DNA of 64,000 nucleotides from Arabidopsis thaliana (taxonomy: Eukaryota > Streptophyta > Magnoliopsida > Brassicales > Brassicaceae). The position numbers and the translations under genes were made by a program. Shown here one piece after another: positions 1 to 64,000 of the stretch. The stretch covers positions 14,825,261 through 14,889,260 of the forward strand of contig NC_003074.8 of the NCBI RefSeq assembly GCF_000001735.4. Reading direction: 5' to 3'. Positions within the stretch are counted from its first letter, which is position 1; each line of letters opens with the position of its first letter. The notes beneath the pieces are model-generated. The model saw nothing but the letters and a program-made list of their open reading frames with translations. It made no database searches and was not told the origin of the DNA.

Positions 1-201
1 TATGAGTCGGATTGATTGATAATGAGGCATGGCTAACGTTTTTAAGTAGAATTCGATCTTGCAGCTAGAACTTTCAACTTGGACATTGATTTCATCTGGT
101 TTATCTTGTGCTTTGGCTCTGAGTCCCCGCTTTCAAACCTCACTTCCAGCTTGTTCTTGATTGTTTGCTTGAGGGCAAGCAAAGACTAAGTTTGGGGGAG
201 T
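1..201 (+). mobile_element. 3' internal end of an Athila-like Ty3 retrotransposon
   Basis: No long ORF is present. The segment ends in a purine-rich tract (TTTGGGGGAG, 191-200) immediately before a TGATAA LTR start, which is the polypurine tract used to prime plus-strand synthesis. The neighbouring wording, with AGCAAAGACTAAG just upstream, is what I know from Athila-type elements. The body of the element lies to the left of the window, so gag, pol and the 5' LTR cannot be judged. Confidence 0.65.
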
Positions 202-1947
202 TGATAAGTGTGTATTTTGCATGTTTTGAGCATCCATTTGTCATCACTTTAGCATCATATCATCACTGTTTTATACCATTTCTCATCATTTGTCATCACT
301 TTACATGTTTAGGATAGATTTGCATGCATGTTGCATATTTGCGTTGATTTCAGGTGATTTGGAGCTGTTGACGAGCTATCTGGAAGAAGCGGGACGGATC
401 ATGTCAAACCACTCAACCCCGAGGTCGAGTAGAAGCTTCAAGATCTCAACAGATCACTCGACCCCCTGGTCGAGTAGAGGACATCACTACTTCACCACAT
501 CACTCGACCCCAAGGTCGTGTGTCTTCATCCCATCACCTGACAATCACTCGATCACACCACTCGACCCCGAGACCGAGTGTCTTCACCTTCATTGCCAGA
601 ACACTACTCGACCTCTTCACTCTACCTGGAAGTCGAGTATCACTCGACTGCATACTCGATGACAAGCTTCAGAGCCTTCTTCATTCCGCACTCAACCAGA
701 CACTCGAGCACAAGGAAGAAAAAAAGACTCCAGCTATTCACTCGACCACCCACTCGACCACATGGGTCGAGTACAGTTCTTAATCCGTCCCAATACTGCG
801 TTGTTTTAAGTATTAGGGTTTCGGAACATTTGGCTATAAGTATCATGTACTTCACATTTTCGCAGACAAGTTTTTATCTAGTTTTATTCCGCAGACCTTG
901 TGTTCTAGACCTTTTGTAATCTGGATTTCTCTTTATCTATTCAGTATTCAGTATTCATCTTTTGTTCTTGAGTTCGTTTACTGTTGTTCATTCTGTTATC
1001 ATCCTACTGTTACACTGTTGTTATCATGTTTTCAACTTGTTCAACGTTTACGCTTACTGTTATGATGTCTGAGTAGTGAATAGGTTTCTGAGGATGGGTT
1101 AAAGTAGTGTAGAATTCTCAGTATGCTAGGTGATTGAGTATTGGTTGATAGATCCCTTCTGAATTAGTTGTTGTTAATGCCTATTGCTTTCTGATCAACT
1201 GAAATTTGAGCCCAGACATTTCCGCGCCCAAAAGGTGTTCGATGAAATGTTTGAACCACTAATTCCAGAGATTCGTGATCCTGTACCAAGGTATTGGTTG
1301 CAGGGAGCGTTTTGGCTTTAACTTGTTGATTCGTAATGCCTGTTAGGTTAGCTCTCGTCAATGGTGATTGAGTCTGGGACTAGGTTAACTTGAGAGTCTC
1401 TTTTGCGGTGGCACTTAGATTTGGTTAATGAACTTGTTGTCTAGGGTTAATTTATTGAGCATGTCAATCACTTGTAAACTGAGGAAACGAAACTACTCAA
1501 TTACGCCATCCTTGGGAATTCTTTATCTGATTGAATTCTTTGTTTACTCTACTGTTGTTTACTGCATCCTGTTATCTGTCGCTTAATTTCTGCAATTCTT
1601 TCTATTTACTCAACCTCGTACTCGACCACCCAGTTGTCTGCCAACAGACTGTGCAGTCGAGTATCTGTGTTTTATTTTCTGTCTGTTACTCGACCTGTCA
1701 CTCGACCTCACCCAGTGCTCTACAAAGAGTATTGGTCGAGTGTTTCACTGTTTCTGTTTGATTTTCTGTTTTCTGCATGTTCACTTAGGACTGTTAGAAC
1801 ACACCAAAACCTGTTATTTCTTGGCTTGACTTAGTGACTTCTGATCACATCTTGATTGTTAGCATCACACCCATTTGGATTGACAACCTAAAATACTACA
1901 ACGATATGATTGGTGTTTTAGGATAATTGACTAAAAACCTATTATCA
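202..1947 (+). repeat. 3' LTR of the Athila-like element
   Basis: The segment starts TGATAA and ends TTATCA, an exact 6-bp terminal inverted repeat, and directly follows a polypurine tract. Its length of 1746 bp fits the long LTRs of Athila-type elements. Near 410-775 it contains repeated CTCGACC...GGTCGAG imperfect palindromes, and the CTCGACC word recurs near 1620-1740. The short ORFs across it are translations of these repeats. The other LTR is outside the window, so identity and target duplication cannot be checked. Confidence 0.7.
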
Positions 1948-2339
1948 CATGGTCCGGGTTCCTACTTCAGCTCGAATAGTTTGACCTAATGTAAAGATCA
2001 ATAACATGACATAAGTTAAAAAATAGGCGGGCCTTATCTAATCAATAATAAGATGAAGTGTATAAATTGAAATTCTATTTGTTATGATAAAATAGATAGT
2101 TATGAAATGTATAAGATTAAAATTATTGAATTAAATATTAATTTTTTGGATTACTATTTTGAATCATAGAAGGGGAATAATAATAATTAGTTGAATTCCT
2201 TTCTTCTATCGTGTATCCCTGAATTTTTTCTCTCTCGATCCGCTTGATTTCAGGTTTGATTCAAATCTCTGATTACATATCTAGTTATTAGGATTTTGTA
2301 GAGAGACAAACTTAGATCTATGATTTTTGGCTTTGATTT
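1948..2339. other. Intergenic strip with a Helitron-end-like remnant
   Basis: No gene is seen. At 2015-2045 a GC word (AGGCGGGCC) followed by TTATCTAAT resembles a Helitron 3' end, meaning half of a hairpin followed by CTRRT. The adjacent text at 2045-2110 loosely resembles the reverse complement of the Helitron near 11.9 kb. This is a weak remnant and no matching 5' end was found. Confidence 0.3.
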
Positions 2340-2364
2340 AAATCAAAGAAAACAGGCGTTTACC

Positions 2365-2850
2365 AACTAGAACACTAGTCGTTTCATAGTCATACGACTA
2401 ATCAGACGACTAATCAGAGTAGTCGTATATATAGTCGCTAAGCAACATATTCGTATGTTAGTCGTAAAGTTACGACTAACTTACGACTACGTAACAGTCG
2501 GCATGAAATAGTCGTCGATTGGTCGTAACATTTGGTGACTATACAGCGACTATGATACGATTAATTAACCCTTTTATGGGGGATTATTCGTGTAGTCGTA
2601 AAATAGTCGTACTTCTATTGACGATTACTTTGCGACTAGTTTACGATCAATTGTATTGAACTGTGGGCGCTATTCTGGTTGTCGTATCTTAGTCGCTAAA
2701 TAATAGACGACTATTATAAGACGCCTTTACGATTACTTAATGACTCTCTTATATTGTCAGACAATAGTCGTTAATATTGGTGACTATTTTACGACTATGA
2801 TACGACTATTTGACGACTATTGGACGACTATTTGACGACGACATTTTGTG
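2365..2850. repeat. Left subterminal AGTCGT repeat array of the CACTA element
   Basis: Dozens of direct and inverted copies of the hexamer AGTCGT/ACGACT occur here, often as TAGTCGTA. In CACTA elements such arrays are the binding sites of the element-encoded TnpA protein. I infer the same role because the tnpA-like gene reads toward this array. Confidence 0.75.
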
Positions 2851-3077
2851 TCCAAATAAGAATTTGGTCATATCTTGATTTCTTTGTTGGTTGGTCATCG
2901 ATTCTGAGAATTCGGTTTGTTTGTTGTTCTAAATGCTATAAAGTATAACAAAAACACATTTTTATGAAAATCCTATCAAATACATAAAACACAACTTACA
3001 CTTAAGGTTCAAAGTACTAAACACACACACAAACATTATTGTTCAAAGTTCAAGTGAAAAGGGACTGAAATCTAAAC

Positions 3078-5702
3078 CTATTGATCATTCTGTGGAGTAG
3101 CTGGTAGAGGCTTTGTGGTTGTCGAAGATTGAGAGGCCATGAAGTCAAGGAATTGCGGATCTGTTTGTCGGAGATACTTCTCCACTAAGGACAAGTGTTC
3201 GAGCTTGTCCTTTTGCTCAGCCGTGATTCGGGCAGTCTCAGCTTCACGCGCAGCAATCTCATAATCACGCTTCTCATTGTAGGCTGCCTGCTCCTCAATC
3301 TTACGTATCGCTTCCTTCAGCCGTTCTTCTAAATCTAGGAAGGACGATGATGATTGTCTAGGGAGATTGCGGTTGGCACAGCCTAATGTGCCTTTGAGAC
3401 TGCCAAGTCCATAAGGATTGCCTCTGGAATCCCTTTCTGTGGACTGAAAATATATAAAGAAGAGATTAGTGACAGAATAACCAAAAACTCAAAGTCAAGA
3501 GGTTTAGACTGCAACATTTTACCTGGAGAAAGATGGTTGTCAACTCCTCATTTGTCAGCTCCCGAGGACGTGAAGTGCCATCAGACACAGCAGAAGCTTC
3601 CGCCTTTAGCTGTGACAATCTATCTCTCACATTGTGCTCATAAGTTTGAGCAATCATCTCCGCCTTCCGATCAACATACAAACCATCCGACTTAGTATGA
3701 GTCTCTACAAACACCTTACCAATAGTGACTGTTCTTCCCAATTTCTCCTCCTGCAGTGAAACCAACACAGCTCAAATACTCAAAAACTTACATGTGAGAT
3801 AACTGAAAAAGGTAACAGAATAACTTACCAATTGGTCTTGGATTTCCTGAAAAGATTTTGGCCCAGAGAAGTGGATGTGAGGACCGAGACCGTTATGGTC
3901 AGAGAGACGAGCTTTGGAATAGGTCTGACTCCATTTTTGTGCTTGTTCGGTGTCCCAGTAAGCGCACATAACAGCCCACAGAGTTTCACCAATCCATGGA
4001 GGCTGCTCTCTAGTTCTCCTTGTGGTGCTAACCATGTCTTTCAAGCGCCGTTTACAGACCTGATTGAAGTGGTACTGCACAATCCCTGTTATTAAGGGAT
4101 CCCAACTGTGAGTTTTCTACAAAAAATTGTAGCTTGAGTTAGTGAAATTCAAAAGATTAAGCTGGAAAGTTAAGAAAGTAAGAGAGATGCATGACAGCTT
4201 ACCGCAAACTCAAGAAATAACCTCTCTCTTTTATCCACTGGCACACATGACCAGTTATAGTAGGGAGCATTAAATTTTTGTGTAAAAATCCGAGTGATCT
4301 TTCTAACCAACTTTGATCCCCTGTCGCGAGTAAACCTCCAAACACATGAAACAATGAAAGATAAAAACATGTTACATTAGTGAAACTACTCAACATAAAG
4401 AATAGCAAGCCACCACAACAGAACAAAAGAGAGCAAGCCACCACAACAGAACAAAAGAGAGCAAGCCACCACAATAGAACAAAAGTATGCTAGACATGAC
4501 CACTATGTTCACAGAAGATATAGCAAGCGACCACAACAGAACAAGCCACCACAACAGAACACAAGTAAGGAAGCCACCACAACAGAACAAACCGCCACAA
4601 CAGAACACAAGAGAGCAAGCCACCACAACAGAACACAAGTATGCTAGAACATGACCACTATGTTCACAGAAGATATAGCAAGCGACCACAACAGAACAAG
4701 CCACCACAACAGAACACAAGTAAGCAAGCCACCACAACAGAACAAACCGCCACAACAGAACACAAGAGAGTAAGCCACGACTCTAGAACACAAGATAGCA
4801 AGCCACCACAACAGAACACTAGATAGCAATCCACCACAACAGAACAAACCGCCACAACAGAACACAAGAGAGTAAGCCACCACAACAGATATCAAGCTCA
4901 TCAAGACATGAGTTTATGTTCACACAAGATAGCAATCGACCACAATCTAACACAAGCTCATCAAGACAGAGTATTACAGAAGCGAATCAAGACCCAATCC
5001 ACCACAATCTAACACAAGCAGATGAAGACAACAAGCTAATCAAGACACAACCTATCTTTTCTAATCATTGCTACAACCTAAGACAAGCAACTCAAGACAA
5101 CAAGCTAATCAAGACACAACCTAACACAAGACTGCAACCGAACACAAGCTAATACAGAATCTAAAACAAGCTAATAGGTTGAGGAAGAGCACATACCATT
5201 CAGTCTTCGGCTTGGGAATAGGAGACAGTACGATGGTCCACATTTCCCTCCCGCGAACCATAAGTATGTCGGAGAGAGCCCTCGCCGAGTCTTCTTGTAG
5301 CTCCGGCAATGATTGAGGAGCTCCCTCTTGAAAGTTGTTGCCCTGAGAAGATGGATGGCTGTGTCCCTGAGAGTTGGGATTTGGAGACTCCGGAGGCTCT
5401 TGGTTTAGAGGATCTTCTGGCGGTGGATTAAACTGCGCCTCTTCAGATCGCGGCGGCGGCGGATCAACACGCTGAGTGGTGGAGCTCTTGAATAGTTGCT
5501 GCGGCGGCGGATAGTTGCAGTAGTGGGGGGGCTGACGTTGAGGCGGCTGCATCAGAGGAGCTTGAGGCGCCGCCGCCGGAGTGAAGTCGTACTGCTGAGG
5601 CAACGACGCTGGTCTTCCAACCGGTGTGGACCCTCCGGCTCTCTGTGTAACGTTGGGGGTCGTCTTCCTCTTGCGTGAACATTCACGACCGGCGATAGGC
5701 AT
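3078..5702 (-). CDS. tnpA-like CACTA protein (Transposase_24 family), spliced
   Basis: This is a multi-exon gene on the minus strand. The N-terminal exon (ATG at 5702) encodes a Pro/Gln-rich low-complexity region of about 170 residues. Exons near 4370-4170 and 4080-3830 encode the family core, including PYYNWSCVPV, RERLFLEFA and PPWIGETLWAVM. Exons near 3750-3520 and 3440-3078 encode GRTVTIGKVFVETHTKSDG and a charged coiled-coil tail rich in Glu, Lys and Arg, ending ATPQNDQ-stop. I see no stop or frameshift in the exons I traced, although the exon borders are my inference. Proteins of this family are thought to bind the subterminal motif. A minisatellite sits in the first long intron. Confidence 0.75.
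4390..4890. repeat. Minisatellite in an intron of the tnpA-like gene
   Basis: Tandem and interspersed copies of a unit close to AGCCACCACAACAGAACA occur here, with higher-order duplication: a block holding TATGTTCACAGAAGATATAGC appears twice. On the transcribed (minus) strand it reads TGTTCTGTTGTGGTGGCT. The many overlapping ORFs in this stretch are frame echoes of the repeat and not genes. Confidence 0.8.
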
Positions 5703-5719
5703 GTTCGAAGAAAGAGAAG

Positions 5720-5885
5720 ACAACGAAGAAAGAGAAGATGATTCGAAGAAGAAGAAGATCTAATGAAGAGAAGAGGCGAAGAAGAAGTTTCAGAAGAAGA
5801 TCGAAGAAGAAGAACTTGAAGAAGAAGATCGAATTAGATCGAAGAAGTTCGAAGAAGAAGAAGTTGAAGAAGATAGATCGAAGAG
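5720..5885. repeat. GAA-rich tract (TTC-rich leader) upstream of the tnpA-like gene
   Basis: Imperfect GAA/GAAGAA repeats sit just upstream of the tnpA-like ATG, so the transcript leader would be pyrimidine (TTC) rich. CT/TTC-rich leaders are common in plant 5' untranslated regions. No ORF of note is present. Confidence 0.6.
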
Positions 5886-5937
5886 GTTTTGTTTGGATGA
5901 AATGAGAAGTGAATCGATCGAATTAGGGTTTTCTTTA

Positions 5938-6280
5938 TACACGTAGTCGCAATGTAGTCGTATTTTAGTCACTAATTTTCTTGGATTTGGGCCGCGAAAT
6001 AAGAAAGCCCAACAACAAAGACAAAAGTCGCCGAATAGTCGTTGAATAGTCGTTACTTTTTATTGGGTTTGGGCTTCAGAATTACTAAGCCCAGCAAATT
6101 TATGGTGTGTCGCATGTTAGTCGTAATATCGTTGTTAGCTTTATTGGGTTTGGACTTCGGAATTACTAAGCCCAACAAATAAAAAGTCTGTCGCAAGTTA
6201 ATCGTATAATAGTCGCAAATTATTTCGGTTTTGGGCTCGGCTAGTCGTCGGCTAGTCGTATTACAGTCGTTAATTTTATT
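5938..6280. promoter_or_regulatory. Internal AGTCGT array between the tnp2 and tnpA-like genes
   Basis: A second, looser array of TAGTCGTA-type words lies between the 3' end of the tnp2-like gene and the upstream side of the tnpA-like gene. It is interleaved with three copies of a TTATTGGGTTTGG-type word. It uses the same motif as the two subterminal arrays. I infer either a TnpA-responsive promoter or the relic of an older element end. Confidence 0.55.
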
Positions 6281-6440
6281 GGGCTTGGGATTTCGACAGC
6301 CAACAAATTAATTATATTTATAAGTATTCATGATAATTATAAAATTTCTATAATATTTATTCAAATAATTAAACATGATATGATTCTTAAACAAAAAATT
6401 TCAAAAAAATAAAAAAGTTAATATACATATAAGCACACAT

Positions 6441-8091
6441 TTAGAACTCTTCATCATCTTCGATTTCATCATCGTCTGAAGACGATAAATTACATCGAAA
6501 TTCATCCTCTGGTTCAGCATCTCCGACATCGTAATCGAGTATGATTGGGTTTAGGCTTTCTACCGGATTGTCTAGTACCAGATCTTCAATTGTAGTCAGC
6601 AACACAGCTTCATCATTTTCTGTTTGCAAAAGAGTCGGATCATTGTTTTCATATTCTCCAGAAATGTTTCCCCGAGGATTAACTTTTAAAACATTTAGCC
6701 AAATGCTTGTTGGTTTCTTTGTATATGGATACGGAATATAACAAACTTGATCTGCCTACGATGCTGAATACACAAATTATACATATTAATAAATATACAA
6801 AATTATTTAATAATTTATAGAGAACCTTATGTATTCTTAATTACGTACCTAGAATAAATGGCTCGTATTTATTGTATTTCCTAGATGATAGAACGTCTAC
6901 AACACCACCATGGCTTTGCCGAGTGCCTCTACCAATCACAGGGTCATACCACTTACACTTAAAAAGTGTGATTTTCAAATTGACGATCCTCTCATACTCG
7001 AGTTCTATGATATCAGTTAAGGTACCGTAGAAATCCGCTTCATCAGATGAATCCGCGTAATTTTCTCCTTTAACACATACCCCATAGTTACATGTTTTTT
7101 GTCCAGCGCCATGATTTTTCGTATGAAACAAATATCCTCGTGTGAAATACATTGGCCAAGTTTTAACCTTGTTCAGAGGCCCATGCACAATCTCTTGAAC
7201 CCAAGTAGGAAATGGAGAAGTAGGGTTCCAATATGTTACCTACATAATAAATAAACAATATCAATATCAACATAATTTAAATGATCACTTTTAAAAATTA
7301 CTAAAATGATGTAGACTTACATATTCTTTAACCCATTGATAATATTCTTCAGCTCTTTTCCCGTAGAGTTCTTTTTCGGACAAGGTTGGATATTTCACAT
7401 AAAGAAAATCCTCGAACATACTATATTTACAACCGAAGATAAATAAATCAAAGTTATCATAATGAAAATTTTAAATTAAGGAGTGATTTAAAATACCTCT
7501 CAAGTGGTTGAAAATAGTCATAATTTCTTAAAAACATATGCATGTGCGCTTTGGTAGTCTTTTTCTGAAAGCCATTCTACGTGCATTTCACCACTTGGAC
7601 GGTCGACATGCATAAATATGTTAGGTACTCCAAGGACATGATATACAGGAACTTCTCATTCATCAAATCTTGTTAACCTGATTCATGTAATTGATTTTAA
7701 TTCTGAAGTATAGATTGCGAATCGTAAAATAAATAGTTATATTTACCTTGATTTTGTTTGTATATGATCGGCAAAGTAGTGCTCTGAAAAATAAGCAATC
7801 TCGTCATTGATATATGACTCAACAATTGATTCTGCCGCATATCTTTTGTTCTTTGCTTTTCCTTTCAACTTTTTGAAAAACCTCTCAAATGAGTACATCC
7901 ACCGATATTGGACAGAGCCACCCAATTCAGCTTCGTATGGGAGATGGATAGGTAAGTGTTCCATAACATCAAAAAATGATGGTGGAAAGATCTTTTCCAA
8001 GTTACAGATTATTATGTTCTATTTGAGAATTTGAACCCGACTTTTCTGTAAAGTTCTCGAACATAAGTCCCGAAAAAATGCTCCAATCCCT

Positions 8092-8134
<43 letters not shown>

Positions 8135-10323
8135 TTAAGTTAAATCAGAGGTTTAAAAAACATATATTGTACCTGATAATGCAAGGTGGACATTCCGGTC
8201 AAGGAGTTCAGCAAAGATAAATGGCAGTAGTCGCTCCATAAAAACATGACAATCATGACTCTTCATGCCTGAAAACTTTCCATTCTCCATGTCTACACAA
8301 GTAGCCAAATCTGAAGAATAACCATCTGGGAATTTAACCTCATGTTTCACACATGATAATAAACTCTTTTTGGCTTCTTCGATTAATGCATACGCTGGAA
8401 ATGGAGCTTTACCCTGACTATCAATATGTAAGTCTGACCGAGAACAAAAATTTTCAATATCCAATCTTGACATGATATTATCTTTTGATTTACCCTTAAC
8501 ACTCATGAGAGTGTTCATGATGTTGTCAAGAAAATTCTTCTCTGTATGCATCACATCAATATTATGTCGAAGATTGAGGTCCTTCCAGTAAGACAACTCC
8601 CACAAGATGCTTTTCTTGTGCCAATTATGTTCATTTCCATAGCCTGGCATCTTCTTTTCATGACCGTTCCCACCAACGTCCTTTGTTTTTGCTGGATTTA
8701 CACTAGCCAACCGCTCGTAATAAACTTGCTCCCCTGTCAAAGACTCGGGTGGATACTCGCTAGAAGCGTCTCTTCCCTTCAGAAAGTCTTTCTTGTTCCT
8801 ACGGGATGGATGACCATGAGGAAAAAATCTACGATGACAATCAAACCAGCATGTCTTCCGTCCATTGGGTAGATAAAAAGACTTTGTACTTTTCATAAAA
8901 ATTGGACAAGACAATTTACCATGAGTAGTCCATCCTGATAACATGCCATACGCCGAAAAATCGCTTATTGTCCACAGTAGCACTGCTTTTAGATTAAAAT
9001 TTTGACTCAATGATACATCGTATGCATCGACTCCAGTAGACCACAACTCTTGTAGCTCCTCAATAAGAGGTTGGAGGAAGACATCAAGACTAGCTCGAGG
9101 ATGATTTGGCCCAAAATTCAAAATTGTAAGAAATAAGTACTCTGTATTCATGCACATAACAGGGGGTAAATTATATGGAGTCAGAATCACAGGCCACATA
9201 GAATGATTACGAGACATGCCAAACGGATTGAACCCATCAGTACACAACCCGAGATAAACGTTACGAGGTTCTTCCGCAAACCGGGGATGTAACTCTTGGA
9301 AATATCTCCACTCTGCCGCATTTGAAGGATGATTCATTTCTCCCTCATTTGATTGGTGCTCAGCATGCCATCGCATTGCTGCATCTGTCTTGTGGCTCTG
9401 ATACATTCTTTTTAACCGGTCCCCAATAGGTAGATACCACATACGACTATATGGTACTTTGGTTCTTCGACGGTCATCTTTAAGCTTCCATCTTTGTGCG
9501 CCACAAAATCGACAATGATCTTTTTTTTCGTCTTCTTTCTAGAAAAGCATACAATTGTTCGAGCAAACATCAATCGTATGATATGGAAGTCCTAAATTGC
9601 GCATCAACTTTTCGGTTTGGTAATGTGAACTAGTAGCCTGGTTTCCTTCTAGTAAAAAATCTGTAAACATTTCGCAAACAGAATCCACTAACTTTTCACT
9701 CATATTATAATCTGCCTTGTTCTGCATGAGTCGAGATGCTAAGGATAACTGCGACTGGCCTTCACGACAACCATCGTACAATGGAGTATTTGCACCTTCT
9801 AACAAGTCGTAGAATTTCTTTGAATGGTTACGGACCGGTTCTTCCACATTCTGATAACTACTATCCTGATGATAACTATCCTGATGATATTATCATCAAA
9901 CCCCACGTTAAAATTAAATGCATCGTTCACCATATCCACATATGGATTTTCTACAACATTACCTACTTCTTCAGGATTAGAACTAAAATACGTCCTATCC
10001 GTGTAACTAGTTCCTATATCCATATTCAATTCTTCTCCATGCTTATACCAAACATAATAATCAGGCATAAATCCTTGACTAAACAAATGACTACTAACTC
10101 TTCTACCCGAGATGATGTGTTTTTCATTCTTGCATACACTACAAGGACAATGAAATTTACCTCGACTACTCTGTACTATAGGCTAACTATTAGCGAATGT
10201 CATGAACTCCTCCACTCCTGCGACATATTCGGCTGACAAATTTCCCGTTACTTCATCAATTCTCTTGTACATCCAATCTCAATAGAAACCGCCACCACCG
10301 CTATAATTGAAGTTTCCCGCCAT
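6441..10323 (-). pseudogene. tnp2-type CACTA transposase (broken)
   Basis: On the minus strand an ATG at 10323 opens a transposase-associated zinc-binding domain (WMYKRIDEVTG, then CPCSVCKN near 10150). A long exon at 9442-8153 holds the Transposase_21 catalytic core, including LGLCTDGFNPFG, YNLPPVMCM and CWFDCHRRFFPHGHP. The 8000-7743 segment has HLPIHLPYEAELGG, matching DUF4218. The 7188-6841 segment (FYGTLTDIIEL, KCKWYDP) matches DUF4216, and the acidic tail ends at 6441. In-frame stops TGA (near 10280) and TAG (near 10190) break the first exon, and the introns are AT-rich. The gene would not yield full transposase as it stands. Confidence 0.85.
8095..8130. repeat. (AT)18 microsatellite
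   Basis: This is a pure AT dinucleotide run inside a probable intron of the tnp2-like pseudogene. Confidence 0.95.
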
Positions 10324-10429
10324 TATAGCATAAACGAAACTTATATGTGTTTCGAAATCGTTTTTTTCTTTTGATGTTGTTTTGATTTGTTGGTGAATAA
10401 GAATGAAGAGTGCCGTGGATTATATAGAG

Positions 10430-10840
10430 GATTTTTTACGACTACTATACGACTAAACATTGTAGACGCTCAGAAATTAGGTGTACCTACCCAGTAACGC
10501 GTAAAACGTTTTCCAACCATATTATACGACAATTATGCGACTATGTTACGACAAAGGAAAAGTAGTCGTATTATCGTCGCCGGATTTACGACTATTGTCT
10601 ATAGTCGGATATGTAGTCGTCAAAAAACGACTACTTTACGACTACATATTTTTCTCAGGAATGTTGTCGTCCAATAGTCGTATTTGGACGACTATGTACC
10701 GACTAAATAGTGTAGTCGCTAAAGTACGACTATGTAACGACCAATTTTTCTGTTGTCGTAAAGTCGTCGTCCAGCAGTCGTAAATTAGTCGCAAAAAAGG
10801 ACGACTACATTGTTAGTCGCCTTTCGTAGTCGTCGTTTGT
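10430..10840. repeat. Right subterminal AGTCGT array of the CACTA element
   Basis: This is a dense array of AGTCGT/ACGACT in both orientations next to the right terminus (10841-10856). It mirrors the left array and lies upstream of the tnp2-like gene, so it would also be the element's promoter region. Confidence 0.8.
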
Positions 10841-10856
10841 CTGTTTTCTTGTAATG

Positions 10857-11664
10857 AATTTCTAGATTGAATCTAGTCCTTAGATTGGTTTATGTTTTTT
10901 TCTTTTGACGTTTAGGCTATTTTTTCCTAGGTCAACTTCATGCATGTGTGTGTATTGGTTTTTAAGATATTTTTGCTGCAAGAATGATGTGATTTTTTAG
11001 TATATAAACTTGAAATTCTTGGTATTAAAATCGTCTCGTCTTTTGGTTTTATGTTCTAGAACATGTCAGTTTTTATTGTGACGAGCCTTGAGGATATAGT
11101 TATTGATCATTACATGTCAGTTTTCTTATAATTATCTTATTAAATTTTTTAAAACAAATTTCCATATAATGTTTTGTGAATAAATAAAAAATAAAATTTG
11201 TTTGACATATGTCAAAATCTGAGATCGTTCAAATAACCACGTATCATGATCTCGTAAGTTACGAACTTTCAAAACCATACTTTATATAATAAGATAAAGT
11301 AATATTCATAAATTTATTTGTTGACATTTATTAACTATTAAATTTAACAAAATCTCATAGCATTTAAATAAAATGACAACTAAAGATTTAAAAAATCTAA
11401 TAATCAATTTAATATTTTCCTGTATTTAGATATTAGTAAACAATCGAAAGTGGAAAATACTAACTGGAAATATTTAAACTGCTGAAATAATTATTGTGTG
11501 AGCTACCTGATTTCTTATTCATCAATATATTTATTATAAAAAAAATTGAAGTTCAATCTTTGTTATAAACTTATAATTCAAAATGGCTTTTAAAAGAACA
11601 ATATATTTTTTTCTTAAAATTGTATAAGCTAATAAAATATACTAGATACACATATGTATATTTT
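10857..11664. other. Intergenic AT-rich DNA with a second Helitron-5'-end-like copy
   Basis: No gene is seen. The stretch at about 11205-11297 (GACATATGTC ... TTTATATAATAAGATA) repeats, with divergence, the text at 12078-12169 that ends the neighbouring Helitron. It therefore looks like a second 5' end in the same orientation. A matching 3' hairpin for this copy was not found. Confidence 0.45.
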
Positions 11665-12168
11665 ACTAGATAAGACCCGCTTAAATAGGCGGGTGTAAGA
11701 TATAAATTTATTCAAATATTTATAGATAATATTTAAAATTTGAATAGTAAAATAGTGATTCACACACTTTTTCTAATATTTAATTTAGTAATTTTTGAAT
11801 TAAATAAAATTTCAATCATACACATTCAATTTTACTATACATTTTAACTATCTCTTTCATCATAATAAACTGCCTTTTAATTCTATACACTCTAACTTAT
11901 TGATGATATTTGAATTTGAAATAGTAGCTCATATTTTTATACATATTCTATACACTCCATCTTATGGTTAGTTTTCCTTTTTAATTAAGAAAATTATAAG
12001 TTAAAATTTTTATATATAGAAATATAAATTAGTATATGTAAATATGTTTATTTCTTTTTTTTAAAAAAACTTTTTTTTGACATATGTTAACATCTCAATG
12101 GTATACCTGACATGTGTCATGATCTCGTGAGTTAGTAACTTTCAAAACCGTACTTTATATAATAAGAT
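11665..12168 (-). mobile_element. Short non-autonomous Helitron
   Basis: Read on the minus strand, the segment starts TCTTATTATATAAAG at 12168. It ends with a hairpin (ACCCGC, loop, GCGGGT at 11674-11695) followed by CTTATCTAGT at 11665. A TC start, a hairpin about 10 nt before the end and a CTRRT terminus are the Helitron hallmarks. At about 500 bp with no ORF it is non-autonomous. Confidence 0.7.
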
Positions 12169-12843
12169 ACGGTCTATATTATCAATTTGAAACGACATAA
12201 TATAATTGAGAGGAGATTAAAGATTGGCGAGGAAGCAAGAACATAATCTGTCACCGCTTCGATCAATTCTTATGTAAGTTTTTTATGTCCGTTTCTTCTA
12301 GGTTTTAATTTGATGAAGTCAGATTTGGATTTTAGTCGAAGTCGATTTCTATTAGGTTGCAATACTTTTTCCTAATAAGTAGTTGACTTTGAGTTTAAGC
12401 TTCATGTTTTAGGTACGACTAGATATGGAGTCAGTCTCTATGTGTTGCATGGCTTCAATAGATTGTCTTCCAGATGAGCTTCTTGTCGGAATCTTGTCCT
12501 TCATTCTCACTAACGAAGCTGCTTCAACCTCTATTCTCTCCAAGAGATGGAGGACTCTCTTTGCTTTCAGTCATAATCTAGACTGTAACGATTCCATATT
12601 TTGTCACCCCAGAAAGAATAAACGAAAGAGCTTTCGGTATTTCCTGTACAAAACATTGGCTAATTTGGAAGGATATAGCCGTATAAAGAAATTGTCATTA
12701 AAATTTGATGAAAAAAGTGTATGTCTAAACAAAAGAATATAAGAGAAGGGCATGGCAAGCTTGTTGTTAACCACTGGATATGTAATGCCCTGGAACACGG
12801 TGTCTCTGAGCTTCATCTATGCTTCGAATATATGGGGTGGTAC

Positions 12844-13102
12844 TAATAAGACCCAAAATGGGCTATCAAGTTAAGTAACAGAAAGGAGATGAGATAGTAG
12901 AAGAATTAGAGATGGGAAGCAGAAGATTCAGAGAAGGAAAGGAAGAAGAAGAGACGAGATGAAGAAGATAAACTTTTCTTTGTTCATAATCGATAAGTGT
13001 TTCAGAAACAAAAGCTAATGTTAAATAGAAGAACTAAAGAAAACATGCTTTAAACAATAAGCCATAAACGACAGCCCATTAGGCCCAAATCATAATCTAT
13101 CA
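12844..13102 (-). repeat. 3' LTR of the gag-protease element
   Basis: It pairs with 15958-16216 at the same length with about five differences. On the minus strand it begins TGATAG and ends TTATTA, where the partner has TTATCA. Confidence 0.9.
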
Positions 13103-13131
13103 ATACTCTCCCGTTGAGATTCACCATGTCC

Positions 13132-15929
13132 TCATGGTGGAAGGAATTGAAAATGAAACTCTCGGGCATTGATCATTGCCTTGTTCGCCTTAGTCTCGTG
13201 TTTTGTCTTAGCTCTAGGATCGATTGTACCGCCAAAACCTGTTTGGCTAGAGCCTCTCTCCTTGCCCTCCTTATGTGTGACCCCAAACTGTTTCCACCTA
13301 CTCATTTCAGCTGACCTTTTCAACGCACGTGTATTCTCTAATGATGAGACTCCATTCGAAACCAACAACATCTCCAACATCATGCAACACTTGTAAACTC
13401 TATCCTGCTGTTTTGAAAAACTCCCAACCATCAGCCTAACCTTGTCTTCTCCTGTCTTTAACCCTAAGACTAGGTGATCTTCAATCTCGCGTTTCTGTTT
13501 TTCCACACAGACATCAACTTCAATGGTTGCTTTAACGTTCTCTTGTTCCATCACTTGACCAAGAAACACTTCTGGTGGACGGGTGAATTGCATCTTAACA
13601 AGGATCCCAATTTGTTCAAACTCATTGAACCAAGAAACTTCCTTTGGATATTCAGTACTTAACTTCATTTCTTGATTTTCACCCCTCTTCTCATCTTCAC
13701 AGTCTCGGTCATTAGTGACTTCTACACAACTAACGTTACTCTCCCCTTTTAAAGCTACCTTGTCCGCAAGGTAGTAAGCAACAATTCCACAATCGCTTTC
13801 TAATTCATTTCTCATTCCTCCTTGCTCCTTTTCACTTCTCATCTTCACCCTTTTAGTACCTTGCTCAAGATCTTTATTCTTAGGACATAGAGTGACCCAA
13901 TCTTGGTTATGGATGAAGGAAAAACTCTGATTCTGCCAATTCACCTCTGTCTCTCCAAGTTTTGAAAGCCATTCATACCCTAAGATCACATCCACAACAT
14001 CTCGTTTCAAATCCCACACGCAATAATCTTCAACTATGTCGATGTCGTTAATCCGCAAAGAAATCTCTTGGCAGCTCCTTTTAACGTCACTAGCTAGTCT
14101 ATAGCTAAAAGACACCTTATCAATACTCGAATCCACAACTGGCAGCTTGAGTTGAGTAGCCAACCTCTCTTAAATAAAGTTGTGTGTAGCTCTAGAGTCA
14201 ACTAGCACAATAACTTCCTGCTGCAAAATATAGCCATAGAATCGCATTCCCCTGCATGTGGCCACTTCTGTCCCTGGAAGCTCATGTTCCTGTTTTAGTG
14301 TACCTGTATCTTCATTCGCAGGCCTTGGTGTGTCCTTAAGATCCTCCCTCATGTATCCCATTAACACCATGCTCCTTAACTCCGCTTGTGTAGTTGGGTA
14401 GACTTTTGGTTCTGTTTGTACTGACAACCCACTTCCATAGACCATAAGACTGTTACTTTCTTCTAGCCATTGAGCTGTATCCATCATTTGTACAATGCCA
14501 TTCGGTTTCAATTCTCGAACTGCAGTTTGCAAACTAGGCTGCAACCCTTGTAAGAACAATGCCTCCAAGCCTTGTCCTGGTAAAATAACTGAGCCTAGAC
14601 AAAGAGCTTCGAACCTTTCTCTATACTCCCGAACTGATCCTTCTTGTTGGATTCCCGAATAATGAGGTTGATGATTTACCTTCATTGTTGTCTTTGTCTC
14701 TCGGGCCATCATACACTTAAATTCCTTCCAGCTTGTAGGTGAATTCTTTTTCCAGAGATGCTTTATCCATTGACCAATGTCTCCTTCCAAGTTAGAATAA
14801 ACAATTTGTAACCTCTCCTGCTCCGGGATGTTATTCTCACCAAAATAGTTCTCAAAGTTGCTAAGACATCTTCTTAGATTTTCATCTAAGGGCCTTGACA
14901 CTCTAGCTTCCCTATGTTCCTCTTCACAATGTGAATCCTTCACTAATGGAGGCAGTCTTTCCCTTCCAACCATAGCTACTTGTGACTGTTTTTTCTGACC
15001 CTTCCAAGCAGCGTCTCTGCTAATAATATCATGTTCCACCTCCATAGCGACTTGAGGAGCTGTTCCTTGAAATCCAATGTATAATACTCTTATACTATCA
15101 GCAGCATTATCATTCTTTTCCTGAGAATCTAATCCGACTTGCTCCCATGCTTTCTTCGAGTTGGTCCAAAACAATGACCCATTTCTGGCACTTTGTTCAC
15201 TTGACCTAATGTCACCATCCTTGCTTTCTCGGTATCGTTTACGTTCCCATGATTTCCTTCTAGAAACAACACCATCACTAGATTCTTGGGAATCAGATCC
15301 ATAGTAACCAGAGAAAGACCTTCTGTGACTTTCTTGTCTAGCCACTAACAACCGTGGAAATGGCACTGTCGAGTCAAGCCAGGAAGAGCGAGGTCTTTTA
15401 CCAAGTTTCTTAATGGATTGTTTGTTGATTTGTGTTGAGGGATCGATCATGAGACGTCTCTTTCATGTTGTCTTTTCTCTAACCTTATGATGGCTCTGAT
15501 TAACAAAAATAAATCCTCTCCTGCGAGCTTGTGTAACATGGGTTCTTCTTCCCCTGCGAGAATGCATCGCCGTTGGAAGCTCTGAGACCCAAGGATTGGG
15601 AGAAGCTTCTAGAAATTCAGTGCCCACCAAGTGTTCGACAGAATTCTCAAGAGAGATGTCTGGGTTTTTTGTTGGGTTTGCTTCAGCTCTCGTGGTGATG
15701 ACTTGATGGAGCTCGTGATGCTCTTGGTTCTTCATCTTAGGTGGTTCGTCACTTGTATCACCGGGAAAAACTTTGCAAATATTTCACGGATGCCTCGTCG
15801 ATACTCCTCTTGTTGTGCTTGGAGCCTTTGGACGACGGAATCGAGCTTCTCTTCTAACTTCTCAACGAATCGATCAAGTATTGCTTCAAGATCTGTGACT
15901 GTGATGGCTTGAGCAGCTTGAGTAGCCAT
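13132..15929 (-). pseudogene. gag-protease polyprotein of the non-autonomous element
   Basis: Translation from an ATG at 15929 gives a short coiled-coil N-terminus (MATQAAQAITV, LDRFVEKLEEKLDSV). A frameshift near 15740 moves to the main frame. That frame holds the retrotransposon gag core (LSNFENYFGENNIPEQERL, WIKHLWKKNSPTSWKEFK, SVREYRERFEAL) and then a protease remnant. The active-site text reads DSRATHNFI, where DSGATHNFI is usual, and is followed by DVILGYEWLSKLGETEV. In-frame stops lie near 15463 (TGA) and 14168 (TAA). The changed glycine and the stops suggest it is not active, although the LTRs are young. Confidence 0.8.
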
Positions 15930-15957
15930 GATTTCAACTCTCAATGAAAGCACCAAT

Positions 15958-16216
15958 TGATAAGACCCAAAATGGGCTATCAAGTTAAGTAATAGAAAGG
16001 AGATGAGATAGTAGAAGAATTAGAGATGGGAAGCAGAAGATTCAGAGAAGGAAAGGAAGAAGAAGAGATGAGATGAAGAAGATAAACTTTTCTTTGTTCA
16101 TAATCGATAAGTGTTTCAGAAACAAAAGCTAATGTTAAATAGAAGAACTAAAGAAAATAGGCTTTAAACAATAAGCCATAAACGACAGCCCATTAGGCCC
16201 AAATCATAATCTATCA
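15958..16216 (-). repeat. 5' LTR of the gag-protease element
   Basis: It carries the inverted ends TGATAG...TTATCA on the minus strand and is followed directly by the sequence leading into gag. It contains AG-rich text and would supply the promoter for the minus-strand transcript. Confidence 0.9.
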
Positions 16217-17180
16217 GGTACCTTGATCTCCCATCTAAAATCTTCACCAATACAACACTCGTTAAGTTGTCATTGGGAAGAGAATGTTGCATGTCAAGCT
16301 TTCCTTTCGATATATCTCTCCCAGCGCTAAAGGTTCTCGCTGCTTGCTCTGCACTTGAGGACTTAACATCAGAGGTATCATTCAAAAACACCACAAGTCA
16401 TATCCAGCAGTCTGTTGTCTAATATCAACATAATTATGCCGCGTATTCTTGGATTATTACACTTGACACACTGAGCGTTGTCGACCTCCACTACTCTGAT
16501 TATACTCTGCCGGGGTCTCTGCATTGTAATTTGGATTCACTTGCCAAAGTTACACTGGACATTACTTTCGCAAAAAAATCAAATGGGCTGCTGGTTTACG
16601 GGGATGTGGAATCTCATCAGCGGGATACGCAACGTCAAGACCCTGCACCTGACTTCTTCTGCTGTCGAGGTCAGTTTTAGTGTATGCTCTCATCATCTTT
16701 TGCCTATAAACAAGAAAAATATTCTTTGTGTGTATATTTCAGGTGATTTTAGTATGCTGCAAAGGTGGACTACCTGTTGTCAACAACCTCCTTGAGTTAT
16801 TGTTTTCGTGTTAAAAAAAATGTTTTAGGAAGCTTCTGCCACTTATGCTGAGCGTTCTCCAAACCTAAAACTCTGGTTCTCTCGGTACGAAGCAAACCCT
16901 TAAGAAATCTTACTTAATAATATGACTGGCATTACATTAAAGTAGTGTCTCTTCTTGATGTTTCAGGGTCTGCATCGTTACATATTTAAAAGAAATCGGT
17001 TTGTGGGGATTCATATTCCCACAAATAACCAAGTAAAGATATTGAGTATCATGCATTATCAAGGAAGTGCACACGTGCTGAAACAGATTAGCCATTTCTT
17101 ACTGGAAATGGAGTGTCTTGAAGTTGTGAAAGTTGTCATCTCCAATGGATGACCCCCAAAAGGTGCAACTCACAAAGGAT

Positions 17181-17324
17181 CTATTGGAACTTGCCACCGC
17201 TTCACCCAAGCTCAAGATATTGAAGAATCTGTTGAAGCTTGCCACCGCTTCACCCAAGCTCAAGATATTGAAGAACCTGTTGAAGCTTGCCACCACCTCA
17301 CCCAAGGTCAAGATATTGATACGA
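17181..17324 (+). repeat. Three tandem copies of a 48-bp unit at the F-box pseudogene 3' end
   Basis: Units start at 17181, 17229 and 17277 and contain the common core CTTGCCACC..TTCACCCAAG. The unit is a multiple of 3, so the local frame stays open and repeats a leucine/lysine-rich stretch (LLKLATASPKLKIL). It extends the C-terminus compared with the paralogue at 43.2 kb, which has one copy. Confidence 0.9.
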
Positions 17325-17378
17325 GATACGGTATCACATACAACCGTAGAGGTTTCCAAAACCCGAGTCCAGTCTTAA

Positions 17379-17821
17379 AGAGTTTCTAGTTAGGTTTTTG
17401 GTGCTTTTCCCTTTTGGATTAGGTTGTTTTTGGTTCTTCTTCTTTTTACATTAGGATGTGTTTGATCGTTGAGCCGAATAATTTGCTTTGAATCTCTGAG
17501 ATCTTAGGAACAGCTAATGGATCGTAGTATGATGATATTAAGACATCTTTCTTATGGTTATGAAAGAATGCAAAATAAATACATGCATCTTTGTACTAGT
17601 GTATGTATGTAAATTACCCACTAATGGTGGATGTACGAGAGAAAAAAATACAAGATCAACCATTACTAGGACAATTCAAGTAGCCATACATATTACTTAC
17701 AACATTGTAGAAAACCTAACAAAGTTTTGTAACAGCAAATAAATAATTTTCTTAACTAAGACATAAAATATAACTTTGAAGTTTGAACAATAATCACAAA
17801 CTATAGATTCATAAAAACACT
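17379..17821. other. Intergenic region
   Basis: This is AT-rich DNA between two convergent genes, the F-box pseudogene (+) and the membrane-protein gene (-). No ORF or repeat worth naming is seen. Confidence 0.6.
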
Positions 17822-18430
17822 TTAACCTTCGAAATCTGTTTTAACCCACTGAACATGTTTCACATTCATCTTCTCGTCCAACTCCATTTTCTTTAAATCC
17901 GAACTAGTCCCATCTTCAGCGGTCGAGACTCTTCGGTTACATTTTCTTCTAAAAGAATCTTCACTCTCAACATCTAACCCTTCGAACTCTCTAACCCAAT
18001 AACAATGTAACAAACAAGCCAGCACTAGAACCATTATCTGTAACGGAATCATCGCCACGAAAACACCACATTCTACTCTAACCAAAGCTTTAGCCTCTCT
18101 AGGGTCTCGAGTCGATATCAGCAAAGAAAGACTCTGTTTCTCTCTACTAAACAACATTAAAACTGCAATAAACTGACCCGTCAGTGAGGAAACATGAAGC
18201 GTTATCCGCGCGATGAAACATGATCGAGATTGGTGCGAAGAGGCACTACCGAAAGAGGAGATCAGAGAGACGAGTGAGACTGCGAGGAAGGCTAAACCGA
18301 GTGAAGTTGGAGGGTTTCTAAGAAGAATGATTGGTACGAAAGAACAGAGGGAGAGGAGGAGGAGAGTGAAATTCAGACACGATACGAGAATGTTTTGGAA
18401 CAAACATAACTTTCTGTGAAAAGAAGCCAT
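17822..18430 (-). CDS. Small four-span membrane protein, function unknown
   Basis: This is a single-exon ORF of 202 residues. Four hydrophobic segments are evident: about residues 12-36 (NILVSCLNFTLLLLSL), 44-62 (LGLAFLAVSLVSLISS), 75-95 (ITLHVSSLTGQFIAVLML) and 118-142 (CGVFVAMIPLQIMVLVLACLL). A charged soluble tail of about 55 residues follows. A TATA-like box lies at 18472-18480 on the minus strand, about 45 bp before the ATG. The codon pattern and open frame look like a real host gene. I do not recognise a named family. It resembles the short plant proteins annotated as putative membrane lipoproteins in Arabidopsis, which is a tentative memory. Confidence 0.75.
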   Translation of the reverse strand: MASFHRKLCLFQNILVSCLNFTLLLLSLCSFVPIILLRNPPTSLGLAFLAVSLVSLISSFGSASSHQSRSCFIARITLHVSSLTGQFIAVLMLFSREKQSLSLLISTRDPREAKALVRVECGVFVAMIPLQIMVLVLACLLHCYWVREFEGLDVESEDSFRRKCNRRVSTAEDGTSSDLKKMELDEKMNVKHVQWVKTDFEG

Positions 18431-18471
18431 TGATGTTTTGTGAAATTATGTTTTTTTTGTTTGTTTCAAGT

Positions 18472-18480
18472 TTTATATAG
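18472..18480 (-). promoter_or_regulatory. TATA box of the membrane-protein gene
   Basis: On the minus strand it reads CTATATAAAA, about 45 bp upstream of the start codon at 18430. It sits in AT-rich DNA, so the call rests mainly on spacing. Confidence 0.5.
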
Positions 18481-19489
18481 GTAAAGTAAGAAACTAAGCG
18501 CCCGTTGGGGAGAAGATGTAACGGCTATGATGAGGTTTAACGGTTATATTGACATAATGGGCTTCACAAAAGTATTGTAATAGATTTTTGACCTTTAGCC
18601 TCACGAAAATGACGGTCGTATATATTTGAATTAGTAATACTATTTTATCATTATTGTTTACATAAATGCCTGAAACTAAATTGCTTTTTTTTTTCTTTTC
18701 TTCTCAAAGACCTAAAACTAAATTGCTACTCGAATAGAAATTTGAAAAGGATTATTATTTTTGATATATTTCATGTTGTCCATAAAATACTCTTTTATGT
18801 CAATTGTATTTTTTAAGCATCTAAAATATTTAAATTTTTCTTCTTTCTCAATTGCAATATTTTAATATTTTATTTACATATACATAGACTATACCAAAAA
18901 TCCCAAAAAAGATTATAAAAATATTGAGGTACAATATGAGCTTATAAGATTACTGTTTAACTGCAAAAGAAATTGTGTCTTGACTCCATCCAAACCCACG
19001 TGTCAACAACTGCGTGCAAAACAACATGTGTTCGATGAGTAATCGTACGATTTCCAAGATCAACCTTGGTCGTTGGGTATATATTTCGGTAAAAAAATCA
19101 TCGTCGAAACACAATCGATCATTAATTCTTTTATTTGTCACTGTAGTTAAGCCAATTGAAACTCTAATAAAAAATTAAGAGCTTAAAAACAATAGAATAT
19201 GCATCTAAAGATTTTTCTTTCCTTCAAACCAAGACACAATCTTTAATAATATAATTAAAACAAAAAAGGTAAACATAAAACAAAGATGTTTGAAGACACC
19301 AAAAATAGGACGGTGAAATTTGACACAAGTAATAAAAAATAAGGTTTGTATTAATCAACGGAAAACCATAGATTAGACCATTAGAGCATTCTCATTGCAT
19401 AATTATTTTTTTAGTGTCTCAAAACCAATATATTTAATATTTTAATATTAAAAGCAAACTAACCATTAAAAAAAAATTTACAGAAGTGG
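18481..19489. other. Intergenic AT-rich region left of the MULE
   Basis: No convincing gene is seen. The minus-strand ORF of 63 codons at 18950-19141 has no recognisable motif. Poly-A/T runs are frequent. Confidence 0.5.
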
Positions 19490-19514
19490 ACGAAAAAAGA
19501 TTTGCTCTCACCGT

Positions 19515-19553
19515 TTGTCAAAGTGAGAACTGGTTTTTACGGTTTGTCTTTTC
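19515..19553 (+). repeat. Left inverted terminal segment of the MULE
   Basis: It pairs with the reverse complement of 34354-34392 at 32 of 39 positions. The best blocks are TTGTCAAAGT, TGGTTTT and TTTGTCTTTTC. Confidence 0.7.
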
Positions 19554-19975
19554 ATTCAATTTCGGACCAAATTACCTTGGGAAAACTTAATAATGGCACA
19601 AACCAAACCGTGCAGCAGTTCGTATCGGTTCAGTTGATGGCATAAACCAAACCCTACAGCAGTTGGTTTCGGTTTAGTTGATGCGGTTCAGTTTTGAAAA
19701 AGACAAAACAAAAAAACTGAAACGAAGAAACCGAAGAAAAAGAAAAAGAGAAGAGAGTAACGGAGAGATTTGAGAGAGAATTAGAAAGCGAAACGAAATT
19801 CAGTATCCATTGTTTCAAAATTCGACATAACTTCGAATTGTTGGGTAGTTGAATTGAGTCACTGAACTCCCACATCCGGGGAAGAGAAAGTTACTGTTTT
19901 TCCCGGCGAAGCCAAGAAAAAGTTACTGTTTATTCCGACGAAATTTGAACCTCCGGCGAGATAGCAACTTTAGCT

Positions 19976-22900
19976 ATGGCTGGGAATAAAGCAAACGAAG
20001 AAGTCCCGAGGAAGCAGCATGGTCCAGGGAAGGAGAAGCGGGTATTAAGAGTTTCCCCGCAGAGAAAACGCTCTGCGACAAAGGCAACGGAGGAACTGGG
20101 TTAGAATCTCTAATTTACCGTTTGTTTTCTTTGGGTGTATCAGAATTGTAAAGCTTGTTTGATTAAAGGGTTAGAACTAGTCGGAATTTAGCATATCTTT
20201 AGGATGAAAAATTGAGAAGTAGAATTGGAAATCTCTGTTTCCGCCAAAAATATGATTTTGAGTTATAATCTGGAAAATGTCTGTGTACGTACACTACTTC
20301 GGTTTGCTTAACAATATATCACGTTTAATTGCAGGTAGTCCAAGTGTTGCTCCGATTGAAGATCTTACAGTTGAAGAGTTACCACCAAGACTCTTTGCTA
20401 TAGACCGGTACCCTTCCGAGACAAAGATGAACGCGTACTCTAAACCGGAGTACATTTCTAACATAGCAAATGTACTAAAGGGGAAACCAGAGATGCAGTT
20501 TCTTCTCGATTCTCCATTTGGGGAACTTTTTAAAATACCCAAAAACAAGGCATCTTTCAATGCTAAGCTTGTCCTTGGACTAATATGCTGTCAGTTAGTG
20601 ACAAAGAAGGTGAATGAGATGTGGATTGTATTCGGTGGTCATCCAATCAGATTTGGATTAAGAGAATTTAGTATCCTAACTGGGCTGGAATGTGGGAAGT
20701 ATCCCAAGAAGAAAGACGTGGAGGATGTTATCAGTGTGAAACCTGAGTGTGAGAGTGTTTGGAAGACTCTGTTCGATGAGAGGTTTGGGGACACGGTTCC
20801 AACAATTGCTGATTTGGTGAGCTGGCTGCAGGAGGAGGAAAGCATGGAGGGGTGGAAGCAACTGGCACTATCTCTTATTATTTTGGTAGACGGTGTGGTA
20901 GCGGCCCACAGTAACCCCAACAGGGCTACTTCGAAGACTGTCGAGATGACGAAGAACCTGGAGTTCTTCTGCAAATACCCATGGGGAAGGGTGTCCTTTA
21001 CCCGTACTTTGGGGAGGATAGCAAAATTCCAAACTCCTTACGATGCTCAACAACTAATAAGGGGTTTACTGGTAGGGTCTTATGCACTACATGGCTTCCC
21101 ATTAGCTCTCCATCTTTTAGCTTTCGAAACAATCCCATCAATTGCTAAGCTAGGACCTGATGATGTACCTAACAGGACATTTGCTGAGAGGTCTATCCAT
21201 CGTCTTGCCTCACTGCGGGCAATCCGGACATCTCGTTTTTTGGAGTGTGAGGCTGCTGATGAGGTGTGTTAAATTGTGTATGTACGTACATAATAAGTAA
21301 ATGTACATTATCTATGGTTAACATACTTATTTGTGTAGGTTGAGGTCAACTATATTGTGAAACCAGCTGATAGTGTTTGTCCTCCATCTCTTTCATGGGA
21401 TGATGAAGTTGATGATCCAAGGGTTGATTACATTGAGGCACTGTTGATAGATGGGCACCAGTGGCAGGAGGATGAATGGGTTGGAGGCTATGCTAGAGTA
21501 CCAAAGCAGGTGCGACCACCACAACAAGAAGAGATAGGTAAGTATAAGTATAAAGGTTGGTTACAAATTTTTTTGTTATTTCACCCAGAAGAAAACCAAT
21601 TAATAGCAGCAACTGGTCTATTGTAGATGTTAAGAGGAAACGAAATGCACCGGGCCCGAGCCCTAAAGAACCTGCTATGAAAAAACAGAAATCTGAAATG
21701 GACTGTGATAATGAAGAAAATGCTGAGGATTGTTTTGGAGAGGCTGTGCCTGAGAAGTTTATTGTTGAAATGAGGAGGTCTTTCAAGAAGCTGGAAGACC
21801 AAATGTATCAAATGCAAGAAGATATGAAAGACTTTGTCCGTGAGCAGATACGTGCTGCCCTTGATCCAAAAGGCAAAAGGCCAAAACAAACCATACCTTC
21901 CCATGATTCGCGGGAACCACCTACTTCTATGGATAAGGCACCGGTTACTGCGAAGAAGCCATCGAGAAGGATGTCTACAAAAGGAAGCACTGGAACGAGA
22001 AAGTCTTCAAGGCTGACCCGTGTTTCTCATGATGTGGACACTCCTGCGCTTTCTGTTGGCTGTAATTCCAAAGAGGAAGATTTGGATGTCCCTGGAGTAC
22101 ATACCACTACTGTCGGCGGAAGAAGAAAACCTTCAAAGCCGAAGAAAAATGTTTCTTTTGCTGTTGACACTACTGAGCTATCTGATTCCAATAAGGAAGA
22201 TATGCAAGGATTCATTGATGAACAGGTAAGGCATGTACGTACATTGCTAAATATTTTATAATCCATAGGTATAACTGTATTGTCTGCTTCGATACAGTAT
22301 GGCGCTAATAATGAAAGTGATTTTACTGCAAATGATGGATTGGATTCTTCGGCCGCTGAAGAAGAGATATTAGACACTGGATTTTTAATAGTTCCTTATG
22401 CTGGATCCACACAATCCCATCCGGTATGTCGTCTACTAATACTCTTAACAATCCGTTTAAATGGTGTATGTACATATTCGCTTAAGAAGTTAGTTAAACT
22501 ATGTTTCAGGATAGAGGAAATTTTGTTGTTGGTAAGACTGTCCTTTTAGGTTCAATGTCTGGGACTGTCTATGTTACACAAGAAGGGAGGCCTGTGGAAG
22601 AAGCTACTATTGACACCGAGATGGAAGAAGTTCCATCTAATGTGTCTGCAAGAGTTTCAAAGGTAGATCTTCTGGTAATAGTTATATACAGATTTCCATT
22701 ACTATATGCATATATATTACATTAAGTTCTCCACTTATCTATCGCTTAACTCTATGGTAGCCTATGTTTCAGGATAATGGACCAAAGGTTGTTGCTGAAC
22801 CTGGCTTAGTTGGTACCCATACAGGGGCCGATGAAATAGCTGATGCTGACACAGAGATGGTAGACAATCCATCAGGTTTACCTTCAACATCTGCACAGGT

Positions 22901-24872
22901 ATGTGTTAGTCACTTGTTCTTTTTCTATATGTGTACGCCCATAAGACTTTGAAACTTATTTTTGTTTCAGGAAGAAGCAAGAGATGCTTGTGCTGCGACT
23001 GAAGCTAATGGCAGCGAGTCCGAAGAAACTTATGAGCCTTCTGATGGAGATACAGCTCACATACCTGGCACAAGTGTACGTACATTTTTGTCACTATGGT
23101 CTGTGTACATATATATTGTTTCATACATTACTAAAAAGTTGCTTTCCTTTGATAAATTCTACAGGTTGAGGCGGCAAGAGAATCCAAATTAGTGACAGGG
23201 ATGGAAGTTGAAATACCTGAGAAGACCCACATTGATCCCCCGTCACCATTTCAAGTAGTTAACAATGTAAGCTAACTCTTGCTGAAAATAAAATGTACTA
23301 TTAACTGTTCAAATGTATAAAATTTATATTATGCAGGTCACACGGGAGTTGGATACCAAAGTCGTTGGTGATTTGGCTGCAGCTACTGATGTGGAGGTAA
23401 CAATTTGTGTGTTTCAATTCCTATTCTCGGAATAGCATACATAGGATTATATGTGTACATTATATAGACTTGTGTACGTTAACTTGCACAGATAGTGATG
23501 GAAGAGCCGGGTATTGTCGAGGGGTCTGTAGGAACTGAGGATCCTAACCCAGGGTCAGATGAAGCAGAAAAGACCGCTATTCCTAAAAATAATGTATGTA
23601 CCTATTTTAAACATAGAAAAACGTATAAAACTGTTGTTGACAATCATATTTGTTAACAGGATGAATCAGACAATGTTGCTGCTGTCGAAGCAAAAGAAGA
23701 AAAAAAAGCATCCCCAAAGGTCCCAAAAAAAGTGAAGAAGCAACTTGTCTATGAACAGGATGATGCCCATCCTGATGGTTTTAAGGCAAAAACAGTCTTG
23801 GTGCCCGATGTACCAACTCAACAGACAGAGGTTGTTATCAGGGCTGGAAATGTCTCATACAACCCCCTGGACATGGTTGACCCTTCAAAAGTAAAGGAAT
23901 TCAGCAATATCTTTAAAGGACCCTCTGTGTAAGTACATTATATTAAAATGGATTATTTAATATCTCAATCATCATTTTTGCAAGTCTTAAGCTTGTTATC
24001 AAATATTTTTCTGGATTTACAAGATTCACACTCTTTTCGGGTTTCGCAAAGTGCCCAACGAGTTTTTTGCGAACCTTCTAACACCTGGTGAATGGGTCGA
24101 AAGTTCGGTACGTTGCATTTATATACGTACACTCCTTGTTATAAATTGTACATAGATGATTAAATTTTTGGTGGAAGTGTACGTACACTGATATATTTTT
24201 TGAACATTTCAGCATTTAGAAATGATGGCAACGTTGATGTGGCACAAGAACGGGGAACAGATGATAGCAAACAGATGTATTGTATTGGACATGATGCTGA
24301 CGCATCTACTTACCAAGCGGGTGGGCGACTTCAAGAAGTGTATTAATAAGAACGGGTTCAAATGGGGTAAATTTCTGTCCGACATTGCTAATGGAGTACA
24401 CGTAAACTGTGAACCCAATATGAAGTGGCTGAAGGATGTCGATGTTGTGTATGATCCGATGAACTGGAAGGGTGAACATTGGGTTGCTTTGGGAATCAAC
24501 CTTAATGAACGGCTAATAACTGTGTATGACGCTTTAATATCGCACACGCGAGAGTCGGCTGTGAAGGCGAGAATGACTCCTATTTGCGAAATGATGCCGT
24601 ACTTAGTCAGAGCGATGTGCCAGGATGTATTGATTTTTCCGTACTCAGTTGAACCTTTTGAGTATGTGCGTTGTCCTACCGTTGCTCAAAACCCAACTAC
24701 AGGAGATTGCGGGCCTTACACGATGAAGTTCTTGGAGTTGCTTGCGTTTGGACACCCTTTTTCGGAATTGACAACCATTCGAGAAACAGATATGGTCTTC
24801 TACCGTCAGAAATACTCGGTTGACATCTACGAGCACAGCAAGCGTGAGGACGGTACTATGCAATTTCTTTAA
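19976..24872 (+). CDS. DUF1985-Ulp1 (C48 cysteine protease) gene of the MULE
   Basis: This is a multi-exon gene with readable GT/AG junctions. Exon 1 is 19976-20099 (a basic N-terminus). Exon 2 is 20335-21263 (the DUF1985 domain, with NAKLVLGLICCQLVTKK and HPIRFGLREFSILTGLECG). Exon 3 is 21339-21537, and exon 4 is 21627-22225 (a coiled coil, SFKKLEDQMYQMQEDMKD, then a basic Ser/Arg region). Many short acidic exons run from 22298 to about 23600, and the final exon is about 24213-24872. That last exon carries the Ulp1 catalytic signature: His in GEHWVALG, Asp in VYDALIS and Cys in TGDCGPY. Ulp1 enzymes cleave SUMO-like modifiers, but the substrate here is unknown. Phases agree at the junctions I checked and no stop was found, though the middle exons were not all traced. 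Confidence 0.8.
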
Positions 24873-25162
24873 TCGTCCAAGAACAATATTCTGATTCTTT
24901 GCAACTAATTATTTTGAACAAACCTATCTTTGATATATGATTGCAACTACATTTAATTTGGAGATTGTCAGAAGTTAATTTAGTTTCCTCGATCACTCTC
25001 TTGTCGTACACATCGTTCACTTCTAATTACATAATGTAAATGTGTACGTACACGTTAAATTAAGCTTGTCATATATCTATATGTCTCGTACACTGCATAT
25101 TAACTTTATAACATAACTCAAGTGATAAATTGATTTGACAGCCAACGCTTACCAACACATGT
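24873..25162. promoter_or_regulatory. Spacer upstream of the first F-box-like copy
   Basis: It holds a GTACGTACAC site near 25046 and additional GTACA words. No ORF is present. It is the only space available for a promoter of the pseudogene that follows. Confidence 0.4.
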
Positions 25163-25990
25163 ATGACATTCATTTCAACCGTAATTGCCCCAACCAAATT
25201 CACAGTAGTGGTTATTAAAGTGAAGAAATTACTGACGATCTCTGACTATCTCATTTCAAACGATTCTTCCCGACGATTTACCCGACTCTTCCCGACGATT
25301 TACCCGACTCTTCCCGACGATTTACTCTCGAAGATAGCTAAGAACCTGGCTGACCAATGCTGGTCCGACCTTGGTCCATTGGTACGATCAGGCACTCGTG
25401 GAAGAGACATTGTCTACCGTCCGGATGTCCTCAAAGATGCCAATATTCTCACCTTGTGTAACTCGCCCGATGACTTCCAAGCTGGAGGGGGCTACAATCC
25501 CTCCGGATCCGCTGATGAAGGCCGACATCGACCATTTTTCTTAAGTTTTTTTGCAGCTAATAATCCCACAGCCGTGTATTACGAAGGTATTCGTGTTCTA
25601 ATGCATGAACGAAACATCAATGGAGCCATCAAGCTCTTACACCGTCATGCTCCAGTACGAGCAAATGCAACACTTGCATGCGCCATTGTATTCATATGTG
25701 CTGGGTATGATTAAATGGGCGGCTTGTTTCTACAGCTCTTCACCCGCAACCATTATCCATTGGACTCGGTTGCCACTCGAGTTTTGGGTGATGAGTTCAT
25801 CGAGGAAATAAAGAAGTCTGACCCTCCATACAGCAATACATAAGGTCCTACTTTCTCTTATCCTACCAGCCATGGAATTAGTATGCCTCCTTGCGCCTTA
25901 TATTGTTACATGGTATCAGGAGCTTTCCAAAACGTTTGCAACCGCTGTTACCTCTGGTCGTGTGCCAGGCGTGTTAGTCAAATGCTATAG
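25163..25990 (+). pseudogene. F-box-like (At2g35280-type) gene copy 1, broken
   Basis: It aligns along its length with the intact gene at 26616-27308, sharing RDIVYRPDVLKDANILTLC, GRHRPFF, NPTAVYYEGIRVL and ACAIVFICAG. Two in-frame TAA stops (25712-25714 and about 25842) interrupt it, yet the frame continues to a matching Cys-rich C-terminus (CYMVSGAFQNVCNRCYLW) and a stop at 25988-25990. The N-terminal part contains a 22-bp tandem repeat (25262-25325, TCTTCCCGACGATTTACCCG) placed before LPDDLLSKIAKNL. The F-box-like helix LPDDLL is retained, although the rest of a canonical F-box is weak. Confidence 0.7.
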
Positions 25991-26339
25991 TTATTCCATT
26001 CTACTTTATATGTTTGTTTATGTTATCCGCTATGTCATGTTTCAAATTATGATAAGGCTTCTACTATGTTGTTTATGTTTATGTTGAAATTATATTATTG
26101 CTTAAGAAATTTGCAAGGTGTGTTATGTTTCTTCGGATTATTTTTCAGCCAAATTCGCATATGATATTTAGTTCCCGTAGTAAATGTAAATTGTGGATAT
26201 TAAAATCTAAGCGTCCACAACTACGTACACGTGCATCTACCAAATAATACTTAAAGGTTTTTGGTTTATCTCGGAAAACTAGATATGGACGTACGCTAGC
26301 ATGAGATATCAAACATATAAGGTCTTTGGTTTGTCTCAT

Positions 26340-26615
26340 AAATGGTGATATTTATGAATGGACGTACACTGATAGTACACTACAGCGTACACTGTTTGTT
26401 GGGGAAATGTAGAAATATAAATGTGGACGTACAGTAAAACGTACACTAAGACGTACACGTCTAGTTTTAAGCTGTTATTAAAAGAGGTTGCTCATAACAA
26501 CAATAACAAATTATACCTTTGCAATAAATACAACCATAACTTACCCAACCATATCTTCAATGATGCTTATTTAAGTGTTGGAATTTCATTTTGTTGAAAC
26601 ACCTTACTCCTAAAT
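26340..26615. promoter_or_regulatory. Motif-rich promoter of the second F-box-like gene
   Basis: At least six CGTACA words are packed into 26360-26462, followed by AT-rich DNA and the ATG at 26616. The transcription start is not visible. Confidence 0.45.
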
Positions 26616-27308
26616 ATGCCAAACCCAAATATTCCTGATGATTTGCTTGCGAAGATAGCCAAGAAAATAGCTGACAAATGTTGGTGGTACCTCAGACCTA
26701 TGTTGAAATCCGGTCCTCGTGAAAGAGACATTGTCTACCGTCCGAATGTCCTCAAAGATGCAAACATTTTCAGCATGTGCGACGATGTCGATGACTTCTA
26801 CGCGGCAGGCCACGATCCAAATGACATCAACTCCGAAGGTCGCTATAGACCCTTCTTCAAACGGTGCTTAGAAGCTGGTAACCCCACGACTATTTACCAT
26901 GAAGGACTGCGTCTCCTTACACATGAGTCTGACATTCAGGGAGCTATCCTACACTTAGAGCGAATTGCCCCAAGGAACGCCGCTACAACCCTTGCATGCG
27001 CAATTCTTTACATATGTGCTGGTAATGCTCACATGGGTGGTGTCTACCTTCGGCTCTTCGGAAGCAACCATTATGCTTTGGAATCGGAGGAGGCACGTGA
27101 CATTTGTGAGGAGGTGCTAGAAGATATAAAGAAATATGGTAATACTTTAAAATACACATACGCTAACAGTTTTTCGTTCCCGGAATGTGGTGACGTTCGC
27201 ACTCTTGAATGCGCGGAGATGTGTTACATGAGATCGAGACTCTTCAATAATCTTTGCAACCAATGTTACATCTGGTGGTGTGCTAAACGGATTAGCCAGA
27301 TTCTGTAG
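26616..27308 (+). CDS. F-box-like (At2g35280-type) protein, copy 2, intact
   Basis: This is an intronless ORF of 230 residues. Residues 1-20 have the F-box-like start IPDDLLAKIAKKIADKCW. The middle has RYRPFFKRCLEAGNPTTIYHEGLRLL and an alanine/cysteine helix, TTLACAILYICAGN, typical of the Sel1-like repeat of Arabidopsis F-box proteins such as At2g35280 and At1g67623. The C-terminus has a cysteine cluster (CGDVRTLECAEMCYMRS, NLCNQCYIWWCAKR), probably a zinc knuckle. In that family F-box proteins are thought to bind SKP1 in SCF ubiquitin ligases, but a convincing F-box is not fully visible here. Its place inside a MULE is unusual. Confidence 0.65.
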   Translation: MPNPNIPDDLLAKIAKKIADKCWWYLRPMLKSGPRERDIVYRPNVLKDANIFSMCDDVDDFYAAGHDPNDINSEGRYRPFFKRCLEAGNPTTIYHEGLRLLTHESDIQGAILHLERIAPRNAATTLACAILYICAGNAHMGGVYLRLFGSNHYALESEEARDICEEVLEDIKKYGNTLKYTYANSFSFPECGDVRTLECAEMCYMRSRLFNNLCNQCYIWWCAKRISQIL

Positions 27309-28111
27309 AGCTCACATTCGCCACGATCCTGTCATATTTATAAGTTTTCCATGCAATAATATGTGAGCTTTTTACGTTGATTATCAGTAATGGAAGTTTG
27401 TTTTTAATAATTACCACTTTGTAATTGATTCAAACATACTAACTCAAACTACTCTAATATGAGACATCATTAACACAAAATAATAATAAACTAATAAAAT
27501 ATCTACGTACACGATATATGCTAATGTACAAGTGGCATAGTATAATTCCAACTATAAAGATTACATAGTGAGCGACGATATAGTTAGTAAATGAAGACGT
27601 AAGGAAATTTGATTTGACGTCGTATAACCCATATCTAGAAGATTTCGCTCCATATTAATTACTTGCTGTCAAATACACTTTAGAAGTGACCTCTATCACA
27701 CTCTCATTAATATCTCTATTAGACGTACACGGTTCCCGAGCAACGTACTCAATTGATTTGGCAGATAAAATAAGTAAGTTAATGTTTATTTAAAAAGAAT
27801 GTTAGTAAATGCGTTGACCCCTAATATAGCAGTATACATGAAGCCATATTGTTCCACTTATATGCAATACAAACAGACGTCAACTCAACCTTGTGTCAGA
27901 AAACGTAATGAGTACTTTATAGACGTACACGGCGCGATTATGAGAGGTACACAGTAGTTTGTTTAATTTAAAAGTTACTAATATGATGCACTAAATATAC
28001 ATCCACGTCACCCACCCACTTACATTGATGGTTATTCTCCTCTTTAAAACCCATGTCAAACACACTTAGTTGAATACACGAATCCGTCTAAACCTCCTCA
28101 TTTGAAAAACA
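27309..28111. other. Spacer with scattered motif copies
   Basis: No ORF of note is seen. CGTACA words occur near 27506, 27724 and 27926. AT-rich DNA precedes the next ATG. Confidence 0.5.
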
Positions 28112-28747
28112 ATGCCTTTCCTACCTCCGCTAACCCCTCCAACCGAGTTGTACCTAGGAATCCAATGGCCAAACCACATAAGCATACTTGTCAACTACCT
28201 CCCCGTCAGCCAGACTCCCATAGAGACGCTAAGGAACTTAGTCTACAGTTGTGACATCACCACCCTTGCAATCGATGAATTCATGACGTGGCCATCGTTA
28301 CTCCAACCGGAGTCTACCTTCCGGCCATACTTTGAGCTGCTTATAGAACGTGGATCCATCCCGACGGTTTACCTTGAAGGTGTTCGCCAAGCGAGCAACT
28401 TCGTGACAGTAGCTCAGGGCCTTTCAGTCATGACAACGGTCGCTTTATCTGATCCCTTTGCTTGCTTCGCAACCGGTTTGTTCCTTATGTGTACCGGTAA
28501 TCACTTGGATTTCCTCCCGATCAGCGAAAAGTTCTTGGAAATGACTCCCACCCTTGAAGCTGGCCACGCGGTTGCAGAGATGGTGATGTATCACATCAGC
28601 CAGCTTCACACTGAAAATGCTCGCCGCTGGGAAAGGTCTTGGAGGTTTGTCCACCCGCCGAGTTGCGTAGGGCGATGCACGTTCCATCATGGCTGCAGGG
28701 TTTGTTTTTTCTACTGGTACGCCAGGGAGATTGCTATATTCTACTAG
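28112..28747 (+). CDS. F-box-like (At2g35280-type) protein, copy 3, divergent
   Basis: This is an intronless ORF of 211 residues. It shares with copies 1 and 2 the order TFRPYFELLIERGSIPTVYLEGVR, CFATGLFLMCTGN, a long middle helix and a Cys/His-rich end (PSCVGRCTFHHGCRVCFFYW). The N-terminal F-box-like helix is replaced by a proline-rich start (PFLPPLTPPTELYLG), so it probably lacks an F-box. The open frame and conserved tail indicate a real gene, and low identity to the other copies indicates old divergence. Confidence 0.65.
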   Translation: MPFLPPLTPPTELYLGIQWPNHISILVNYLPVSQTPIETLRNLVYSCDITTLAIDEFMTWPSLLQPESTFRPYFELLIERGSIPTVYLEGVRQASNFVTVAQGLSVMTTVALSDPFACFATGLFLMCTGNHLDFLPISEKFLEMTPTLEAGHAVAEMVMYHISQLHTENARRWERSWRFVHPPSCVGRCTFHHGCRVCFFYWYAREIAIFY

Positions 28748-29353
28748 AAGCAAAGCTGCTAAGGTCTAAGCTACTCTACTCGGCTCTACTCTCAAGTATT
28801 TTGGTATGACGGATGCACACATATTTTGCAACAAATGTGTATGCTTCGTTCAAAAATTTATGTTTTTTGAATCGTTCCGACCTTGTTCCATGTTCAAGTT
28901 TATTTATCTTATGAATTTCCCTTTATATAAACTGCTTGTCCTTTTTATGTTTCTAGCTTTTGAATGAATTACCACTTTAAGTTTTACTAGATGTCTTCGT
29001 GTACGTACACTATATAGTACATTAAACTTGGTTTATCGTACATTGGCAAATTGCGTACACAACATAAGTAAAAATCTAATATTTTTTTATGTTGAAGGCA
29101 CCAAAACTAATATACGTACACGATAGCGTACACCAGAAACTATACGTACATTGCGAGAGAATTTAAACAATAAAACAAGGCACGTACATAAAACAAGAAA
29201 TTAGATTAACATTTAAACAGAAACAGGAAACAACAACGACTGGAATGTAGTTTGGTTCTTATGGAAAGAACAACAACAACTGGGAAAGAAAACTTAATTG
29301 AAATGTAGTCTTATATTATATTAAAACGGAGAATAATGGATCATTCCCTCTAG
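28748..29353. other. Convergent spacer between copy 3 and the OB-fold gene
   Basis: No gene is seen. It carries a GTACGTACAC site near 29002 and a run of CGTACA words at 29110-29190. Confidence 0.5.
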
Positions 29354-30300
29354 CTAAAAAACCACCATCGCGATATCCGCAACTTCTGGTATGTCTGGAT
29401 TGGCAACCACCTTTGAAATAGCACCATGGCTCGCAAGCTTCGGGTTAGACAATTCGGTTAAACGCCAAAAGCTGAGTGCGACAACAAAATTTCCCTTACC
29501 CAAACTCTTAAAGTAACCATCCAAGTACTCCGCCTGTTTATTGCGGGCTTCGCACTCCAAGACTTCATTGCTACGTTAGAAATAAGGACAGAGCGTTTAG
29601 AGGGACATTGTAAATAAAACAAATGAAAAGAACACTTACTATCTATCTTTTATCTTGAAACTCATTTTGAGACCGTAATAGTCTGTAGTCAATCCGCCAA
29701 CATCAACCAACGCTCCAACGACATCTAGATGATGGAGAAACAAAGATAATAATCAAAAAATTTCAAAAATGTATTAAATGAAGCATCGGGAGTATTCCTC
29801 CTCACCGACTAAAACGTTCTTGTAAGCAGATTTCTCCAAAATGTAGTCGAAGGGAGTGAAATCGAAATCTGGAACTGGTGGTGATCTCGGTGGGGCCTCA
29901 ACGACGACGGTCCGATCCATAAACAATATGCCGTATTCATGCTTTGTTGCTCTGACTGAGTCAGTTGCCTTACGGACCAAGAAAGAGGTGATCGTCTTCC
30001 ACTCATTTTCAACGAATCGGTCTTCGTAAAATGGAGCAAGGCGACGATCAACGGTGGCCTCAATACGGGAATTGGATCCCTACAGAACATGATAGTAGAC
30101 AGTTTTATATACAAGTTAAGCGAATGAACGAAAAAAACACATAATGATTTGACGGAAATTACCGCGTAATCTGCCAGGATAAGGCCGAGTTCGAAGACGT
30201 TAGGCGATATAACGTTCTTGAAGACTCTCACGACAAAGACATAAATTCGCCACCCAGTGATCTGAGGACACATATCTGAGACCATATGAAACCCCTCCAT
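29354..30300 (-). CDS. RPA1-like OB-fold protein (DUF223 type), spliced
   Basis: Four exons on the minus strand can be read with GT/AG borders: 30300-30163, about 30079-29813, about 29727-29650, and about 29577-29354. The protein of roughly 250 residues opens with GWRIYVFVVRVFK, SRIEATVDRRLAPFYEDRF and EYGILFMDRTVVV, the DUF223 OB fold of plant replication factor A large-subunit relatives. A second OB-like part reads DVVGALVDVG, YYGLKMSFKIKDR and GNFVVALSFWRLTEL. RPA subunits bind single-stranded DNA. No stop or frameshift is seen. It is short compared with RPA70 and has no C-terminal zinc-binding domain. Confidence 0.7.
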
Positions 30301-31112
30301 CTCACGGATAGCAAGAACAAGCGAATCGAAAGACTAATTTTTTTTTTGTGAATGATATAACTGCTGGCACAAGAAATGGGTTTAGAATGAGGATTGTGGA
30401 TACAATTAAGGAAGGGAGGAGACTTAAATAGAGGAAATCTGGAACGGCTACAGTTATTAATGCGGTTCCAACTACACTTGATTCAAATATTTTGTAATAG
30501 CCTGGTAACCGTCATATAGGGTAATTATAACGTTGATTTGACAATAAACAGCAACAGTTACGTCCTTTCCATTAAATACCAACATAACCACAATATACCC
30601 AACCATGTCTCCAACTCCGTTCATTTAAGAGGGGGAATAAGTTAGATTTTCAAAAAACTTATTTCAAATTACTCAAAATGTTGAGGAACCACCTCTATGT
30701 ACCCTTATTACATGAACTTTAACACGTACACAGACAAAAACGTACATAGTTATACGAACGTAGAGTTTAAACGTACTTACACAACGTACATAGTTACAGA
30801 TGGATTATATATAAACTTACGTACAACGAGAAAACACCGAAGCGTACACTATATTGGCCGGCTTAGAAACTTGTCACCAGAACTAGATTGGATTTCTGCA
30901 CGTCTTCTTGTTATGACCTGCTTGTCGACAGCGTGAGCACTGATTCGGTAAAAGTCTTTTCTGTCTCTTTTTCTGAAGTGACAAAGACAGGAAGTTAAAA
31001 ATCTCCGCATGGTAATACTCAAAATACAAGTAGATGAATGAACGATGTTAGTACATACCCGGTTTTCACCTCTAGATGGGATCCTTTTGGACAGTGGTCT
31101 TCCTGGTGGTCG
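30301..31112. other. Divergent/terminal spacer with dense motif copies
   Basis: A run of at least seven CGTACA/CGTACT-type words lies at 30720-30850. The plus-strand ORF at 30697-30936 translates this array and has no known motif. The left part (30301-30500) is the likely promoter of the OB-fold gene. Confidence 0.55.
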
Positions 31113-33710
31113 TCAACTGTATGGAGGAATGAGTATCAAATCCACTATATGTTGTGGGATGACAACATCTTTCGGATCCGCGATAGGTAGAATTGGTTCT
31201 CGGAAAGAATCAGAAAACGTTTGAAGGCCATACCACCATCCAACACAAGCCTTCGGATCAATTCCATGCTCGATTGCAGCTGCTAGAGCGTGTTCACATG
31301 AGATTCTTAGCTTGGTGTACCTAAGACACGTACACGTACACTGGTCCAGAACGACATGAAAATGCTCAGCGGATTTACTTGTCACTTGATAGCTCCACGG
31401 TCCAGACATCTTCACAGCGTATTTACCTGACGCAGGCAACTCTTGTAGAAATCTCTCATCAACCTCAGGTGTCACAGAAGATTTGCTTTTGTTAACACAT
31501 GATTCATGGACTCAGAGTTGTTGCTAGACATGATATTGTAGCGTTCTCCTCTACAGTGAGCTCTTGTCCAATGCTCAAATCCTATGTCCTCTAGGTATTT
31601 TGCGCATTTAGCACTCTTTTCCCTTAACAGTTCAAAATATTTCTCGAAATCCCTGACCCTATAAGCTTTGGCAGCGCTGAAAAATAAAGCAGACACACCA
31701 AACTTACCATAATAGGTGGAGAGGTTTCGCTCAAGGTGAACAGCACATGCTCCATGATGCGCTCTCGGGTAAACAACACTTAGGCCTTTGTATATAGATG
31801 AATGTCTGTCCAAGACAATCATTAAATCGTCACTGTCTGGAACAATCTCAGCTAACTTTTCAAAAAACCATGCCCAAGAAGCATCGGTCTCACCATCAAC
31901 AACACCAAAACCTATTGGGAATATTTGGAAGTTCCCATCTTGGGTACATGCAATAAGGAGACATCCTTTGTAAGGTCCGACTAGCTGCGTTCCATCTACC
32001 ACAACTACCTTCCTCATATATATAAGACCTTTGATAGAAGCGCCAAGAGAGACAAAGACATACTTTGAAGCGCTGCTTACCATTATCTTCTGGTGTATAG
32101 TGTAGGTGTGTTATTGTACCCGGATTAGCTAATTGGAGAAGATATAGATAGGTCGGCAAAAACCTGTAATTTGCTATCTCATCCCCCCTTACATTTTCCA
32201 CTGCAACCTCTTTTGCTCTCCAAGCGGTAGAATATGAAATCCGCACATTCAGATCATTTAGGAGCAGCTGTGGTAAATCGACAGCTCGCGGCCCACCCTG
32301 CGTAGAATTGTATCTGCTCCTCACAACTTCTCCGAGGAGCTTATAATTAGCATGTTTATTGTAGTTCTTCCGAGAGTCGATGTTACACGTATGTGTCGTA
32401 GCATACAACGTGATTTTGAAACTTTCTGAATCTTTCACGACGCGAGCAGTCAAATGCCATGGACAAGTCTCATCAACGCACACCATCTTCAATATTTTAG
32501 GACATGACTTAGGTTGCTTGAAGCAAAAGCATTGCTTTATCGCTTGAAGAGACATTGTTTGTTGCAAGACTTTTCTATTCTTAAAAACACTTCCAACAAA
32601 CAAAGTTTTGCCTGTGATGCTGATTTCAACCTGTGTCTCATCAGCTCAAAAATTGAGTAAGTCATCGAACACAGGAGCAGCATCGTTACCGAGAATCGCC
32701 AACTCGCCACCATGTAACTTAGGAAATTCATTATACACTTGGTAAGCCTCAGCTGCGGTAACTACCCCATTATCATTCAGTGTCCCAGTTGAGGAAGCTC
32801 CAATACCGTCGATCACTTCATCCCCGGTGACTTCGTCTATACAAATAAGATTGGAATCCCTATGCCCTTCGCAGCGTGTACCGTAACCCAATGGAGAAAT
32901 TGTTTCTCCGCCAGGTACACTAAGACCAGTGTACGTACACGTTTCCAATAGACGACTGAATTCCCCTGTATCTCCGCCAGGTACACTAACACCCGTGTAC
33001 GTACACGTTTCAAATAAACGACTGAATTCCCCTGGATGTTGAGCAGTCTGTTGAGTGAGACTGACGTCTTCCTCAAGATTTTGTTGTACATATTCTTCTA
33101 CTATTACATCGTTCCACTTGTTGTAATCGTATTCTTCGCCAATACCTTCACTATCGTCTGTGGTAGGATACAGAGTACTTCCCCCAATAGATCCATCCAC
33201 ACCAAGATAATCATCACACCCATCATCATCTTCGTTGCCTTCCTCCACTTCATCCTCTTCTGTTGTATCGTCTTCAACATCGGCTTGTTTCTCTACATCC
33301 TCATTATTTTCATCAACATTTGTAGCACTATCAAACACACGGTCACTTTCAAAAACTTCACCATGAGACCTAGAGACAGTATTCCCGAACGCCTTCACGG
33401 TAGTATTGAAAGAGACGAACAAGTTGAGAGAAAGATACCCACCACGAACCAAAAAAAACGTATCAAGACCCATCTGACTGTCAATGTATACAGGAGGGCG
33501 TTTAGTATCTATCAGCACTGACATTTCTCCCGGCATCCAGTAGCTAATTATGGGATTGATCTCGGTGGACTTCAAACTGAAAGCGTCTCGGAGTGTACGG
33601 ACAAAGTCCGTGTACGTCATGGTTTCCTGAACGCGTACACAACGACCAAACATGCCTTCCTCAGGTTCAAATTTCCATTCTCCTTCTTTGCATTTCCACT
33701 CACCGACCAT
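31113..33710 (-). pseudogene. MURA-type MULE transposase, broken
   Basis: The N-terminal MuDR domain starts at 33710 (VQETMTYTDFVRTLRDAFSL, ISYWMPGEMSV), followed by an acidic region and the zinc-binding domain (CPWHLTARVV, FKITLYATTHTC). The catalytic MULE domain has VVDGTQLVGPYKG (first Asp), MIVLDRHSSIYKGL (second Asp) and SSNNSESMNHVL. A SWIM finger follows (CTCTCLRYTKLRISCEHAL). Lesions include an in-frame TGA at 32646-32648, a single-base frameshift near 32062, and a frame change near 31473 where the stretch normally linking MNHVL to the SWIM part seems deleted. The element cannot supply its own transposase from this copy. Confidence 0.85.
32918..33018 (-). repeat. In-gene duplication carrying the TGTACGTACA motif
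   Basis: Two near-identical copies of about 63 bp encode EFSRLFETCTYTG and EFSRLLETCTYTG plus VPGG. Each contains GTGTACGTACAC, read through as TCTYTG. The duplication keeps the frame and doubles the motif inside the transposase coding region. Confidence 0.75.
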
Positions 33711-34353
33711 AACCCACCTGCATCATAAATTCAGGAGACACACATTAAATGCAACTGAAAAATACTATACATATAAAAAACAAATGGAATGTCGATACTA
33801 CACATTTATAAACCTAAATACCAATTATCATTTGACTATTTTAAACAAACAAATATAGATTTTTCAAATTTTCTGATAAAAACATGGAGTTCGAACACAA
33901 TCAAGATCCTAATATGACATAACAAAAAACTTCTTAAAAGAACTTCGTTACTTACACGAGCAATGCTTGTTTTGGCTCCAAACTTGGTACAAAAACAAGA
34001 TCAACACTTCTTCAGCAACAATATACGTTCTCAATAATTCTTTATTCCTGGGTTCATCTTCTTTATCTCAACAATTATTATCAATAATTTTTTTAATATT
34101 ATTTGATGTAATGATGATTTTGCATTAATTGTGACAATAGTCACATCTAAACTTTTTGGAGCATTAAATGTTGATGTCACTTCGGAATAATGGAAATAAT
34201 CTCACTTGTAACGGAACCGAATCGTGTCAACGTGAAACAAAAAATCTTCAACTGAACCAGAACAGTGTACGTAACTAAACCTGTTAAACTAAACCGTACA
34301 TTTCAACAGTTACTAAGAGAGAAGCGCAAGGGCAGAAGCGTCATTTTGCAGGC
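33711..34353. promoter_or_regulatory. Upstream region of the MULE transposase
   Basis: No gene is seen. AT-rich DNA with TGTACG/CGTACA words near 34265 and 34303 separates the transposase start from the terminal inverted segment, so this is the transposase promoter region. Confidence 0.5.
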
Positions 34354-34392
34354 GAAAAGACAAATGGTGAAAACCACATTTGACTTTGACAA
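34354..34392 (-). repeat. Right inverted terminal segment of the MULE
   Basis: It is the reverse complement partner of 19515-19553 (32 of 39 positions). Confidence 0.7.
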
Positions 34393-34555
34393 TCCATGGA
34401 AATAAAACATGGTAAACGGGAGGGAAAGGTCTTTAAACAAACCTTACAAGGTCTTAAATATCTCTAGAAAGACACATATCTCACCTTTATTCTTTTATTT
34501 CTTTTTTATTCTTATTTTTATTAATTTTATAGTTAAATACCATTTATTTTTAGGA

Positions 34556-35580
34556 ATAAGTTAGAAAATAGTACGTTTCCCAAACTTAATTGGAAAACTA
34601 GTACATGTACTATTTATAATTAGTAGAATAGTCATAGTACGTTTTGTTTTTGTTTGGTGAAAGAGAGAGGTATAAGGGAGAGAGATAGCGTGTGAGAGAG
34701 AGTGGGTCAAGTGTGTCAGGATTTTATGTATAGATATATGTATAGATATTATTTGTACAGTGTTCAGTAATATAAAAACAAAAAATTATTAAACAAAATA
34801 AATATCAAATGATAGAGAAAAAAACATAGATTTTTATATCTAAACATTGGTCTTCTTTTGTACAGTGGTCTCAATGTAAGAAAATTTTAAAAACGTACTT
34901 GGTTTCAAACAAATATCCTTCTTTACAGATGCATTTCATCATTTGATAGCGCATTCCAGATAGCGGTGTACAGTTAGCGATGTAAAGATAGCGTTGTGCA
35001 GATTACCTAAAATTCTTTCAAAGTGGCAAGTATTACTGATGAATGCATAACTCTTTTTATGTATTATCCAAGTATTATTTGTTATGTATTTTAATTTAAT
35101 TTGTTTTCTCTCTAAAAAAATTGTTTTTCTTTGAGATAACGCTGTACAGATAGCACTATACAGATACAACCGCACAGATTGCGCCGTGCTGATTGCGCTG
35201 TACAGATTATGCTATACAGATTGTATTTATATCTCTAGTTTCACAATTATAGTAATTTAAAAATTATTAAACAAAATGCATATCAAATGATAAAGAAAAT
35301 AACATAGATTTTTATTTATATAATCAATTTTAGAAAAATAAAAATTTACAAACGAGTATTTTAGTTCTTAAAATTATAGGGAAAATGAAATGTAATAAAG
35401 AAAAAACAAAACCATGACTCACTCTTTCTCTCTCTCTCACATGTTTTCTCTCTCTCCCTTAATTACACCTCTCTCTCACGAAAGAAAAACGTATTATTAC
35501 TATATTACATATTATAAATAGTATTTGTACTACTTTCTAATTAAGTTTTGAAAACGTACTAGTTTGCAAAGACACTCTTA
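34556..35580. mobile_element. Foldback/MITE-like element with arms of about 170 bp
   Basis: The left arm (34556-34730) and the reverse complement of the right arm (about 35405-35580) share long blocks, including AGTACGTTT, AAACTTAATT, TACTATTTATAAT and GAGAGAGAG text. Inside, a stretch at about 34782-34840 recurs in direct orientation at 35256-35315. The centre has short repeats of GCTGTACAGAT and relatives (34960-35225). There is no coding capacity. Exact ends and target duplication are unclear, so superfamily is not assigned. Confidence 0.6.
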
Positions 35581-35734
35581 TTTTTATGACCAATGGGATG
35601 GTCTTAGAACAAACAACATATATTACCACATTAACCTCCATTTTGGGCAAAGCTTGAGTATGAAGTAATTTTCTCTAAATCCAGAAGTCCAATGTAGAGT
35701 CTCATCATCCCAAAATGTTTTATGATAATATTCA

Positions 35735-35982
35735 TGTTAGATATGACTTGAATTGGATTGGGCCCTTAACTTTAGGCATAATCAGTTTAGGGTTAATTAG
35801 GGTTTCTTTTGTATAAGTACTCTTCTTAACCTAACCTTCATGTATTCTGTACTCTGTTTTCTCAAGCAATAAAATCTGTCTCTTTGCCCGTGGACGTAGC
35901 CAACAACAAGTGTTGGTGAACCACGTTAAATATGTGTCGTGTTCTTTACGTTTTTGTTATCTTGCTCACATTTGTTATAACA
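35735..35982 (+). repeat. 5' LTR of the copia element
   Basis: It contains a TATA-like TATAAGTAC and an AATAAA signal (near 35870), so promoter and polyadenylation signals are visible. It is followed at 35986 by the primer-binding site. Confidence 0.95.
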
Positions 35983-35985
35983 AAC

Positions 35986-35997
35986 TGGTATCAGAGC
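35986..35997 (+). other. Primer-binding site (initiator tRNA-Met)
   Basis: TGGTATCAGAGC lies 3 bp after the LTR. It is the standard copia primer site complementary to the 3' end of initiator methionine tRNA. Confidence 0.9.
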
Positions 35998-36224
35998 ACA
36001 AGGTTCTTTGTTCTGTGTTCGTCGTGCGAATTTCGTGCAGTTTCAGATCCGTGCAAAATTCGTGTCAGAGCACAAGGTTTCCTTTTATGCGTTTCGTGCG
36101 ATTTTTGGGTTAAAGAAAGTTCGTGCAGATCTGTGTAGAAGAAGGTTTCGTGCAAAATCCGTGCAGAAAAAGTTTTGTGTAGAATCAGGTTCTAGGATTT
36201 CTGCGTTTGTAATCTGGTGAGAAG

Positions 36225-39200
36225 ATGTTTGCGATGAATGTGAAGATCGACAAGTTTTCTGGGAGAAACAGTTTCAGTCTCTGGCAGATTAAGATGCAAG
36301 CCCTGTTAAAGCAACAAGGCTTGTGGGCGCCGCTGTCTAATGACAGTAAAGGGAAGAGTGACGCTGCTGGGATGGTTGTCATGGAAGAGAAGGCACACTC
36401 CACAATCATGTTGTGTCTTGAAGATGAAGTCATCATTGAGGTTTCAGGAGAAACCACTTCTGCCAATTTGTGGAAGAAGTTAGAGAATTTGTATATGACA
36501 AAGTCTCTATAGAACAAGTTGATTCTGAAACGACGTCTGTTTGCATTAAGGATGCAAGAAGGTACGCCACTCAAAGATCACTTAGATCAGTTGAATTCAG
36601 TATTACTAGAGCTGCGTAATATTGATGTTAAAGTTGAAGATGAAGATGCTGCCTTGCTTCTGTTGGTATCTTTACCACTATCATATGAGAACTTTGTGGA
36701 ATCATTCATAGTGAATAAAGTTACAGTTACTTTGGAAGAAGTCAGATCTGCGCTTCACAGCAGAGTGTTGCGTCATCAGGCGGCTGGTACAGTTACAGAT
36801 TATCAAGCCTCAGGACTAGTAGCCAGTGGCAGCAGTGGGCTGGGACACGCTAAGAAGAACAGAAGCAGAAATGGTTTTTCTAAAAGTCCTAAGCAAGATG
36901 ATATCTGCTATTACTGTAAGGAGAAAGGGCATTAGAAATCAGACTGTCCCAAGAGGAAGCAACAAGGATCTGCTGCTGTAGCAGAAGATGACAATAAGTC
37001 TGAACATGATGTTGCTCTTGTGGCTGATGGAAACGCCCACAACTCTGATGTGTGGGTTCTTGATACAGGAGCATCATATCATATGTGTCCATGGAGAGAG
37101 TGGTTCTCAACTTATGCACAGGTAGAAAATGGCTGCATCAAGATGGCTAATAGTTCTGTCAGTCAGGTTGCTGGAATCGGCTCTATACAGATAAGGACAC
37201 ATGATGGCAGATTTTGCACACTGAACGATGTCAGACATGTTCCATCGATGGAAAAGAATTTGATATCACTAAGTCTGCTTGATAGCAGAGGTCTGAAATA
37301 TTCTGGTGGAGACGGAATTTTGCAGGTCTACCAAGGTTCTGATGTGATTCTGAAGGGTGTCATAAGTGGTACTCTGTATATACTACAGGGTTCACTGTTA
37401 TAGGCACATCGAATGTTGCATCTGCAGAGATTCACAAGGAGGATATGACTAAGCTATGGCATATGAGGCTTGGTCATATGAGTGAAAGAGGGATGCAAAT
37501 TTTGTCAAAGGAAGATCTTTTGTGTGGTCATGAGGTCAAGAGTCTTGAGTTCTGTGAGCATTGTGTGTATGGGAAGCTTCACCGTAGTAAGTTCCCTAAG
37601 GCTGTTCACATAACCAAAGGCACATTAGATTATATTCACTCTGATTGTTGGGGTCCAGCTCGAGTTGAATCTCTGGCAGGTCACAGATATTTTATGTCGA
37701 TGATTGATGATTATTCCAGGAAGACTTGGGTGATCATGCTAAAACACAAAAGTGAAGCTTTCAAGAACTTTAGGGAGTGGAAAATTTTGGTGGAAAATCA
37801 AACTGGAAAGAAGATCAAGAGGCTGCGGACAGACAATGGTCTGGAGTTCTGTTCATCAGAGTTCAATCAGCTGTGTAAGGATGAAGGGGCTGCTCGTCAT
37901 CACACTGTCAGAGATACCCCACACCAGAATGGTGTAGCTGAACGGATGAATCAGACATTACTGGAGAGAGCTAGGTGTATGCTCTCTAATGCTGGTTTAG
38001 AAAAACGGTTCTGGGCTGAAGCAGTAAGTACAGCCTGCTACTTGATAAATCGTGGGCCGCACACAGGAATCAAGTGCAGGACACCTGCAGAGATGTGGTC
38101 TGGTAAATCTGCTGATTACTCTAATCTTAAGATTTTTGGCTGCACAGTTTATTACCATGTAAATGAAGGTAAATTGGAGCCAAGAGCAAGGAAGGGAGTA
38201 TTTGTAGGCTATGGAGATAGAGTCAAGGGATTCAGGGTTTGGTCTCCATTAGAGAACAGAGTGATTTTGAGCAGGAATGTTGTCTTTGACGAAGTTTCTA
38301 TGCTCGGACGTTCAGAAAAGTCTACAACTACAGAAGAGAGCAGTAGTTTTGATAAACAGGTGGAGCTGACACCTAATCAGAAAGCTGATGTACAGAAACC
38401 AGAAGACAGCAAGGAGCTACAGGCAGCAGATGGGTCAGCTGACACTATCAAGCCAGAATTAAAACCTTACAGTATCGCTCAAAACCGAACAAGGAGGATT
38501 GGAGTTGGACCACCACAAAGATACGGTTATGAAGATATGGCAGGATTCTGTCTTGAGGATATGGCACGGTATGCTTTACAGGTTGCAGAAGAGGTGGATA
38601 CTCATGAGCCAACCACTTATCGAGAAGCTGTTTCATGGATTGAGGCTGAGAAATGGTTTGCTGCAATGGGAGATGAGATGGAATCTCACAGTAAAAATCA
38701 GACATGGGATTTTGTCAAATGACCACCAGGAAGAAAGATTGTTACTTGCAAGTGGATCTTCAAGATAAAGGAATGGATATCACCAGTTGAAAGGGTTAAG
38801 TACAAGGCTCGAGTTGTTGCGAGAGGTTTCAGCCAAAGAGAAGGGGTGGACTACAATGAGATTTTCTCACCTGTGGTCAGACACACTTCAATCAGGATGC
38901 TGCTAGCAATTGTGGCAAATCAGGACCTGGAACTTGAACAACTTGATGTTAAAACTGCTTTTCTACATTGTATATTAGAGGAAGAAATATACATGACTCA
39001 ACTAGATGGTTTACAAGTTCCTGGAAAGAAAGATCACGTCTGTAAGTTGAACAAGTCTCTATATGGACTCAAGCAGTCTCCCAGGCAATGGTACAAGAGA
39101 TTTGACAGCTATATGATGGAGCTGGGCTACAACAGAAGTCCGTATGATTGTTGTGTTTACATTAGCAAGCTGAAAGATGAATCCTACGTGTATCTGGTAC

Positions 39201-40135
39201 TCTATGTAGATGACATGCTAATAGCTGCCAAACTGATGTGTGATATTCAGAGATTGAAAGATCTGCTGAGTGCTGAGTTTGAGATGAAGGATCTGGGAGC
39301 AACAAAGAAGATTCTGGGGATGGAGATTCTGAGAGACAGAAATCAGAATAAGCTTTTCTTGTCACAGAAAGGCTACATTCAGAAGGTGTTGAACAGGTTT
39401 GGTATGTTATCAACAAAACCTGTTGACACTCCATTTGCTACTAATATCCATCTCACCATGTTTGCTCCTCAGTCTAAAGAGGACAAAGAGTATATGTCTC
39501 GGGTTCCCTATGCTAATGCTGTGGGAAGCTTGATGTATGCTATGGTCTGTACAAGACCAGATCTTGCACATGCAGTCAGTGTTGTCATCAGGTTCATGAG
39601 ACAACCAGGAAAAGAACATTGGCTTGCTGTGAAGAGGATTCTCAGGTACCTGAAAGGTACGTATGATGGTGGCCTCATATATGGAGGTGAGGCTCCTAGC
39701 CTGATTGCAGGAGATGTAGACAGCAGAAGATCAATGACTGGTTATGTGTTTGCCCTGGGTAATTCTGTAATTAGCTGGAAAGCAACTCTGCAGCCAACTG
39801 TGACGCTGTCAACCATAGAAGCAGAGTATATGGCTTTGACAGAAGCTGCTAAAGAGGGTATTTGGCTGAAAGGATTGGTCAGTGATATGGGTTTGCATCA
39901 AGATCAGGCTACAGTGTACTGTGACAGTTTGAGTGCGATCTGTTTAGCCAAGGATCAGGTTGATCATGAGAGGACCAAACATATTGATGTGAGATATCAT
40001 TTTCTGAGAAATGAGAAGAGGATTCAAGTGAAGAAGGTAGGGACTGTTGATAACCCTGCAGATATGTTCACTAAGCCGGTTCCTCATAGCAAGTTTAAAC
40101 ATTGTTTAGACTTGCTAAATATCTCAAGTTGTTAA
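36225..40135 (+). pseudogene. Copia gag-pol polyprotein, several stops
   Basis: The gag part starts at 36225 (KFSGRNSFSLWQIKMQALL). The CCHC knuckle reads CYYCKEKGH then a TAG where tryptophan is usual, then KSDCP. The protease has VLDTGASYHMC, and pre-integrase has LWHMRLGHMSERGM. The integrase catalytic triad is HSDCWGP, RTDNGLEF and NGVAERMN. The reverse transcriptase has [21 protein letters not shown] and YVDDM, and RNase H has [10 protein letters not shown] and [14 protein letters not shown], ending NISSC-stop at 40135. Lesions are TAG at 36510, TAG at 36933, a frame break near 37401 and TGA at 38720. RT and RNase H have an open frame after the last stop. Confidence 0.9.
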
Positions 40136-40136
40136 T

Positions 40137-40486
40137 CGCCCTGAAGGGCGAACAGGCCCCTAACGGGGCAAACAGGTCCCTGTAGGGACATCTGGCCTCT
40201 GAAGAGGCATAAGGCTCCTGATGGAGCATCTGGCCCCAGTGGGGCGTTCTGGCTTTTGATGAAGCATTCTGGCCCTGACGGGCGTTTTGGCTTCTGATGA
40301 AGCATTCTGGTCCTGACATACGTTCTGGCTTCTGGTGAAGCATCTGGTCTCTGATGAGGCATCAGGCTCCTTGTGGAGCAGTCTAGCTCGACAGAGCATC
40401 TGGCTTCTGAAGAAACATCTGGCTCAGCGAAGCATCTGTCTTGACGAAGCAGTTGGCTTGTAGGAGCATCTGGTTCCTGATGGGAC
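40137..40486 (+). repeat. Array of about 19 short hairpins, 19-bp period
   Basis: Units follow the form GNNNN-loop(4)-NNNNC separated by a spacer close to ATCTG. Each stem is self-complementary but differs from the next: CGCCC/GGGCG, GCCCC/GGGGC, GTCCC/GGGAC, GCCTC/GAGGC, GCTCC/GGAGC, GCTTC/GAAGC and so on. Starts fall at 40137, 40156, 40176, 40195, 40214, 40233, 40252, 40272, 40290, 40310, 40328, 40347, 40366 and 40386, and degrade after about 40403. The array lies between the pol stop and the 3' LTR, so it is in the 3' untranslated part of the genomic RNA. A 19-nt period is not a codon multiple, so it is not coding. Confidence 0.9.
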
Positions 40487-40680
40487 ATCTGAGGCAAAGG
40501 AGAATTCTGGTATGTCTGTCTGCTACATTTGGTTGGTACTTCTGGCATTGTGTTAATGTATCTGGTACAACAGTCTGGTAGCTGAATCTTGTACATCTGT
40601 CTAATGAGGAAGTCTCGTACAACACTGTGAGCAGTGTGTCAAGTACATCTATTTGGAGGATTCAAGTCAAGGTGGAGATT

Positions 40681-40929
40681 TGTTAGATATGACTTGAATT
40701 GGATTGGGCCATGTTATTTTAGGCCCAATCAGTTGAGCGTTAATTAGGGTTTCTCTGGTATAAGTACTTTTCTTAACCTAACCTCCATGTATTTTGTACT
40801 CTGTTTTCTCAAGCAATAAAATCTGTCTCTTTGCCCGTGGACGTAGCCAACAGCAAGTGTTGGTGAACCACGTTAAATCTGTGTCGTGTTCTTTACGTTT
40901 TTGTTATCTTGATCACATCTGTTATAACA
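40681..40929 (+). repeat. 3' LTR of the copia element
   Basis: It is preceded by the purine-rich tract AAGGTGGAGATT and starts TGTTAG. It differs from the 5' LTR at roughly 15-20 positions, mostly in the first 130 bp. Confidence 0.95.
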
Positions 40930-41861
40930 ACTAATTTTTGTTTTTAATTATTAATTTAGATCAAAATATATTTTGATTTCTAGCACACCCAAAATCATAT
41001 TTTAAATGTAATGTTAATTTTGTTTTAGTCAAGATATTTCAAAAAATGAAATTCTTGATCAAAAAAAAATTAATTTGAATATAATTTATTCCTTTATTTC
41101 AATTCTTTCATTTGGATAATGTGGTAAATTAAATATTTTAACATATATTGTGCTAAATATCATTTTTGTCAATATAAAAATAATCATTTTCAAAATTCAA
41201 TATCTGAAAAAATTGCCGCTTTATGCGTTTATTATCTTAAAAAAAATATTCTACCCACAACATTGGTTAAATCTTAAAACTAGTTGAAATATATATTAAA
41301 AACAAAAAAAAATATAACATATTCACCAACTACATTTTAAAAAGAATTTGGATTTTAGGGTGTATTGAACCTTACATTTTTAATGATCTGAGTTTTAGTG
41401 AGTTTTTATATGATTTTGATGATTTTTGGGAAGTTAATATGATTTATTGTAAAATCTTTCCAAATTCCATCTAAAACCATAAGATTTAGAATTCTGTATT
41501 TTTAACTAAATTTTTTTTTTCAAATCCTTCAAAATTAATAAGAATCAAATCCACAAGCTGTTTTCTAGTAGATTTTTAAATCATTAGTTCAATAACACTA
41601 GATTTCATTAGAGTTTTTAAGAAACTATGTTTGAATAACACAGAATTTGTAAATTTTACACAAATCACCTAAAATACTATATTGAATACATTCATCTTAG
41701 TTCAATCAAATTCTATTAAATTGAAAAAGCTTGAAGATCTAAGTTTTGTTTTTGGGTTTAAATTGAACCGTAAAGATTTGACTTTTAGCTTAATATACTG
41801 TCTTAAACTCTCTCTCTCTTTTTTTTCTTTATGTCTTCAGGTACCTCTAGTGAAGGGTTCA
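40930..41861. other. AT-rich intergenic DNA and upstream region of an F-box gene
   Basis: No gene is seen until the ATG at 41862. A pyrimidine-rich stretch with a CAG (41800-41840) just upstream could be the acceptor of a 5' untranslated intron. Confidence 0.5.
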
Positions 41862-43298
41862 ATGAATTGTCTTCCAGATGAGCTTCTTGTTCAAATCTTA
41901 TCCTTCCTTCCCACTAAAGAAGCTACTTCAACCTCTCTTCTCTCCAAGAGGTGGAGGACTCTATTTACTCTCAGTCCTAATCTTGACTTTGACAACTCCC
42001 TCCTTTTGCAATCCAAAAAGCGTAAATGGAATATGCGCAATATTCAAAAGAGTTTCGTTGGTTTCGTGGATAGTACATTGGCTTTACAAGGCGGTAAGGG
42101 TATAAAATCGTTCTCATTAAAATTTAAAGAAACACTTGGAGATGTAAATGGTGAAGTTGATGTTAACCGATGGATATGTAATGCCCTTGAACACGGTGTC
42201 TCTGAGCTTCATCTAAGGATAGACTATACGAAGCGGTGTCATCTCCCATCCGAAATCTTCACCAGCACGAAATTGGTTAAGCTGTCATTGGTAACACAAA
42301 GTTGCTTCCCAGTTGTACCTAATTGTATATCTCTCCCATCACTAAAGGTTCTCTTCCTTGATTCAATTTGGTTTGAAGTTCCTCAATTCTTAATATTTCT
42401 CACTGCTTGCCCTGCACTTGAAGACTTAACCATATATCAAAAGCCTCATTCTGTAGGAATGCCATACCATATATCTAGCAAAACCATTAAGAGACTCTCT
42501 GTTACCTATACATGTGGTTATTTTGTTGATTATGGCCTTAAATTATTTAACACACCGAGTGTTGTCGACCTCTACTACTCTGATTATGTTCGACATAAGT
42601 ATCCACATATGAATTTGGATTCACTTCCTAAAGCTACACTGGACATTCATTTCTTAGATGATAATGCCGCTAACGTGACAGAGCTCCTCAGTGGGATACG
42701 CAACGTCAAGACCCTTCACTTGACTTCTTCCACTGTTAAGGTCAGTTTCAGTGTATGGTCTCTCATACTCTCTATGGTTAGAAACAAGAAAACATTCTTT
42801 ATGTGTGTGTGTGTGTTTCAGGTGATTTTGTTATGCTGCAAGGGGGAAATACCAATGTTCGAGAACCTCATTAATTTAAAGTTTTCGGGTAAAACACGAC
42901 AGTGGAAATTTCTTCTGCCACTTCTGCTAGAGATTTGTCCAAACCTAACAACTCTGGTTCTCTCGGTATGAAACAAACCCTTAACGAATCGTTCTTACTT
43001 TGTTTACACGAAATTAAACTAGTCTGTCCTCTTAATGCCACAGGGTCTTGATCAAAATTGGTTTGTGGGGTTTCGCACTCCTCCAAACAATCAAGTAAAG
43101 ATGCTGAGTATCATGCAATATCAAGGAAGTGAGCGCGAGCTGAAACTCATTAGCTATTTCGTACTGAAAATGGAGTGTCTTCAAGTTGTGAAAGTTTATG
43201 TTTCATCTCCAATGAATGACCTCAAAAAGATGCAACTCACAGAGGATCTCTTGAAGCTTCCCAAAGCTTCTCCCAAGCTCAATATACAAGTCCTGTAA
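41862..43298 (+). CDS. F-box/FBD/LRR protein, intact
   Basis: There are three exons with consistent phase: 41862-42740, 42822-42965 and 43044-43298, about 426 residues. The start is chosen at MNCLPDELL because the F-box begins there. The F-box is residues 1-45 ([39 protein letters not shown]). LRR-like strands follow ([54 protein letters not shown]), and the FBD domain lies at the C-terminus ([35 protein letters not shown]). Plants use such proteins as substrate adaptors of SCF ubiquitin ligases, with SKP1 bound by the F-box. The target is unknown. It resembles the F-box gene of the same chromosomal neighbourhood in A. thaliana. Confidence 0.9.
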
Positions 43299-43849
43299 GG
43301 TTTTTTTGTTCACAAAGTTTAAATTTCATCTGTGAGTTATTATATGTTCAAAATTCAAAATAGTAAAGAATATTATTTATTTATTGTTCGGTTTTATGAT
43401 TTTTGAGTTATTTTGCTACATATAAGCTAGACAAGAAAACCAAAAAAAACTCAACTAATTTTTATTTGGACGTTTAATACCCATATGTTTATGGTTTGAA
43501 GAAAAATACACGAAATAATAAAACTGTGCAATTTAAGCTATGGCTTCTTGAACAATTGTGGTTCCTTTTATGAGATAATTACGTTGAGCTGCTCCAAATC
43601 TTAGCTTAGATCTAGATAAAACTTGCATATCACCAAGAAAATATTCATAGGTCCATGGAGATCTTAACTATTGAAAAGTTCAAATACTTCAACATTTTAA
43701 TAGACAAAACTGCTAATTGTTTATTTTAAAAATTATGAAATCATTTAGGTAAATATCTTATTTGATCTTCTTTTTTTGCAACCATCATATATTAGACCGA
43801 GCAGGACAAGGTTTTTGTTAGTGGGATGGGGTATGTCTCTATGGTTTAA
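43299..43849. other. Intergenic region between tandem F-box copies
   Basis: AT-rich, no coding signal. Confidence 0.5.
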
Positions 43850-44823
43850 ATGGATTGTCTTCCTGATGATCTTCTTGTCCAAATGTTGTCCTTTCTTCCC
43901 ACGAAACAAGCCGTGTCAACCTCTCTTCTCTCCAAGAGGTGGAGGACTATGTTTACTTTAACACATAATCTTGTGGTTGACACCTCCATCTTTTTGCACA
44001 CCAAACGGAAGAGTTTCATGGATTTCGTGGATAGAACATTGGCTTTGCAAAGCTGTAACCATATAAAGAAGTTCTCACGTAATCTTAGAGTAAGATGTGA
44101 AGATAAACATGACTTGCACCACTGGATACGTAGTTCCCTGAAACATGGTGTCTCTGAGCTTCATCTAGCCACAAACTCTGTGTGGCTTTTTGTTCTCCCA
44201 TCCAAAGTCTTCTCCAGCACAACACTGGTTAAACTGTCATTGGGAACAAGTTCTTGCTTCCTTAGTGTTCCTTCGGATACATATCTTCCAGCACTTAAGG
44301 TTCTCTTCCTTGACTCAGTGTGGTTTGACTTTCATCAATTCGCTAATGTTTTTTTCCCTGCTTGTCCTGCACTTGAGGACTTTGCAATACATATCAAGTC
44401 ATTCAGGAGGAAAGCAAGTTATTATATCCAGCAAAACCAAATAGCGTTGTCCAAACCTAAAAATTATGGTTCTCTTGATATGAAGCAAACTTACTTTATA
44501 TGTATGACTGATGCATGAATATTAAAATTAGTCTCGTTCCTCTTGATGCTTCAGGATTTAGATTGTTACACATTTAGGACCATCCGTTTGTAGGGATTCG
44601 AATTCCCTCAAATAACCAAATAAAGATGTTATGTGTCATGCAGTGCAGAGGAAGTGAAAACGAGCTTGAACATATAAGCCATTTCTCACTGAAAATGGAG
44701 TTTCTTGAAGTGCTAAAAGTTTACGTTGCACTTACAATGGATGACACCAAAAAGGTGGAACTCACAAAGGAACTGTTGAAGCTTCCCATATCCTCATCCA
44801 AGCTCATTATACAAGTCATGTGA
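43850..44823 (+). pseudogene. Second F-box/FBD copy, internal deletion
   Basis: The F-box is whole ([30 protein letters not shown]) and LRR strands continue to about 44420. There the text jumps from the middle of exon 1 to the end of exon 2 of the paralogue (GCAAAACC next to TTGTCCAAACC), a deletion of several hundred bases. The FBD exon survives at 44555-44823 ([27 protein letters not shown]) but out of context, and has a TAG near 44576. The protein would end at 44518. Confidence 0.85.
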
Positions 44824-45952
44824 TCATTATCTTCCATAAATTATTATGTTATTCCAAAATTCAAATAGTAAGGTTTCTTGTTTTAGTGATTTATAATTTA
44901 TTATTTGGGTGAATCAAATAGTAAGTTAATTTTCTGATTTTTTCATAGTTGTTTCGTTAGGTCTTTTTAAACTCCACATAGTTCATCAACAAAATCCTTC
45001 TCAGTTTTCAGCCAAAAACAACTATGTTTATTTTCTTATAATGAGAAGTATCAAGACTAAACTTGGGTTTCTCTGAATTTTGAGCCCTTAAAAAACAGTG
45101 AAAAAGTTTTTATGGGAAAAAACCTGGACCCAAAAACCCGAACCAAAACCGACCCAAAAACCGGTTCAGGGCGGGTACGGACATTATACATATAAAAGGT
45201 TATTTTATATTTAATATTTGAACTAAATACATTTATATCCAAATATCTAAGGATAATTACCAAAAACTAAATGCACTTGTATTTAAATACTTCTAAGTAT
45301 TTTTATACTCAAGATACTTATAAGTTTTTTGGATAATTGGACAAAATTCCAGTTATTTGGATAAAATTTGGGTATTTGGATAAAATTTTCGGATATTTTG
45401 GTGAATTTTCTGCTATTTGGGTAAAAATGTGGGTTATTTGGGTATAAAATACCCGAAACCAAAGGATACCCGATTTTTTCGGAAATTTAGCAGTTCTGAA
45501 AACCGAAACCCGAACCAATATTTTAGATTTTTCTACCCAAAAGACCAGTACACGATCGAGTTTTATCCGAGCCCATCCTGTATACCCGAATGCCCAGCCC
45601 TAAAAGGCTGAAAATTAACCGATTAGTGTGTGCTAAGAATTAAGTTAAATCTGACATTCAATGACCATAATGATTCCTATTACCTAAACCCAAAAACATT
45701 TGCACTTCCCCAAGAGGCAAGACGACATAAGTTTGAATACATGTCTCAAGAGTCTAAATATTCTATCTTTAAGTCAAATAATCCCTTTAAAGTGCATCGA
45801 TTAAGATGAAACAGCCCAATTACTTTCATTAATTTTAGACTATGACTCTCCTTTAACCAATGAATGTTATATCCCTTTATAAACCAACAAAATCTACCAA
45901 GAATAACCATTGTTTACTGCATTATGTTTTGTATTGAGAATTGATATCAAGC
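44824..45952. other. Intergenic region with ATTTGG and CCCGAACC-type repeat text
   Basis: No gene is seen. At 45330-45460 the words TATTTGGATAAAATTT and close relatives recur about six times. At 45125-45175 and 45465-45520 there are alternating AACCCGAACC-type words. Such text is common in decayed plant transposons, but I cannot name the family. A TATA-like TTATAAACC near 45878 lies before the next ORF. Confidence 0.45.
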
Positions 45953-46389
45953 ATGTGCTCTGACACTGGAAAGAGTATGATGGAGGCCATCGAAGCAAAG
46001 GAGGCAGAGCCCGTGCTGATCGCTGGAAAAGAACTTTTTCCCAGATCTTTCCTTATGGGCATAAACATCATGGGTGAGAATCTGAGTGAGCCAGCCTTAA
46101 GTAGGACCTGGTACTGGTCTCCAATAGAAGGTCTTAAGCCTGGGGGAGCAATTAGGAAGACGAATGACTTCATAAGGCAGGAGATTGCAAGGATGAACAT
46201 CCATCTTGAAACCGGTATCAACTCTACCTTGAGGCGCAAGAAAGGTATTGTCATTGGGGTGGCAAGGGCTGTATCCACTGAAATGTATCGCATAGTCCCC
46301 GGAAACCTCACAACTGAAGAGATGGACACTGCAAAACTGGTGGTGGGAGATGATGGGAAGATCATAGTGATCAAATTCGACGTGGACTC

Positions 46390-46680
46390 TGTTAAGTTGT
46401 TGCTACTCTTAGCTCAGATTCACACAAGGAAAAGTATAAACCCAAACTTAGAGAATTATGATCGAAAGAGAGATTCAAATTGATTATCAAAGCAATAACC
46501 AAATCAAATTCGAATATCAAAGATCGCTCGCTAAATGTTTGCTCACGATCTACAAGTAATCAACATAGACTACTCACTGGAACATCTCCAGGATTATTCG
46601 CCCTCTCTCAACAACTCAGATAAAAGACATAATGAAAGAGAAGGCCACCAACGACTATTTAAGCATCTTCAGTCGTAACA
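46390..46680 (-). repeat. 3' LTR of the Ty3 element
   Basis: It begins TGTTACGACTG and ends CTTAACA on the minus strand, with inverted TGTTA/TAACA ends and an adjoining polypurine tract. No partner LTR exists in the window. Confidence 0.65.
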
Positions 46681-49600
46681 GCAAAGCCTCCCTCTGGAAT
46701 AGAGTCTTTCTCTTCCTTCTCTTCTTCAGCAAAGACTCTAATTCCTTCAGTGTCTTTCTCATCTGTTGACTGGATCCAACGTGGCATTGACCGCTTCCTG
46801 TAGTAAGTCTGATGAACCGTATCAATACTCTCTTTGTCGAAAATCAGCTTGTCCTCAAGCTTGAAAGTTGGAAACGCGAGAACAAAGTCTTTGGATAACA
46901 TCCAAGAGTTGTCAGTCTCCGGATGATCCTGCCATTGAACCAAAAATTCACGGCTCCCAGTGGCGGTATAACGAACCTGTAAAACACGTTCAGGAAACAG
47001 AAAAACATCCTCTACAGACTCGGAAGCTCTGTAATCTGAATCTGTTGATGAGGTCCCAGTACTGCCTTGAGTTGAGACACATGGAAAACATCATGAATTT
47101 TAGATCCCCCTGGTAATTGTAAACGATAGACCACTGCTTCAATCTTCTCAATAACACGGAATGGACCAAAGAATTTAGCTACGAGTTTGTGACAGCTGCG
47201 ACGCATCACCGTGTTCTGACGATAAGGCTGAAGCTTTAAGTAAACCTAGTCGTCTACTTGAAACACCACATCACGGTGTTTCTTATCCGCATTCTTCTTC
47301 ATCTTCCTGAGCACGAAAAAGATTTCCCCGAATACGTGATAACATTAAATCTCTTTCCCTTAGTTGAACTTCCAAATCCCAATTGTTATTGGAGCCAGCT
47401 TCAAAAGGAACGACCTGCGGTGGCTCCTTACCATACACCATCATAAACGGAGTAGTCTTGATGGCTGAATGATAAGATGAGTTGTAAGAAAACTCAGCCC
47501 AGGCCAAGAATCGGTACCAAGTCTTCGGGTGGCTAGAGGCAAAACAACGCAGATAAGTCTCCAAACAGCGGTTCAAGACCTCCGTTTGACCGTCTGTTTG
47601 GGGATGATATGCTGTGCTGTACTTCAACTTCGTGCCTGCCAACCGAAATATATCGGACCATACTTCACCCAAAAAGATTTTGTTTCTGTCTGAGACAATG
47701 GTCTTGGGAAAACCATGAAGTTTAACAACTTCAGTGATGAAATTTTGAGCCACATCTATAGCTTTGAAGGGATGTTTCAAGCCAATGAAGTGCGCTGCTT
47801 TACTCAAACGATCAACCACAACAAGAATGACATTAACACCACCAGAAGTAGGAAGACCATCGATAAAGTCCAAAGAGATATCCTCCCAAATCCCAGTAGG
47901 TATAGGTAAGGGTTGTAGTAAACCAGCTGGAGATAATGTAGAATATTTTTGTGTCTGACAAACCACACACTCTGTCACATACTTCTGAATGTCTTTATAC
48001 ATGCCTTCCCAATGAAAACAAGCCTGAATCCGTTTCAATGTCTTCAAAATACCACCATGACCACCCAACTTACTGTCATGAAACTCGTGTAAAAGCAAAG
48101 AAATGAATTTAGACTGTTTTGGAATAACCAACCTTCTTTTATACCACAACTTATCATTCACCACAGTATAATGACCTACAGAATCTGGAGATGCCTTAGT
48201 TTGAGCTAATAAGGTTTGTATGCTCGCATCTTCAGCAATCTCCTTGTAAAGCTCCTGTAACTGAATCACAGAAGGTACTGTCAAGGCCATTAAAAGAGCA
48301 GAAACAGGATGAGGAATGCGAGATAACCCATATGTTGCCTTGTTCTCAATACCCGACTTGTAAATGATATCCATATCAAAACCCAACAATTTCACCAACC
48401 ACCTCTGATACTCCATATTCACTTCTTTTTGTTCAAGGAGAAATTTTAAACTGCGTTGATCTGTGTGTACCTCAAATTTCCTGCCTAGCAAGTAGTGCTT
48501 CCTCTTGAGAACTGCCATCACAATGGCCATCAATTCCCTCTCATAAGCCGGTTTAAGCTGTTCTCTAGAAGTCAAACCATGACTGAAATAAGCGATAGGT
48601 CTTTTATTCTGCAACAACACAGCCCCCACTCCTGCGCCTGAAGCATCTGTCTCCAACACAAACACTTTGGAAAAATCAGGAAGACCTAAAACAGGAACAT
48701 CAATCATAGCTTCCTTCAACTGATCAAACGCTTGCTGAGCTGAATCAGACCAAACAAATTGATTTTTTTTAAGTAACTCAGTCAAAGGCTTGGCAATTGA
48801 CCCATAACCTTGGACAAACTTCCTGTAATATCCAGCAAGGCCAAGAAAACCTCGCAACTGCTTGATATTGACTGGAGTAGGCCAAGTACGCATAGCCTCA
48901 GTCTTTGCCTTATCTGTTGCCACCCCTTCAGAGGAAATAACATGACCTAAATACTCAATCTGTGGCACACCAAACATACACTTCTTCTTGTTAGCAAAAA
49001 GTTTGTTATCGTGCAATAACTGCAACACCAATTGCAAGTGAACCACATGTTCAGCCACACTGGAACTGTATACCAAAATATCGTCAAAAAAACACTACCA
49101 CGAACTTGCGTAAATATGGTTTAAACACATTGTTCATGGCAGCCTGAAAAGTGGCTGGAGCATTTGTGAGCCCAAAGGGCATTACAAAGAATTCATAATG
49201 GCCCTCCAATGTTCTAAACACAGTTTTTATGATATCTTCCTTCTTCATCAATATCTGATGATAGCCCGAGCGCAGATCAATCTTAGAAAAAATAACTGCT
49301 CCATGTAATTCATCTAAGAGTTGCTCAATCACTGGAATAGGGAACTTATCTGGAATAGTAACCCTATTTAAAGCCCTGTAATCAACACAGAATCTCCAAG
49401 ACATGTCCTTCTTCTTCACCAACAAGACAGGACTTGAAAAAGGACTAGTACTGTGTTGAATAATTCCAGATGCTAACATATCAGCTACCATCTTTTCCAT
49501 CACTTCCTTTGTCGAATGCGGGTATCTATAAGGTCTCACCGTTATAGATTACACCCCTGGCAACAGAGTAATCGAATGCTCCATTCCGCGGACTGGAGGT

Positions 49601-51140
49601 AATCCAACAGGAACCTCAAACACAGACTCAAAAGCTGGAAGAACTGCTGAAACAGCCGGATCCATCTGCCCTACATCATCCTCCAACTGAACCTTCTTTG
49701 GAAGCACCAATTGGGAGGGAGAAACATCCATTTTTTTAAGGGACAAAGCTGGATAATGTAATGATGGATCACCCTGCAAAGTAACTTGTTTCCCCTTATA
49801 CATAAACTGCCATACCGTGACTTCAAGTCAACTTCACAAGTACCCAAAGTTTCCAACCAAGCGATGCCTAATATCACATCCACACCACCCAAATCCAACA
49901 CCATAAAGTCACTCTGAAATTCCACACCACCCAAAGCAAATTTCACCTCTCTGCCAATGCCTGAACCATGAACAGACACCCCAGTTCATAGCATTACTTC
50001 CATACCAGTATCCTGTGACAACTTCAACTTATGAGCAGCTGCAATCCGTGGAATAACAAAATTATGTGAAGCTCTAGAATCGATCAAAACAACCACACAA
50101 CCTTTCCCCAAAGTAGCCTGCATCTTAGTGGTCTGTGGAGAGTGTCTACCTAGATAAGAATTCATAGATAAACAACACAACACAGGTGCCACTTCTTCAA
50201 TAATCTCCACTCCCTGCGCAAACTCTTCTTCCAACACCTCTAACTCCAACCCATTCACCACGGTAAGAATCTGTAACTCTTTAAGAGGGCAAGCATGTCC
50301 TCTAAAATACTTACCCTTACACTTGAAACAGATACCCTTACTCCTCATAGCATCCAACTCTTCAGCTGTATGACCTTGCCTCGGAGATACTAACTGACGT
50401 TCTTGAGCTGCTGGTCCAGGTAACACCACTTGACAATTGTGAACCACCGGAGCCACAGCTCGACTCACATATGGTTTATGCACCACTCCTTTGGCATAAC
50501 GTTCTCCATTCATGTGACAAAAAGAACTTGATTCCATCTGTAACACCGCCGCTTTCTGATTTGGCAAACCTTGAAGTTCTTTCATCTTCAACACCTCTTT
50601 CATCTCCTGTTTCAAACCATTATAGAAAATCTTCTCCAAATGAGTTCTGTCTAACCCCGTCACCTGTGCAGACAAATCCTCAAATTCAATAACATAAGCA
50701 GCCACAGAACCTGTCTGTTTAATTGCAAACAATTTGTTCCCAGGATCCTCATCCACAGAAGCACCAAACCTCAAAAACAATCGTTGACGAAACCCAGGCC
50801 AAGAACGAAATTCATTCCACTGCATCTCCCAATTAAACCATTTCAACACATCTCCCTCAAGACTCAACGCTACCAGATCCAACTTATCTGGATCCTAATA
50901 ACGACCAACGCAAAAGAAGCGTTCCACCCTTGAAAACCATTCATAAACTCCAGATCTATCAAACATAGGCATCTCTATACGTCTTAGTAAGCTAGATCGA
51001 TTATCCAATAAGATCTGAGACTCACCAGAACCTCTAGGAGGAGCCGATGAAGAAAACGAGTGACGTGGTGATTGATAAGAGTGTTCACCATGCTCGACCC
51101 GCTTAGCTTCACGGATCTCCATCTTCTCCAGTGTTGCAAC
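46390..51140 (-). mobile_element. Chromovirus-type Ty3/gypsy element, 5'-truncated, one LTR
   Basis: On the minus strand, a 291-bp LTR lies at the 3' end (46390-46680, inverted ends TGTTA/TAACA). It is preceded by a purine tract (CCAGAGGGAGGC). The interior runs gag, protease, RT, RNase H, integrase and chromodomain. The 5' LTR and the start of gag are missing at the right edge near 51140, where the split gene resumes at once. The 5 bp left of the LTR are GACTC, with no matching copy on the right. A deletion that removed the 5' LTR together with part of the host sequence is the simplest reading. Confidence 0.8.
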
Positions 51141-51143
51141 CAC
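46659..51143 (-). pseudogene. Ty3 gag-pol of the chromovirus-type element, broken
   Basis: Gag (51143-49986) has WFSRVERFF and a CCHC-like CFKCKGKYFRGHAC. Protease reads DSRASHNF where DSGA is usual. RT (49539-49084 on) has [20 protein letters not shown] and [17 protein letters not shown], then a frame break in a T-run just before DDILVYS. RNase H has [14 protein letters not shown]. Integrase has an HHCC zinc-binding part ([19 protein letters not shown]) and the DDE residues in [16 protein letters not shown] and GQTEVLNR. The tail has a chromodomain (MVQWQDHPETDNSW). Stops and frame breaks at about 50893, 49983, 49545, 49080, 47283 and 46950 make it inactive. Confidence 0.85.
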
Positions 51144-51995
51144 CTGTCCAAACCTTTGAACCTATCTGAAACTGAAAAGAAGGTGATTCCAAAGCTCCAC
51201 CTTCTTGCCACTGGAATGATTCCTTTACAAGGATACTCTCTGATCACGTCTTTATACCAGTACAATTTCCAGTCCGAGGAGGTATTCATGGCTATGGAGG
51301 AACGAGTATGGACTGGTTGTGATCAATTGTCCCGGTGGTGGAAGGAAGACCTGAACGCTCTAAGGGACGCCATGTGGTTTAACGCTGGACATCCGGTGAA
51401 GATATCCTTTAAGAAGGAGACTGCCTGCAGCAACACTGTTAAGCAGCTTCTTGTCAAGTCAGGTCTTGGGAGCGCCGCGGCAATGCTCCCGTACCTTGAG
51501 CCAGAAGTAAGGAAGGCTAAAACCTACATATCCCATTTGGAAACTGTTTCTCCAATGATTAACAAAGTAGGAGGAGGTAGATACAAATGGGAGACTCTTT
51601 TCGAGATGATGGCCTATCTAGAGAACTTCCCAATTTGGATGTCAAAAGAGATAGTCACTGTCAACAACGCGCCTACTCATCTTAGGAGCTTAGATACTAG
51701 GGAGAAGGTCGTGGCCTCGATCAAAGAGTATTGTATGCGTAACGCATGCAATATAGCTTTGTATTTCGGCTTCTACATGGTTATGGTGGAGAAAGGTGAC
51801 CAGTTTGATGGTGCGAAGAACCTAAAGAAGGTCTACTCGCTCATGGCACTCAAGAAGAGCCACTTTGGCTGCTACTTAACGGGGACAGAGCTTTTCCTTG
51901 ATTACTGTGCTTACAAGGCGAAGCAGAGTGATACGACTGGTGTATCAAGAAGAATGAGAATGAGAGATAAAGCAGAAGAAGAAACGTGCAAGTGA

Positions 51996-52867
51996 GGAGG
52001 CACGTGAGAAGGAAGAATAAGATATTTTTAGGATCTAAAAATATCTTTAAAAAACTCTGTTCTAGTATAAATACTGCCTCTGAATGTTTGTTGTTCGTTA
52101 TAAATCTGTGGTGTATGAGTCTCGCATGAGAGACTTGAGAGCTAAGCTAGTTATGTGCTAGTCTCTCTCGTATGGTGTATTGGGAGCTGACCTAGTGATG
52201 TGCTAGTCTCTCTCGTGTATGGTGTGTTAGTGTGTACTGATTTGGTTAAGGAATAAAGGTATCGATATTGAAAACTTACGCAGAGTCAAGTCGTGAGAGA
52301 CCGGGCATAGTGAATTAGTGATCCGTGTTCATCTCTTCTCTTTCTATTTTGTGCTCTCAAGTGTTGGCTTTCCTTTCTAAATTTGTTTGCTTCAAGACTT
52401 CTTGTTATTGTTTTTTGTTTGTTTTCATGTGTCCGAAATGTTTATGTTTTATTTTGAATTTACTATAAAATGTGTCAAGATTTTGTTGATGTGATCTTCA
52501 GTTTCGTTACACTCCCAATTGAGAGTTGAGACTATTGCTAGATTGCTAGAGAAGCATCACAAGTTACCTCAGGTTCTGAGAACCCTAACATAATTGTTCC
52601 AGATAGGGTTAGTGATGATTTCGAGACTTCTAGAGTATATTGCTGTATCCGAATTAAGAATTGTTATGTTTCCTCTTGGTTTGAAGCTAACCACAAATTC
52701 AGTTAAAGAGTTTCCTTTTTTTTCTCAGTTGCAAAATCAAACCAATTATACAGAGAAATAGGCCCAAGCTGTTATGGCCAATAACGAGCTAAAAGACTAG
52801 CCAAATAAAGACAGATCGAGGGTAGTGAGAGTTGTCACTACAGGCTATTCTCTACAATACAACATTT
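51996..52867. other. Region after the split gene: hairpin and LTR-like promoter text
   Basis: There is no ORF. A perfect 12-bp inverted repeat lies at 52020-52046. Beyond it a TATAAATA box (near 52070), a duplication of about 44 bp (near 52143-52235, shared core TGTGCTAGTCTCTCTCGT) and an AATAAAG signal (near 52250) look like a decayed LTR, or the terminator and promoter region of a short transcription unit. No second LTR was found. Confidence 0.4.
52020..52046. terminator. Perfect 12-bp stem hairpin, possible transcript-end structure
   Basis: AGATATTTTTAG, a GAT loop, and CTAAAAATATCT form a perfect stem 25 bp after the stop of the split gene. Plant Pol II terminators do not require hairpins, so a function is only a suggestion. 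It may also be a small palindrome from a mobile element. Confidence 0.35.
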
Positions 52868-54358
52868 TTAAGCTCGAGCTCTTTTGTTGCTGCATGAAGG
52901 GCACTTGTATTGTTTGATATGCTCAGCTCTAGCTGGAGTGATCTTCACACACTTGCCATGGAACCACTTCTCACAAAGGTCACAGCAGATCCAGAATTCA
53001 TCAGCACCATCACTGTCTCCACAGGCTCCACAAAGGGTTTCCCCGTGGTCATCCTCATCATCTTCATCTATTTCTTCGTCCTCCTCTTTTGGCTGCTTGG
53101 TCTTTGAGCTTTTTCCCTCTGAAGTTCTCTGCATTCCCAAAACAAAGCAAAGGAAATATTAAACTACACAGATGAAAAAAACTACAGATATACTCAAAAC
53201 CAATCCAACCAAAGCAGCGTTTTCGGTGAAGCATTGTCTCTTTGTTTTATCCACCCTACTAAGAAACTACAATAGTCTGGATGTGGTATTCAAGATTATG
53301 AATTAATCGTGTTTCCGTCAGCTAGTACATGATTAAGTGTTGAACCATGAACATCTTTAGTGATACAAGTTTCCGAAAACTGCAAAAGCAAAGAGTTAAA
53401 AAGGATATAGCAAGAGTCTTACAACTTTAGAGTTAGACTTGGATTTGTTTCCGTTTTGATTTGCAGCAGATGACTTGTCCTTTGCTTTAGCCATTCCAGT
53501 CACTACTTCAAATATAGTAGGAACATCATTGATCATGTTGAACAAACGCTTCCTGAAAAAATTACACAAGTTAGCATGTACATATATACCTGTGAAGAGT
53601 AGGAGACCAAAAGAGAAACCATCCATTACCTCTCTTCCTTGTGGAAAGAAAACCTTGAGCCAAAGTAAAACGAGACAGACAGTAACCAAGCGTCACTGTG
53701 AATAGCAACAAGCGAAAGCCATTCCTTTTCAGAGAGCCCATCCCTAGCAAAGTTAATACCAAGAGCTGGCTCTGGTAACTCAGGAGGCACTTCTTCAGCT
53801 GGTAAATTCACTTCCCATTCTTCATTCGGTAACCCATACAAGCAAAGATTCTCCTTCTCTGAAAACCCAAATCGTAACAATACAAAACACACAACTTTAA
53901 TCAATTAACCACACAAAGAGACTAAGTATAAATCATATTGTACAATACCAATAACCACACCATAGACTAAGTATAAATCATATTGCAGATTTGTACAATA
54001 CAATAACACACAATAAGTCTAAAACAGATTTGATCTATACACAGAGAAAACCCAAGAGAGGATATGAGTAAAAGAGAAGAAAAGAATCAAAATTGGGAAG
54101 AAAAGAGAGAAACCCTAACCAGGGTCACATTGTTGGTAAAACTCTTGAACATCTGCAAGAAAAGCAAAAACTCAAATCAATTAGGAAATTGAACATAGAT
54201 CGGAGAAGATAACAATCACTAGAAGCAGAAAGATCTGAGAAGATAGTGAAATTTTTACCGGTGGTGAGAGCTTTGACAATGGCAGTACGACGACCTTTGA
54301 AATCCTTGAAAACTTCTTCGACAGTTCGAGGATTGTAGAGAGCAGCTCCACCTTCCAT
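52868..54358 (-). CDS. AL3: Alfin-like PHD-finger protein, AL3 type
   Basis: There are five exons: 54358-54259, 54152-54120, 53858-53630, 53552-53423 and 53128-52868. They total 753 nt, or 250 residues, the usual Alfin-like length. The N-terminal Alfin domain has [38 protein letters not shown] and [12 protein letters not shown] basic Ser/Lys linker and an acidic stretch ([12 protein letters not shown]) follow. The PHD finger ([29 protein letters not shown]) has the full Cys4-His-Cys3 set and ends [12 protein letters not shown]. Alfin-like proteins bind H3K4me3 through the PHD finger and act in chromatin regulation in the nucleus. The paralogue label AL3 is from memory of the Arabidopsis family and is the least certain part. 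Confidence 0.95.
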
Positions 54359-55285
54359 GATCTCTCGCTTCGCTCGCTCGATCTAAGAAACGCAGAGAGA
54401 ATCTCTCAGAGGGAATAGAATAATTGAAGAAGACGAAGAAAAAGCTGCGCCGTGGACCGTGACGAGACCCGATCTTGTTTTTCTTCTAAGTCTTTGGATT
54501 ATTTTTTGGTCAAAGAGAATTGGGTGTTTTTGGTTCGGGTCGGGTCATAAATATAATCCAATATGAAGCCCAAAAGCCCAAATCAATTAGAATTAGGATT
54601 TACTCTACTTTTTTTTGGTAATCTTTAATATCAAGTATCAATTTGATTTCTTTCGATATCAATTTTTCATCTCCAGCTTAGGAAAGTATAGATTTGGTCA
54701 AATATTCTTAATTGTTGTATATATTCGACATTCTTTCAGTCAATATCAATTTTGTGGCTAGAAATTTTAAGACCGTAGACGGGAAATTTTTTGTTTAACA
54801 TATGAAATTATGAATAATCTATAATAAATTGGATACAAAAATTGTTTAACATATGAATAATCACATGTTTTTTAACATGTGATATAGTAACTTGTGTTAT
54901 TTTCGTTGTTGTGTTATTATCCAAATTCAAATCAGTATAAAACTTGTTAACAAATAAAGAAAACAAATATTTTGGTGATTAATATAAATTTTATATAAAA
55001 ACTGTGAGATACAAAATGAAGTATTCAATATATAAATATCATTAAAAAATAAACAACTATATATATATATATTGAATAAAAATGATTAATACAAGAAAAA
55101 GTTAGATAATTATTAATTGTTGTGTTTATCTATTTATTTCTGGAAACCCACGTGACTTGTTGTCTAAGTTTTTGGTACATCCAAAGAGTTCACCTTTCCT
55201 ATATATATGTTTCATTTGTGAAGAAAAAAATATGAGTAAGAGATTCTTTTTTATTATTCTAAAATAATATAATATATAATATTTA
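54359..55285. promoter_or_regulatory. Upstream region of the Alfin-like gene and AT-rich spacer
   Basis: The first 180 bp contain AG-rich leader text upstream of the ATG at 54358. The rest is AT-rich, and the part up to 55285 may include the 5' LTR of the next copia element, whose start I could not define. Confidence 0.5.
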
Positions 55286-55429
55286 ATACGTTATCAGCAC
55301 GAACGACTCTTGATTCGCTAGCACGAGTGACTCTCTGAGCGACTCTAAATATATCATCGCTTTGAGGTAATATTTAAATTATATTAAAAAACTTAATTTA
55401 TTTAAAATTAGAAATTTATATATAGAGTA

Positions 55430-55640
55430 ATAGGCTATGCCCTCTTCCCAATCATAATAGTAGGATTTGCCTCTTAATCGTATAATAAGATCTACATCCT
55501 TGATCATAACGGTAGGCTCTGCCTGCTCGATCATATGTTCAGATCTATATTTTGGATCAAATGGTAAGCTCTATCTCCTTGATCCTATGAAAGGTTATGC
55601 CTATTCTACAATCATATGGAAGGTTATACCTCCTAAAAAG
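55430..55640 (+). repeat. Degenerate repeats of about 32 bp in the copia leader
   Basis: About six or seven copies of a unit around GGTAGGCTCTGCCTNNTTGATCATA, separated by AT-rich text, lie in the leader before the gag start. Divergence is high. No ORF is present. Confidence 0.5.
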
Positions 55641-55804
55641 ATTGTTTTAATTTATGTTTATATTTTTCTTATAATATATAAATTATTTTTAGAGAGATTT
55701 ACTAAGATGTTATATAAATTAGGTTTATTCACCAGAACCAAACAAAATATTTTTTTATTACTATCATATTTTCGTCTTTTTGTATACTCAGTGTGTCTAT
55801 ACCA

Positions 55805-57930
55805 AACGTTACAAGAAAAAACGTAATACAAGGAATACCACTGCCACGTCAGAAATCGCTAACGTGGATTAATGAACTCAGCCGTAAGGCGATATAGCGG
55901 CCGTTACGACTGAGTTACGGTATGTTGCGGCTGACTTACGACAAAAGTATTTGAGTCATGAGAAAACGGTGGAATTATGAGTATAACTTGGCATACGTTA
56001 CGACTGATTTAAAAATTATGTCTGAGTTATGCGATAATCCAGCCTACATGACAGTTGAGTTAAGGAATTTTGTCTGAGTTATAAGAATTTCGAGCATAAC
56101 CCAGACAACGTTATGGCTAAGTTATTAGAAAATATCAGACTTATTTCCTCGACACGACTGAGTTATCTTTTTCGGCTGGCTGGGTTATGAAGGACGGGTT
56201 AGTTATGGGATGTTGTTACGGCTGAGTTATGATCAAGTGTTATAAATCAACCATAAAGAGCTGGATTACCGGATAACTCAGCCTAGTTACGGCTGACTTA
56301 GTTGCAAAAGATTAATTACTATAATAGCATGCAGTTACGGCCGAGTTATCAAACGTTATGGTTGAGTTATTTATTGTCGGTTAAGTTACGATATTACACG
56401 GCTGAATTAACTTGGCGTTTTTTCATTTTTTAATTACTATAATAGTATTCATGTTGCGACTGGCTTATAGCTTTGTTTGATGGCTAAGTTATTTAGGCAA
56501 ATTTACATGTTCGTTTGGTGGCTTACTTGCCACCTCATCAATTCAAAACGACGTCGGCTGCAATATTCCATGTAAATAGAGCCAAAATTTTTCAACTCGT
56601 CTTCTTCACCTGAGTTTTTCACATCACCGGAACTTACAATTCCTCATTGTCTTCTTCATTCTTCTTCAATTTCTTTCATCCTTCTTCCGATATGGTTGAT
56701 CCGGTTCCGGTTGTTGTTGTGTCCGGTAATTGAGTATCGAAACACAAATACGTATTTACACTGATTAAGAGGGTGTACAGTTGTGCAGATAGATGCAGAA
56801 ATAATGCACGACAAGCTTGTGAAGTTGGTGCTCGATGATAAAGTTAGACGAAATGTTGCGTCTCTTATTGTTTTGCGGCAAATTTACATGTCATGACTGA
56901 GTTATATGCTTAAGAGAAGACGAAAAGTTTGGTTAATTTACATGTTACGGCTGAGTTAAATATTCTAGGGAAGACAAAAAGTTCGGTAAAATTATATTAC
57001 GGCTGAGTTATATGCTTAAGGGAAAACGAAAGGTTTGGTCAATTTACATGTCACGGCTGAGTTATATGTTCCAGGGAAGACGAAAGGTTCGGTAAAATTA
57101 CATTACAGCTGAGTTATATGCTTAAGGACAGACGAAAGGTTTGGTAAATTTACATGTCTCGACTGAGTTATATGCTCAAGGGAAGACGAAAGATGGGTGT
57201 AAATTATATGCTTCAGGGAAGACAAAAAGTTCGGTACGGCTGAGTTATCATTCAGGGAAGATGAAAGGTTGTGAAAAATATATGTTACTGCTAAATTACA
57301 TCACGTTACAGCTGAGTTACATCACTTTACGGCTGATTTATAATACAGATCGGAAAGCAACATTTTTCTGGGGAAGACAATATGAAATTTCTTGGCCAAA
57401 TAACAATAATCAAATTAAGAAACGTAAGAATATGTTTGAGGGATATATAGAAGGAAGACTAATCCGTATGAATCAAAACATAGATAGAAGTAGAAGTGTC
57501 TCCAAATAGATCGATTGAGAGGAAGACGTAACAAGAGACATGTAAAATCAAAGTGAAAAAGTAGCTATTATTGATTTAAACTCAAACATGTAACCAATCA
57601 TGTAGAATTCCATAGATCTCTTTGATTTGGGTTTTGATTTTTGATGACTTCAAATTCGACACCACTGAAAGAGTTTTGGCTGGAAGAGACGAGATAAATA
57701 GAGAATGACAACGAAATTAGGGTTCCGTCTACTGAACGAGAGAAGAGAGCGACAATTTTTTTTCTTTTTTCTTTTTTGTTTTTTTGCGCGGATGAACAGT
57801 GAAATGTCATTGAAAAAGGAGAAACCGAAAGCATTAAGGGAATCTTTTATTTCGGGTGACATGGATTCGGGTAATAACGTGGATTAGGGTAAATGATGTG
57901 GAATTGTGATGTGGATAATAATTGTATTTC
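55805..57930. mobile_element. Repeat-rich non-autonomous element with GGCTGAGTTA motif
   Basis: Near the left edge ACGTTACAAGAAAAAACG resembles a CACTA-like terminus. Across 55880-57330 the word GGCTGAGTTA, or its near relatives, recurs more than twenty times in both orientations. Two islands look gene-derived: a leader-like CTTCTTC tract before 56690, and a plus/minus overlap at 57600-57890. I could not identify the matching right end or a target duplication, so family and ends are uncertain. Confidence 0.5.
56875..57330 (+). repeat. Tandem units of about 59 bp within the GGCTGAGTTA element
   Basis: Seven or eight units each contain (A/T)TTACAT, then GGCTGAGTTATATGCTTAAGG, then GAAGACGAAAGGTTTGGT or a close variant. 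Alternate units look more alike, which suggests a dimeric repeat of about 118 bp. Confidence 0.75.
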
Positions 57931-58195
57931 TATATTTCTTAATTGAAAAACAAAACTAGTAATATTAATAAATAAAAACTAATCAAGAGTGTTAATTGTA
58001 ATTACACTAATGCTCAAAACATATGAGTAATTAAAAAAAGATGTATGATATTCTGGGAATAAACATACTTTTCTATGCTATTTGAGTAATTAATTCTTAT
58101 TTTTATGTTACTTTATTCTTAAAACAAGATTTTGCAAAACTATTTTATAATAAAATTTATATATAACAAACTGTTATATTATTTATATAATTATC

Positions 58196-58787
58196 ATGTC
58201 AAACTTGGCAAAGCTTGATATCGCTGCCTTTGATGTTTCTGGAAACAATTGTATAACTTGGGCATTAGATGCAAAAATGTATCTAAAAGTGAATGGGCTT
58301 CTTAAAACCCTCGATCTGTGTGAAACGACGTTAGAAGAGGAAAAGCCAAAAGCCATGATGTGTTTGCGTCACCAGCTCCACGATAGTTTCAAAGATGAAT
58401 ATATCACGAGAGAAAATCCCGCAGATCTCTTGGTCTCTCTCAATGATAGGTTTGATCACCAAAAATACGTGATCTTACCAAAAGCCAAACATGAATGGCT
58501 AAATCTGCGGTTTCAGGATTACTTAAGTGTAAGTGAATACAATTCTGCTTTGTTCGAAATTACTTCCAGGATGATTTTATGTGGAGAGAATGTTTTCGAT
58601 TATGATATGATCGAGAAAACTTTTCAACATTTCATCCTACAAATGTAATCATGCAACAAACTATCGAGGTAGAGGCTATACTTGATATTCTGACTTGATG
58701 GAGGTCCTTCTTGTTGCTGAACAAAACAATGAACTCATGATGATGAATCATCTTCCAACTGGATCAGCTCCACTTTCAGAAGTAAAT
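58196..58787 (+). pseudogene. N-terminal part of copia gag, interrupted by a hAT element
   Basis: It encodes LDIAAFDVSGNNCITWALDAKMYL (the start of the gag domain) and EWLNLRFQDYLSVSEYNSALFEI. The first stop is at 58646, but a shifted frame continues (VLLVAEQNNELMMMNHLPTGSAPLSEVNVAS) up to the insertion point. It resumes after the hAT element at 62890 with the bases that complete the same reading. Confidence 0.8.
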
Positions 58788-58795
58788 GTTGCTTC
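58788..58795 (+). repeat. 8-bp target duplication, left copy (GTTGCTTC)
   Basis: Together with 62890-62897 it flanks the hAT element. Eight base pairs is the hallmark length for hAT insertions. Confidence 0.9.
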
Positions 58796-58920
58796 CAGAG
58801 CCGTGCGAGCGCTATCGAGTATCAGAAGCAAATAAAAATAAAATGCCCTTATAAAAAAAATCGTCTACAAAACATAAACATCATTGTCATCTAATAAAAA
58901 AAAAACTAACAAACCAAATA

Positions 58921-61260
58921 TTAGTTCTTAAACATTTGTTGGCATTTCCTCTCTACAAACTCGTTAACCAAGCTTTCAAAATCAATGTCTCTAACCAATT
59001 CTCTTTCGATCGATAAAATAGCCAAGTCAGTCAATCTTTCTTGTGACATAGTCGAACGAAGATACGATTTGATCAACTTCAACTCTTTCGATCAAAATCA
59101 ATGTCAGATACGATTTGATCTTGACCAACAACATCTAATTGCTTTTCATGGGTTAGAGAAACTTCAAGATTGACACAAGAAGCCATCAAACTATCATCAC
59201 TCGCTGATTGCAATTTTTTCAAATCAAACGAAAAACCAAATATTTATTCATACCTCTGAAATTGCTCAAACCTTGTCTCAAGTGGGTAAAGAGCTTGATC
59301 CATGATTTGGATAAAGTAGTCAATCCTAAAGCTCTCCTCGGGTGATAATATCACACTTCCCTCCATATTTTCTGATTCTTCGCCATAATGTCTTTTTCTT
59401 TTAATCACCCGCTTTGCTTTTCTGGCAAATATAGGATCAATCTCCAAAGGAACTACAATTTCTTTAGCTTCCACTTTTGCTTTCTTGAAGCCTGACTCTC
59501 TATATTTTCTAAAATATGAAACCAACCCCTTGAGTTGAGAAATCGCTACATCGATGTTCATGTCTTCTGACTGTAAACTCTTAGTCATGATGTTAACAAC
59601 AGATAGAAGATTGTACCAAATAACCATGGAAACTAGGAACTCAAAACTTCCAATTCCCTGTGTTTCACTTGTTGCAAGACATTCAGCGTCGCTCTGCTCT
59701 TTCGGATCATCACTATTTTCAGCTATGTACATTAACGCATTCATGATTTTAGAAGCCTGAAATCGTATTGCCTTTACACTTTCAACATGGCTCTCCCAAT
59801 GAGTCTGTGATAAAGGCTTAAGAGTTAGGCCACCCACATGATCCTCAAATAGTTTCCATCGCTTAACTGAAGATGAAAAGAAGCAATAAGTACAATGAAT
59901 AATCCCCAAAAATGATATAGCCTTTGAAGAAGTGGTTGCCATATCACAAAGTGCAAGATTCAAACTGTGACAACTACATGGTGTATAAAACGTCCTAGGA
60001 CTTATCTCAAGAAATCTTTTTTGTACTCCCTTATGCTTTCCCTTCATATTAGAGCCATTATCATAACCTTGTCCCCTCACATTGTTAATTTTTAAATCAA
60101 AAGCAGTCAAAACATCTTGAAGCTCACGAAAAAGTTCTTCACCTGATGTATCATCAACTTTCAAGAACGTTAAGAAAAATTCTTTGACCTTTGTTGAAGT
60201 TGTTGAAACATCTACACACCTAATGATGACAGTCATTTGTTCATGATGACTAATATCTGGAGTGCAATCAAGAATCAAAGAGAAGTACTTTGCAGCTTGG
60301 ATTTTCTTGACAATCATAGCTTTTACTTCATTAGCTAACAAAGCTATTAACTCATTCTGAATTCTGTTGCTGAGATAATGGGAACGAGATATACCCTCTC
60401 TATATCTTCTAAGATGTTCTATCATCACATGATCAAAATCGTCTATCATCTCTGATAAAGCTTAAAAAAATCCCACAACCTTCTTCTCCAATTTTCTCTT
60501 TGCTTCCACGAAAGGCTAAATTTTGTTTAGCAAGAGTTTTTACCACATAAATAATCCTAAGCAACACCTGCCTCCAATGAATTTTCTCTTTGCAGATTTC
60601 ATCTTGAGCATATTTGTCAATAGTTTGATTCTTCTGCAACCTGAGATCTAGTTCTGCCCACTGTTTCATACACAAATTATGCTCACGACTAGATTCGTGT
60701 TCTTTAAGCCTTTTCAAAACATTCCTCCAATCACTAAACCCTGTAGATGTCAATTGACTATTGTCACCTTGATTGAACAGTTTACAACGAAAACAAAAGA
60801 TCTTGTTCAATACCTTTGAGTAAACTAGCCAACGTCGATCTTGTTTTGCTCCATCACCCATCTCTCTTGTATAATACAAATGTGAAAAATGTCTTTTAAC
60901 ACTGTTCTTAGAAAAGTTATAACCAAGCGACAGTCTTTTTGGTGGACCTTGTACTACCATGAAATGCCTCCATTCATTCCATCCTATTTTGATATTTTCC
61001 CAATTTCAAGGATCATACATATCAAAAATTGCACAAGTCTCCTTCAGATCATCACTCTTCTCATGTTCATTTGTATTCACATCATCTTTAACATTCATCT
61101 CTTCTCCATCCACTACATTCACGTTTTCTGATTCAACACCCGCTTCTTCTCTTTCACACTCATTTATATCCTCATCCACTCCATTATCTCCAAGAGTTTC
61201 ATCTCCTTTATTTTCCACAGATTCATCAAAAATTTCAGGTTTTTTGAAGAACCTGAACAA
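58921..61260 (-). pseudogene. hAT transposase (TTF-type, DUF4371), broken
   Basis: The acidic N-terminus starts at 61260 and runs through YDP, TGA, NWENI (stop at 61006). A TTF-type zinc finger lies near 60850 (RRWLVYSKVLNKIFCFRCKLF). The DUF4371 core lies at 60449-59244 (YFSLILDCTPDISHHEQMTV, GQGYDNGSNMKGKHKGVQ, FYTPCSCHSLNLALCDM). The hATC dimerisation tail is at about 59090-58921 (SYLRSTMSQERLTDLAILSIE), ending in a stop at 58921. Lesions are the TGA, a frameshift near 60440, a TAA near 59243 and a further shift near 59110. It is recognisably one gene but cannot make full-length enzyme. Confidence 0.85.
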
Positions 61261-61770
61261 AGCGTTCTCTTGAGATTTTGCTTGTTCATCTTTTAGTTTT
61301 CTCTTTTTCTGTTTTTACATCCAGATGATTGATCTTTCTTCGTTGATGACATTTTTCTGTAATAGGAAAAATAAAGTTACAATGATTAATTGCAATTTTT
61401 TAATTTTAGAAAAAATAGAATGGAGCATGAGTAATTAGATTTAATAAACATGATTTGGTGACAAAATATTTAAAGAAAATATTTGCCTTTGTATTACCTT
61501 GATCAAAAGCTTGACCAAAGAGTCAAAAACAAAAGCTTGCCGACGAGGCGACGAAGAAGATGAAAGTGCAAACCAACGAAAAAAATTATAACCCTAATTG
61601 TTAAGTAATAAATCGTAAGTGTCTATTTTGTTTCTTTAATTAACTAATGAATTATAAGCACATGTTTGAAATAAGCTTATACAAGTCCATTATTAAATTT
61701 TCTTTATAGTTTGAGTTTCAACATTATATAACACTAACATTTTTATTTTTTTAACACCAAATCAAATATA
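61261..61770. other. hAT interior spacer
   Basis: It holds the upstream region of the hAT transposase and a stretch of AT-rich DNA between two minus-strand genes. No clear ORF is present. Confidence 0.5.
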
Positions 61771-62724
61771 TTAAATTATAAGAGTATTACATAATACATG
61801 ATACATGAAACCACTCAAATACAACCATTGAATAAAATAAAGGAAATTGTACACAATTTCGATGAAAAGGTGGAAGTGACCTTGCTTTCCAAACGGAAGC
61901 CTTACAGGCAACAGATGAAATATGTTAAGTCCCCTCGTCATATACTCGTAAAAGGCTAACATCTTATAGATGAAACTCCCAAATGCTTTCTGCATTACTT
62001 TGATTAAACGAACACACGGATATGTTGCTTGAAATGAATCTCGATCATGTCTTTTATAACACTCTACCCATCGTCGCCGGTTAGTGACCATGATTATTTT
62101 TCCCATAGAACCCGAATAAATAGATCGTTGGACAGTGAGTACATCACCATCATTAGACCATGAACATGAATAAACGGATCGTTGGACTGCGAGCACATCA
62201 CCATCATCGGACCATGTCTTTGGGAAGAGGAAATTATTGCCGATGCCAATTCCTTCACTCAAAAGAATTTGTCTATTGATTCTTGGATCAAATACCCAAA
62301 TGACTTCTCCAAACCATAGATTTGAAAAAACTTCATCGGTTGAAAACCGGAGATCACATCGGTGAGAGAAACCACCGAAAATAAACTTTAGATAAGGGAA
62401 TACACCACGATTCAAATGAATCGACATGACATGGGTAAAGAGACATTGGTGGGATGAATATTCTGATTTCGAATATAGCAACGGGTTTACATGAAACTGG
62501 TAACTGTTTGTCTCTGTTCTAAACATGACAATAAACACCGTCACCATTCGAAAGGAGAAAGTAGGATGAACAGAAATCCAATTAAAGAGAATACCTCCCA
62601 TCAAATTATTAAAAATAAAAGAAGAAAGAAGTAGAAAAGCAAAAAAAACTACCGGCAAATGCCGGCAGCCTGTAAAAAAATGAAACAGAAAACTGGTTTT
62701 GTTGGTCGCCTCTGTAGTCGCCAA
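61771..62724 (-). CDS. Orphan ORF of 317 residues inside the hAT element
   Basis: This single-exon ORF lies close to the right hAT end. The first 50 residues are strongly hydrophobic (LPVVFFAFLLLSSFIFNNLMG), so a signal anchor is likely. Two near-identical copies of a 16-residue motif (WSDDGDVLAVQRSVYS and WSNDGDVLTVQRSIYS) follow FDPRINRQILL. A charged part (RRRWVECYKRHDRDSF) and a hydrophobic C-terminus come next. I recognise no family. Its length and open frame argue that it is, or recently was, a gene, perhaps captured by the hAT. A chance ORF cannot be excluded. Confidence 0.45.
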   Translation of the reverse strand: MATTEATNKTSFLFHFFTGCRHLPVVFFAFLLLSSFIFNNLMGGILFNWISVHPTFSFRMVTVFIVMFRTETNSYQFHVNPLLYSKSEYSSHQCLFTHVMSIHLNRGVFPYLKFIFGGFSHRCDLRFSTDEVFSNLWFGEVIWVFDPRINRQILLSEGIGIGNNFLFPKTWSDDGDVLAVQRSVYSCSWSNDGDVLTVQRSIYSGSMGKIIMVTNRRRWVECYKRHDRDSFQATYPCVRLIKVMQKAFGSFIYKMLAFYEYMTRGLNIFHLLPVRLPFGKQGHFHLFIEIVYNFLYFIQWLYLSGFMYHVLCNTLII

Positions 62725-62889
62725 GGGAGAGAGGGAAGTTGGGTTAAATTAATATAACAGTAACATTTATATAATAATTTAACTACATATAAACTATATA
62801 GCATTAATAAATTTATGCCCCTTAATTTTTTTCCAAAATCAGAGGCCCTAGGCCAATGTTTCTTTTCCTCTCACATTGGCACAACTCTG

Positions 62890-62897
62890 GTTGCTTC
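62890..62897 (+). repeat. 8-bp target duplication, right copy (GTTGCTTC)
   Basis: It is identical to 58788-58795. Confidence 0.9.
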
Positions 62898-63245
62898 ATC
62901 CAGCTATAATAATTGGCAAGGACAAGGACGAGGATGCGGACGCGGTCAAGAAGTGGTCACGGTCGTGGAGGAGGTTGTGGACGTGGAAAAGGAAGGGGTT
63001 TCCCTCCCAAAAAATTCAATGCCAAGAAAACCAACAAAAATCTTCAAGTGAATGATTTTAGTCGTGTTTCAAAGAAATAAGATGAAAGTACTTGTTACAG
63101 ATGTGACATGAAAGGACATTGGTACCAGACATGTCATATCCCAAAATATTTAGCCGATCTGTATCAAGCATCTCAAAATGCAAAAGAAAGGGATGTTGAG
63201 ACCAATCTCATCTCTAATGAAGCTGGACCTTCCTTCCATGCTTAA
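62890..63245 (+). pseudogene. C-terminal part of copia gag with CCHC knuckle
   Basis: After the second 8-bp target copy the gag text resumes with SSYNNWQGQGRG, a Gly/Arg-rich stretch, and a zinc knuckle (CYRCDMKGHWYQTCH), then DLYQASQNAKERDVE and a stop at 63243-63245. A stop near 63080 and a frame shift before the knuckle make it inactive. Confidence 0.75.
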
Positions 63246-64000
63246 CTGATGAAACCCATCTTGATATCGCTAATTTTCTCGTTGATCACAAAAACGGAAA
63301 ATCATGCGAATAAGATCGATATAACATGATATAGTTGTAGTAGTATTATATGTACTTTTGATTTAAACATATTTTCTGGTTTTAAAAGATTTTTGAATAA
63401 TGGTTTCATTGTAATATATAATAATGTTTTTTAGTAAGTTTTGTGTTATTTTGAGGATAGAGATATATGTCTGGTATAAAGTGTTACGATGCACACGATA
63501 CTTAAAGATCAAAAATATTTCTCCTTTCTCAAAATAAAAGACTTTGCTTGAAGCGTGAGTACTATATCTCGCCATGCAAAAATTATTATTGGCTTTGGTG
63601 AAGCCAATTTTACAATGCTAAAGAGAATTTTACAATGCTAAAGAGAACTCATTTAAAAGTAAATGATGTATTATATCCCCCTAAGTCTCAGAGAAACTTG
63701 ATAAGTTTCAAAAATATCTGAAGTAATGAATATCATATAGAGACTATGAATAAGAATGATGTTGAATATCTTTGCATTACATCCGAGGGGAAACATATTT
63801 TGGAAGAATTGTCAATGTTATCCTCTGGATTATATTGCACAAAAATAAATATGTTCGCATCATATATTACAGTAAACTGAAAATTTACTAGTACATTTAA
63901 GATTTGGCCTGAAAGACTTGGACATCCTAGTTCAGTCATGATGCGAAAAATTGTACAAAATTCTAGTGGCCATCCACTAAAAAATCAAAAGTTTTTTCAA
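63246..64000 (+). pseudogene. Copia protease/pre-integrase remnant at the window edge
   Basis: The region is AT-rich and full of stops. Near 63910 the text RLGHPSSVMMRKIV fits the pre-integrase segment of copia pol, with a stop-free reading to the window end. A short duplication (AATTTTACAATGCTAAAGAGAA) lies near 63605-63650. The protease itself was not clearly recovered. Confidence 0.55.

Follow-up and report, generated by a model that had tools for sequence, protein, structure and literature searches.

Why should a Copia retrotransposon carry, directly after its pol stop codon, a tandem array of small hairpins whose stems change from unit to unit while remaining paired? We address this question for an element at about 35735-40929 of a 64-kb stretch of Arabidopsis thaliana DNA (hereafter the window, whose positions are used throughout). 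The Pfam domains Retrotran_gag_2, gag_pre-integrs, rve and RVT_2 assign the element to Copia, as a reading of the letters alone (the sequence-only reading) had proposed, and the order gag - integrase - RVT_2, together with LTRs, a primer binding site and a polypurine tract, is that of Ty1/copia. The features on which the argument rests are the following.

35735..35982, plus strand: 5' LTR (TGTTAG...ATAACA), one of an LTR pair that is 6.5% divergent
35986..35997, plus strand: primer binding site TGGTATCAGAGC, read from the sequence
36513..40135, plus strand: gag-pol coding region in several open pieces, with Retrotran_gag_2, Pol_BBD, gag_pre-integrs, rve, SH3_retrovirus and RVT_2
40110..40129, plus strand: weak coding hairpin ACTTG..CAAGT (HP1 position), picked by eye at the site of a clade fold-z peak at -24 nt
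40133..40135, plus strand: pol stop codon TAA, read from the sequence
40136..40486, plus strand: array of 19 mini-hairpins, from unit parse, covariation and hairpin counts
40136..40245, plus strand: stop-proximal units 1-6 of the array, all perfectly paired, from the class-based parse and the fold score of 40136-40235
40660..40699, plus strand: stem around the polypurine tract, ATTCAAGTCA (40660-40669) with TGACTTGAAT (40690-40699, in U3) and the tract AGGTGGAGA as loop, from fold z and covariation
40681..40929, plus strand: 3' LTR, from the LTR pair

The primer binding site TGGTATCAGAGC presumably matches the initiator-Met tRNA, and the polypurine tract lies directly 5' of the 3' LTR start at 40681. 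The two LTRs differ by 8 transitions and 8 transversions out of 247. Since pol is interrupted, the window copy is defective, and because its 5-bp flanks mismatch by eye, no clear target-site duplication is seen around it.

To avoid presupposing any pairing, we delimited the array units solely by purine/pyrimidine class. This yields 19 units at 40136-40486, well above the three tandem copies that define an array between pol stop and 3' LTR, and the coordinates place all of them between the stop codon and the 3' LTR, where the sequence-only reading had put them. That reading also gave about 19 units on a 19-bp period, most of them forming hairpins; the number holds, and the fixed period does not, with units drifting between 17 and 20 nt by eye and TRF reporting periods of 38, 19 and 17. 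Eleven of the 19 units are perfectly Watson-Crick paired, with 10 distinct stems among them, and units 7, 10, 12 and 15-19 are imperfect. Stems run from 4 to 6 bp, loops from 3 to 4 nt, and the spacers are mostly ATCTG or ATTCTG. Perfect hairpins with a stem of at least 5 bp number 10 in the array, against a mean of 0.93 and a maximum of 4 in 1000 shuffles, and 350-nt tiles of the window off the array hold at most five. Perfect units crowd towards the stop codon (6/6 of the nearest against 5/13 of the remainder; chance 0.017, a post hoc comparison). The presence of an array of hairpins in the window is thereby confirmed. Rfam covariance models gave no match at E <= 1 across 39900-41000, and membership of the array region in an Rfam family is rejected on that result. 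A separate repeat was also noted, at 405-780 of the window and at 1128-1299 of a related locus (L025), with spaced hairpins of CACTCGACC..GGTCGAGT type and a nearly constant stem.

A search of the 119,662,809-base assembly, in which the window is C3:14825261-14889260, found two further internal copies besides the window copy (A), and all three carry arrays. Copy B, at C2:4.11 Mb, has 13 parsed units, 3 of them perfect, between LTRs that are 7.4% divergent (11 transitions, 7 transversions). At C2:4.70 Mb, copy C (L047) shows rearrangement and contains two arrays: a second one beyond the pol end (24 parsed units, 11 perfect) and an inner one (31 parsed units, 9 perfect) that sits where copy A encodes reverse transcriptase. 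The reverse-transcriptase stretch was undetected in copy C, and at the search sensitivity used its inner array has no second genomic site. The 3' LTR of copy C is truncated, and a stretch of LTR plus flank is duplicated there (992 bp, 96.6% identical). The LTR search returned three additional stretches, which we read as solo LTRs.

The claim that both arms of the hairpins change together is borne out when covariation is judged by pair counts and by permutation of the arms. In the window array 59 of 70 inner pairs are Watson-Crick, whereas 5000 re-dealings of the 3' arms give a mean of 42.4 and a maximum of 55; when each distinct unit is counted once, the support weakens to 44/55 against a mean of 32.0 and a best re-dealing of 44. 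For the four arrays together the count is 239/340 (mean 181.5, maximum 209 after re-dealing), or 145/244 against a maximum of 143 once identical units are collapsed. A 14-nt alignment, made of all units of that length from the four arrays (34 distinct, or 37 with repeats, of 87 parsed), has 92.9% of its cells paired, and sliding the partner by 1-3 columns lowers pairing to 34-49%. Its covariation score was reached by 0/500 shuffles, and its proportion of doubly changed pairs (4/5) was equalled by 154/500; because array units, like the elements compared below, share kinship, such shuffle counts are not probabilities. Deliberate diversification of adjacent units was considered and rejected, the difference from random order being not significant (P 0.09-0.54).

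A different possibility is that the array offers binding sites at the DNA level to a protein of the element or of the host, which would act against silencing or on chromatin. Repeated motifs with a conserved spacer are what such sites would look like; repeats with conserved spacers occur in other plant transposons, and the tandem motifs of VANDAL transposons are bound by VANC proteins. However, the stems change freely while staying paired, so that no fixed stem motif is kept, and a stable cruciform needs arms longer than 5 bp. We regard DNA-level sites as very unlikely. A still fainter prospect, scarcely credible to us, is that the array encodes a repeated antisense peptide. The window does hold a 168-codon antisense open frame over 40132-40638, and Retand elements have antisense ORFs in the corresponding region, according to the part of the Retand survey consulted (PMC11963269). 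The frame is not kept, the longest antisense frame reaching 104 codons in copy B and 106 in copy C, and a 19-nt unit cycles through all frames. With the three plus frames also closed in A, B and C, a coding role for the array is rejected.

The substitutions themselves separate stems from loops in kind rather than in amount. Across the 11 standard units among the 19 of the window, divergence is 0.320 per site in stems and 0.345 in loops; differences between units comprise 176 transitions and no transversions in stems and 32 transitions and 44 transversions in loops, these pairwise counts sharing ancestry and not being independent events. Transversions are common in this family, as the LTR pairs indicate (8:8 in A and 11:7 in B, transitions to transversions). 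By eye count, the three middle positions of the 5' arm show seven of the eight possible combinations of C and T, which requires repeated change or exchange between units. Transition-only change in paired stems is the pattern expected from G·U intermediates. The class-based parse penalises transversions and so biases towards such stems; the sole compensated transversion at inner positions in the four arrays is GCCTG/CAGGC. Changes after insertion are of another kind: in the aligned A and B arrays, the stem differences read by eye include transversions too.

The chief rival to selection on RNA is a mutational origin, in which slippage of reverse transcriptase duplicates units and template switching within quasi-palindromes corrects them into perfect hairpins; we consider it somewhat unlikely. 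The sequence-only reading had named this neutral alternative, and the transition-only stems disfavour it, since copying of one arm from the other should fix transversions as readily (0 in window stems against 44 in loops). Perfect window stems are moreover held at 4-6 bp next to unpaired spacer. What keeps the alternative alive is the strand symmetry of the exceptions to pairing. RNA selection should favour T·G over C·A, so the near-equality of the two kinds of exception among array units (41 T·G, 33 C·A; p = 0.42) counts against it, and an RNA-strand signal in the mismatches is rejected. Decay after insertion, which the LTR divergence of A and B reflects, would add both types of exception alike and may hide a strand bias.

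Folding of the array is likewise uneven. The sequence-only reading had proposed a comparison with shuffled controls, and the whole 350-nt array folds only slightly better than they do (z -1.51; 7/100 equally good), whereas the first 100 nt after the stop (40136-40235) fold far better (z -4.23; 0/200 shuffles equal). The next 110 nt (z -0.92) and the last 141 nt (z -0.22) do not stand out, and the fold signal is clearly confined to the stop-proximal 100 nt. That distal units fold no better than shuffles is a point for the mutational origin. Counting against an RNA signal, these first 100 nt also fold well when read on the minus strand (z -3.00), nearly at the plus-strand level.

We then turn to related Copia elements. 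Of the 574 candidates in the pol search 90 were scored, and 3' ends were obtained for 89 of the 91 matches listed; the stop codon could be located in 83 elements among the matches listed, 29 in the clade of the window element (49-100% identical to the window pol piece) and 54 outside it. Six partial elements were dropped for want of a located pol end (L025, L055, L056, L068, L073 and L074), in five other partial elements the stop was placed by hand, and where a copy is damaged, as L065 is, the original stop may not be the one first met downstream of the match. A stop-proximal hairpin was defined by a stem of at least 5 pairs with at most one G·U, an energy of -4 kcal/mol or better and a position between -12 and +30. 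Such a hairpin is found in 19 of the 29 clade elements against 4.9 expected from shuffles, and in 14 of the 29 it overlaps the stop codon; examples are CTGAGTAATGGACTCAG (L015, stop TAA inside), CTGAGAGGTAATTCTCAG (L016) and CTGAGCGGTGGAGCTCAG (L024). The binomial value of 7e-9 for 19/29 assumes independent elements, and the members are related, some as near-copy pairs (L006/L007, L008/L010, L016/L019, L018/L031 and L028/L080). Taken singly, clade elements are mostly weak (best-hairpin p 0.01-0.67).

The ten clade members that fall short of this definition are of several kinds. L027, L029 and L065 have tandem hairpins further downstream or a weaker first one, L007 carries the array, and in L008, L010, L067 and L072 a clear stop hairpin was not seen. 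Sets of tandem hairpins at 28-32-nt spacing occur in L011, L021, L027, L029 and L065. In the pol tree, which is midpoint-rooted for drawing only and whose forks above the window family are weakly supported, the window family adjoins two groups, each with hairpin-bearing members. Beyond the clade, 19 of the 54 other Copia elements have a hairpin against 4.9 expected; 7 of these 19 are near-identical copies, which we take to be ONSEN, and some of the hairpins overlap the polypurine tract. In one further Copia group (L059, L060, L062, L063 and L069) a hairpin of TAAACYG..CRGTTTA type directly precedes the polypurine tract, and its first three bases are the stop TAA; the L059 version is imperfect and fell outside the hairpin definition. 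Two scans of a viral contig collection found no relative. In a genome contig collection, at least 16 distant Copia stretches lie in prokaryote records and are probably contaminants; among ten of these 3' ends inspected by eye, a possible stop hairpin is seen only in L118, where the frame is uncertain.

Stems of the clade hairpins also change in a compensatory manner. Twenty-three hairpins picked for likeness to CTGAG..CTCAG, representing 15 of the 29 clade loci, were aligned; 4/6 pairs are changed on both sides, and the covariation score was reached by 0/500 shuffles; left out of this set were L006, L007, L008, L010, L013, L018, L020, L022, L026, L029, L031, L067 and L072, the near copy L080 and the middle unit of L065. 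The mean fold-z profile of 20 elements shows a peak at the stop codon (-1.31 at 0 and -1.44 at +12), with values from -0.61 to +0.25 between +24 and +132 and from -1.03 (at -36) and -0.92 (at -144, coding) up to +0.42 in the remaining bins. A further peak, at -24 nt, falls on the last pol codons (mean z -1.86; 16/20 elements below -1). At this HP1 position covariation is rejected, with 67/500 shuffles scoring as high in the single group tested (7 rows), and the window's own fold of 40110..40129 does not pair ACTTG with CAAGT.

Two marks of a conserved cis hairpin are thus found in the clade, an excess at the pol stop and compensatory stem changes, and a third, an excess of G·U over A·C on the transcribed strand, is not found in the array units. 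The sequence-only reading had held that relatives with no array would make this one a local slippage product. A long array was not seen in the related Copia 3' ends read among the matches listed; its restriction to this small family fits a mutational origin, as does the part consulted of the Retand survey (PMC11963269), where arrays between pol and the 3' LTR are described as frequent in Retand, reported also from other retrotransposons and of unknown origin and function. Many of these relatives, however, carry 1-4 small hairpins at the corresponding site, with stems that change in pairs, which argues that the array is more than local slippage, and the recurrence of covarying hairpins at one site in distant families counts against a mutational origin. 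The earlier interpretation of the array is accordingly partly supported.

Since covarying hairpins occupy the same site in related families, the array seems to be an expanded version of a stop-proximal hairpin that predates it. Array-unit stems and the CTGAG-type stop hairpin differ by eye and have only their position in common, so that descent of the units from such a hairpin is suggested by position and not by sequence. That a structured RNA element at the pol stop of a plant Copia clade underwent lineage-specific amplification to give the array is, in our judgement, close to an even call.

A second conserved structure may belong with the stop hairpin. Window positions 40655-40705 fold with z -2.44 (3/200 shuffles equally good) into a stem with one arm at the end of the 3' UTR, the other at the beginning of U3 and the polypurine tract in the loop between them, and 14 of the 29 clade members share it (the window element, L011, L013, L014, L016, L018, L020-L022, L024, L026, L027, L058 and L065, in a register aligned by eye). 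In these 14 rows 97.6% of cells are paired, a percentage raised by the choice of rows for a visible stem; sliding the partner lowers pairing to 16-42%. Four of the six pairs show two-sided changes and none a one-sided change, and the covariation score was reached by 0/500 shuffles. One measure runs contrary: there are 4 further standard pair types, fewer than the shuffled mean of 6.4. A 17-row version with L009, L012 and L015, which are out of register and contribute chance pairs, gave the same verdict; by eye, these three have a similar inverted repeat in a shifted register. Outside these rows, the near-identical L032-L034, L048-L050 and L052, which we take to be ONSEN, have a 15-bp perfect stem around the tract. 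Its 3' arm can also pair with a repeat further downstream, a pairing that is not the best hairpin in L052.

What might such structures do? The hairpins plausibly act in cis on the full-length RNA, as a putative signal. Arabidopsis Copia elements produce a short gag mRNA by splicing and premature termination, and the full-length gag-pol RNA of EVD is mostly nuclear and distinct from it, as described in the part of the study consulted (PMC8892269). Because this spliced mRNA ends upstream, cis action would concern full-length RNA only. A 2025 review, likewise consulted in part, describes plant LTR retrotransposons as generally without introns and EVD as exceptional (PMC12786077), so a short gag mRNA is not assured in the array family. 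An array would offer Gag, or a host protein, many copies of a putative site. Where a hairpin overlaps the stop codon, ribosomes terminating there would melt it, and it would then fold only on RNA that is not under translation, a condition that a packaging signal would fit best and nuclear export next. Taken by itself, either role is on the unlikely side, packaging being doubtful and export of a retained full-length RNA slightly more so. As a tentative possibility, we propose a Copia cis RNA module at the 3' end of pol, made up of stop hairpin and tract stem; in the family of the window element, multiplication of the stop hairpin would have produced a multivalent array by which full-length RNA, as opposed to the short gag mRNA, is singled out for packaging or export.

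The same placement could instead reflect a role in termination, or in protection from the nonsense-mediated decay that a long 3' UTR invites, rather than packaging or export. The overlap with the stop codon in 14/29 clade members, the greatest fold strength at 0 to +12 nt and the superior folding of the window units nearest the stop are all in keeping with this role. It accounts poorly for hairpins lying beyond the stop, as in the window family, L011, L021, L027, L029 and L065, and a readthrough frame is absent, the three plus frames being closed in array copies A, B and C. We judge this explanation improbable and favour a putative recognition site on the full-length RNA, with packaging ahead of export. 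A short covarying hairpin at a fixed place in many clade members offers a concrete candidate to disrupt and re-pair, and the array is a natural series of paired variants in one RNA, which helps to separate structural selection from template-switch correction.

Several known systems resemble parts of this picture. Plant RNA viruses have stop-proximal structured elements for readthrough or decay resistance. The hairpins described here are like them in lying at or just past the stop codon and unlike them in that array copies A, B and C are without a readthrough frame. Another comparison is with RNA transport elements, of which the CTE of MPMV has a 3' position. Cis elements that export full-length RNA are described for mammalian LTR elements, in the parts of two sources consulted, as the CTE of MPMV and SERV-K/MER11, the IAP RTE and the musD MTE (PMC11379458, PMC12786077). 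By analogy, the Copia structures would be a putative cis RNA element on a full-length RNA that must exit the nucleus unspliced, the likeness in nuclear retention resting on EVD, another Copia element. Likened by description alone, the two differ in that many short hairpins stand here in place of one long folded element.

The closest systems are the arrays of other plant LTR retrotransposons. Macas et al. in 2009 reportedly described tandem-repeat arrays between pol and the 3' LTR in such elements. Our array is like those of the Retand survey (PMC11963269, consulted in part) in its location, in its family-specific tandem repeats and in having a function that is unknown in print. It is unlike them in its Copia host, in that each unit is its own hairpin with covarying arms and in that relatives often have 1-4 hairpins at the site; the Retand arrays are compared here by description, and the words 'hairpin' and 'secondary structure' are absent from that survey. 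A literature search over titles and abstract openings of open-licence papers found no covarying hairpin arrays, stop-overlapping hairpins or tract stem of this kind. Tandem arrays at the site between pol and the 3' LTR are already known, and the covarying hairpin array is a new form of them.
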